Source: Lachnospiraceae bacterium
GTDB lineage: Bacteria; Bacillota; Clostridia; Lachnospirales; Lachnospiraceae
NCBI GenBank assembly: GCA_017543445.1
Contig: JAFYGB010000023.1
Coordinates: 1-36,989 of the forward strand
Reading direction: 5' to 3'
DNA length: 36,989 bases
Part shown: one piece after another, positions 1-36,989 of the stretch
Layout of the letters: the number at the start of each line of letters is the position of its first letter
Position numbering within the stretch: the stretch's first letter is position 1
Notes under the pieces: model-generated
The model's database searches: none
What the model was told of the DNA's origin: nothing
Seen by the model: the letters and a program-made list of their open reading frames with translations, nothing else
Made by a program: the position numbers and the translations under genes

Positions 1-13
1 GGTTTTGTTTGCT

Positions 14-1786
14 TTATTTTTCTTCTGGCATTACGATCTGAATGTGAACTTCATCCAGCTGCTTCTGCTCGACAGCTGCGGGAGCGCCCATCATCAGATC
101 CTGCGCGTTCTTATTCATCGGGAACGGAATGATCTCGCGGATGCTGTCTTCACCGGCCATCAGCATGACCATACGGTCGACACCGGGGGCAATGCCTGCG
201 TGAGGCGGAGCGCCGTAGCAGAATGCATTGTACATCGCGGGAAATTTCGCTTTCACGTCCTCTTCGCCGAGGCCGACGAGTTCGAAGGCCTTGATCATGA
301 TCTCGGGATCGTGGTTACGTACGGCACCGGAGGAAAGCTCTACGCCGTTGCAGACCAGATCGTACTGGTATGCGAGGATGGAGAGCGGCTCCTGTTCGCA
401 GAGCGCCTTCATGCCACCCTGCGGCATGGAGAACGGGTTGTGACAGAACTCCAGTTCGCCGGACTCCTCACCGATCTCATACATCGGGAAATCAACGATC
501 CAGCAGAATTCGTAGCAGTCCTGCTTCATATGCTCGGGGCACAGGGCGCCGAGGAGCTTGCGGAGCACGCCGGCCGTCTTCTGCGCGGTGAGCTTCTTAC
601 CTGCGGTCAGGCCGACGAAATCGCCGGGCTTTAAGCCCAGAGCCTCGATCACGGCTGCCTTGCGTTCTTGCAGGAACTTCGAGATACCGCCGACGAACTC
701 GCCGTTCTCGTCCAGACGGAACCAGAAAGCCTTCTGGCCGGACTGCACTTCAACTTCAGCGCAAAGCGCATCGATCTGCTTACGTGTCTTATCAAAATCG
801 GAAACCACAACAGCCTTTACGGTCTGGCCTTCGAACGGCCCGAAACCGCAGCCGTCCATCACTTCGGTAGCGTCGGTAACGACCAGGTCGATACGCAGAT
901 CGGGCTTATCGCTGCCGTAGCGGTCCATCGCTTCCAGGTACGGAATACGTTTAAAAGGAGCGGTGGATGCGGTGGAATATACGCCGTACTTCGCAAAGAT
1001 CGGCGGGAGTACATCCTCGAGGATGGCGAATACGTCTTCCTGTCCGGCAAATGCCATCTCCATATCGAGCTGGTAGAACTCGCCCGGAGAACGGTCCGCA
1101 CGCGCGTCCTCATCACGGAAGCACGGAGCGACCTGGAAATAGCGGTCGAAACCGGAGGCCATGAGCAGCTGCTTGAACTGCTGCGGAGCCTGCGGCAGCG
1201 CGTAGAACTTGCCGGGGTGGTTACGGGCGGGCACGAGATAGTCACGCGCACCTTCCGGTGACGAACAGGTCAGGATCGGAGTGGTGATCTCCATGAAATC
1301 ATGCGCCATCATGCCGGCACGCAGGTCGGCAACGACCTTGCTGCGCAAAATGATGTTCTGCTTCACCGCAGGATTACGAAGATCCAGGAAACGGTACTTC
1401 AGTCTTGCGTTCTCATCCGCGTCGCGGGAATAGTTGATCTGGAACGGAAGCTCGTTATAGATACATTTTCCGAGTACTTCGATGGAAGTGGGAACGACTT
1501 CGATGTCACCGGTGGGGATCGACGGGTTCTTATTGGAACGCTCGCGCACGATACCTGTTACGGCGAGGGTCGACTCGACATTGACCGGGTCAATGATGTT
1601 CATCATCTCTTCGGTCTCGATCACGACCTGTGTTACTCCGTAGAAATCGCGGAGGATCAGGAAACCGAGGTTCTTGCTGACCTTACGAAGGTTGTCGAAC
1701 CATCCGGTGATCCGTACCTCTTCGCCGACGTTTTCGATGCGAAGCTCGTTGCATGTATGGGTTCTGCCCTGCATGATTGCTTTCAT
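14..1786 (-). CDS. aspS: Aspartyl-tRNA synthetase
   Basis: Class II aminoacyl-tRNA synthetase that charges tRNA-Asp in the cytoplasm. About 590 residues, the usual length of the bacterial type, which carries a GAD insertion domain in the catalytic core. Visible marks are the N-terminal OB-fold anticodon-binding region (GRTHTCNELR, ITGWFDNLRK), class II motif 2 (FRDEDARADR) and motif 3 near the C-terminus (GIAPGVDRMVMLM). The frame is open to an ATG at 1798, but the AAAGGA sequence directly abuts that codon; the ATG at 1786 has that ribosome site about 11 nt upstream and is preferred. An ATG at 1774 would fit the family N-terminus equally well. A good promoter lies upstream on the minus strand, so the gene can be expressed alone. 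Family assignment is certain; the exact start is not. Confidence 0.97.
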   Translation of the reverse strand: MKAIMQGRTHTCNELRIENVGEEVRITGWFDNLRKVSKNLGFLILRDFYGVTQVVIETEEMMNIIDPVNVESTLAVTGIVRERSNKNPSIPTGDIEVVPTSIEVLGKCIYNELPFQINYSRDADENARLKYRFLDLRNPAVKQNIILRSKVVADLRAGMMAHDFMEITTPILTCSSPEGARDYLVPARNHPGKFYALPQAPQQFKQLLMASGFDRYFQVAPCFRDEDARADRSPGEFYQLDMEMAFAGQEDVFAILEDVLPPIFAKYGVYSTASTAPFKRIPYLEAMDRYGSDKPDLRIDLVVTDATEVMDGCGFGPFEGQTVKAVVVSDFDKTRKQIDALCAEVEVQSGQKAFWFRLDENGEFVGGISKFLQERKAAVIEALGLKPGDFVGLTAGKKLTAQKTAGVLRKLLGALCPEHMKQDCYEFCWIVDFPMYEIGEESGELEFCHNPFSMPQGGMKALCEQEPLSILAYQYDLVCNGVELSSGAVRNHDPEIMIKAFELVGLGEEDVKAKFPAMYNAFCYGAPPHAGIAPGVDRMVMLMAGEDSIREIIPFPMNKNAQDLMMGAPAAVEQKQLDEVHIQIVMPEEK

Positions 1787-1841
1787 AGTATTGACCATCC
1801 TTTAAATCGTGGTTTTGCATCCGAAAATGAATGCACCTTTC

Positions 1842-1870
1842 ATTATACAAGCGGGCTTTGGGTTCGTCAA
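1842..1870 (-). promoter_or_regulatory. Sigma-A-type promoter of aspS
   Basis: Read on the minus strand: -35 TTGACG (1870-1865), a 17-nt spacer, and -10 TATAAT (1847-1842). It sits about 55 nt upstream of the preferred aspS start. No T-box or other leader structure fits in the short leader. Confidence 0.85.
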
Positions 1871-1933
1871 GCATTTCCACGGTTTCCGCAGGCTGTTTTA
1901 CCGTGGAAAATGCTTACTTCTTGCGAATTGAAA

Positions 1934-1962
1934 TTGACAAAAGGGCAGTGGAATAGTATGAT
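1934..1962 (+). promoter_or_regulatory. Sigma-A-type promoter of the two-gene membrane protein unit
   Basis: TTGACA (1934-1939), 17-nt spacer, TATGAT (1957-1962). It drives the gene starting at 2036 with a leader of roughly 65 nt. It is back to back with the aspS promoter. Confidence 0.85.
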
Positions 1963-2035
1963 TACAATAAGTGTATATGCCCTTTTGGAGCAGTACTATA
2001 TGTGCGGTAGGATACGTAAGAAAGGAGAGAACGGT

Positions 2036-2509
2036 ATGGACTCTATATTTTTCAGAAAAGACTATGAAGATCAGAAAAAAGAGAAGGTGAGAGGCAACTC
2101 GAAGATACAGGCCGGGATGGGCTTCGCGTTTTTCTCAGCGTTGTTTTTGATGCTCTGCACAATACTTCCTTTTTATGGTGCGACATCCTCATTTTTCAAA
2201 GAATGGATCCTGTTGATCGAGTATGGATATCAAGGCTATCTGGTCTTTGGCGTAGGGATTTTGGCCTTCACGTTGAATTATTTTGGGAAACATGGCTGGG
2301 CAGCGTTCTGCGGCGGTACGACATTGGCTCTTTGGGTAGGACATTTCCTCTTCAAGACGTTCGAGCCGTTCTTTGTGCCTGAAGCCGGTATAGGTTATAG
2401 ATATGAGCGCCTGCTCGGATACTGGGTGCTCCCGCTCGCGGCAGGATTTGTGCTGTATTCTTCTCTGGCTCTTTGGAAGAAGGAACGTAAGCAGAAGGCT
2501 GAGGAGTGA
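2036..2509 (+). CDS. Small four-helix membrane protein, function unknown
   Basis: 157 residues. The frame is open far upstream over aspS, but a ribosome site (AAAGGAGA, 2021-2028) and the promoter at 1934-1962 set the start at the ATG at 2036. A charged N-terminus (MDSIFFRKDYEDQKKEK) is followed by four hydrophobic stretches at about residues 25-45, 60-85, 90-110 and 130-150, ending in a Lys/Glu-rich tail. I do not recognise a family. The stop overlaps the start region of the next gene, and both encode membrane proteins of similar size, so they are probably co-transcribed and may act together. Direct observation covers topology only; no function is proposed. Confidence 0.8.
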   Translation: MDSIFFRKDYEDQKKEKVRGNSKIQAGMGFAFFSALFLMLCTILPFYGATSSFFKEWILLIEYGYQGYLVFGVGILAFTLNYFGKHGWAAFCGGTTLALWVGHFLFKTFEPFFVPEAGIGYRYERLLGYWVLPLAAGFVLYSSLALWKKERKQKAEE

Positions 2510-2514
2510 AGCGT

Positions 2515-3081
2515 ATGAAGTATTGTTCAAAGTGCGGCGGCCCGATGGGAGACCACGATAAGGTGTGCACGCGGTGCATGACCGAAGAAGATAAAGAATT
2601 AAGACTTGCCCGCAAGTTGTTTCGAACGAAACTGGTTGCCCTGGTATCCACGATTTTGGTTATCTTTACCGGCTTTCTGCCTTGGGTCCGGATGATGCTG
2701 CTGGTCGGAGATGCTTCCCGTTCGATCCTGAGATATGACCTGTATATCAGTTATGCATTGATCGTCACTGGAGTGCTGGCGGTGGTTGCTGTGAAAAAAG
2801 AGGCTTGGGAGTTCTCCATATTCTGCGGTTTCCTCGCCCCGATCGTTGCAGGTATCATTTCGTGGGTCAGCGGCGGCCTGTTTTTCCCTCTGACTTTCCC
2901 GGATGGACTCAGAGAGGCAGTGTATCTTATCCTGCTCTATTTTATCCCGAATATCGTACTGATCGGTTCTTCTTACAAGCTGCTGATCATGAAGAAGAAA
3001 TACCGTAAGGAGTCCGACTATACGATTCACTACCGCCGCTTGCAAAAAATCACTTGCAATGATGAGCAGACTATGGTATAA
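2515..3081 (+). CDS. Zinc-ribbon membrane protein, function unknown
   Basis: 188 residues. The N-terminus has two CxxC knuckles (YCSKCGGPMG and VCTRCM), the pattern of the short zinc ribbons found at the start of many Firmicutes membrane proteins. Four hydrophobic segments follow, ending in a basic tail. A GTG at 2506 is in frame, but the GAGGAG at 2501-2506 lies 8 nt from the ATG at 2515, so the ATG is preferred. The gene follows the 157-residue membrane protein with no terminator between. Its last codons carry the promoter of the butyrate operon: the TAA stop lies inside the -10 hexamer. Role unknown; the zinc ribbon is inferred from cysteine spacing. Confidence 0.8.
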   Translation: MKYCSKCGGPMGDHDKVCTRCMTEEDKELRLARKLFRTKLVALVSTILVIFTGFLPWVRMMLLVGDASRSILRYDLYISYALIVTGVLAVVAVKKEAWEFSIFCGFLAPIVAGIISWVSGGLFFPLTFPDGLREAVYLILLYFIPNIVLIGSSYKLLIMKKKYRKESDYTIHYRRLQKITCNDEQTMV

Positions 3082-3082
3082 T
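3054..3082 (+). promoter_or_regulatory. Promoter of the thl-crt-hbd-bcd-etfBA operon
   Basis: TTGCAA (3054-3059), 17-nt spacer, perfect TATAAT (3077-3082). It lies inside the 3' end of the preceding gene, whose TAA stop is positions 3-5 of the -10 hexamer. The predicted start is near 3089, giving a leader of about 90 nt that contains the Rex site. Confidence 0.85.
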
Positions 3083-3094
3083 AGAGCCTGAATA

Positions 3095-3112
3095 ATGTTA
3101 AAAAATTAACAA
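3095..3112 (+). promoter_or_regulatory. Probable Rex (redox repressor) operator
   Basis: ATGTTAAAAAATTAACAA matches the Rex consensus TTGTTAANNNNTTAACAA at 13 of 14 defined positions. It begins only a few bases after the predicted transcription start, where a bound repressor would block transcription. Rex is known to control thl-crt-bcd type operons in clostridia, releasing DNA when NADH is high. No rex gene lies in this window. Confidence 0.8.
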
Positions 3113-3181
3113 TCGGTTTTTCGGATGCCGAAAATGCCAGTCTATCGTTATTCAACTCACATAATTTCGGAGGATATTTAA

Positions 3182-4378
3182 ATGGCAAAGAGAATTGTAC
3201 TTGCCGGTGCATGCCGTACGGCGATCGGCACAATGGGCGGCTCACTCAGCACGACTCCCGCAGCGGAACTGGGCGCTATCGTTATCAAAGAAGCGATCAA
3301 AAGAGCAGGCGTTCCCGCAGAAGCAGTTGATCATGTATACATGGGTTGCGTTATCCAGGCTGGTCTGGGTCAGAACGTAGCTCGTCAGGCATCCATTAAG
3401 GCTGGTCTTCCGGTGGAGACTCCTGCCGTAACCGTTAACGTAGTTTGCGGTTCCGGTCTGAACTGCGTAAACATGGCAGCTCAGATGATCCAGGCAGGCG
3501 ATGCCGATATCGTAGTAGCAGGTGGTATGGAGAACATGTCCATGGCTCCGTACGCGATCCCGAACGGTCGTTTTGGTTACAGAATGACATGGCCGAGCCA
3601 GAGCCAGGGCGCTTTGGTCGACACCATGGTAAATGATGCTCTTTGGGATGCATTCAACGGTTACCACATGATCCAGACTGCAGATAATGTAGCAGAGAAG
3701 TGGGGCCTGACCCGTGAAGAGCTCGATGAGTTCGCACTCAAGAGCCAGCTGAAGGCTGAGAAGGCTCAGCAGACCGGCGCATTCGACGATGAGATCGTTC
3801 CGGTCATGGTTAAGAAGAAGAAAGAAATGGTTGAGTTCAAGGTCGATGAAGGCCCGCGTCCGGGTTCCACCATCGAAGGCCTTGCAAAGCTTCGCCCGAT
3901 CAACCCGAACGGCGTAGTTACCGCAGGTAACGCTTCCGGTATCAACGACGGCGCTGCAGCGATCGTTCTGATGACCGAAGAGAAGGCAAAAGAACTCGGC
4001 GTAACTCCTATGGCATATTTCGTAGCAGGCGCTCTGGGCGGCGTAGATCCGTCCATCATGGGCGTAGGTCCGGTTCCCGCAACTCGCAAGGCTATGGCGA
4101 AGTGTGGTTACAAGATCGAAGATTTCGATATCATCGAGGCAAATGAGGCATTTGCCGCTCAGTCCGTTGCAGTCGGCAAGGATCTGGGCATCGACGTTGA
4201 TAAGCAGCTGAACCCGAACGGCGGCGCGATCGCGCTGGGTCACCCGGTTGGTGCTTCAGGCGCTCGTATCCTCGTAACACTGCTTCACGAGATGGTGAAG
4301 AAGGATGCAAAGAAGGGTCTGGCTACCCTCTGCATCGGCGGTGGAATGGGATGCGCTACTATTGTAGAGCGTGACTAA
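3182..4378 (+). CDS. thlA: Acetyl-CoA acetyltransferase (thiolase)
   Basis: Condenses two acetyl-CoA to acetoacetyl-CoA, the entry step to butyrate. At 398 residues it has the usual length of biosynthetic thiolases. The nucleophile Cys89 ([10 protein letters not shown]), His354 ([10 protein letters not shown]) and the second active-site Cys384 (CIGGGMGC) are all present. The start has a strong ribosome site (CGGAGG) just upstream. First gene of the butyryl-CoA operon behind a Rex operator. Codon use is strongly biased (AAG lysine; GGT, GCA and GTA frequent), as in highly expressed genes. A gap of about 200 nt with two hairpins separates it from crt, so thiolase may be made in excess of the downstream enzymes. 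Assignment certain; the symbol is by pathway context. Confidence 0.97.
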
Positions 4379-4405
4379 TCAACTGAATATTTGGTATACT
4401 GACCG

Positions 4406-4433
4406 GGCGGAAGGCAAGTTTTTGCTTTCTGCC
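4406..4433 (+). other. Hairpin between thl and crt
   Basis: A 10-bp stem (GGCGGAAGGC with GCTTTCTGCC, two G-U pairs) and an 8-nt loop lie shortly after the thl stop. No T-tract follows, so it is more likely an mRNA 3'-end stabiliser or processing structure than a complete terminator. Confidence 0.5.
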
Positions 4434-4464
4434 TCGTGTCGTGTTAAAACGGAAATTGCGTTTC

Positions 4465-4489
4465 AAATCCGCAAATGGATTTATTTTTT
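4465..4489 (+). terminator. Weak terminator-like hairpin between thl and crt
   Basis: A 6-bp A/T-rich stem (AAATCC / GGATTT, loop GCAAAT) is followed by ATTTTTT. It is weak, so partial read-through into crt is expected. A TTGACA at 4496-4501 follows, but I see no convincing -10 at the right distance. Confidence 0.4.
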
Positions 4490-4579
4490 CAGAACTTGAC
4501 ATGCAGTGTGTCCCGTTCGAAAAACATTTCACGCGTATGGGGCGTTGAAAGGTTCGCCTTGTACCAGAAAGGATAAAAA

Positions 4580-5404
4580 ATGGATTACATTCTTTATGAA
4601 GCAGCAGGCGGTGTTGGCGTTATCACCATCAACCGTCCGAAGGCGCTGAACGCGCTGAACAGCCAGGTTCTCGATGAACTTAACGAGACTCTGGATCAGG
4701 TGGATCTGTCCACCGTTCGCTGTCTGATCCTGACCGGCGCAGGCGAGAAATCGTTTGTTGCAGGCGCAGACATCGGCGAGATGAGCACTCTGACGAAGGC
4801 AGAGGGCGAGGCATTCGGTAAGAAGGGCAACGACGTGTTCCGCAAGCTCGAGACATTCCCCATCCCCGTGATCGCAGCCGTAAACGGCTTCGCACTCGGC
4901 GGCGGTTGTGAGATCTCCATGAGCTGTGACATCCGTCTCTGCTCGGACAATGCAGTATTCGGTCAGCCGGAAGTAGGCCTCGGCATCACACCGGGCTTCG
5001 GCGGCACACAGAGACTGGCTCGTCTGGTAGGCGCAGGCATGGCGAAGCAGCTGATCTACACAGCAAGAAACATCAAAGCTCCGGAAGCGTACCGCATTGG
5101 CCTCGTTAACGAGGTATTCTCCGCAGAAGTTGACGAAGCGGGTAATGTTACAAAGACTGCGCAGGAAGTTCTCCTTGCAGCAGCTAAGAAGATGGCGGCT
5201 ACCATCGCGAAGAACGCTCCGATCGCAGTTCGCAACTGCAAGAAGGCGATCAACGAGGGCCTGGACGCAAATATGGACGACGCGATCGTGATCGAAGAGA
5301 AGCTCTTCGGCGATTGCTTCGAGACACAGGACCAGGTTTACGGAATGGCATTCTTCCTCGATAAGAATAAAGACAAGGTTAAAGAGCCGTTTAAGAACGC
5401 TTAA
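4580..5404 (+). CDS. crt: 3-hydroxybutyryl-CoA dehydratase (crotonase)
   Basis: Enoyl-CoA hydratase/isomerase family enzyme. It removes water from 3-hydroxybutyryl-CoA to give crotonyl-CoA. The oxyanion-hole segment (FVAGADIGEM, residues 59-68) and both catalytic glutamates are present: Glu111 (GGGCEISMS) and Glu131 (GQPEVGLG). At 274 residues it is slightly longer than the usual 258-262, mainly from a short insertion (EVDEAGNVTKTAQ) in the C-terminal part. Ribosome site AGAAAGGA lies upstream of the ATG. Second gene of the butyrate operon. Confidence 0.95.
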   Translation: MDYILYEAAGGVGVITINRPKALNALNSQVLDELNETLDQVDLSTVRCLILTGAGEKSFVAGADIGEMSTLTKAEGEAFGKKGNDVFRKLETFPIPVIAAVNGFALGGGCEISMSCDIRLCSDNAVFGQPEVGLGITPGFGGTQRLARLVGAGMAKQLIYTARNIKAPEAYRIGLVNEVFSAEVDEAGNVTKTAQEVLLAAAKKMAATIAKNAPIAVRNCKKAINEGLDANMDDAIVIEEKLFGDCFETQDQVYGMAFFLDKNKDKVKEPFKNA

Positions 5405-5461
5405 TTGATCTGCTATTTCACATTTCCAAATCATATATAAATACATTTAGGAGGTACTATC

Positions 5462-6307
5462 ATGAAGGTAGGCGTTATTGGTGCCGGCACAATGGGTTCC
5501 GGTATTGCTCAGGCATTTGCCATGACAGAAGGTTACGAGGTTTGTCTTTGCGATATTAAGCAGGAGTTCGCTGACGGCGGAAAGGCTAAGATCGCTAAGA
5601 ATATGGCATTCCTGGTAAAGAAGGAGAAGATCACACAGGAGCAGGCAGATGCAATTCTGGCAAAGGTTACGACCGGCCTGAAGGATATTTGTACAGATTG
5701 CGACCTCATCGTTGAGGCAGCTCTGGAAGATATGGCTATTAAGAAGCAGACATTCAAAGAACTCGAAGAGATCTGCACAAAGGAAGATGTTATCTTCGCT
5801 ACCAACACTTCCTCTCTTTCCATCACCGAGATCGGCGCAGGCCTGAAGCATCCGGTGATCGGTATGCACTTCTTCAACCCTGCTGACCGTATGAAGCTCG
5901 TTGAAGTTATCGCAGGACTTAACACACCGGCTGCTACCGTAGACCGCATCAAGGCGATCTCCGAAGAGATCGGCAAGACTCCGGTTCAGGTTGCTGAGGC
6001 TCCCGGATTTGTTGTTAACCGTATCCTGATCCCGATGATCAATGAAGCGATCGGTATCTATGCAGAAGGCATCGCAAGCGTTGAGGGTATCGACCAGGCT
6101 ATGATGCTCGGTGCGAACCACCCGATGGGCCCGCTGGCTCTCGGCGACCTGGTAGGTCTGGATATCGTTCTTGCGATCATGAACGTTCTTTACAGCGAGA
6201 CCGGGGACTCCAAGTATCGTCCTCACACTCTTCTTAAGAAGATGGTTCGTGGCGGTAAGCTCGGAAGAAAGACCGGTATCGGTTTCTACGATTATACCAA
6301 CAAGTAA
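5462..6307 (+). CDS. hbd: 3-hydroxybutyryl-CoA dehydrogenase
   Basis: Reduces acetoacetyl-CoA to 3-hydroxybutyryl-CoA with NAD(P)H. 281 residues, the usual length for the clostridial stand-alone enzyme. The N-terminus has the Rossmann motif GAGTMGSG (residues 7-14). The catalytic pair is visible as His136 (GMHFFNPADR) and Glu148 (KLVEVIAG), and GFVVNRIL marks the C-terminal dimerisation domain. A strong AGGAGG ribosome site precedes the ATG. Third gene of the operon, 57 nt after crt. Confidence 0.97.
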   Translation: MKVGVIGAGTMGSGIAQAFAMTEGYEVCLCDIKQEFADGGKAKIAKNMAFLVKKEKITQEQADAILAKVTTGLKDICTDCDLIVEAALEDMAIKKQTFKELEEICTKEDVIFATNTSSLSITEIGAGLKHPVIGMHFFNPADRMKLVEVIAGLNTPAATVDRIKAISEEIGKTPVQVAEAPGFVVNRILIPMINEAIGIYAEGIASVEGIDQAMMLGANHPMGPLALGDLVGLDIVLAIMNVLYSETGDSKYRPHTLLKKMVRGGKLGRKTGIGFYDYTNK

Positions 6308-6340
6308 GATTAAATAGATTATTTCGGAGGAAACAAAATC

Positions 6341-7510
6341 ATGGATTTTACATTGAGCAAAGAACATGAGATGGTGCGCACCCTGTTTAAGGAATTCGCA
6401 CAGAATGAGGTTAAGCCTCTTGCTCAGGAAGTGGATGAAACAGAGAACTTCCCCAGAGAAACAGTTGAAAAGATGGCAAAGCTCGGCTTCATGGGCATCC
6501 CGATCCCGAAGGAGTACGGCGGCCAGGGTTGCGATATTTTGACCTATGCTATGTGCGTTGAGGAGCTGTCCAAGGTTTGCGGTACCACAGGCGTTATCGT
6601 ATCCGCACACACTTCTCTGTGCTGCGACCCGATCCTTACATTCGGTACGGAAGAGCAGAAGCAGAAGTACCTCGTTCCGCTTGCAAAGGGCGAGAAGCTC
6701 GGTGCTTTCGGTCTTACTGAGCCGGGGGCAGGTACCGACGCTCAGGGCCAGCAGACGAAGGCTGTTCTGGACGGCGACGAGTACGTTCTGAACGGCTCCA
6801 AGATCTTCATTACCAATGGTAAGGAAGCTGACGTTTATGTTATCTTCGCGATCACAGGCGTTACAACAGACGCTAAGGGTCGTTCTAAGAAGACCATCTC
6901 CGCATTCATCGTGGAGAAGGGTACACCCGGATTTACATTCGGCGTAAAAGAGAAGAAGATGGGTATCCGCGGATCATCCACTTACGAACTCATTTTCCAG
7001 GATTGCCGCATCCCGAAGGCAAACCTTCTGGGCCGCGATGGCGAGGGCTTCAAGATCGCCATGCATACACTGGACGGCGGACGTATCGGTATCGCTGCAC
7101 AGGCTCTGGGCCTCGCTGAGGGCGCTCTGGACAACACCATCGCTTACACGAAGGAAAGAAAGCAGTTCGGTAAGGCGATCGCTGCATTCCAGAATACACA
7201 GTTCCAGATCGCTGATATGGCAACCAAGTGCCAGGCTGCTCAGTATCTTGTATACGCTGCTGCTCGCAAGAAGGATGAGTATCAGAAGGATCACAAGACC
7301 GTTTACAGCGTAGAAGCAGCTATGGCTAAGCTTTACGCAGCAGAGGTTGCGATGGAAGTTACCACAAAGGCAGTTCAGCTTCACGGTGGTTACGGCTACA
7401 CCAGAGAGTATGATGTAGAGCGTATGATGCGTGACGCAAAGATCACTGAGATCTACGAAGGAACCAGCGAAGTTCAGAGAATGGTTATCTCTGCTGCGTT
7501 ACTGAAGTAA
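6341..7510 (+). CDS. bcd: Butyryl-CoA dehydrogenase (short-chain acyl-CoA dehydrogenase)
   Basis: FAD flavoenzyme that reduces crotonyl-CoA to butyryl-CoA. 389 residues. The family's flavin/substrate motifs are present (FGLTEPGAGTDAQGQ and FITNGKEAD), and the catalytic base is Glu373 in IYEGTSEVQR, 16 residues from the C-terminus as in characterised butyryl-CoA dehydrogenases. Ribosome site CGGAGG lies upstream. In clostridia this enzyme forms a complex with EtfAB that couples NADH oxidation to both crotonyl-CoA and ferredoxin (electron bifurcation). The adjacent etfBA pair supports that here, but it is an inference from family and context. A 209-nt gap with a structured element separates it from etfB. 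Confidence 0.97.
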   Translation: MDFTLSKEHEMVRTLFKEFAQNEVKPLAQEVDETENFPRETVEKMAKLGFMGIPIPKEYGGQGCDILTYAMCVEELSKVCGTTGVIVSAHTSLCCDPILTFGTEEQKQKYLVPLAKGEKLGAFGLTEPGAGTDAQGQQTKAVLDGDEYVLNGSKIFITNGKEADVYVIFAITGVTTDAKGRSKKTISAFIVEKGTPGFTFGVKEKKMGIRGSSTYELIFQDCRIPKANLLGRDGEGFKIAMHTLDGGRIGIAAQALGLAEGALDNTIAYTKERKQFGKAIAAFQNTQFQIADMATKCQAAQYLVYAAARKKDEYQKDHKTVYSVEAAMAKLYAAEVAMEVTTKAVQLHGGYGYTREYDVERMMRDAKITEIYEGTSEVQRMVISAALLK

Positions 7511-7514
7511 TTTG

Positions 7515-7682
7515 ATTGATACAAGGCTCGAAAAGTCCACGTAGCGAATGCTCGCATTCGCAGACGTGACCTTGAGAGCCGAACAAACATGAGCCGTACC
7601 GATTTCCGTAGGAAAGCGATAGGACGGCGAATGTTTGTAGGATTTCGAGAGCTTGAAAAGCGGAGAAATCCGTAGTATCAAT
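7515..7682 (+). other. 168-nt structured element: closing stem plus three hairpins
   Basis: A closing stem ATTGATAC/GTATCAAT (7515-7522/7675-7682) encloses three hairpins. Arm 1 pairs 7525-7529 with 7576-7580, then 7535-7542 with 7564-7570 (one bulged C), then 7545-7550 with 7555-7560, tetraloop CTCG. Arm 2 pairs 7583-7590 with 7631-7638 (8 bp), a symmetric GA/GA internal loop, 7593-7597 with 7624-7628, then 7603-7607 with 7611-7615. Arm 3 pairs 7640-7646 with 7665-7671, a GA-rich internal loop, then 7651-7654 with 7658-7661. Nearly every base is accounted for, and there is no ORF with a start signal. GTAAT occurs just outside both ends (7507-7511 and 7683-7687), weakly suggesting a target duplication. 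It could be a structured RNA inside the operon mRNA or a small mobile palindromic repeat. I do not recognise the family. Confidence 0.75.
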
Positions 7683-7719
7683 GTAATACACTAAAAGAAT
7701 AATTAAGGAGCGTAAGATT

Positions 7720-8502
7720 GTGAAGATCATAGTATGTATCAAGCAGGTACCCGATACAAAGGGTGGCGTAAAGTTTAATCCTGACGGAACATTGAACCGT
7801 GCTGCTATGCTTACCATCATGAACCCGGACGACAAAGCCGGACTGGAAGCAGCACTTAGATTAAAAGATCAGTATGGAGCAGAAGTAACCGTTATCACCA
7901 TGGGCCTTCCGAAGGCTGAGGAAGTTCTTCGTGAAGCATTGGCCATGGGTGCTGATAAGGGCATCCTTGTTACCGACCGTGTACTCGGTGGCGCAGACAC
8001 ATGGGCTACTTCTTCCACACTTGCAGGTGCGATCCGCAACCTGGATTACGATTTGATCATTACCGGACGTCAGGCGATCGACGGCGATACCGCACAGGTT
8101 GGTCCGCAGATCTCCGAGCATTTGAACATTCCGGTTATCTCCTATGCACAGAAGATCGAGATCGACGGAGACTCCGTGATCGTTGAGCGTCAGTACGACG
8201 ACCGTTACCATGTGGTAAAGGCTAAGATGCCTTGCCTCATCACGGCTCTGGCAGAGCTCAATGCACCTCGTTACATGACTCCGGGCGGCATCTTCGATGC
8301 TTTCAAGGCAGACATCACTGTATGGGGCAGAGCAAACCTGGTAGATGTTGATGACTCTAACCTCGGTCTGAAGGGTTCACCCACACAGATCGCAAAGGCT
8401 TCCGATAAGGTACGTAAGGGCACAGGCGAGAAGGTTAATCTGGACGCAGATGCTTCCGTTGAGTACATTGTCGGCAAGTTGAAAGAAAAGCACGTAATTT
8501 AA
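7720..8502 (+). CDS. etfB: Electron transfer flavoprotein, beta subunit
   Basis: Small subunit of the Etf heterodimer that passes electrons to butyryl-CoA dehydrogenase. 260 residues, normal for the family. It opens with the typical MKIIVCIKQVPD and has the nucleotide-binding segment TGRQAIDGDTAQVGPQ around residue 110-125. The start codon is GTG, placed 9 nt after AAGGAG (7705-7710); no ATG gives a better N-terminus. In clostridial Bcd-Etf complexes this subunit carries the bifurcating FAD, and the gene order supports that type. Confidence 0.97.
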   Translation: MKIIVCIKQVPDTKGGVKFNPDGTLNRAAMLTIMNPDDKAGLEAALRLKDQYGAEVTVITMGLPKAEEVLREALAMGADKGILVTDRVLGGADTWATSSTLAGAIRNLDYDLIITGRQAIDGDTAQVGPQISEHLNIPVISYAQKIEIDGDSVIVERQYDDRYHVVKAKMPCLITALAELNAPRYMTPGGIFDAFKADITVWGRANLVDVDDSNLGLKGSPTQIAKASDKVRKGTGEKVNLDADASVEYIVGKLKEKHVI

Positions 8503-8519
8503 ACAGGAGAGTGACTACA

Positions 8520-9563
8520 ATGGCATTAGAAGAATACAAGGGCGTATATGTCTTTGCTCAGCAGGTAGACAATAAGTTAAGCAGCATCGCTTTCGAACTT
8601 ATCGGCAAGGGCAAGGATCTCGCAAAAGATTTAGGAACAGAAGTTACCGCCATTCTTGCAGGTTATCAGGTTGCAGACCTGGCTGACGAGCTTGCAGCTT
8701 ACGGCGCAGATAAGGTTATCGTTATCGACGATCCCGAACTTAAGGATTACAGAACCGAGCCGTACGCACATGCGGTTGCTTCCGTAATTAAGGAATTCAA
8801 GCCGGACATCGTTCTGGTTGGTGCTACAGCGATCGGCCGTGACCTGGGCCCTCGCGTTTCCGCAAGAGTACACACCGATCTTACCGCAGACTGCACACAG
8901 CTCGATATCGGTGATTTCCCGCTCGTAGCGATCCCGGGTAAGGAGCAGCTTCATAATCAGCTTCTCATGACCCGTCCCGCTTTCTGTGGTAACACCATCG
9001 CTACCATCGCTTGCCCGAACTTCCGTCCGCAGATGGCGACCGTTCGTCCCGGCGTTATGCAGAAGCTTACGAAGCAGGAAGGCGCTAAGGCTGAGATCAT
9101 CAACTACAACCCGGGCTTCACTCCGGACAACAAGTACGTTGAGATCCTGAAGGTCGTTAAGGCAGTTACCGACACCGTAGATATCATGGACGCTAAGATC
9201 CTCGTATCCGGCGGCCGTGGCGTTGGCTCCGCTGAGAACTTCAAGCTTCTCGAGGACCTCGCTGCAGTACTCGGCGGTACCGTTAGCTGCTCTCGTGCAG
9301 TTGTTGACGCAGGCTGGAAGCCGAAGGATCTGCAGGTAGGACAGACCGGTAAGACCGTTCGTCCTCATGTATATTTCGCGATCGGTATCTCCGGTGCGAT
9401 CCAGCATCTGGCAGGTATGGAAGAGTCCGATATCATCATTGCGATCAACAAGGATGAGACCGCTCCGATCTTCGAAGTTGCTGACTACGGCATCGTAGGC
9501 GACCTGAATAAGATCGTTCCTGCATTGACCGCTTCTTTGAAGGCAGAACTTGCAAATAAGTAA
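8520..9563 (+). CDS. etfA: Electron transfer flavoprotein, alpha subunit
   Basis: Large Etf subunit, 347 residues. The C-terminal FAD domain is clear: LVSGGRGVGS, SRAVVDAGW, QVGQTGKTVRP, YFAIGISGAIQH and INKDETAPIFEVADYGIVGD follow in the family order. The frame includes a GTG at 8511, but AGGAG (8505-8509) is correctly spaced from the ATG at 8520, giving MALEEYKGVYVF. It begins 17 nt after etfB, and the pair is translated from one message. Last gene of the butyrate operon, followed by a rho-independent terminator. Confidence 0.97.
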   Translation: MALEEYKGVYVFAQQVDNKLSSIAFELIGKGKDLAKDLGTEVTAILAGYQVADLADELAAYGADKVIVIDDPELKDYRTEPYAHAVASVIKEFKPDIVLVGATAIGRDLGPRVSARVHTDLTADCTQLDIGDFPLVAIPGKEQLHNQLLMTRPAFCGNTIATIACPNFRPQMATVRPGVMQKLTKQEGAKAEIINYNPGFTPDNKYVEILKVVKAVTDTVDIMDAKILVSGGRGVGSAENFKLLEDLAAVLGGTVSCSRAVVDAGWKPKDLQVGQTGKTVRPHVYFAIGISGAIQHLAGMEESDIIIAINKDETAPIFEVADYGIVGDLNKIVPALTASLKAELANK

Positions 9564-9623
9564 TCTACCGGGGGATTTATCCCCTGCGGAGGCCGCCGGT
9601 GCTGTCGGTGGGTTTCCATACAT

Positions 9624-9656
9624 GGGCAGGGAGGGTTCTCTTCCTGCCCGCTTTTT
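9624..9656 (+). terminator. Rho-independent terminator of the butyrate operon
   Basis: Stem GGGCAGG (9624-9630) / CCTGCCC (9643-9649), extendable with GAG/CTC inside, followed by GCTTTTTAT. It lies about 60 nt after the etfA stop. Confidence 0.9.
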
Positions 9657-9713
9657 ATATCAGGGCAATGCTCGCGTGCGGGCGTTGATCCTGGGGAAAC
9701 GGAGGTTTCTATA

Positions 9714-10451
9714 GTGAGTACAAGCACAAATCAGGTCGCGCGCGGCGCGGGAACGCAGAGAAAGCGCTCGAAGCGCGGCTCGTATATTTTCATCGGAATT
9801 ATGGCGATCCTGGTCATCATAGCCGGTGTTCTTTGGATCAAATCCGCACCGTCGAAGGAGAAAGAGGGGTCGAAGGATGGTTTCTCGATCGTCAGCGGTA
9901 AGCATACGGTCGAGATCGTCGTAAGGGACTATGGCACGATCACGTTGGAACTGGATGCAGATGCGGCGCCGATCACGGTGTCGAACTTTCTGGACCTGGC
10001 AAATGAGAAGTTTTACGATGGCCTGACATTTCATCGTATCCTGCCCGGCTTCGTGATCCAGGGCGGTGACCCTGCCGGCACAGGGTCCGGTAAGCCGGAC
10101 CAGCGCACCATTGACGGCGAATTCGAGGCCAATGGAATCGACAATCCGATCAAACATGAGCGTGGCGTGATCTCGATGGCGCGTAAGAGCGACCGGACCG
10201 CCAGCCGTCCGCAGGACAGTGTTGTTGCGAAGAATTCCGCGACATCGCAGTTCTTTATCTGCCTGGCTGACCAGCCGAGCCTGGATGGAAACTATGCTGC
10301 TTTCGGCCGTGTGACCGAGGGCATGGATATCGTCGATCAGATCGCGGAGGAGTGCGCCGGCGATGGTGACAACGGCTTCGTTTCCAAGGAGCGCCAGCCC
10401 GTCATCGAAAGCATCCGCGAGATCCTGCCCGGCGCAGGCCTCAACGAATAA
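9714..10451 (+). CDS. Membrane-anchored cyclophilin-type peptidyl-prolyl isomerase
   Basis: 245 residues. A basic N-terminus (residues 1-22) is followed by one membrane helix (about 23-40) and then a cyclophilin domain from about residue 58 with FHRILPGFVIQGGDP and SQFFICLADQPSLDG. The positive-inside rule puts the catalytic domain outside the cell, so it should assist folding of secreted proteins. There is no lipobox Cys, so it is anchored by the helix, not lipid. The start is GTG with GGAGG (9701-9705) 8 nt upstream. It stands between the butyrate operon terminator and the blaI promoter. Confidence 0.9.
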   Translation: MSTSTNQVARGAGTQRKRSKRGSYIFIGIMAILVIIAGVLWIKSAPSKEKEGSKDGFSIVSGKHTVEIVVRDYGTITLELDADAAPITVSNFLDLANEKFYDGLTFHRILPGFVIQGGDPAGTGSGKPDQRTIDGEFEANGIDNPIKHERGVISMARKSDRTASRPQDSVVAKNSATSQFFICLADQPSLDGNYAAFGRVTEGMDIVDQIAEECAGDGDNGFVSKERQPVIESIREILPGAGLNE

Positions 10452-10460
10452 AAACGTGTC

Positions 10461-10489
10461 TTGACAGGAACGGACTATTGGTGTAGAAT
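10461..10489 (+). promoter_or_regulatory. Promoter of the blaI-M56 pair
   Basis: Perfect TTGACA (10461-10466), 17-nt spacer, TAGAAT (10484-10489). Confidence 0.88.
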
Positions 10490-10490
10490 A

Positions 10491-10506
10491 GACTACATAA
10501 ATAGTC
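10491..10506 (+). promoter_or_regulatory. Candidate BlaI-type autoregulatory operator
   Basis: GACTACATAAATAGTC is an imperfect 16-bp palindrome (GACTA/TAGTC arms) immediately downstream of the -10, at the expected transcription start. BlaI/MecI-type repressors bind palindromes containing TACA/TGTA-like cores, and here the left half has TACA. Autoregulation is inferred from position. Confidence 0.55.
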
Positions 10507-10518
10507 TGGAGGCATGCT

Positions 10519-10869
10519 ATGAAGTTATTTGACAGTGAGATCAAACTGATGGAGATCATTTGGGCGAATGAGCCGGTCAGCGCGAAGCAGATCAGCCTGA
10601 TCGCGGATAAAGAGATCGGCTGGAATAAGAATACGACCTATACGGTGATAAAAAAGGTCATCGAGAAGGGATATGTGAAGCGGGAGGAACCCGGTTTCAT
10701 CTGCACGGCGTTGATAAAGAAGGAAGAGGCGCAGAAGAGCGAGGCGAAGGGATTGCTGGAGAAGTTGTTCCACGGCTCGAAGAAAGCGCTGTTCTCGGCG
10801 CTTTTGGAGGATGAGAAGCTTTCCGACGCGGAGATCGACGAATTGCGTGAACTGATCAACAAGAGGTAG
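10519..10869 (+). CDS. BlaI/MecI-family transcriptional repressor
   Basis: 116-residue winged-helix protein with the family opening LFDSEIKLMEIIWANEPVSAKQI and the recognition region WNKNTTYTVIKKVIEKGYVKREEPG. The C-terminal dimerisation helices are present. Normally such a repressor is inactivated when a partner M56 membrane peptidase is triggered, and that peptidase gene begins 4 nt after this stop. There is no beta-lactamase gene nearby, so the regulon is probably cell-envelope or secretion stress and not resistance proper. Ribosome site TGGAGG precedes the ATG. Confidence 0.92.
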   Translation: MKLFDSEIKLMEIIWANEPVSAKQISLIADKEIGWNKNTTYTVIKKVIEKGYVKREEPGFICTALIKKEEAQKSEAKGLLEKLFHGSKKALFSALLEDEKLSDAEIDELRELINKR

Positions 10870-10873
10870 GCCT

Positions 10874-11830
10874 ATGGTTGCTGTTTTTTACTGGCTGCTC
10901 AACATGAGCATTCTCGCGTCGGCGGTGGGCATGATCGTGCTCCTGATCCGAAAGATCCGGCGGATCCCTCGCAGGATCATCGTGATCCTCTGGGCCATCC
11001 CGCTGGTGCGCTTTTTGGTGCCGTTCGGGCTCAGTTCTAAATACAGCCTGTTATCGCTGTTGCCGCGCTATGCGGTGCGGACCGTACCTGTTTCTGATGT
11101 CGTGAGAGGGACCATTTATAGCAACGACTTAATAGAGGCCATTCCTTCGAAGTCCGCTTTTGGCATGATGAACTCGGTACTGCTGGCTAGATCCTATAAT
11201 CCGATGACCTATAAGGTCGACCTTCTGGCCGACGTCTTCGATTATGCGTCGTTCGTCTGGGCAATGATCGCCGCCGCCATTCTCATCGCATTGACCATGA
11301 TCTATGTAGTCACGATGGCGGAGTTGCGAGGCGCGAAACGCCTGTATGGCAATGTGTACACTTCACAGAAAGTCACATCACCGGCGGTATACGGGATCAT
11401 CCGCCCGCGTATCATCATCCCCGAGCATTTGCGGGATGCGGAGGGGCTGGACCTGATCCTGCTGCATGAAAAGCGGCACATTCGCCGCGGGGATAATTTC
11501 TGGCGCCTCCTGGCGTTTATCACGGCGGCGATCCACTGGTTCAATCCGTTCGTCTGGATCTTCCTGAAATGCTTCCTCTCGGATGTCGAACTGGCGTGCG
11601 ATGAGTCCGCGCTTGCGAAGCTGCCGCAGGAGAAACAGAACGCCTACGCGCTGGAACTTTTGAATGTGCAGCAGAGTAAGACGGTGTTTGCGTCTGCCTT
11701 CGGCGGCGCGAAGATCCGCACCCGGATCGAGCACATCATCTCATATAAAAAGATGACTGTGTTTTCTGCCCTTTTATTTGCAGCCTTCGTTGCGGCCGTC
11801 GCCTACATGCTGCTGACAAATGCGGCGTAG
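10874..11830 (+). CDS. M56 (BlaR1/MecR1-type) membrane metallopeptidase without sensor domain
   Basis: 318 residues. Membrane helices lie near residues 5-25, 34-52 and 126-148, with a further one at the C-terminus (about 291-315). The zinc motif is H198-E-K-R-H202, with Glu239 (DVELACDE) as the third ligand, all conserved. Full BlaR1 is about 585 residues because a penicillin-binding sensor follows the last helix; here the protein ends after that helix with five residues outside. Cleavage of the adjacent BlaI is the expected role, but the trigger must come from elsewhere: a partner protein, the periplasmic loop, or the membrane itself. Co-transcribed with the repressor. Confidence 0.9.
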   Translation: MVAVFYWLLNMSILASAVGMIVLLIRKIRRIPRRIIVILWAIPLVRFLVPFGLSSKYSLLSLLPRYAVRTVPVSDVVRGTIYSNDLIEAIPSKSAFGMMNSVLLARSYNPMTYKVDLLADVFDYASFVWAMIAAAILIALTMIYVVTMAELRGAKRLYGNVYTSQKVTSPAVYGIIRPRIIIPEHLRDAEGLDLILLHEKRHIRRGDNFWRLLAFITAAIHWFNPFVWIFLKCFLSDVELACDESALAKLPQEKQNAYALELLNVQQSKTVFASAFGGAKIRTRIEHIISYKKMTVFSALLFAAFVAAVAYMLLTNAA

Positions 11831-11853
11831 TATTTTGAAAAAAGAATAAAACA

Positions 11854-11890
11854 ACAGGCCGTCCGGTTTTGACCGGACGGCCTGTGTTTT
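11854..11890 (+). terminator. Bidirectional terminator between the M56 gene and buk
   Basis: Perfect 14-bp stem (11854-11867 / 11872-11885) with TTTG loop. TTTT-rich tracts lie on both sides (GTTTTAT on the plus strand, TTGTTTTATTC on the minus), so it can serve both convergent genes. Confidence 0.93.
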
Positions 11891-11910
11891 ATGTACTATT
11901 TAATAACTGA

Positions 11911-12978
11911 TCAATAGTTCATGGCTTCTTCTTCGCCGTTTACAACGCGGAGTGCACCCTGGCACAGTGCCAGAAGTTCGTCCTCACCGGGATATACGGT
12001 GAAGGGAGCGATGAAGCCTGCATAATCCTTAAGGGATGCTACGACGTTCTTATCGTAAGCGATACCGCCGGTCAGGATGATCTGATCGACCTTGCCTTTG
12101 AGAACGCAAGCCATGGAACCGATGTCCTTAGCGACCTGGTATACGAATGCATCGAAAATCTCTTTTGCCTTTTCATTGCCCTCGCCGATCCACTTCTCGA
12201 CGTCGCGCATGTCGTTCGTGCCGAGGTAAGCGTTCAGGCCGGCGCCGCCGACGAGCTTCTTATAAACCTCTGCCTCGGTGTATTTGCCGGAGAAGCACAT
12301 CTTGACCAGTGCGCCGCTCGGAACTGCGCCGGCTCTCTCCGGGGAGAATGCACCGTCGCCGTCGAGTGCGTTGAATACGTCAACGACCTTACCACCGGTG
12401 TGTGCGCCTACGGAAACGCCGCCGCCCATGTGAACGACGATCAGGTTCAGGCTGCTGTAAGGAACACCCTGCTCCTTCGCGTAGCGCTTCGCAACTGCCT
12501 TCTGGTTGAGAGCGTGGAAGACGGACTTACGAGGCAGCTCCGGAACGCCCGAGTAGCGGGCTACGTCCTGCATCTCGTCAACTACAACGGGGTCTACGAT
12601 GAAGGACTTCGCGCCGATCTCGTCACCGATCTCACGGGCAATGATGCCGCCTAAGTTGGAAGCGTGCTGACCGGAAACGCCGGCCTTTAAGTCTGCAAGG
12701 AGAGCATCATTGACCGGATAGGTACCGCCCGGGATGGGGCGCAGCATACCGCCGCGACCGACAACGATGTCCAGCGACTTGATGTCGAAATTCTTACGAG
12801 CCAGAAGGTCCGTGATCAGGTTCTTACGGAAGTCCTTCTGTGCTACGATGGAAGGATAGGAAGAGATCTCCTCAGTGCTGTGACGGAGGGTCTCTTCGAA
12901 CAACAGGGTCTCGTCCTCGAAAACACCGATCTTCGTGGAAGTGGAGCCCGGGTTGATGATCAGAACTTTATGTGACAT
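11911..12978 (-). CDS. buk: Butyrate kinase
   Basis: Transfers phosphate from butyryl-phosphate to ADP, giving butyrate and ATP: the energy-conserving last step. 355 residues, typical length. Acetokinase-family motifs: [15 protein letters not shown] at the N-terminus, [16 protein letters not shown] in the middle, and the C-terminal phosphate/adenosine segment [11 protein letters not shown]. It follows ptb by 21 nt with AAGGT-type ribosome sites, so the two are one transcript. It ends at the shared bidirectional terminator. Confidence 0.96.
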
Positions 12979-12999
12979 GGTAGTTACCTTACCTTTCGA

Positions 13000-13914
13000 T
13001 TATTTGCTCATTGCGTTTGCAACAACGGCTGCAAGTGCGATGGAGTTTACCTTTACCTCGGTAGAGTCGGAACGGGAGGTCAGGATGACCGGAACTGCGG
13101 TACCGCAGAGGATGCAGCCGTTCTTCGCCTGGGTCGTATGGGTCAATGTCTTATATACGAGGTTACCGGAGTGGATGTCAGGGAAGAGGAGGATGTCCGC
13201 GTCGCCGACGATCTTACGTCCCTCAGCACCCTTATGCTTCGCAGCCTCAGCGTCGATCGCAAGGTCCAGAGAGAGCGGTCCGTCGATGATGCAGCCGGTG
13301 ATCTCACCAACTTCGTTCAGACGGGTCAGCTCGGCGGCCTCAACGGTCTCCGGCATCTTCGGGTTAACGACCTCAACCGCAGCCAGAGGAGCGATCTTCG
13401 GGTTTGCGATGCCGCAAGCGTGTGCAACTTCTACCGCGTTGTGGATGATGCCTGCCTTCTCCTCGAGGGTCGGGTAGGTGTTGAATGCAACGTCGGTCAG
13501 GAACAGAAGCTGGTCGATGCCCGGTACCTCGAACAGTGCCACGTGGGACAGCTGACGTCCGGTACGAAGACCTACTTCCTTATTCAATACGCTCTTCAGG
13601 AACGACTTCGTGTCGATCTTTCCCTTCATGTACATATCTGCCTTGTGGTCATGTACGAGAGAAACTGCAGTAAGAGTTGCCTCCTGCTCGTCCTCAACGT
13701 CTACGATCTCAACTCCGGTCAGGTCGATGGAAAGCTCAGCAGCGATCTCCTCGATTTTCTTTTTGTCGCCGACGAGGATGGGCTCTGCGATACCGCGATC
13801 CTTTGCGATCTTAACCGCTTCCAGTACCGGACCGTCCTGAGCTACCGCTACGGCTACTTTTTTCATCTCACACTCGGAAAGGTGTGACAAAAGTTGTTCA
13901 AATGAAGTGCTCAT
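13000..13914 (-). CDS. ptb: Phosphate butyryltransferase
   Basis: Converts butyryl-CoA and phosphate to butyryl-phosphate. 304 residues in the phosphate acetyl/butyryl-transferase family. The frame is open to 14139, but the segment upstream is outside the family and overlaps the promoter. The ATG at 13914 has GGAG well placed before it and gives MSTSFEQLLSHLSE. Recognisable segments are DRGIAEPILVGDKKKIEE and the C-terminal TQAKNGCILCGTAVPVILTSRSD (quoted in parts: NGCILCGT, PVILTSRSD). First gene of the ptb-buk unit, which completes the butyrate pathway encoded by the operon about 4 kb away. Confidence 0.96.
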   Translation of the reverse strand: MSTSFEQLLSHLSECEMKKVAVAVAQDGPVLEAVKIAKDRGIAEPILVGDKKKIEEIAAELSIDLTGVEIVDVEDEQEATLTAVSLVHDHKADMYMKGKIDTKSFLKSVLNKEVGLRTGRQLSHVALFEVPGIDQLLFLTDVAFNTYPTLEEKAGIIHNAVEVAHACGIANPKIAPLAAVEVVNPKMPETVEAAELTRLNEVGEITGCIIDGPLSLDLAIDAEAAKHKGAEGRKIVGDADILLFPDIHSGNLVYKTLTHTTQAKNGCILCGTAVPVILTSRSDSTEVKVNSIALAAVVANAMSK

Positions 13915-13965
13915 CTTAGTTCTCCTTAATATATGTATGGAATTCATAGGTTTGCGGGCAATGTG

Positions 13966-13993
13966 TTCCGGTCTCACAAGACTGGTTTCGGAA
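13966..13993 (-). other. Hairpin in the ptb-buk leader
   Basis: In the minus-strand leader, TTCCG pairs with CGGAA and inside it GTCT pairs with AGAC around a TGTG loop, with a 6-nt one-sided bulge. It lies about 50 nt before the ptb start and could affect mRNA stability. No riboswitch class recognised. Confidence 0.45.
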
Positions 13994-14011
13994 AAAACAC
14001 CCGTAAAGATA

Positions 14012-14040
14012 ATCTTAACACCCATGTGAAAAAACGTCAA
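14012..14040 (-). promoter_or_regulatory. Promoter of ptb-buk
   Basis: On the minus strand: TTGACG (14040-14035), 17-nt spacer, TAAGAT (14017-14012). A TGTTAA half-site overlaps the -10, but the second half of a Rex operator is not present. Confidence 0.82.
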
Positions 14041-14082
14041 TAGATGCCCCTGATTTTTTGACTTTTTTGGCAGAAATTGCCG

Positions 14083-14111
14083 TTGAATTTCAAAATGAAA
14101 TGTGTTAAGAT
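14083..14111 (+). promoter_or_regulatory. Promoter of the surface GH5-like protein gene
   Basis: TTGAAT (14083-14088), 17-nt spacer, TAAGAT (14106-14111). It is divergent from the ptb promoter and shares the same GTGTTAAGAT -10 context. A short GC hairpin and T-run (CGCC/GGCG then TTCATTTTTTT, 14122-14147) lies in the leader and could act as a weak attenuator. Confidence 0.75.
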
Positions 14112-14187
14112 AGTCAAAGAACGCCCTGGGGCGGTTCATTTTTTTCGGATGAGCTGTCGCGGGTTAAAATAATGGAGGTCATTTCCC

Positions 14188-16017
14188 ATGAAGAACCGCA
14201 GACGATTGATTTCTCTGCTAACTGCATTTTCCCTAATCTTGACGATGTTCACCGTCGTACAGGTACCCGTTAAGGCGGAGTCCTTTACCAAAGGCGAGGA
14301 ACTCGAGGATGTCGTATTCCAGGTATTTGCCCAGGACAGCGTAAACTATTCGTGGCACGTATACGACGAGATTCCCGTATTATATAATGAACCTATGCAG
14401 ATCTCATGGAGCCAGGATCCAAACGAGAAGTTCGGTGAGATCGGTGGAAGCCTTTCCTTTGGTTTCCAGCTCGCGGATAATGCGTTGCAGATCGGCCAGA
14501 GTGCTTCCGTTCATTTCACCGTGAAGAACATCAAGTTATCCTTTGCCGGAATGCCGGAATTCACGGGCATCGCCGACATAGATAAGACGGCGAACTTCTT
14601 GTGTAAGGAAGCAACCTGGGGTAAGACCGGAAACTCCGTCGAAGTCAGCCTTCGTGAGGATCTGCGCCGTGCATATCCCGACCTGCCGTTGTCCGGCCTG
14701 GTGAAGTCCTTGGTTCGCGTTTCCTGCACATTCCAGCTCGTTTCCTATGAGCGTGGTGAGTGGGTCGGCCCGCAGAACCCGGATGGTTCCGATTTCCGCA
14801 CCAGAGATGAGATTCTGCCGGATATGGGCGCCGGTGTCAGCATCACGAATGCATTGGATAAGGCAGACTGCACAGGTGACGAGATCACGGATGCGATGCT
14901 CGACGCATATGCGGCTATGGGCATTAAGTCCTTATATATTCCCGTAAACTATGATAATCACATGAACGAGGATAATACCATCAACGAGGCATTCCTCGAG
15001 AAGGTTAAGACCCTCGTGGATCATGCGATCTCGAGAGGTTTCTATGTCATTCTGTCTATGACCGGATCCGGCGACTGGCTTTCGCCTCTGCCGGAACTGC
15101 GTAGCGCTACGGACAGCCGCTTGACGAAGATGTATGTTTCGCTTGCGATCGCGATGGATGGTTTCGGAGATCATCTGTTGCTCCAGACACTGCATCACCC
15201 GGTGGCTACGAAGGAGCCGACCGTAGATCCCGAGGCTGAGGAGCCGCCCGCACCGGTCGGTATGTCCGATTATAATACCGTTCTTTCCGCATGGCAGGAT
15301 AAGATCGTCCGCGTTATCCGCGCGACCGGTACCAACAACCCGGCCAGAACGATCCTGCTCTCCCCGTACGAAAGTGATCCGGCTTTGATCCCGGATATGT
15401 CCTTCACTGAGGTCACGAACCTGGCTCTGTCTGTGGAGTTCGAACCCTACGCAGATAAAGAATGGGATAAGACCGTAGCAGCGGGTATCTTGAAGGATGA
15501 GATCGCTAAGGCGAATAACGAAGCGAAGAAGAAGAATGTTCCGGCGATCATCACTTCGTTTGGAGCACTCAACAAAGATAACTACGATGCACGTGTGCAG
15601 TACGCATATGACTTCACGACCGGTGCGAAAGATGCCGGTACGGTCGCTTTCTGGAAGGAAAATGGAAACACCGATGAGATCGGCCTGATCTCATTTGCTG
15701 ATGCTTCTTATGCGTTCCCGATCATCGGTCTGTCTCAGGCAGCAGCTGCTGCCGGCGAGAAGAAACCGGCCATGGATGCAACGGTAGCGACGGAAGCTCC
15801 GGAACCGGAGACTGAAGAGCCGGCGAAGGAAACCACGGCAGCAAAAGAGAAAGAGACGCAGAAGGAAGACGAGACACAGGCACCGGCTTCCGAAGACCAG
15901 AAGTCAGGTAAGAATACAACCGTGATCATCATTGCGGTCGTACTGGGTGTCGTATTCATCGGCGCTGTCATCGTTTTGGCATTGATGTTTAAGAAGAGGA
16001 ACGGTTCGTTCTTCTAA
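14188..16017 (+). CDS. Surface-anchored GH5-like pseudo-glycosidase
   Basis: 609 residues: signal peptide (1-31, basic start, hydrophobic core, VKA cleavage), an all-beta-looking N-terminal domain (about 32-195), a GH5-cellulase-like barrel (about 213-512), a Thr/Glu/Pro/Lys linker (520-575), one membrane helix (577-600) and a basic tail (FKKRN). The barrel follows the GH5 order closely: YIPVNYDNHM (family RIPVTW.NH), DHLLLQTLHHP (family DHLIFETMNEP), RATGTNNPAR, VPAIITSFGALNKDN (family PVVIGEFG..NK.N) and AFWKENG (family FWWDNG). The acid/base Glu is His337, the preceding Asn is His336, and the nucleophile Glu is Ser457. It is therefore predicted to bind or scaffold, not hydrolyse, glycans at the cell surface. 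Own promoter and single gene. Homology is read by eye; binding is inferred. Confidence 0.8.
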   Translation: MKNRRRLISLLTAFSLILTMFTVVQVPVKAESFTKGEELEDVVFQVFAQDSVNYSWHVYDEIPVLYNEPMQISWSQDPNEKFGEIGGSLSFGFQLADNALQIGQSASVHFTVKNIKLSFAGMPEFTGIADIDKTANFLCKEATWGKTGNSVEVSLREDLRRAYPDLPLSGLVKSLVRVSCTFQLVSYERGEWVGPQNPDGSDFRTRDEILPDMGAGVSITNALDKADCTGDEITDAMLDAYAAMGIKSLYIPVNYDNHMNEDNTINEAFLEKVKTLVDHAISRGFYVILSMTGSGDWLSPLPELRSATDSRLTKMYVSLAIAMDGFGDHLLLQTLHHPVATKEPTVDPEAEEPPAPVGMSDYNTVLSAWQDKIVRVIRATGTNNPARTILLSPYESDPALIPDMSFTEVTNLALSVEFEPYADKEWDKTVAAGILKDEIAKANNEAKKKNVPAIITSFGALNKDNYDARVQYAYDFTTGAKDAGTVAFWKENGNTDEIGLISFADASYAFPIIGLSQAAAAAGEKKPAMDATVATEAPEPETEEPAKETTAAKEKETQKEDETQAPASEDQKSGKNTTVIIIAVVLGVVFIGAVIVLALMFKKRNGSFF

Positions 16018-16131
16018 AGCAGGGAACATTCCCGAATATAAGCAACGAGATCGGCTGCTGTACGCCCCGTAATTACGGCGTTTGGCAGTCGATTTTCTCA
16101 CAGTGAGATATAGGAATAAGAGGGTATGTGT
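16018..16131 (+). other. Palindrome-rich spacer before tex
   Basis: Three small dyads: GGGAA/TTCCC near 16022-16033, a perfect 12-bp palindrome CCGTAATTACGG (16067-16078) within ACGC...GCGT, and CTCACAGTGAG just downstream. None has a good T-tract. One may end the surface-protein message; no clear promoter was seen. Confidence 0.35.
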
Positions 16132-18276
16132 ATGGATATCGTAAGAGTATTGGCAGAGGAACAAAAGATACGGACGACACAGGTCGAGGCGGTCATCAAA
16201 CTGATCGACGAGGGCAATACGATCCCGTTCATCGCGCGTTACCGTAAGGAGGCGCACGGGGGCCTGAATGATGAGGTGCTGCGTAACCTGGATGAGCGTC
16301 TGCGCTATCTGCGCGGCCTCGAGGAGCGTAAGGAAGCAGTGCTGTCATCCATCGAGGAGCAGGGGAAGCTGACCGATGAGTTGAAGCAGGAGATCAAGGC
16401 GGCGATGACGCTGGTTGCGGTGGAGGATCTCTACCGCCCGTATAAGCAAAAGCGTCGTACGCGCGCGACGATTGCGAAGGAGCACGGCCTGGAGCCGCTG
16501 GCGAACCTGATCCTGTTGCAGATGACGAAGAAGGACCTGCTGACGGAGGCGGCGCCCTTCGTGGACCCGGAGAAGGAGGTCCCGACCCCGGAGGACGCGG
16601 TCGCGGGCGCAAAGGACATCATCGCGGAAAATATCAGCGACAATGCCGAATACCGTACGTATATCCGCGATCTGACCATGAAGCAGGGCGCGGTGGTCTG
16701 CGAAAGCCGCGTCGGCGAAGAGGCCAGCGTATATGAGAATTATTATAAATATGAGCGACCGGTCGCTAAACAGCCCGGTCACGCGACTCTCGCCATCAAC
16801 CGCGGCGAGGAGGAGAAGATCCTCTCTGTGAAGATCCTGACGGACGACGAGCGGGCCATCGGCTACCTGTGTAAGAAGGTCATTGTCCGCGATAACCCGT
16901 TCACGACGCCGACATTGAAAGAGGCAGTACAGGACGCGTATGAGCGCCTGATCTGGCCTTCCATCGAGCGAGAAGTGCGGAATGCGCTGACAGAGGCGGC
17001 AGAGGACGGTGCGATCAAGGTGTTCGGTAAGAACCTGCGCCAGCTGCTCATGCAGCCGCCCATCAGCGGGCACGTGGTGCTCGGCTGGGATCCGGCCTTC
17101 CGTACGGGCTGTAAGCTCGCGGTCGTGGATGCCACCGGTAAGGTCCTGGACACCGTCGTGATCTATCCGACGGCACCGCAGAATAAGGTGAACGAGGCGA
17201 AGGTCATCCTGAAGAAACTGGTAGAAAAATACAACGTCGAGCTGATCTCCGTCGGAAACGGAACGGCGTCGCGTGAGAGCGAGCAGGTGATCGCGCAGTT
17301 CATCCACGAGATCAACCGCCCGCTGAAATATATCATCGTCAATGAAGCCGGCGCGAGCGTGTATTCCGCATCGAAGCTGGCGACCGAGGAGTTCCCGAAG
17401 TTCGACGTGGGACAGCGAAGCGCAGTTTCGATCGCCCGCCGTCTGCAGGACCCGCTGGCGGAACTGGTGAAGATCGACCCGAAGTCCATCGGCGTGGGTC
17501 AGTACCAGCATGACATGAACCAGAAGAAACTGTCCGACACCCTCGGCGGTGTCGTAGAAGACTGCGTAAACCAGGTCGGTGTCGACCTGAACACCGCGTC
17601 GGTCTCCCTGCTGGAATATGTATCCGGCATCAATAAAACCATCGCGAAGAACATCGTGACCTTCCGTGAGGAGAACGGAAGCTTTAAGGACCGTAAGCAG
17701 CTCCTGAAGGTTGCAAAACTGGGTCCGAAGGCCTACGAACAGTGCGCAGGTTTCCTGCGCATCCGCGACGGAAAGACGCCGCTCGACGCGACGGCCGTAC
17801 ACCCCGAGAGTTACGAAATCGCGGAGCAGGTGCTCGCGAAGGTCGGAGCGACCGACCGGGAGATCGGTAAGCTGGCCGGTTTGAAGAAGCGCGTGGGCGA
17901 CATCAAGAAGATGGCAGCGGAACTGAACGTCGGCGAGATGACATTGACCGATATCATCGGCGAGCTCGAGAAGCCGTCGCGCGACCCGCGTGAGGAGATG
18001 CCGAAGCCGGTGCTACGCGCCGACGTCCTCGACATGGAGCAGCTCACGCCCGGCATGGTGCTGAAGGGCACCGTCCGCAACGTTATCGATTTCGGCGCCT
18101 TCGTCGATATCGGCGTGCACCAGGACGGACTGGTACACATTTCCCAGCTGACGGACCGTTATATCAAGCATCCGCTCGAGGCGGTGTCGGTCGGCGACGT
18201 AGTGAATGTTAAGGTTTTATCGGTAGACGTAAAGAAGAAGCGCATTTCACTTACCATGAAAGGCGTGGAGCAATAG
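16132..18276 (+). CDS. tex: Tex-family RNA-binding transcription accessory protein
   Basis: 714 residues, usual for Tex. Domain order: N-terminal helical region (about 1-300), YqgF RNase-H-like domain (VLGWDPAFRTGCKLAVVD, about residue 322 on), helix-hairpin-helix region (GVDLNTASVSLLEYVSG), and a C-terminal S1 domain (GMVLKGTVRNVIDFGAFVDIG, quoted in part). Tex binds nucleic acids and affects transcription and virulence-gene expression in other bacteria; its exact role is unsettled. An ATG at 16126 is in frame, but AGAGGG lies 1 nt from it and 7 nt from the ATG at 16132, which is preferred. The S1 motif GAFVDIGVHQDGLVHISQL is intact. Confidence 0.96.
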   Translation: MDIVRVLAEEQKIRTTQVEAVIKLIDEGNTIPFIARYRKEAHGGLNDEVLRNLDERLRYLRGLEERKEAVLSSIEEQGKLTDELKQEIKAAMTLVAVEDLYRPYKQKRRTRATIAKEHGLEPLANLILLQMTKKDLLTEAAPFVDPEKEVPTPEDAVAGAKDIIAENISDNAEYRTYIRDLTMKQGAVVCESRVGEEASVYENYYKYERPVAKQPGHATLAINRGEEEKILSVKILTDDERAIGYLCKKVIVRDNPFTTPTLKEAVQDAYERLIWPSIEREVRNALTEAAEDGAIKVFGKNLRQLLMQPPISGHVVLGWDPAFRTGCKLAVVDATGKVLDTVVIYPTAPQNKVNEAKVILKKLVEKYNVELISVGNGTASRESEQVIAQFIHEINRPLKYIIVNEAGASVYSASKLATEEFPKFDVGQRSAVSIARRLQDPLAELVKIDPKSIGVGQYQHDMNQKKLSDTLGGVVEDCVNQVGVDLNTASVSLLEYVSGINKTIAKNIVTFREENGSFKDRKQLLKVAKLGPKAYEQCAGFLRIRDGKTPLDATAVHPESYEIAEQVLAKVGATDREIGKLAGLKKRVGDIKKMAAELNVGEMTLTDIIGELEKPSRDPREEMPKPVLRADVLDMEQLTPGMVLKGTVRNVIDFGAFVDIGVHQDGLVHISQLTDRYIKHPLEAVSVGDVVNVKVLSVDVKKKRISLTMKGVEQ

Positions 18277-18292
18277 AAATAGGGGGGGTTTT

Positions 18293-19411
18293 ATGCCGTA
18301 TTTCTTTTTATTTGCCTGTATTGCCGCCGTGGCGATCCTTTTGTACTTGACGTTTTTCTTTTTCCGTATTATAGTCTTTCTGGTCGGGAACAAACATCGG
18401 GTACTGCTGTTTATCGGCAGCCTGGTCTTCACCGCGGGCTTTATGTACGGGATCTGCATGCTGACACGCGTTGGCATCCCGGTTCTGATCTATCTGGGTA
18501 TCACCGCCCTCGTCACGGATCTGGTGTACCTGATCCTGCGTAAGACGGCGCTGAAAGAGGCGAATGGGAAGGTTTATGCGATCTTCCATCTGGGCCTCAT
18601 TCCGGTAGTTCTCACGACACTGATCGTAATCTACGGCTATCAGAATATGTTCCATGTGTACGAGACGCGCATCACAGTTGAGACGGATAAGCCGTTGCGG
18701 GCTGAAGGCTATCGCGTGGCGCTTCTGGCGGACTTGCATTACGGCAACTCGATCACGGGCGAGCAGCTGCAGAAATACTGTGATCAGATCAGCGCGGCAA
18801 ATGTTGACTTTATGATCCTGTGCGGTGACCTCTCGGATGAGAGCACCACGCCGGAGATGCTGGAGGAGTGCTACCGCATCCTGGGCAGTGTGAAGACCAA
18901 CTATGGTATCTACTTTGTGTATGGCAACCATGACCGCAGGCGCTACGCCGCGGGCTCGGCGGGCTACACGGAGGACATGCTGGTCTCTGTGATCGAAAAG
19001 AACAACATTAAGATCCTGCTTGATGAGATCGTATCGATCAACAACGAGATCGTGCTGGTGGGACGCGATGACAAAAACGTGCAGCGCCAGGGCGGACGAG
19101 AGAGTAACGCGAACATCATGAAGCGTGTGAACACGGAGAAATACGTACTCGTGGCGCAGCATATTCCGGAGGATATGCAGGAATATGCGGACTTAGGCGC
19201 GGACCTGCAGCTGGGCGGGCACATGCACGCCGGGCAGATCTTTCCGATCAATGTGATCAATGAACTTACGAAGGAGCAGAACAGGGGTACCCGCAAATTC
19301 GGGAACCTGACCTCCATCGTGACGAACGGCATCTCCGGCTGGGGATTTCCCGTGCGTACGGCGGCGCATTCCGAGTACATGATCATTGATATCGTCTCCA
19401 CAGCGAGATAG
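18293..19411 (+). CDS. Membrane-bound calcineurin-like metallophosphoesterase
   Basis: 372 residues. The first 120 contain four hydrophobic helices. The phosphoesterase domain follows with all metal-ligand motifs: ADLHYG (Asp147, His149), CGDLSDE (Asp179), YGNHD (Asn212, His213), VAQHIP (His290) and GGHMHAG (His310, His312). This is the YkuE/YaeI-like layout of membrane phosphoesterases, some acting on lipid-linked substrates such as UDP-diacylglucosamine; the substrate here is not determined. Start ATG follows a run of G (AGGGGGGG) with 4-nt spacing. It follows tex by 16 nt, so they may be co-transcribed. Confidence 0.9.
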   Translation: MPYFFLFACIAAVAILLYLTFFFFRIIVFLVGNKHRVLLFIGSLVFTAGFMYGICMLTRVGIPVLIYLGITALVTDLVYLILRKTALKEANGKVYAIFHLGLIPVVLTTLIVIYGYQNMFHVYETRITVETDKPLRAEGYRVALLADLHYGNSITGEQLQKYCDQISAANVDFMILCGDLSDESTTPEMLEECYRILGSVKTNYGIYFVYGNHDRRRYAAGSAGYTEDMLVSVIEKNNIKILLDEIVSINNEIVLVGRDDKNVQRQGGRESNANIMKRVNTEKYVLVAQHIPEDMQEYADLGADLQLGGHMHAGQIFPINVINELTKEQNRGTRKFGNLTSIVTNGISGWGFPVRTAAHSEYMIIDIVSTAR

Positions 19412-19459
19412 TATTTGGGGCTTATAAGTTTTTTAGAATTCAGGAGTTGAAACAACAAA

Positions 19460-21109
19460 ATGAACGAATGGAAACCGAAACTGTTTTCATCCATGAAAAC
19501 CTATTCTTCGAAGCAGTTTGCAAAGGACGTCGTAGCAGGTATCATCGTAGCGATCATTGCCCTGCCGCTTAGTATCGCCCTTGCGATCGCTTCGGGCGTT
19601 GTGCCGGAGCAGGGCCTCTACACCGCCATCGTAGCGGGATTTTTCATTGCCCTCTTAGGCGGCAGTAGCGTGCAGATTTCGGGACCGACGGCGGCCTTCG
19701 CGATCGTAGTCGCAGGCATCGTGGCGCAGCACGGCATGTCCGGCTTAGCGCTCGCGACCATCATGGCCGGCGTTCTGCTGATCCTCATGGGTATCCTGCG
19801 GATGGGGAGTCTGATCAAGTTCATTCCCTATACCATCACGACCGGTTTCACAGCCGGTATCGCGGTGACCATCGTGATTGGCCAGATCAAAGATTTCCTG
19901 GGCCTGCGTCTGGAGAAGTCGCCGATCGAGACCACCGAGAAATTCATCGAGGCGGTAAAAGGTTTGTCGACCATCAACCTGCATGCGTTGTTCGTAGGTC
20001 TGGTCTGCCTGACCATTCTCATCCTGTGGCCGAAGATCAATAAGGTCATCCCGGGTTCGCTGATCGCGGTCCTGGTGGGCATTGGCCTCGTGAAAGGCAT
20101 GGATCTTCGGGTCAATACCATCGGCAACCTGTACAACATAACGTCCGGCTTGCCGAAATTCACCGCTCCGACCATCTCCTTTGATACGATCCATAAACTC
20201 TTCCCGGACGCCGTGACCATTGCGATCCTGGCGGCGGTAGAGTCCCTGCTTTCCTGCGTGGTTTCCGACGGTATGTGCGGCAGCCGCCATCAGTCCAACA
20301 CGGAGTTGATCGGTCAGGGATGCGGTAATATTCTGTCCGCGTTGTTCGGAGGAATTCCCGCGACAGGCGCGATCGCGCGTACCGCGGCGAATGTTAAGAA
20401 CGGCGGACGTACGCCGGTCGCCGGCATGGTACACGCTGTGGTCCTGCTGCTGATCCTGGTGCTCCTCATGCCGTACGCAAAGTGGATCCCCATGCCGACC
20501 ATCGCAGCTATCCTGTTCATGGTGGCGTACAATATGAGTGAGTGGCGCTCGTTCGTGAAACTTTGCAAAACGTCGCCGCGAAGCGATATCCTGGTGCTGG
20601 TGCTCACCTTCGTTCTGACCGTTGTCTTCGACCTGGTCGTAGCCATCGAGGTCGGCCTGCTCGTTGCCGTTATCTTCTTCATGAAGCACATGGCGGAGAC
20701 GACGAAAGTCAGTGGTTGGGAGTACTTCACCGAAGAAGAGATCAAAAACGACGAGAACGCCATTGGCCGCAAACTGGTTCCGTCGAATACCCAGGTGTTT
20801 GAGATCATCGGCCCGATGTTCTTCGGCGCGGCGGAGAAATTCACCGATTTCCCGATCGAGCGCGGGGTCAATGTTCTCATCCTGCGTATGCGTGGTGTGC
20901 CGGTCGTAGATGCAACGGCTATGCGCTCGTTGAATAACGTCCTGGATCATTGTAAGAGAAACGAAATAACGCTGGTGCTGTCGCATCTGCAGCCGCAGCC
21001 GAAGTCCGTGCTGGAGAAATCCGGTTTTCTGGAGAAGGTCGGCGCGGACAATATCTGCGCGAACATTGACGCTGCGCTGGAGCGCGCGGCGCAGCTCGGC
21101 AAAAAGTGA
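19460..21109 (+). CDS. SulP-family anion transporter with STAS domain
   Basis: 549 residues, typical for SulP. The N-terminal transmembrane part (about 25-420) has the family signature ALPLSIALAIASGVVPEQGL and the segment GGSSVQISGPTAAFAI (quoted in part). The C-terminal STAS domain (about 440-545) includes VLILRMRGVPVVDATAMRSL. Members carry sulfate, bicarbonate, C4-dicarboxylates or other anions, and sequence alone does not decide which. Ribosome site CAGGAG lies 11 nt upstream of the ATG. nadA begins 20 nt after the stop, suggesting one transcript. Confidence 0.93.
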   Translation: MNEWKPKLFSSMKTYSSKQFAKDVVAGIIVAIIALPLSIALAIASGVVPEQGLYTAIVAGFFIALLGGSSVQISGPTAAFAIVVAGIVAQHGMSGLALATIMAGVLLILMGILRMGSLIKFIPYTITTGFTAGIAVTIVIGQIKDFLGLRLEKSPIETTEKFIEAVKGLSTINLHALFVGLVCLTILILWPKINKVIPGSLIAVLVGIGLVKGMDLRVNTIGNLYNITSGLPKFTAPTISFDTIHKLFPDAVTIAILAAVESLLSCVVSDGMCGSRHQSNTELIGQGCGNILSALFGGIPATGAIARTAANVKNGGRTPVAGMVHAVVLLLILVLLMPYAKWIPMPTIAAILFMVAYNMSEWRSFVKLCKTSPRSDILVLVLTFVLTVVFDLVVAIEVGLLVAVIFFMKHMAETTKVSGWEYFTEEEIKNDENAIGRKLVPSNTQVFEIIGPMFFGAAEKFTDFPIERGVNVLILRMRGVPVVDATAMRSLNNVLDHCKRNEITLVLSHLQPQPKSVLEKSGFLEKVGADNICANIDAALERAAQLGKK

Positions 21110-21129
21110 TAGAGTAAAGGAGGTTCCCC

Positions 21130-22047
21130 ATGAACGTGGCGACTCTGCAGGAAGAAGTCCTGCGACTGAAGAAGGAAAAAGACGTTTGCATTTTGGCGCA
21201 CAGTTACGTGGCGCGTGAGATCGCGGAGGTCGCGGATTTTGTTGGCGACTCGTTCCAGCTGAGCGTGAAGGCACAACATTGCCCGCAGAAGACGGTCATT
21301 ATGTGCGGCGTGCGTTTCATGGCGGAGACCGTGAAGATCCTCTCTCCGGAGAAGACCGTCATCCTGTCCGCGCCCGACGCCGGCTGCCCGATGGCGGAGC
21401 AACTTTCCGTCGAGATCGTGGAGCAGGCGCGGAAGATGTTCCCGGGCTGCGCGGTCGTGGCTTATATCAACACGACGGCGGAGCTGAAGACCGTCTGCGA
21501 CGTGTGCGTGACATCCTCCTCCGCAGTGAAGATCGTAAAGAATATGCCGCAGGATAAGATCCTGTTTATCCCGGATCAGAACCTGGGCCAATATGTAAAG
21601 GCACAGGTGCCGGATAAGGACATCCGTTACATGCAGGGCGGCTGCCCCGTGCACGCGGCGATGACGCGTGAAGATGTTCTGGCGGCGAAGGCTGCCCACC
21701 CGAACGCCCTGTTCCTGGTGCATCCGGAGTGCGTTCCCGCGGTGGTGGAACTGGCCGATTTCGTCGGCTCCACCGCAGCAATCATGGATTTCGCGAAGAA
21801 GTCCGACGCCGAGGAGTTCATCATTGGCACCGAAAACAGCATCATGGAGCATCTGCAGTATGATTGCCCCGGAAAGATGTTTTACCCCCTGTCGAAGCGT
21901 CTGATCTGCATGAATATGAAGCTGACGACCCTGGGCGATGTCGCGAACATTCTGCGCGACGGCCGCGGCGGCGAGGAGATCGTCCTGCCGGCCGATGTGA
22001 TCGAGGCGGCACGCCGTCCCATCGACGCGATGCTCGCGTTCGGCTGA
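21130..22047 (+). CDS. nadA: Quinolinate synthase A
   Basis: Condenses iminoaspartate with dihydroxyacetone phosphate to quinolinate for NAD synthesis, using a [4Fe-4S] cluster. 305 residues. The three cluster cysteines fit as Cys86 (AGCPMAEQ), Cys172 (MQGGCPVHA) and Cys260 (KRLICMNMKL), with near-canonical spacing. Other family marks: ILAHSYVAREIAEVADFVGD (first part) and IPDQNLGQYV. Strong AAAGGAGG ribosome site. The usual partners nadB and nadC are not adjacent; the gene sits behind a SulP transporter. Confidence 0.95.
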   Translation: MNVATLQEEVLRLKKEKDVCILAHSYVAREIAEVADFVGDSFQLSVKAQHCPQKTVIMCGVRFMAETVKILSPEKTVILSAPDAGCPMAEQLSVEIVEQARKMFPGCAVVAYINTTAELKTVCDVCVTSSSAVKIVKNMPQDKILFIPDQNLGQYVKAQVPDKDIRYMQGGCPVHAAMTREDVLAAKAAHPNALFLVHPECVPAVVELADFVGSTAAIMDFAKKSDAEEFIIGTENSIMEHLQYDCPGKMFYPLSKRLICMNMKLTTLGDVANILRDGRGGEEIVLPADVIEAARRPIDAMLAFG

Positions 22048-22075
22048 TCCAATCCGCCTATTTATTGACTAGGTC

Positions 22076-22104
22076 TTTACACCTTTTGGAAAATGTGCTA
22101 TGAT
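22076..22104 (+). promoter_or_regulatory. Promoter of the DUF1858 gene
   Basis: TTTACA (22076-22081), 17-nt spacer, TATGAT (22099-22104). A leader hairpin GGTTCCC/GGGAGCC (22110-22129) ends just before the ribosome site. Confidence 0.78.
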
Positions 22105-22146
22105 AATGTGGTTCCCGAATATGGGAGCCCAAAGGAGGTTTATACG

Positions 22147-22386
22147 ATGACCAGAGTTACTAAAGATATGTTGATCGGAGATATGCTTAAGATCGATATC
22201 ACCATCGCGGCGATCCTTATGGCAGAGGGTATGCACTGTGTCGGCTGCCCGGCTTCCCAGGGTGAGACGCTGGAGGAGGCATCCTTCGTTCACGGCATGG
22301 ATGTTGACGAGCTCGTGACCGCGATCAACGAATATCTCGAGAAAAAAGAAGAGCAGCAGGCAAAAGCCGCCGCTACCGAAGAATAA
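22147..22386 (+). CDS. DUF1858 / hybrid-cluster-protein-associated redox disulfide protein
   Basis: 79 residues, the usual size for this domain standing alone. The hallmark is a conserved CxxC in MHCVGCPAS, preceded by a helix of the type LIGDMLKIDITIAAILMAEG and ended by a charged Lys/Glu tail. The family is found with hybrid cluster proteins and other redox systems in anaerobes, and a thiol-redox role is proposed for it; no hybrid cluster gene lies in this window. The frame is open to 22093, but that would start inside the promoter; the ATG at 22147 follows AAAGGAGG with good spacing. Monocistronic between its own promoter and terminator. Confidence 0.9.
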   Translation: MTRVTKDMLIGDMLKIDITIAAILMAEGMHCVGCPASQGETLEEASFVHGMDVDELVTAINEYLEKKEEQQAKAAATEE

Positions 22387-22395
22387 AACTTTACG

Positions 22396-22422
22396 CCCCG
22401 GCCCCGGCCGGGGTTTTCTTTT
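22396..22422 (+). terminator. Rho-independent terminator of the DUF1858 gene
   Basis: Very GC-rich stem CCCCGGC/GCCGGGG (22396-22413) followed by TTTTCTTTT. Confidence 0.92.
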
Positions 22423-22428
22423 GCAGAG

Positions 22429-22460
22429 AATGTGACACAGGGGACGGTTCTTTTTGTCAC
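22429..22460 (+). repeat. Left 32-bp terminal inverted repeat of the fold-back element
   Basis: Exact reverse complement of 22790-22821. It also contains its own dyad: AATGTGACA pairs with TGTCACATT (ending at 22463), so each end can fold as a separate hairpin. Confidence 0.95.
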
Positions 22461-22588
22461 ATTTTTGGCTCTTAAGCCACCACGGGCGGGGGTACCTTCC
22501 GTGGAATATGCTTCCTCCCGGCCAGGTCGCTCGTCGTGAAAAACATGCCGCTCGTTCGAAATCGGATTTGAGGGGGCCCGCTTCGACA

Positions 22589-22640
22589 GAGGGCGTTTTC
22601 TTGATAGCGCCAAGCTCCAGCCTGACGCGAAAACGCCCTC
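22589..22640. repeat. Internal hairpin 1 of the fold-back element
   Basis: 12-bp perfect arms GAGGGCGTTTTC (22589-22600) and GAAAACGCCCTC (22629-22640), loop 28 nt. Confidence 0.9.
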
Positions 22641-22650
22641 AGCTCGCGCA

Positions 22651-22675
22651 AAATCCAGTCTCGGAGACTGGATTT
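22651..22675. repeat. Internal hairpin 2 of the fold-back element
   Basis: 11-bp perfect arms AAATCCAGTCT (22651-22661) and AGACTGGATTT (22665-22675) with a CGG loop. No T-tract of note follows, so it is not read as a terminator. Confidence 0.9.
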
Positions 22676-22789
22676 ATGCCCCTCATCCGATATCTCACTT
22701 GCGGTGTTTTTCTACAACTCGTTCCAATGTCCGGTCGAAAGCATATTCCACGTAAGCCCCGCTTCGTGGTGGCGCGACACATTTTGAAC

Positions 22790-22821
22790 GTGACAAAAAG
22801 AACCGTCCCCTGTGTCACATT
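22790..22821 (-). repeat. Right 32-bp terminal inverted repeat of the fold-back element
   Basis: Exact reverse complement of 22429-22460. It ends about 80 bp before the -35 of the next gene's promoter. Confidence 0.95.
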
Positions 22822-22898
22822 GCATGTCGGGAACCCCGGCGGGGCAGAGGGCTGATGGGAGAAGAGAGTAGCTTGAAATGAGAAAGGAAGCTTCATCA

Positions 22899-22927
22899 TT
22901 GACTGTATCGGAGGCGTGAATTATAAT
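22899..22927 (+). promoter_or_regulatory. Strong promoter of the U32-like gene
   Basis: TTGACT (22899-22904), 17-nt spacer, perfect TATAAT (22922-22927). Because a possible TTG start codon at 22927 overlaps the -10, the true start must be downstream. Confidence 0.9.
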
Positions 22928-22974
22928 TGTGTGGAAGCAAGTCAGAAATTAATCCCGTTCAGGCAGGTGAGGGT

Positions 22975-23931
22975 ATGCAGGCAGAAAAATCAAGTGAAAA
23001 TCGAATAGCGTATTATCACCTACCAGGTCTGTTTGAGTTTTACGACCTCTATAAGGCGTTTCTTCCGGTTTTTCGGGGGCACCGTGAGTATTTTTACGAG
23101 TGGTGTGAGATCGGGTCGATTTACGGCGCTCAGGCGGATTGTTTGTGGGGCGGCGGGCGTGTCGGGTTCGGTGAGGAGCCGGCGGAACATGTCGCGGCGC
23201 TGATGCGGGAGTACGGGATCAGTGCGCGGCTTACGTTCAGCAATTCGCTGCTTAGGGAAGAGCATCTTTCGGATCGGAAGTGCAACCGCCTGTGTGCTCT
23301 GTTTGAAAAGAGCGGAGCGACAGGAAATGACAGCATGTTGAATACTCATGGCGTTGTGGAAAACGGTATCATCCTCACGTCGGACTTGTTGATGGACTAC
23401 ATAAAGTCGAAGTACCCCGGGTTCTATTTTGTGTCTTCTACGACGAAGGTGTTGACGGACTTCGGGCAGCTAGAGGACGAATTGAAACGTGAGGACTTTC
23501 GCTACGTGGTGCCGGATTTCCGGTTGAATAAAGCCTTCGACCGCCTGTTTGCATTGCCCGATGTGTGGAAGGATAAGGTCGAGTTTCTGTGCAATGAGTG
23601 CTGCAGCTTTGACTGTAAGCAACGTAGAAAATGCTATGAAAACGTGAGTCGTAAGAGCCTGGGGGAGGATCGTGAGGATCATGTATGTCCGTCGGCGCAG
23701 GCCGGGCGCGGCTACCGCTTCTCGGATGCGATGAAAAACCCAGGTTTCATCGGAAACGACGACATCCGAAATATATATTTGCCGAATGGGTTTTCCCAGT
23801 TTAAGATCGAGGGCCGCAGTTTAGGCAGCGCCGTCGTCCTCGAGTTTCTGCTCTACTATATGACGAAGCCGGAGTATCAGCTTAGGGTCCGCGAGGAGAT
23901 CTACCTCGACAGTAGTCTGGACTTGTTCTAG
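22975..23931 (+). CDS. U32-peptidase-like protein with Cys cluster
   Basis: 318 residues from the ATG at 22975, the first good start after the promoter. Late in the protein are a cysteine cluster (FLCNECCSFDCKQRRKCYE, residues 205-221) and the sequence SQFKIEGRSLGSA (residues 274-286). U32 family proteins have a similar Cys-rich site and a conserved KIEGR segment, so membership is inferred from these two motifs and the VPDFRLN strand. U32 proteins act on prephenate-derived or ubiquinone hydroxylation, RNA hydroxylation or collagen-type substrates; which applies here is unknown. It is short for a peptidase-type U32. Own promoter, next to the fold-back element. Confidence 0.65.
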   Translation: MQAEKSSENRIAYYHLPGLFEFYDLYKAFLPVFRGHREYFYEWCEIGSIYGAQADCLWGGGRVGFGEEPAEHVAALMREYGISARLTFSNSLLREEHLSDRKCNRLCALFEKSGATGNDSMLNTHGVVENGIILTSDLLMDYIKSKYPGFYFVSSTTKVLTDFGQLEDELKREDFRYVVPDFRLNKAFDRLFALPDVWKDKVEFLCNECCSFDCKQRRKCYENVSRKSLGEDREDHVCPSAQAGRGYRFSDAMKNPGFIGNDDIRNIYLPNGFSQFKIEGRSLGSAVVLEFLLYYMTKPEYQLRVREEIYLDSSLDLF

Positions 23932-23963
23932 ACAATGTCAGAAAGAATCGGAGAACGAAAACC

Positions 23964-24698
23964 ATGAAGAAAGAAAGTCGCAGCCTTGCGATCAAAATAT
24001 GCATCATAGGAGTCCTTCTGGCTGCAGCATGGCTTCTGTCAAACTATATATTCAAACTTCTTGACACGGGAGAGAAGAATAAGGCGGATCTGCAAAAAGT
24101 GCTGCAGACGGCGAATGTCGGCGACTACGTCACGTTCGGTACCTATGAGCAGGACAATGTCGAAGCCGACGGCCGGGAGCCCATCGAGTGGCGGGTCCTG
24201 GATCAGCAGGACGACCGCATTCTGGTGGTCAGCCGCTATGCGCTGGATTGGATGAAATACAATACATTCGAAGCGAGCGTGACCTGGGAGACCTGCACGC
24301 TGCGCGCCTGGCTGAACGGGGATTTCCTGGAGGCGGCTTTCGAGCCTTACGAGCGCGAATGGGTCTTGAGTGTGGAAGTTTCAGCAGATCCGAACCCGAA
24401 CCATGCTACCTCTCCGGGCAATGCGACCACGGACCGGGTCTTTCTGTTGAGTGTCCCGGAGACCGAGCGCTACTTCGACTCGGTCAGCGACCGAGCTTGC
24501 GCGGGGACTGCGTATTGCTATGCGCGAGGGGCGTTTCGGGCCGGTAACGGGAACTGCTGGTGGTGGTTGCGAACCCCGGGCGTCGATGGCTACCGGGCCG
24601 CATACATCGTTGACAGTGGCGTTGCCAACAGCGCGGGTCATGTCCACGACTACCTGTACGCCGTCCGCCCCGCCATGTGGCTCAGCACAAAAGAATGA
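23964..24698 (+). CDS. Membrane-anchored DUF6273-type protein
   Basis: 244 residues. A basic N-terminus and one membrane helix (about 9-33) act as an uncleaved anchor, followed by an extracellular domain. The sequence pattern GDYVTFGTYEQD, EPIEWRVLDQQDDRILVVSRYALD (in part), WETCTLRAWLNGDFLEAAF and CWWWLRTPG, ending YAVRPAMWL, is the one seen in the DUF6273 proteins common in gut Clostridia. Function unknown in the family; a surface role is inferred from topology. It follows the U32-like gene by 32 nt, probably in one transcript, and ends before a bidirectional terminator. Confidence 0.82.
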   Translation: MKKESRSLAIKICIIGVLLAAAWLLSNYIFKLLDTGEKNKADLQKVLQTANVGDYVTFGTYEQDNVEADGREPIEWRVLDQQDDRILVVSRYALDWMKYNTFEASVTWETCTLRAWLNGDFLEAAFEPYEREWVLSVEVSADPNPNHATSPGNATTDRVFLLSVPETERYFDSVSDRACAGTAYCYARGAFRAGNGNCWWWLRTPGVDGYRAAYIVDSGVANSAGHVHDYLYAVRPAMWLSTKE

Positions 24699-24773
24699 TC
24701 CGCACAAAACTATGATCCATGCAAAGACATGATCCTAACCTTAAGAAATACAAATCCTCAAAAATCCAAAAAG

Positions 24774-24809
24774 AAGCCTGCCGCAGTGGGATACTGCAGC
24801 AGGCTTTTT
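24774..24809 (+). terminator. Bidirectional terminator
   Basis: AAGCCTGC (24774-24781) pairs with GCAGGCTT (24799-24806), with an inner GCAGT/ACTGC stem. TTTTT follows on the plus strand and TTCTTTTTGG on the minus, suiting the convergent genes on each side. Confidence 0.9.
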
Positions 24810-24836
24810 ATTGGTTTGCTGATGTAGCAGAGATAC

Positions 24837-25160
24837 TCATTCTTTTTCTTCCGGGGCCTCGGCGTTCTCACCGAGCAGGCCCATGCGTGAGAAGACCATG
24901 TTGTAGCCATCGTTGCCGAAGGAGAGGCTCCGGTTGACGCGGCTGATGGTCGCGGTCGAAGCGCCGGTCTCGTTGGATATGTCGAGGTAGGTGCGGTGCT
25001 CGCAAAGCATGCGCGCGACATCAAGACGCTGCGAGATCGACAAAAGCTCATTGATCGTGCAGACATCCTCAAAAAAATCATAGCATTCATCCACGGATTT
25101 CAAGGTCAGGATCGCCTTGAACAGTTGTTCCACGGTAGGAGTATTCAGTCGCTTATTCAT
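24837..25160 (-). CDS. YerC/YecD-family TrpR-like regulator
   Basis: 107 residues. The TrpR-fold helix-turn-helix reads LLSISQRLDVARMLCEHRTYLDISNETGASTATISRVNRSL across residues 39-79, with TGASTATISRVNRSL as the recognition region. This is the YerC/YecD group common in Firmicutes, whose effector and targets are mostly unknown. Ribosome site AGGAGG lies 11 nt from the stop of the diguanylate cyclase gene upstream, so the two are co-transcribed. The C-terminal tail (GENAEAPEEKE) is acidic. Confidence 0.93.
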   Translation of the reverse strand: MNKRLNTPTVEQLFKAILTLKSVDECYDFFEDVCTINELLSISQRLDVARMLCEHRTYLDISNETGASTATISRVNRSLSFGNDGYNMVFSRMGLLGENAEAPEEKE

Positions 25161-25171
25161 ATTTTCGCCTC

Positions 25172-26578
25172 CTATTTCTCGATGATCCGGATCTCGGAAT
25201 CAAAAATAAAACGATCACGGCCGCGCTGCTTTGCAATATACAGGCGCTGGTCGGCAACCTTGAAGAATTCAACGTACGAGCGGCTCGTCAGCTCGGAAGA
25301 ATGAACGCCGCCGCCGCTTAAAGAGACTTTGATGTTCGGGCTGGCCTCCGGCTTGATCTTGCGGACTTCCTCCAGAACATGCTCCAGACCGGAGCGGAAT
25401 TCCTCCGGCGTACGGTCGGCATAGAGGAGGATGAACTCGTCGCCGCCGAAACGAATGATGGCATCGCCGCGGTCCGCGTTCACTGTCGATGCAAGCAGAT
25501 GTGCGACCGTGCGCAGGATATCGTCGCCGTTGGAGTGGCCGCCGACATCGTTGATCTGCTTAAAGTGGTCGAGGTCAACGATGGCCAGAGAATACTCCTT
25601 CGTATCGTCACGCCATTTTCCGTTTTCGAGATTCAGGACATAGGTATTCAGATAACGCCGCGAGTGGCAGCCGGTCAGGCTGTCCTTATTCGCGAGTTCG
25701 TACAAAAGTTCGTTTGTCAGTCGCATGCGGCTGTGCTCGTACACATAGAGTGCGATCATGGAAGAAACCATCAGGATCATGATGATCGCGGTGAAGATAC
25801 GCATGCGGTCAATGCGGTTCTGGGTCAATGACAGGGTCAATGTCCAGTTGAGGTTCTTCATCGGGAAATCGTAGTCGATCGGGTCGTCAGCCTTACCGCG
25901 CTCGGTCAGGATGGTTTTCTCGCCTGCGGAGTTTCTGTACCACAGGGAGTAATTGACGTTGTCACCGAGCATATCGTTTAAGTGCAGGCTGTGGACCAGG
26001 TCATCGATCTCGATGGAGAAACTGATCAGTCCCCAAAGGGAGCCGTCCTTACGGAAGATGGGGTAGCGTCCCGCGATGCCCTTGCCGCCCTGCTTCATGT
26101 CGAAGGGTTCGCTGATGAGCATCTGTCCCGTTTTGCATGCCTGAATGGCCGGTGCATTGCCGGGGAGGGTATCGTCCATGAAGTTGAAACCGGTCATGGA
26201 TTCATTGCCCTCGGTGGGGTAGAAGTAGGATACGACACCGTCTGGCGCCAGAAGAATGTTCTTTAAGGGGATATCTGCTTCGTCGTGCAGACGCTGCCAG
26301 ATGCTGATGACCATGGCTTTGTGAAATTCCGTGTCATCCGGCTTTTCGATGATGCTGTCGGCCAATGTCTGGACGCGTGACGTGATCGTCTCCAGTTTTT
26401 CCTGGATCGCGGTCGCACAGCCGACGGCGTGGTAGCGTTCCCGTTCACGAACGAGCTTACCATCCTGAGCCAGGACAGAGAAATATAGGACCGAAAAAAT
26501 GAGGATCGAAAGGAAGAAGACGAGAATCGACGTCCAGGGTTTGATCTTCTTTTCGGAAATCGTATAGTAACTGCTCAT
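25172..26578 (-). CDS. CHASE-GGDEF diguanylate cyclase
   Basis: 468 residues: membrane helix 1 (about 15-37), an extracellular domain resembling CHASE (about 45-240; TGFNFMDD, AIQACKTGQMLISEPFDM, GRYPIFRKDGSLWGLISF), membrane helix 2 (about 262-280) and a GGDEF domain (about 295-460). The active-site GGDEF (378-382) is intact, so synthesis of cyclic di-GMP from GTP is expected. The product-inhibition site RxxD, which should be residues 369-372, reads DRGD, so this feedback site lacks its Arg. Own promoter; the YerC-like regulator follows in the same transcript. The ligand of the outer domain is unknown. Confidence 0.92.
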   Translation of the reverse strand: MSSYYTISEKKIKPWTSILVFFLSILIFSVLYFSVLAQDGKLVRERERYHAVGCATAIQEKLETITSRVQTLADSIIEKPDDTEFHKAMVISIWQRLHDEADIPLKNILLAPDGVVSYFYPTEGNESMTGFNFMDDTLPGNAPAIQACKTGQMLISEPFDMKQGGKGIAGRYPIFRKDGSLWGLISFSIEIDDLVHSLHLNDMLGDNVNYSLWYRNSAGEKTILTERGKADDPIDYDFPMKNLNWTLTLSLTQNRIDRMRIFTAIIMILMVSSMIALYVYEHSRMRLTNELLYELANKDSLTGCHSRRYLNTYVLNLENGKWRDDTKEYSLAIVDLDHFKQINDVGGHSNGDDILRTVAHLLASTVNADRGDAIIRFGGDEFILLYADRTPEEFRSGLEHVLEEVRKIKPEASPNIKVSLSGGGVHSSELTSRSYVEFFKVADQRLYIAKQRGRDRFIFDSEIRIIEK

Positions 26579-26628
26579 GCGCCCTCCATGTATTTAGTAA
26601 ATCAAGTTCCATGATTCCTATCGTTCCC

Positions 26629-26657
26629 ATTATACCATTTCTTTTTAACAAAGTAAA
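26629..26657 (-). promoter_or_regulatory. Promoter of the diguanylate cyclase-yerC unit
   Basis: On the minus strand: TTTACT (26657-26652), 17-nt spacer, perfect TATAAT (26634-26629) with an extended -10 TGG just before it. Confidence 0.8.
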
Positions 26658-26705
26658 GAGGCAACGAGATAAAGAGGTAAAGAAGTAAAGTGAAGGAAAA
26701 ATGAA

Positions 26706-26734
26706 GTGACAAACGGGCCGATTTGTATTATGAT
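26706..26734 (+). promoter_or_regulatory. Promoter of pcrA
   Basis: GTGACA (26706-26711), 17-nt spacer, TATGAT (26729-26734). It overlaps the in-frame GTG at 26706, which rules that codon out as the start of the helicase. Confidence 0.8.
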
Positions 26735-26792
26735 AAGGGGTAGCAGGAACTGCGGCAAGATGGCTGCAGTCCACGTTTTTTCAGGAGTATTT

Positions 26793-29132
26793 ATGAGCAT
26801 ATACGATAGCTTGAATAAAGAGCAGAAAGAGGCCGTGACCACGACGGAGGGACCGCTTCTGATCCTGGCCGGCGCGGGCTCCGGTAAGACGCGTGTGATC
26901 GTACACCGCATCGCCTGGATCCTGGAGCAGGGACTGGCGAAACCGTGGGAGATCCTGGCCATCACCTTCACGAATAAGGCGGCAGAGGAGATGCGCCACC
27001 GTGTGGAGCGCATCGTTCCGGGCGCCGGGCAGGACATCTGGGTGGCCACGTTCCACGCGAGCTGCGCCCGCATTCTGCGCCGACACATTGACCGCATCGG
27101 ATACGATAATCATTTCACGATCTACGACACGGATGACCAGAAGGCCATGGTAAAGGGGATCGTGAAGCGCCTGGCGCTGGATCCGAAGCAGTATCCGGAG
27201 CGCAGGGTGATGGAGACGATCTCGCATTTTAAGGAGCGCCTGATCACGCCGGAGCAGAGCCGTCACGAGGCGACGGACTTCCGCGAGCAGAAGATCGCCC
27301 TGATCTACGAGAACTACGAGCAGGACATGAAGAAGAACAACGCGCTCGATTTCGACGACCTTCTGGTGAAGACGGTCGACCTCTTCGAGCAGTGCCCGGA
27401 CGTGCTGGAGTACTACCAGACCCGTTTCCGCTACATCCACGTCGACGAGTATCAGGATACGAACCATGTGCAGTTCCGTCTGGTCGCGATGCTCTCGAAG
27501 ATGCACCGCAACCTGTGCGTGGTGGGCGATGACGACCAGTCTATCTACAGTTTCCGCGGCGCGGATATCACGAACATTCTCGATTTCGAGCAGTGCTTCC
27601 CGGGAGCGAAGGTCATCAAACTCGAGCAGAACTACCGCTCGACAACGCGCATCCTGGACGTGGCGAACTGCGTTATCCGGAACAACCGCTCGCGTAAGCG
27701 TAAGACCATGCGTACGTCAAATGAAGAGGGTCAATCCGTGCGTTTCCGCGTGTTCGATGATGCACGCCAGGAGGCGGACCGCGTCGTTTCCGAAATCGCG
27801 GCGCATGCGACTTCGGAGTGCGGATATGATCATTTTGCCGTGCTCTATCGGACGAATGCCCAGTCCCGTCTTTTCGAAGAAAGCTGCATTCGCCAGAATG
27901 TACCGTATCGCGTGGTAGGTGGAATCAACTTCTATCAGCGCGCCGAGATCAAGGATGTCCTGGCCTATTTGAAGACCATCGATAACGGCCGGGATGATCT
28001 GGCCGTAGCCCGCATCATCAATGTGCCGAAGCGCGGCATCGGCTCGACCACCGTGACGAAATGCATGGACTATGCGATCGCGCACGACGTGAGCCTGTTC
28101 GACGCCCTGTCTGTGGCCCAGGATGTGCCCGGCGTTTCAAAAGCAACGGCGGAGAAGATCCGCGGCTTCGTGAACCTGATCCGTCGGTATCGCTTTGAGG
28201 CAGAGGGACTGGCGGTCGATGAATTGATCGGACAGCTGCTCGATGAGATCCATTATGAGGACGAACTGATGAAACTCACAGAGGAGGAGCAGGAGTCGAA
28301 GAGCGAGAACATCGACGAACTTATTTCGAAGGCAGCGGATTTCGACCGCGACGCGGACGAACCGACATTGGCCGCATTCTTGGAAGAAGTGGCGCTCGTG
28401 GCGGATATCGACAGCGTCGGCGAGAACGAGGAACGTTTGCTGCTCATGACGCTGCACGGCGCGAAGGGCCTGGAGTTCGACCATGTGTACTTAAGCGGCA
28501 TGGAGGACGGCCTGTTCCCGAGCAGCATGTCGATCGACTCCGGGAATCCGAAGGACATCGAAGAGGAGCGGCGCCTGTGCTACGTCGGCATCACACGTGC
28601 GAAGAAGACCCTGACATTGACCATGGCAAAGGTCCGCATGTTACGCGGCGAGACCATGTTCTGCATCCCGTCCCGCTTCATCCGCGAGATCGAGGACGGC
28701 ATGCTCATAACCGAGGGCCAGGTCCCGGCCGCGAAGAAGCGTTTTGACGATGACTGGGGCGGCAATTTCCGGAACCGCTACCGCGATACGGACGATGATG
28801 TATTTTCCGGTTCGGCACCTCAGTCGACGTTCCGCAGCACACCGTCGTTCGAGAGGACCACGCCGAAGCCTTATGCGAAGCCGAAGCTCGGTTCGCTCGG
28901 CTACGGAAGTCCGAAGCCCACATCCTTCGGCAAATCCATCCCGACCGTGAAAGCGGATCATCTGGATTTTGGCGTCGGTGACCGCGTACGCCAGTCCCGA
29001 TTCGGAGCCGGTACGGTACTGGAGATCACGGAGACACCGACGGACTACAAGGTACGCGTCCAGTTTGACGAGGAGGTCTCGCCGAAAGTCATGCTTGCCG
29101 GCTTCGCGCAATTCGAAAAGATCGAAGAATAA
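26793..29132 (+). CDS. pcrA: UvrD/Rep-family DNA helicase, PcrA-like
   Basis: Superfamily 1A 3'-5' helicase for repair and removal of proteins from DNA. 779 residues from the ATG at 26793, which follows CAGGAG. Motifs in order: Walker A AGAGSGKT (Lys32), DDLL, Walker B VDEYQDTN, GDDDQSIYSFRGAD, EQNYRSTTRILD, YRTNAQSRLFEE, LMTLHGAKGLEFDHVYL and RLCYVGITRAKK. The C-terminal 75 residues have a low-complexity Ser/Pro/Lys stretch and the PcrA-type Tudor-like end (FGVGDRVRQSRFGAGTVLEI), which binds RNA polymerase in known PcrA. A full-length, intact gene. Confidence 0.96.
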   Translation: MSIYDSLNKEQKEAVTTTEGPLLILAGAGSGKTRVIVHRIAWILEQGLAKPWEILAITFTNKAAEEMRHRVERIVPGAGQDIWVATFHASCARILRRHIDRIGYDNHFTIYDTDDQKAMVKGIVKRLALDPKQYPERRVMETISHFKERLITPEQSRHEATDFREQKIALIYENYEQDMKKNNALDFDDLLVKTVDLFEQCPDVLEYYQTRFRYIHVDEYQDTNHVQFRLVAMLSKMHRNLCVVGDDDQSIYSFRGADITNILDFEQCFPGAKVIKLEQNYRSTTRILDVANCVIRNNRSRKRKTMRTSNEEGQSVRFRVFDDARQEADRVVSEIAAHATSECGYDHFAVLYRTNAQSRLFEESCIRQNVPYRVVGGINFYQRAEIKDVLAYLKTIDNGRDDLAVARIINVPKRGIGSTTVTKCMDYAIAHDVSLFDALSVAQDVPGVSKATAEKIRGFVNLIRRYRFEAEGLAVDELIGQLLDEIHYEDELMKLTEEEQESKSENIDELISKAADFDRDADEPTLAAFLEEVALVADIDSVGENEERLLLMTLHGAKGLEFDHVYLSGMEDGLFPSSMSIDSGNPKDIEEERRLCYVGITRAKKTLTLTMAKVRMLRGETMFCIPSRFIREIEDGMLITEGQVPAAKKRFDDDWGGNFRNRYRDTDDDVFSGSAPQSTFRSTPSFERTTPKPYAKPKLGSLGYGSPKPTSFGKSIPTVKADHLDFGVGDRVRQSRFGAGTVLEITETPTDYKVRVQFDEEVSPKVMLAGFAQFEKIEE

Positions 29133-29167
29133 ATTCCAAATTAGGTATGGTAATTCCGTGAATTGTA

Positions 29168-29176
29168 TGATATAAT
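29168..29176 (+). promoter_or_regulatory. Extended -10 promoter of the acidic-tail gene
   Basis: TGATATAAT is a perfect extended -10 (TG-N-TATAAT). The -35 position (29148-29153, TGGTAA) is poor, as is usual for extended -10 promoters. Confidence 0.65.
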
Positions 29177-29257
29177 TACCTTGCACATGAATCATGTTGG
29201 GGATGCATAATCGACCCAAAGATTATATGACACTGATCGAAAGGGAGAAACAGGACT

Positions 29258-29515
29258 ATGGAGAATAATAAGATTGAAGAGATCGTTGCAGCAGTAAGCG
29301 CAGTAGAAGAGAAGAAGTCGCACAAGAAGCTTTATAAGATTTTGGCAGTGATCGGCGGACTTGTAGTAGTCAGCGCTATCGCTTATCTTGTATATCGTCT
29401 GCTTACACCGGATTACATGGAAGATTTTGATGATGATTTCGAGGACGAGTTTGATGACGAGTTCTTCGATGATGACGAGGATGATGCAGATGATAAGACC
29501 GAGGCTGAGGCTTAA
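29258..29515 (+). CDS. Small single-pass membrane protein with acidic tail
   Basis: 85 residues: a charged N-terminus (1-27, Glu/Lys-rich), one membrane helix (about 28-48), and a C-terminal stretch in which 21 of 31 residues are Asp or Glu, interleaved with Phe (DDDFEDEFDDEFFDDDEDD). Ribosome site AAAGGG, ATG at 29258. Own promoter and terminator, so it is a free-standing transcript. I recognise no family. Acidic tails of this kind can bind divalent metals or basic proteins; which side of the membrane the tail faces is not decided by sequence, since Lys residues sit only just before the helix (KKSHKK) and so suggest N-inside, tail-outside. Confidence 0.82.
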   Translation: MENNKIEEIVAAVSAVEEKKSHKKLYKILAVIGGLVVVSAIAYLVYRLLTPDYMEDFDDDFEDEFDDEFFDDDEDDADDKTEAEA

Positions 29516-29551
29516 GGTTTCATCAGACTGAGTACATATCCGTTTTATCGG

Positions 29552-29587
29552 AATCCCTGCTCGGCGTGTGCCGGGTGGGGATTTTTT
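29552..29587 (+). terminator. Rho-independent terminator of the acidic-tail gene
   Basis: AATCCC/GGGATT outer stem with a CGGC/GCCG inner stem, then TTTTA. Confidence 0.88.
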
Positions 29588-29615
29588 ATAACTATGAAAA
29601 TGACAGGATGGAAGC

Positions 29616-31037
29616 ATGAAAAAAGGTGAGATCGTAAGCGGAAAGGTCATCCGCGTGGATTATCCGAATAAAGGGATCCTGCTCGCGATGGACGAAGCAG
29701 AGGGGCAGGAACGGGAAGTCGTCGTGAAGAATGCATTGCCCGGACAGACCGTGGAGGCGCGCATCATCAAGAAGCGCCACGGGAGGCCGGAGGGCCAGCT
29801 TCTGGAGGTGCTCGCGCCCGCGCCGAATGAAAAAACTGTCGCGGATGGACTGTGCCCGCACTTCGGCCTCTGCGGCGGCTGCTGTTACCGCAGCATGCCT
29901 TACGAGGAGGAACTGGCCATGAAGGAGGGGCAGATTCGGCGCCTGCTCGACAGCGTCATCGATACCCCCTATGAATTCGAGCCCATTACCCACGGCCCGC
30001 TATCCGCGGAATTCCGCAATAAGATGGAGTTTTCCTTCGGCGACGAATATAAGGACGGCCCGCTGGCGCTGGGCCTGCATAAACGCAACAGTATGTATGA
30101 CATCGTCCCTGTGACCGAATGTCAGATGATCGATGAAGGCATGCGGCAGATCCTGGATGCGACGCTGCGTTTCTACCGTGAGAAGGGCCTGCCTTACTAT
30201 CATAAGATGCGCCACGACGGCGTTCTGCGCCACCTGCTTTTGCGCAAGAGTTTTTCGGACGGCGGCTACATGGTGGCGCTGGTGACGACCGGGGAGACGG
30301 CGGCACTGGATCTTCCGGGCTATGTGGAGACGCTGCGCGCGCTCCCGGCCGGTGCTCAGATCCGCGGCATCCTCCACATGGTCAATGACAGCGTGGCGGA
30401 TACGGTCGCGAGTCAGAAGACCACAGTCCTGTACGGCACAGAGTTTCTGACGGAGAACCTTCTGGGCCTTACGTTCAACATTTCCCCGTTCTCGTTCTTC
30501 CAGACGAACACGCTGGGCGCGGAGGTGCTCTATCGCGTGGCGCGTTCCTACGTCGGCGAGACGCAGGGCCGCACGATCTTCGATCTGTACAGCGGTACGG
30601 GAACCATTGCCCAGATGCTGGCCCCTGTGGCTCGCCACGTCGTCGGCGTCGAGATCGTGGAGGAGGCGGTCGAAGCCGCTCGGGAAAATGCAGTCCGCAA
30701 CCACCTGGATAACTGCACCTTCATCGCGGGCGACGTGCTGAAGAAACTGGATGAGATCGAGGAACGCCCCGATTTCATCGTCCTGGATCCACCGCGTGAC
30801 GGCGTTCACCCGAAGGCCCTCGAGAAGATCATCGCCTACGGCGTCGAGAACATGATCTACATTTCCTGCAAACCGACCAGCCTGGTCCGCGACTTGGAGA
30901 TCCTTCAGCAGCACGGCTACCACGTCGTTCGCGCCCGCGCTGTCGACATGTTCCCCGGAACGGCACATGTGGAGACAGTATGCCTCTTGAGCAACCAAAA
31001 GAAAGAGGATGCTATATGTGGAAATATACAGATATAA
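29616..31037 (+). CDS. rlmD: 23S rRNA (uracil-5-)-methyltransferase, RumA/RlmD type
   Basis: SAM-dependent m5U methylation of 23S rRNA (U1939/U747-type sites). 473 residues: a TRAM domain (about 1-65), an iron-sulfur cysteine cluster (Cys80, Cys86, Cys89; GLCGGCCYRS), and a Rossmann methyltransferase domain with FDLYSGTGTIAQ and LDPPRDGVH. The nucleophilic Cys418 lies in YISCKPTS, in the usual position. ATG at 29616. The 3' end overlaps the next gene, whose ATG (31016) lies inside it. The exact target base cannot be read from sequence. Confidence 0.93.
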   Translation: MKKGEIVSGKVIRVDYPNKGILLAMDEAEGQEREVVVKNALPGQTVEARIIKKRHGRPEGQLLEVLAPAPNEKTVADGLCPHFGLCGGCCYRSMPYEEELAMKEGQIRRLLDSVIDTPYEFEPITHGPLSAEFRNKMEFSFGDEYKDGPLALGLHKRNSMYDIVPVTECQMIDEGMRQILDATLRFYREKGLPYYHKMRHDGVLRHLLLRKSFSDGGYMVALVTTGETAALDLPGYVETLRALPAGAQIRGILHMVNDSVADTVASQKTTVLYGTEFLTENLLGLTFNISPFSFFQTNTLGAEVLYRVARSYVGETQGRTIFDLYSGTGTIAQMLAPVARHVVGVEIVEEAVEAARENAVRNHLDNCTFIAGDVLKKLDEIEERPDFIVLDPPRDGVHPKALEKIIAYGVENMIYISCKPTSLVRDLEILQQHGYHVVRARAVDMFPGTAHVETVCLLSNQKKEDAICGNIQI

Positions 31038-31396
31038 CAAGAGATGAGTTTGAGCGGATCAAAGATCACATCGAAGAGATCATGGTCGCTCATGGAGCAG
31101 TAGCTCAAGAGATTGATTTGCCTTATTCCCAAACGGCAACAACCGTCCAAAAGGATTCGGATGTAATTGTCCGGGAAAGTCATCGAAAAGTATATATATA
31201 CAAAGATCTGTATTATAGGATCGACGAAGTGTGTTTTGATAAAAAGCCATTTATTGTTGCTGAGGTCGGAACACAGGATGAATTGATGAAAAACACTATG
31301 GAAGATGCCACCCCGTTTCCTTGGGATCTTTCTGAGGAAGAAATGGAAGATGAGGTATCGTTCTTCCTCGGTGAAAAACCATATCCGACAGAATAA
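31016..31396 (+). CDS. Hypothetical protein overlapping rlmD
   Basis: 126 residues. An in-frame ATG at 30980 exists, but the ATG at 31016 has AGAGG well placed 7 nt upstream and is preferred. The start lies within the last 22 nt of rlmD, so the two may be coupled. Content is charged (DEFERIKDHIEEIMVAH at the N-terminus, an Asp/Glu-rich C-terminus). No family recognised. From here to the end of the window base composition drops, so this may be the first gene of an acquired or accessory segment. Confidence 0.7.
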   Translation: MWKYTDITRDEFERIKDHIEEIMVAHGAVAQEIDLPYSQTATTVQKDSDVIVRESHRKVYIYKDLYYRIDEVCFDKKPFIVAEVGTQDELMKNTMEDATPFPWDLSEEEMEDEVSFFLGEKPYPTE

Positions 31397-31435
31397 CACA
31401 TGAAAATGGTAAATCAAAAATGGAGGTGAAGACGG

Positions 31436-31543
31436 ATGCCGCGGATCGATAAAGAAAAATGGCAGATGGGAAGTTCTTATAAAACTGTGATGGATACTTA
31501 TGTTGATGAAAGAGATTATAAGCTTTTAGGAGCGGATAAATGA
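31436..31543 (+). CDS. 35-residue small ORF coupled to the next gene
   Basis: Reads MPRIDKEKWQMGSSYKTVMD and on to 35 residues. It has its own strong ribosome site (TGGAGGTGAAGACGG before the ATG), and its TGA overlaps the ATG of the acetyltransferase in an ATGA arrangement, which is typical of translational coupling. Charged and with no membrane segment. It could be a small protein or a leader for the acetyltransferase; no family recognised. Confidence 0.55.
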   Translation: MPRIDKEKWQMGSSYKTVMDTYVDERDYKLLGADK

Positions 31544-32289
31544 ACCTGCGAGATTGTTATTTGGAAGAGGATCTGTTTCCCAAGATTTTTACCAACTTTG
31601 AAGAGAGAGAATACGGCATCCTTTTTTACAACACCGAAAATAAGGATTCGTTTGATTCGAACCATGCGGTGATCTATAAGGATAAGATCCGGGATCTGTC
31701 GAAAGTCCTCTCGGATATCGCCGAGTTTTACAGAGCTCGGGGGAGCCGGCCGATCATTTATCAATCCATGCTGGATGACAACTGGTTTGATGAGATCAAA
31801 GACGAATTAATGGCCGCCGGATATCGGAGCTGGATCGAAGATCAGGAATATATGCTTCCGTTAGGTGAAAACAACATTACTCCCAATCCGGAGCTCGAGG
31901 TGAAAAAGGTCTCGGAATGGTCGGAAGAGATCGAAAATGTTTTTCTCGAGGCAGAAGAACCTTGGGAGATCCAGGTGGCGAAAAAAACATTAAGCCAGCC
32001 GAAGACATGGATGTTTGCGGCATGTCTGCATGGTAAGCCGGTCGGATTATTGTATGGACATATTTCGGAGCTGGCCTGCCGGGTGGATTACCTTCTCGTG
32101 TCGAAGAAGCATAGAAAAATAGGAGCTGGCCGTGCGTTGTTTTATGAATATGTGGAATGGTGCCGGCAGAACAGCATTGACAATATCTATATATGGCCGG
32201 ATGGGGAGACGCCCAAAAGGATTTACGAAGAAGGCGGTTACCGAATCGTTGAAGTCCGCAAGGCGGGGCGCGCAGTGATGAGCGAATAG
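31540..32289 (+). CDS. GNAT-family acetyltransferase
   Basis: 249 residues. The C-terminal half has the GNAT acetyl-CoA region: CRVDYLLVSKKHRKIGAGRALFYEYVEWC (positions 178-206; motif A core RKIGAGRAL) and the later YEEGGYRIVEV. The N-terminal half (about 1-120) is helical and not recognised. It acetylates an unknown amine substrate. Its ATG overlaps the stop of the 35-residue ORF. Confidence 0.85.
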   Translation: MNLRDCYLEEDLFPKIFTNFEEREYGILFYNTENKDSFDSNHAVIYKDKIRDLSKVLSDIAEFYRARGSRPIIYQSMLDDNWFDEIKDELMAAGYRSWIEDQEYMLPLGENNITPNPELEVKKVSEWSEEIENVFLEAEEPWEIQVAKKTLSQPKTWMFAACLHGKPVGLLYGHISELACRVDYLLVSKKHRKIGAGRALFYEYVEWCRQNSIDNIYIWPDGETPKRIYEEGGYRIVEVRKAGRAVMSE

Positions 32290-32302
32290 TGAATGAATTG
32301 TG

Positions 32303-32323
32303 TCCGCAACCTGTGGTTGCGGA
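32303..32323. other. Perfect 9-bp hairpin after the acetyltransferase
   Basis: TCCGCAACC / GGTTGCGGA with a TGT loop. Not followed by T on either strand, so not a standard terminator. Confidence 0.5.
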
Positions 32324-32376
32324 AAACTGAAAAACAGCAATCGTCGGTTGGTGGAACTTACTGTGCATATTTGTTA

Positions 32377-32430
32377 ATCTGTATTTGCGACGCGGAGCAA
32401 AAGCAACTTAAAGTCAAAGCAAATACAGAT
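32377..32430. promoter_or_regulatory. 12-bp inverted repeat upstream of the XRE regulator
   Basis: ATCTGTATTTGC (32377-32388) and GCAAATACAGAT (32419-32430), perfect, 30 nt apart. The right arm ends 4 nt before the AAGGAG ribosome site of the regulator. It could be an operator for autoregulation or an RNA structure controlling translation. Confidence 0.6.
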
Positions 32431-32446
32431 GAAAAGGAGACCAGCT

Positions 32447-33115
32447 ATGAGTTTTGGTAAAAATCTTCAATACTTACGCCAACTTAGTAAGAATATGACA
32501 CAGGAGGCCCTGGCAGAAAAACTGAATGTAAGCCGCCAGACCATCTCCAAGTGGGAAATGGATGCGGCGAACCCCGAAATGGATAAGGCACTTGAGATCT
32601 GCAAGATATTCAACTGCACCCTGGATAATCTGTTCCGGGAAGAAATGGATAAACGAAGCGATGCATATTCAAATCTTCGTGTGGAAGATGTCGCAGGGTT
32701 CCGCTACATAGCATATACGGTGATCAGCACCGAGCCCGAGAGTGACACGGTCGGCAGGATGTATAGGATCGCTAAAGAGAATGGCATTGAGAACCCGAGA
32801 GTAATCGGATGGGATTTCCCGAACGTTTCGCAGGAGCAGGTCAATGTCTTCAATATGCACGGCTATACGGCGGCGCTGGTATTGCCCGAGGATGTAAGCC
32901 TTGAGGGATATGAGATCAAGGAGCAGGCTACGCATAAATATGTGGCCATCCACATTGAACGGCCGTTCGAGAACCCCTTTGTAACCATCCCTGGGGCATA
33001 TCACACCTTGTTTGATTTCATGAGAACGAACGGCCTGGAACGTGTGGAGGACGAAGTGATCCCGTGCTTTGAAACGGACGGAGAGAGCATGGATGTCTAC
33101 ATTGCCTGTAAGTAA
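32447..33115 (+). CDS. XRE-family regulator with GyrI-like effector domain
   Basis: 222 residues. The N-terminal helix-turn-helix (SFGKNLQYLRQLSKNMTQEALAEKLNVSRQTISKWE, residues 2-37) is standard HTH_3. The C-terminal part (about 70-222) has the GyrI/effector-binding layout (VEDVAGFRYIAYTV, AALVLPEDV, YVAIHIERPFENPF, ESMDVYIACK). Such proteins sense small hydrophobic or cationic ligands. The frame is open to 32429, but the ATG at 32447 follows AAGGAG by the right distance and gives MSFGKNLQ. It is upstream of the kinase-like gene, which may be a target. Confidence 0.88.
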   Translation: MSFGKNLQYLRQLSKNMTQEALAEKLNVSRQTISKWEMDAANPEMDKALEICKIFNCTLDNLFREEMDKRSDAYSNLRVEDVAGFRYIAYTVISTEPESDTVGRMYRIAKENGIENPRVIGWDFPNVSQEQVNVFNMHGYTAALVLPEDVSLEGYEIKEQATHKYVAIHIERPFENPFVTIPGAYHTLFDFMRTNGLERVEDEVIPCFETDGESMDVYIACK

Positions 33116-33230
33116 CATAGGTACTCTTTGGTTATAAGTGTTCTGTCTCTTTTCATGGGTGAGGCATTCTGTTATGCTTTCTTATGTAAGGCGCCTACAG
33201 AAAAAATCATTTACATGAGAGGATATAAAC

Positions 33231-33941
33231 ATGAATAGAGATATTTTTATAAGAAACCTGACCGGGGACAGGATCGAGCTCAGCCCCAAGGGCAGAAATG
33301 CCAATGAATTGTCCGTTGAAGAGTTCGAAAAGAATTATGAGAGCTTCTTTGAGATGATCTTCGAGATAGCGGCTACGGATATAAGCAGTATTGCCGGTTA
33401 TGGAGAGTTCGATGAGAACAATGAAGCCCCTTATAAGACATTTAAGGAGTTCGTAGAAGCTACTTTCGATGAGAACCAGGAAGGCTACTGGCACAACTGG
33501 ACCCAGATGTTTGATACCACCTTTCTTAAGAAGGATTATTTCGACAGGATCTATGCTAAGGTCATGCAGTACGCAGAGTTCTGCGAGGGTCAGCGGTATC
33601 TGGCAAACAACAACACCTTTTTTTGCAACATGCTGGTAGATGATGCCGGGAAGACCTACTGCACGGACTGGGGACGTGCCGGGATCATGGATTTTCTGAT
33701 GGACTTTGCGATACTGGATCTGAATAAGCCGTATCTGCTGGTCCCCGAGAAATTATATGACTATGCTAAGAGGAAAAACATCGAGATCCGGAACTTCCGG
33801 GAGCGCTTCCTGTGCATGGCGTATTTCAAGGGAATCCACACTTTGATGTGGCATGCTTCTATTGATGACCTGGAGTCCTGCGAGTCCATTACCAAATCCA
33901 TAAACGAACTCGAAGAAAGAATGAACAGACTGGCGGATTAA
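33231..33941 (+). CDS. Aminoglycoside-phosphotransferase-like C-lobe (probable pseudokinase)
   Basis: 236 residues. The order GYGEFDENNEAPYKTFKEF, then NNNTFFCNMLVD, then TYCTDWGRA follows that of hygromycin-type phosphotransferases, where the same distances separate the GYG..D segment, HxD....N and the metal-binding DW. Here Asn133 to Asp146 are 13 apart as in the family, and the metal-binding Asp146 is kept. The catalytic Asp of HxD is Asn128 and the His is Asn126. The N-lobe with the ATP-binding loop is missing: only about 56 residues precede the GYG motif, against about 150 in a full kinase. It is predicted to bind a sugar-like ligand without transferring phosphate, but this is an inference. 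Ribosome site GAGAGGA. Confidence 0.6.
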   Translation: MNRDIFIRNLTGDRIELSPKGRNANELSVEEFEKNYESFFEMIFEIAATDISSIAGYGEFDENNEAPYKTFKEFVEATFDENQEGYWHNWTQMFDTTFLKKDYFDRIYAKVMQYAEFCEGQRYLANNNTFFCNMLVDDAGKTYCTDWGRAGIMDFLMDFAILDLNKPYLLVPEKLYDYAKRKNIEIRNFRERFLCMAYFKGIHTLMWHASIDDLESCESITKSINELEERMNRLAD

Positions 33942-33942
33942 T

Positions 33943-34593
33943 ATGCAGTATGAAAATGCCAAGGACATTCTCCCCGAAAGCCTTCTTAAAGAAGTGCAGA
34001 AGTACGCGGAAGGAAAGGCAATCTACATTCCCAAACGTACCAAGCGGGAAGGCTGGGGAGAAGCGTCTGGTTATCAAGAAAAACTGAATAAGAGAAACGG
34101 TGCGATCCTGCATCGATATTCATCGGGAGCATCGATCCTGGAGATCGCCGAAGAGTTTTTTCTCTCTCCGGAGACCATTAAAAAGATCGTGTATGGAAAG
34201 AAAGTGACCCTGCCAGAGTACTCCCCCTCGGTATATTCCGCCGGACAGTATTCCAACGCCGGACTGGGGGAGGAATGGGTGCGGATCTATCTTGAGTCCG
34301 TGGGTGTGAAAGTGCCGGACGGTGAGAAGTACTTTTTGTCTGAACTTGTAAAGATGCCGCTACGATTGATCGATGATGATAGTGAAGTAACGGATGACCG
34401 CGATGAAGCAAATTTCAGAGATGTACCGCTGATCATTTTGTATGAAGGCCGAAGGTTTCATGTGATATGCCGGAGAGACCATCTGTCCATGCTGCGCAAG
34501 GAAAAGAAGAATGCCCATCATGCGTTCATCTTCGCGCGGAAAGAAGAGTACGAATACTATCTGAAAAACTTCGGCAAACAGTTTCAAAGGTGA
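33943..34593 (+). CDS. CD3324-family-like protein with extra C-terminal domain
   Basis: 216 residues. Residues 1-90 match the small CD3324-like proteins found in Clostridia (QYENAKDILPESLLKEVQKY, KAIYIPKRTKREGWGEASG, GASILEIAEEFFLSPETIKKI), which look like DNA-binding proteins of the Mor/helix-turn-helix kind. The last 125 residues form an added domain that I do not recognise; it ends in LIILYEGRRFHVICRRDHLSML and AFIFARKEEYEYYLKNF. The start comes 1 nt after the stop of the kinase-like gene, so the pair is coupled and probably functions together. Confidence 0.72.
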   Translation: MQYENAKDILPESLLKEVQKYAEGKAIYIPKRTKREGWGEASGYQEKLNKRNGAILHRYSSGASILEIAEEFFLSPETIKKIVYGKKVTLPEYSPSVYSAGQYSNAGLGEEWVRIYLESVGVKVPDGEKYFLSELVKMPLRLIDDDSEVTDDRDEANFRDVPLIILYEGRRFHVICRRDHLSMLRKEKKNAHHAFIFARKEEYEYYLKNFGKQFQR

Positions 34594-34626
34594 CGTGTTA
34601 AGTGATTTAGGAGTTGAAATAAGCAA

Positions 34627-35502
34627 ATGAATTATTCGATCCGCATAGCGGTTCCTGAGGATGAACCGAAGATACGTGAATTATTCATAGAGATGCTTCA
34701 GACGATCTATCATACCCGGGATGTTCAGGGGTATGAGCCGGGATGTCTGGACCGATACTGGACGAAGAGCGAAGAACGTATCCTCGTCGCGGAGGATGAA
34801 ACGGTCGTAGCTTATCTTTCGGTCGAAGTACATCATGATCCGGAAGCAGATTACATATACCTGGATGATCTGTCGGTTACGGAAGCTTATCGTGATCATG
34901 GAATCGGTAGCACGTTGATTCGGGAAGCGGAAGCCTATGCACAGGAGATCGGAATACAGGATATCGTGTTTCATGTGGAGAAATCCAATACCGAAGCGTT
35001 TCGATTGTATAAAAGGCTAGGGTACACGATCTTCCGAGATGACGGCAACCGATATATGATGCATAAAACGGTTGGAATTCAGGTCCGAGAAGAACGCATT
35101 TCCCCAGAGGAATACATCGATTTCCTGAAACGGACCGACTTGGGGTCGCAATACCCGAAGGAGCGTTTTGAAGAAAGAATAAAGAAACTGGTAAATACAG
35201 TCACCATCAGCCTGATTGCGCGTAACGCGACCGGGCTGATGGTCGGCGTTTTGTTCGGGCTAACGGACTACTGTTACTGGCTGTACGTGACCGACCTCGG
35301 AGTGGACAGAGATTACGAGAGGCAGGGTATCGCCACCCGCCTAATGAAAACGGCCCATGAACTGGCAGGCGGCGAGAAGGATATCGCAGTATATCTGATC
35401 GCAAATGAAGAGGCGGTTCCGTTCTATGAGAAGCTCGGTATGAAACAGGCGGATGACGTCATGAAATACAATCATATCGAATGGACGGAGTGGACCGTGT
35501 GA
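34627..35502 (+). CDS. Tandem (two-domain) GNAT acetyltransferase
   Basis: 291 residues holding two complete GNAT domains. Domain 1 (1-145) has YRDHGIGSTLIREAEAY; domain 2 (150-291) has YERQGIATRLMKTAHELA and ends with a substrate-type tail. Each has its own acetyl-CoA loop ((R/Q)xxGxG/A). TAGGAG ribosome site precedes the ATG. Tandem GNATs include mycothiol synthase-type and other acyltransferases, and often only one half is catalytic. The substrate is unknown. Confidence 0.85.
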   Translation: MNYSIRIAVPEDEPKIRELFIEMLQTIYHTRDVQGYEPGCLDRYWTKSEERILVAEDETVVAYLSVEVHHDPEADYIYLDDLSVTEAYRDHGIGSTLIREAEAYAQEIGIQDIVFHVEKSNTEAFRLYKRLGYTIFRDDGNRYMMHKTVGIQVREERISPEEYIDFLKRTDLGSQYPKERFEERIKKLVNTVTISLIARNATGLMVGVLFGLTDYCYWLYVTDLGVDRDYERQGIATRLMKTAHELAGGEKDIAVYLIANEEAVPFYEKLGMKQADDVMKYNHIEWTEWTV

Positions 35503-35650
35503 TCGGTACCCGACAAAACAGAGCACAAATTGACGGGATTTCTTTGGCGCCTTCGTGTAGAATAAAACTGTCAGGGATAAGGAATGATTAAGGGAAGGGC
35601 TTCAGCTCTGATGAAGGTTAAAGTGGGACGAAACAAACGGGAGGAGTAGG
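35503..35650 (+). other. Intergenic gap with weak promoter-like hexamers
   Basis: TTGACG (35530-35535) and TAGAAT (35558-35563) are both good hexamers, but they are 22 nt apart, too far for a normal sigma-A promoter. No hairpin terminator is seen after the GNAT. Confidence 0.3.
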
Positions 35651-36523
35651 ATGGAACAGACAATTCTTGAATGGCTACTGGAGGAAAGCACTCCGGAGGT
35701 AAAGCTCAGAGCCTTGAAGGAATACGAAAAACTGCCGGGAGACGATGAAAGAGTTGTCAACTGCAAAAAAGAACTTCTTCAGAGCAAGGTATATGAGCGC
35801 GGACTGAAAAAACTAAAGAAAGACAAGCCCTGGGACAAGTATGATGCGATCATGGCTTTTGCCGAGTGGGGATTGACCCGGGCTGATATTGGAAAGGATA
35901 TCGACAGCGAAGTGTACGCTCTGATCGAGAACACAGGCTTCAAAATGCTGTGTGGCGAACCGCTTCTACTAAGAAATCTTGTAAAGCTGGGATATGATAC
36001 GGACGATGTCGTGAAAAATGAAATCGACAGCGTACTTAAGCTGATCAAGGACGACGGTGGCTTCGGCTGCATCAGCACCAACAAAAAGATCAATGATCCT
36101 AAGAAGCCCCATAAGAGCTGTGCAAGGTTGACGGTGGAATACCTGCTGCTGGTGGCAGAGCTGCATTTGAAGGGATACAAGCCGGCGTGCGAAGACTCTC
36201 TGGTGCATTATTTTACGAAGCGAAACATTTTCTATCGGACAGACGATATGCAGACGCCTATGGTGGATGTGATGCTTGGCACATTTTATCCGCCGGATCC
36301 GATCAAAATCGGCGCGCATCAGATTGTTTACGCGCTGCGTGCATTGGGTTGCGATCCGGAGTCGGAGGCCATGCAGGCGGGTTACAAAGTGATTAATCAG
36401 CACAAGCTGGAGAATGGTAGATACCTGCTTACAGCGTCCAAGAGCGTACCGGCATTCAAGGCCGGGAATGTCGGGGAAGAGAATAAGTGGGTGACGCTGT
36501 ATGCCTGTATGGCGCAGGAGTAA
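35651..36523 (+). CDS. Alpha-helical (terpenoid-cyclase-toroid-like) protein, function unknown
   Basis: 290 residues, mostly helical. A segment KLIKDDGGFGCISTNKKIND resembles the QW-type DGGFG repeats of alpha/alpha toroids (prenyltransferase/squalene cyclase-like fold), and HQIVYALRALGCDPESEAM near the end has the same helical repeat feel. No catalytic Asp-rich (DXDD) motif is evident. GGGAGGAG ribosome site precedes the ATG. The assignment to the fold is tentative. Confidence 0.5.
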   Translation: MEQTILEWLLEESTPEVKLRALKEYEKLPGDDERVVNCKKELLQSKVYERGLKKLKKDKPWDKYDAIMAFAEWGLTRADIGKDIDSEVYALIENTGFKMLCGEPLLLRNLVKLGYDTDDVVKNEIDSVLKLIKDDGGFGCISTNKKINDPKKPHKSCARLTVEYLLLVAELHLKGYKPACEDSLVHYFTKRNIFYRTDDMQTPMVDVMLGTFYPPDPIKIGAHQIVYALRALGCDPESEAMQAGYKVINQHKLENGRYLLTASKSVPAFKAGNVGEENKWVTLYACMAQE

Positions 36524-36533
36524 GGAGAATCGG

Positions 36534-36989
36534 ATGGATTATCAAACAGAAAAACTGATCCTTCATTTTGTCACAGAGGACGATCTGGCAGAGGTTGCCG
36601 GGAAATGGCCCGCCGATCATCATCCGCTCTCGGATGCGGAGGCACGGGAAGCCATCGCCTATATGCGCGGAAATTACGAAAGGAATACGAACGGCTGCAT
36701 CTATCACCTTTGCCTTGCAGTGTGCGGGAAGGAGCATCCCGAAACGATTATGGGCTGGTGCGGGCTGGACGGTACGAGGAACCACTCGGAGCCGGAAATC
36801 TTCATCCTCCTGGAGGAAGAATACCGGAACAAGGGATACGGAACGGAGTGCGTAAAGGAACTGCTGCGGATTGCGGCGGAGGACTTTGCGCTTTCCGGCG
36901 TTCACGGCGGCTGTGACAAAGAAAACATCGCTTCCGCCCGTGCCATGGAAAAGGGCGGCATGGTGCAGTACGGCACGGAAGATAACGGA
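36534..36989 (+). CDS. GNAT-family acetyltransferase (runs off the window)
   Basis: 152 residues are visible with no stop; the 3' end is outside. GNAT features: ETIMGWCGLDG, a C-x-x-x motif-A-like segment EIFILLEEEYRNKGYGTECVK (positions about 82-102, RNKGYGTE as the acetyl-CoA loop) and NIASARAMEKGG. Resembles the RimJ/RimL-type enzymes that modify N-termini or small amines. Ribosome site GGAG lies 7 nt upstream, 10 nt after the alpha-helical gene. Confidence 0.85.
   Translation, partial: MDYQTEKLILHFVTEDDLAEVAGKWPADHHPLSDAEAREAIAYMRGNYERNTNGCIYHLCLAVCGKEHPETIMGWCGLDGTRNHSEPEIFILLEEEYRNKGYGTECVKELLRIAAEDFALSGVHGGCDKENIASARAMEKGGMVQYGTEDNG

Follow-up and report, generated by a model that had tools for sequence, protein, structure and literature searches.

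Clostridiales-1 RNA (Rfam RF01699) is the described family closest to the element studied here. The family was listed by Weinberg et al. in 2010 in a table in which its entry, "y n n," denotes a probable RNA that is non-cis-regulatory and not a switch; it is named once in the main text, occupies a single line of the table, and is given no function there (PMC2864571). Mobility, duplications, and stop-codon placement do not figure in that listing (PMC2864571), and no report of Clostridiales-1 mobility was found in the literature consulted on structured RNAs or miniature inverted-repeat transposable elements (MITEs) in Lachnospiraceae and Clostridia. Two other groups of bacterial repeats are comparable. 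Among the bcr1 to bcr18 repeats of the Bacillus cereus group, some are MITE-like, dispersed, and located in untranslated regions and between operon genes, and bcr10 and bcr18 have conserved secondary structures (PMC3446304). The presence of bcr3 in B. cereus transcripts accompanies slower decay (tabulated as 3.6 versus 2.5, P 5.6E-04), a link that is absent for bcr1 and bcr2 (PMC3446304). The bcr repeats belong, however, to another host group, no stop-codon anchoring is mentioned in the description consulted, and they are likened to the present element by description only (PMC3446304). NEMIS/Correia, ERIC, RUP, and other bacterial MITEs are of similar length (about 100 to 200 bp) and have terminal inverted repeats, target duplications, and stable transcript structures, and NEMIS transcripts have been proposed as RNase III targets (PMC2229807). 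These MITEs are described in the same source as long stem-loops, with two arms and a linker in the case of CIR (PMC2229807), whereas Clostridiales-1 is a three-arm domain that is closed by a stem and has G-A internal loops that are conserved, and no target duplication was detected for it in the genus considered here.

The window, that is, the whole stretch of DNA analyzed, comprises 36,989 nucleotides from a Lachnospiraceae bacterium (contig JAFYGB010000023.1 of assembly GCA_017543445.1). The covariance model of RF01699 matches positions 7517 to 7680 with 99.9 bits against a gathering cutoff of 48, covering model positions 1 to 166 of 166, and this is the single Rfam match at the gathering threshold across the whole window. 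The element, which shares both the full length of this model and the three-arm architecture of the family, is almost certainly a copy of Clostridiales-1 RNA, and the remark in the preliminary description that it knew of no described element of this shape is thus not supported. Its structural claims hold well. The minimum-free-energy fold of the plus strand at 7515 to 7682 reproduces the 8-bp closing stem (AUUGAUAC/GUAUCAAU) around three hairpins, and both the symmetric GA/GA loop of arm 2 and the GA-rich 4/3 loop of arm 3 are present (Table 1). The plus-strand energy of −70.9 kcal/mol is reached by 0 of 200 dinucleotide shuffles (−39.3 kcal/mol, SD 3.4; z, −9.28), and the minus strand is nearly as stable (−68.4 kcal/mol; z, −8.75), so that the 168-nt element is far from a chance fold on either strand. 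The distal hairpin of arm 1 differs in sequence in three congeners (G003, G001, and G005). An intrinsic terminator was rejected because a consensus scan found no terminator-like site in the gap between bcd and etfB (7500 to 7720); the sole such site in 4300 to 7800 lies at 6519, within bcd. The same scan found neither a promoter-like nor a terminator-like site on the element's own strand inside the element, and one promoter-like site nearby, at 7724 to 7696 on the minus strand.

Table 1. Coordinates of the element, its parts, and its neighbors in the window, and of type B examples in other records
Feature	Position	Strand	Basis
Whole element, Clostridiales-1 RNA, three hairpins in a closing stem	7515..7682	+	Fold; covariance-model match 7517-7680
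Closing stem P1, 5' strand AUUGAUAC, contains TGATAC	7515..7522	+	Fold
Arm 1, distal hairpin variable	7525..7580	+	Fold
Arm 2, internal loop UGAG/CGAA (GA opposite GA), conserved	7583..7638	+	Fold
Arm 3, GA-rich internal loop GAGA/GGA	7640..7671	+	Fold
Closing stem P1, 3' strand GUAUCAAU	7675..7682	+	Fold
bcd stop codon TAA, 6 nt ahead of the element's model start	7508..7510	+	
bcd, upstream gene, 389 aa	6341..7510	+	ORF; name from preliminary description
etfB, downstream gene, GTG start	7720..8502	+	ORF; name from preliminary description
AAGGAG, ribosome-binding-like sequence ahead of etfB	7705-7710		By eye
Type B examples, ~120-130 nt, other Lachnospiraceae records	L239:3780-3909, L255:3827-3952, L299:3822-3951, plus 13 further bcd-etfB loci		

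The preliminary description had proposed a search for copies elsewhere, and the element proved to be repetitive, with 9 matches in its own genome, 8 of them above the cutoff, and 63 in the genus, distributed over all six genomes, its own included. In a sample of the family, 83 of 150 genomes have a match and 64 have one above the cutoff; many carry at least 17 copies, the per-genome counts in this sample being lower bounds. The class-wide sample yielded matches in 9 of 291 genomes, 7 of which belong to the same family. This contrast between 83/150 and 9/291 genomes agrees with the Clostridiales/Lachnospiraceae lineage of RF01699, as do the nearest named loci, which come from metagenome-assembled genomes of Lachnospiraceae.

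Outside the genus of the window, copies of Clostridiales-1 still have the structure expected of a MITE, a non-autonomous DNA transposon. In genome G043, most of the 17 copies have a 154-nt core in common, after which comes a tail hairpin of about 30 nt. The entire unit spans GATACCAGGGTCAAAAGG to CCTTTTGACCCCTACATC, and these inverted ends are flanked on both sides by an AT-rich word that is 7 bp or slightly longer. Clostridiales-1 unit ends are of the GAT..CAGGGTCAAAAG type, and a search of G043 that allowed up to two mismatches found 106 instances of the terminal-repeat motif TTTTGACCCCTACATC, against 4 of the reversed pattern. Target-site duplications were scored as direct repeats ending at the unit's first GAT, with one base of play, and 3' flanks shuffled among the copies served as the control. 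The set from other genera held 109 copies from 30 genomes, 108 of which were usable here (one lacked a flank). A direct repeat of at least 7 nt is present in 56 of these 108 copies, compared with a mean of 5.3 and a maximum of 12 after shuffling, a rate that applies to high-scoring and probably young copies since the set contains the best-scoring ones listed rather than a random draw. The duplicated words mainly read ATNNNAT, and the exceptions, such as CTTACTT, are altered jointly in both copies, for which reason the duplication is read as 7 bp with a preferred target. In other genera, target-site duplications and, as exemplified by G043, terminal inverted repeats are therefore both present, and these sequence features indicate that Clostridiales-1 very probably spread through the family in the manner of a transposon. 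The 8-bp closing stem is the sole inverted-end feature seen in the window copy.

Several further observations concern the distribution and arrangement of the units. G043 also has very short palindromic units, about 37 and 70 nt long (L141, L132, and L142), whose ends and 7-bp duplications are those of the longer units. A second full or partial copy follows directly after the first in L098 (contig C58 of G004), L178, L206, L207, and L209 and, as judged by eye, in L018. A plasmid search with the window element gave no match; three places on plasmid pNP243 of Butyrivibrio fibrisolvens D1 (L228), including 63102 to 63293, match the G043 element, and an IS66 gene lies nearby. Eleven unannotated fecal contigs labeled "Bacteriophage sp." (H1 to H11) match the G043 element in whole or in part; they may be bacterial, or they may be phages carrying copies of the element.

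No element combining a transposase with matching ends was found among loci of PF00872, PF01610, PF12762, and PF01609. PF00872 (IS256) was detected in 4 of 10 genomes, PF01610 (ISL3) in 1 of 14 and there below the cutoff, PF12762 (IS1595) in 0 of 10, and PF01609 (DDE_Tnp_1) in 9 of 10. None of the 14 PF00872/PF01610 loci has a matching end, and none of the 30 PF01609 loci has a matching end pair, with a scattered partial match in 5. A 1.86-kb stretch of G043 between two terminal-repeat motifs was rejected as an autonomous element: its genes look by eye to be of the housekeeping type, and the motifs are a chance pair. No transposase was recognized by eye in the ORF starts of nine G043 stretches near terminal-repeat motifs. 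Separately, a 355-aa gene at L147:965-2032 (G043), beside a terminal-repeat motif, resembles a tyrosine recombinase by eye.

Within the window's genus, the analyses were based on the best 57 of the 63 matches, with the 6 weakest left out. Sorted by their flanks, these copies fall into 18 groups with at least two members, and 8 copies stand alone; orthologous copies thus recur across species. The bcd-etfB site carries the element or a remnant of it in 6 of 6 genomes. In G003, G001, and G005, the last sense codon of bcd is directly followed by the element, whose own TGA provides the bcd stop. In G004 and G002 (L041 and L042), the copy is part-deleted: its middle, about half of the element, is gone, which leaves a remnant of about 81 nt, and the deletion falls, by eye in the alignment, between two GCGAATG repeats; this loss in two of the six genomes indicates that the element is dispensable there. 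Two other junctions of the butyrate operon vary in occupancy. The hbd-bcd site is filled in G004 alone of the five genomes compared, and at the thl-crt site G004 and G001 have a copy and the aligned sequences of G000, G002, and G003 have none; an RF01699 match on contig C193 of G005 groups by its flanks with the thl-crt copies and is unaligned there. Both sites thus show the presence/absence variation at orthologous positions that is expected of MITEs. The thl-crt gap of the window itself (4379 to 4579) has no element and contains a long stretch that is conserved among congeners and in which parts look hairpin-like or T-rich by eye.

These results support in part an earlier suggestion that the element might be a small mobile repeat bounded by GTAAT. 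Mobility is borne out for the family by the terminal repeats, the 7-nt duplications, and the filled and empty sites. The letters GTAAT do occur near both ends of the window copy, but the first instance consists of the last letters of bcd together with its stop codon. A GTAAT/GTAAT target duplication was rejected because the stretch is absent in G003, G005, and G001 and because flanking duplications of at least 7 nt occur in 0 of 54 genus copies (shuffled mean, 0.6; 3 of the 57 lacked flanks).

The placement of the element relative to genes was assessed by looking for stop codons between −3 and +8 nt of the element's 5' end that close an open frame of 100 codons or more; the antisense mirror was the control. 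In the genus, 40 of 53 copies have such a stop, all at −3 to +6 and with the upstream gene in the sense orientation, compared with 1 of 53 in the mirror (4 of the 57 copies lacked flanks). Counted per independent site, the figures are 19 of 26 versus 1 of 26; the other 7 of the 26 sites are not stop-adjacent. TGA is the stop codon at 30 of the 40 stop-adjacent copies, and 14 of the 40 supply the upstream stop themselves through their first TGA; the window copy, with the TAA at 7508 to 7510, is not among these 14. In addition, pairing in the genus extends beyond the model across the closing stem: the first three positions outward are complementary in 49, 29, and 25 of 56 copies (1 of 57 lacked a flank), compared with 31.9, 19.8, and 17.8 for shuffled flanks. 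The extension uses site-specific bases and shows no clear excess beyond the third position. Outside the genus, anchoring is weak, at 19 of 105 copies versus 6 of 105 in the mirror (4 of the 109 lacked a flank at 100 codons), and G043 gives 2 of 17 versus 3 of 17 at 80 codons; the first position outside the closing stem is complementary in 51 of 108 copies versus 45.9 after shuffling. The upstream proteins at 10 of the 19 anchored genus sites were compared with NCBIfam, and 6 of the 10 have a match at 1e-10, to unrelated families that include ClpX, a branched-chain aminotransferase, a WcaJ-type transferase, and an aminopeptidase, some of the matches lying below the curated cutoff. No tie was found between the element and bcd/etfB in particular. 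For a riboswitch or leader, which would be expected ahead of one functional class of genes, the observations concern the upstream side, namely the anchoring at the upstream stop and the unrelated upstream proteins.

Covariation was analyzed with a model of our own (R2) built from 27 copies and applied to 80 selected loci that gave 100 distinct rows, in an alignment that was fitted to the model and therefore favors it. Two-sided changes occur at 36 of 36 model pairs, a number reached in 0 of 500 shuffles. Paired cells make up 95.9% of 3371 (shuffled, 75.9%), and two-sided changes are found in 574 cells (shuffled, 123.8), whereas structures slid along the same alignment pair in 28 to 43% of cells. 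The proposal of a conserved structured RNA with compensatory changes among relatives is thereby upheld, as all 36 pairs covary.

Our preferred reading, held with modest confidence, is that the element is a mobile structured element that is kept as an intercistronic mRNA insulator. Its mobility is well supported. From the sense placement, the stop-codon anchoring, the site-adapted stem, and the conserved G-A motifs, we infer that genus copies are kept for an effect at the RNA level; the partial deletion in two of six genomes, the weak anchoring elsewhere, and the small number of G-U pairs call for caution on this effect. The element would arrive as a selfish insert, and copies would be kept where they are least harmful or somewhat useful, as a compact RNA domain in an intercistronic mRNA. 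A translating ribosome would stop at the codon in or beside the closing stem, and the three arms behind it, held by the G-A motifs, could protect both the upstream message and the untranslated stretch against nuclease attack. The arms might also insulate the next ribosome-binding site, so that neighboring cistrons would decay or be translated independently, which is the least certain step. A role of the element in mRNA processing or stability is possible, and bcr3 offers the closest tested precedent found (PMC3446304).

The strongest alternative, which is possible though less probable, is that Clostridiales-1 is a purely selfish MITE with no host function, whose copies persist where they are harmless and whose fold serves mobility or merely follows from inverted repeats. 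The terminal repeats, the 7-bp duplications, and the high genus-specific copy numbers all suit such an element, as do the unrelated upstream genes, the part-deleted bcd-etfB copies in two of six genomes, and the weak or absent stop-codon anchoring outside the genus. This alternative is harder to reconcile with the sense placement at stops within the genus (40/53 versus 1/53 in the mirror), with the mismatched G-A loops, which by eye are conserved, with covariation in the interior of the fold as well as at the ends, and with genus closing stems that reach into each site's own flanks.

Pairing at the level of DNA offers a further alternative. REP/RAYT elements and attC sites are single-stranded DNA hairpin substrates, and the hairpins of Clostridiales-1 could likewise have been selected as DNA for a transposase or recombinase, and not as an RNA. 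The pair statistics leave room for this explanation. Very few cells in element alignment A5 hold a G-U pair (59 of 3371), A-C combinations are nearly as frequent (41 cells), and the genus alone has 10 G-U and 24 A-C among 972 cells; stability selection, whole-hairpin swapping between copies, or DNA pairing could each give this low G-U share. Orthologs were compared in 86 ordered pairs, every comparison being counted in both directions: of the two-sided changes, 371 preserved pairing and 85 disrupted it, but of the one-sided changes 304 disrupted pairing and just 102 preserved it. The preliminary description had named unconserved stems among relatives as evidence that would count against it; the stems are conserved, with the reservation that these one-sided changes mostly break pairs. 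Mobility and the good folding of both strands also fit a DNA substrate. On the other hand, the sense strand is the more stable one in 83 of 87 copies (25 of 27 from the genus, 58 of 60 from elsewhere), and the sense placement and stop anchoring of the genus copies speak against DNA hairpins. Duplications of 7 bp, moreover, are more typical of transposases that act on double strands than of those that act on single strands. Selection of the hairpins as single-stranded DNA is on balance distinctly unlikely.

Comparison of the same junction in other genomes revealed a second three-arm RNA, here called type B (Table 1). Among 80 etfB loci taken from named records, the bcd-etfB gap could be measured in 74, with a median of 67 nt; it is at most 110 nt in 55 and longer than 110 nt in 19. 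Two of the 19 long gaps hold Clostridiales-1 (L229 and L230), 15 hold type B, and 2 hold neither. Type B begins at the bcd stop codon and contains a GAGCGCG..CGCGAACGAG-like sequence in arm 2. It resembles Clostridiales-1 in its closing stem at the bcd stop, its position in the bcd-etfB gap, its three arms, and, by eye, a GAG/CGAA motif, whereas it is shorter (about 120 to 130 nt), reached Rfam's gathering threshold in none of the 15 loci tested, and lies mostly off stop codons in its dispersed copies (6 of 28 versus 2 of 28 in the mirror). A type B model built from 11 sequences found 21 matches in 81 sources, the 11 training rows included, and the remainder include weak matches, such as L242 at 25.8 bits. 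It matched 16 of 60 family genomes, with 27 matches in G030, those in G007 and G008 resting on Clostridiales-1 copies, and 33 of its own 38 pairs covary. Cross-matches between the two models were partial: Clostridiales-1 gave a sub-threshold match (30.7 to 35.6 bits) exactly at type B in 3 of 7 loci tested, the type B model found some Clostridiales-1 copies (best, 41.4 bits) and missed the window copy, and a reverse search gave 4 matches, all weak (E, 0.02 to 0.64). On these sequence comparisons, type B is probably a divergent relative of Clostridiales-1, although this is not proved.

In G030 and G032, type B copies (L312, L314, L325, L332, and L335) have long inverted ends, reading TGTAACTGTTCAGAGCC..GGCTCTGAACAGTTAC in several. 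These ends differ from those of Clostridiales-1, and the long-ended copies possibly constitute a second MITE-like group with the same fold. A broader idea, that Clostridiales-1 and type B form one superfamily of mobile three-arm RNAs in Lachnospiraceae, in some lineages of which a stop-overlapping stem provides a ribosome-operated switch or insulator delivered by transposition, is unlikely on present evidence, the weak stop anchoring of dispersed type B copies making it less probable.

The gap comparison also bears on the proposal that the RNA is a cis-regulator specific to bcd/etfBA that sets the stoichiometry of bcd versus etfBA. The presence of the element or a remnant at bcd-etfB in 6 of 6 genus genomes and of a related RNA in the same gap at 15 of 74 measured loci would suit such a regulator. 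However, the same RNA stands behind unrelated genes (ClpX, the aminopeptidase, and others) and, in some congeners, in the thl-crt and hbd-bcd gaps, the bcd-etfB copy is part-deleted in two of six genomes, and most other loci leave no room for the element, with a gap of no more than 110 nt in 55 of 74. A pathway-specific regulator was rejected on the grounds of the unrelated upstream genes at the 10 sites, and the stoichiometric role proposed earlier is very improbable. A trans-acting small RNA with its own promoter, which would agree with the "n" for cis-regulatory given to this probable RNA in the table of Weinberg et al. (PMC2864571), is hardly credible for a multicopy element with a variable arm 1, no promoter- or terminator-like site on its own strand, and its one nearby promoter-like site (7724 to 7696) on the minus strand.

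An RNA family cataloged in 2010 as a probable RNA now bears the marks of a transposable element, seen in 30 genomes of one bacterial family. The filled and empty sites in the butyrate operon of sister species make the function of the element directly testable, and the same junction holds a probable cousin, type B, in other genomes. If the stop-codon anchoring is functional, Clostridiales-1 would represent a mobile RNA domain that has been recruited to operon junctions.
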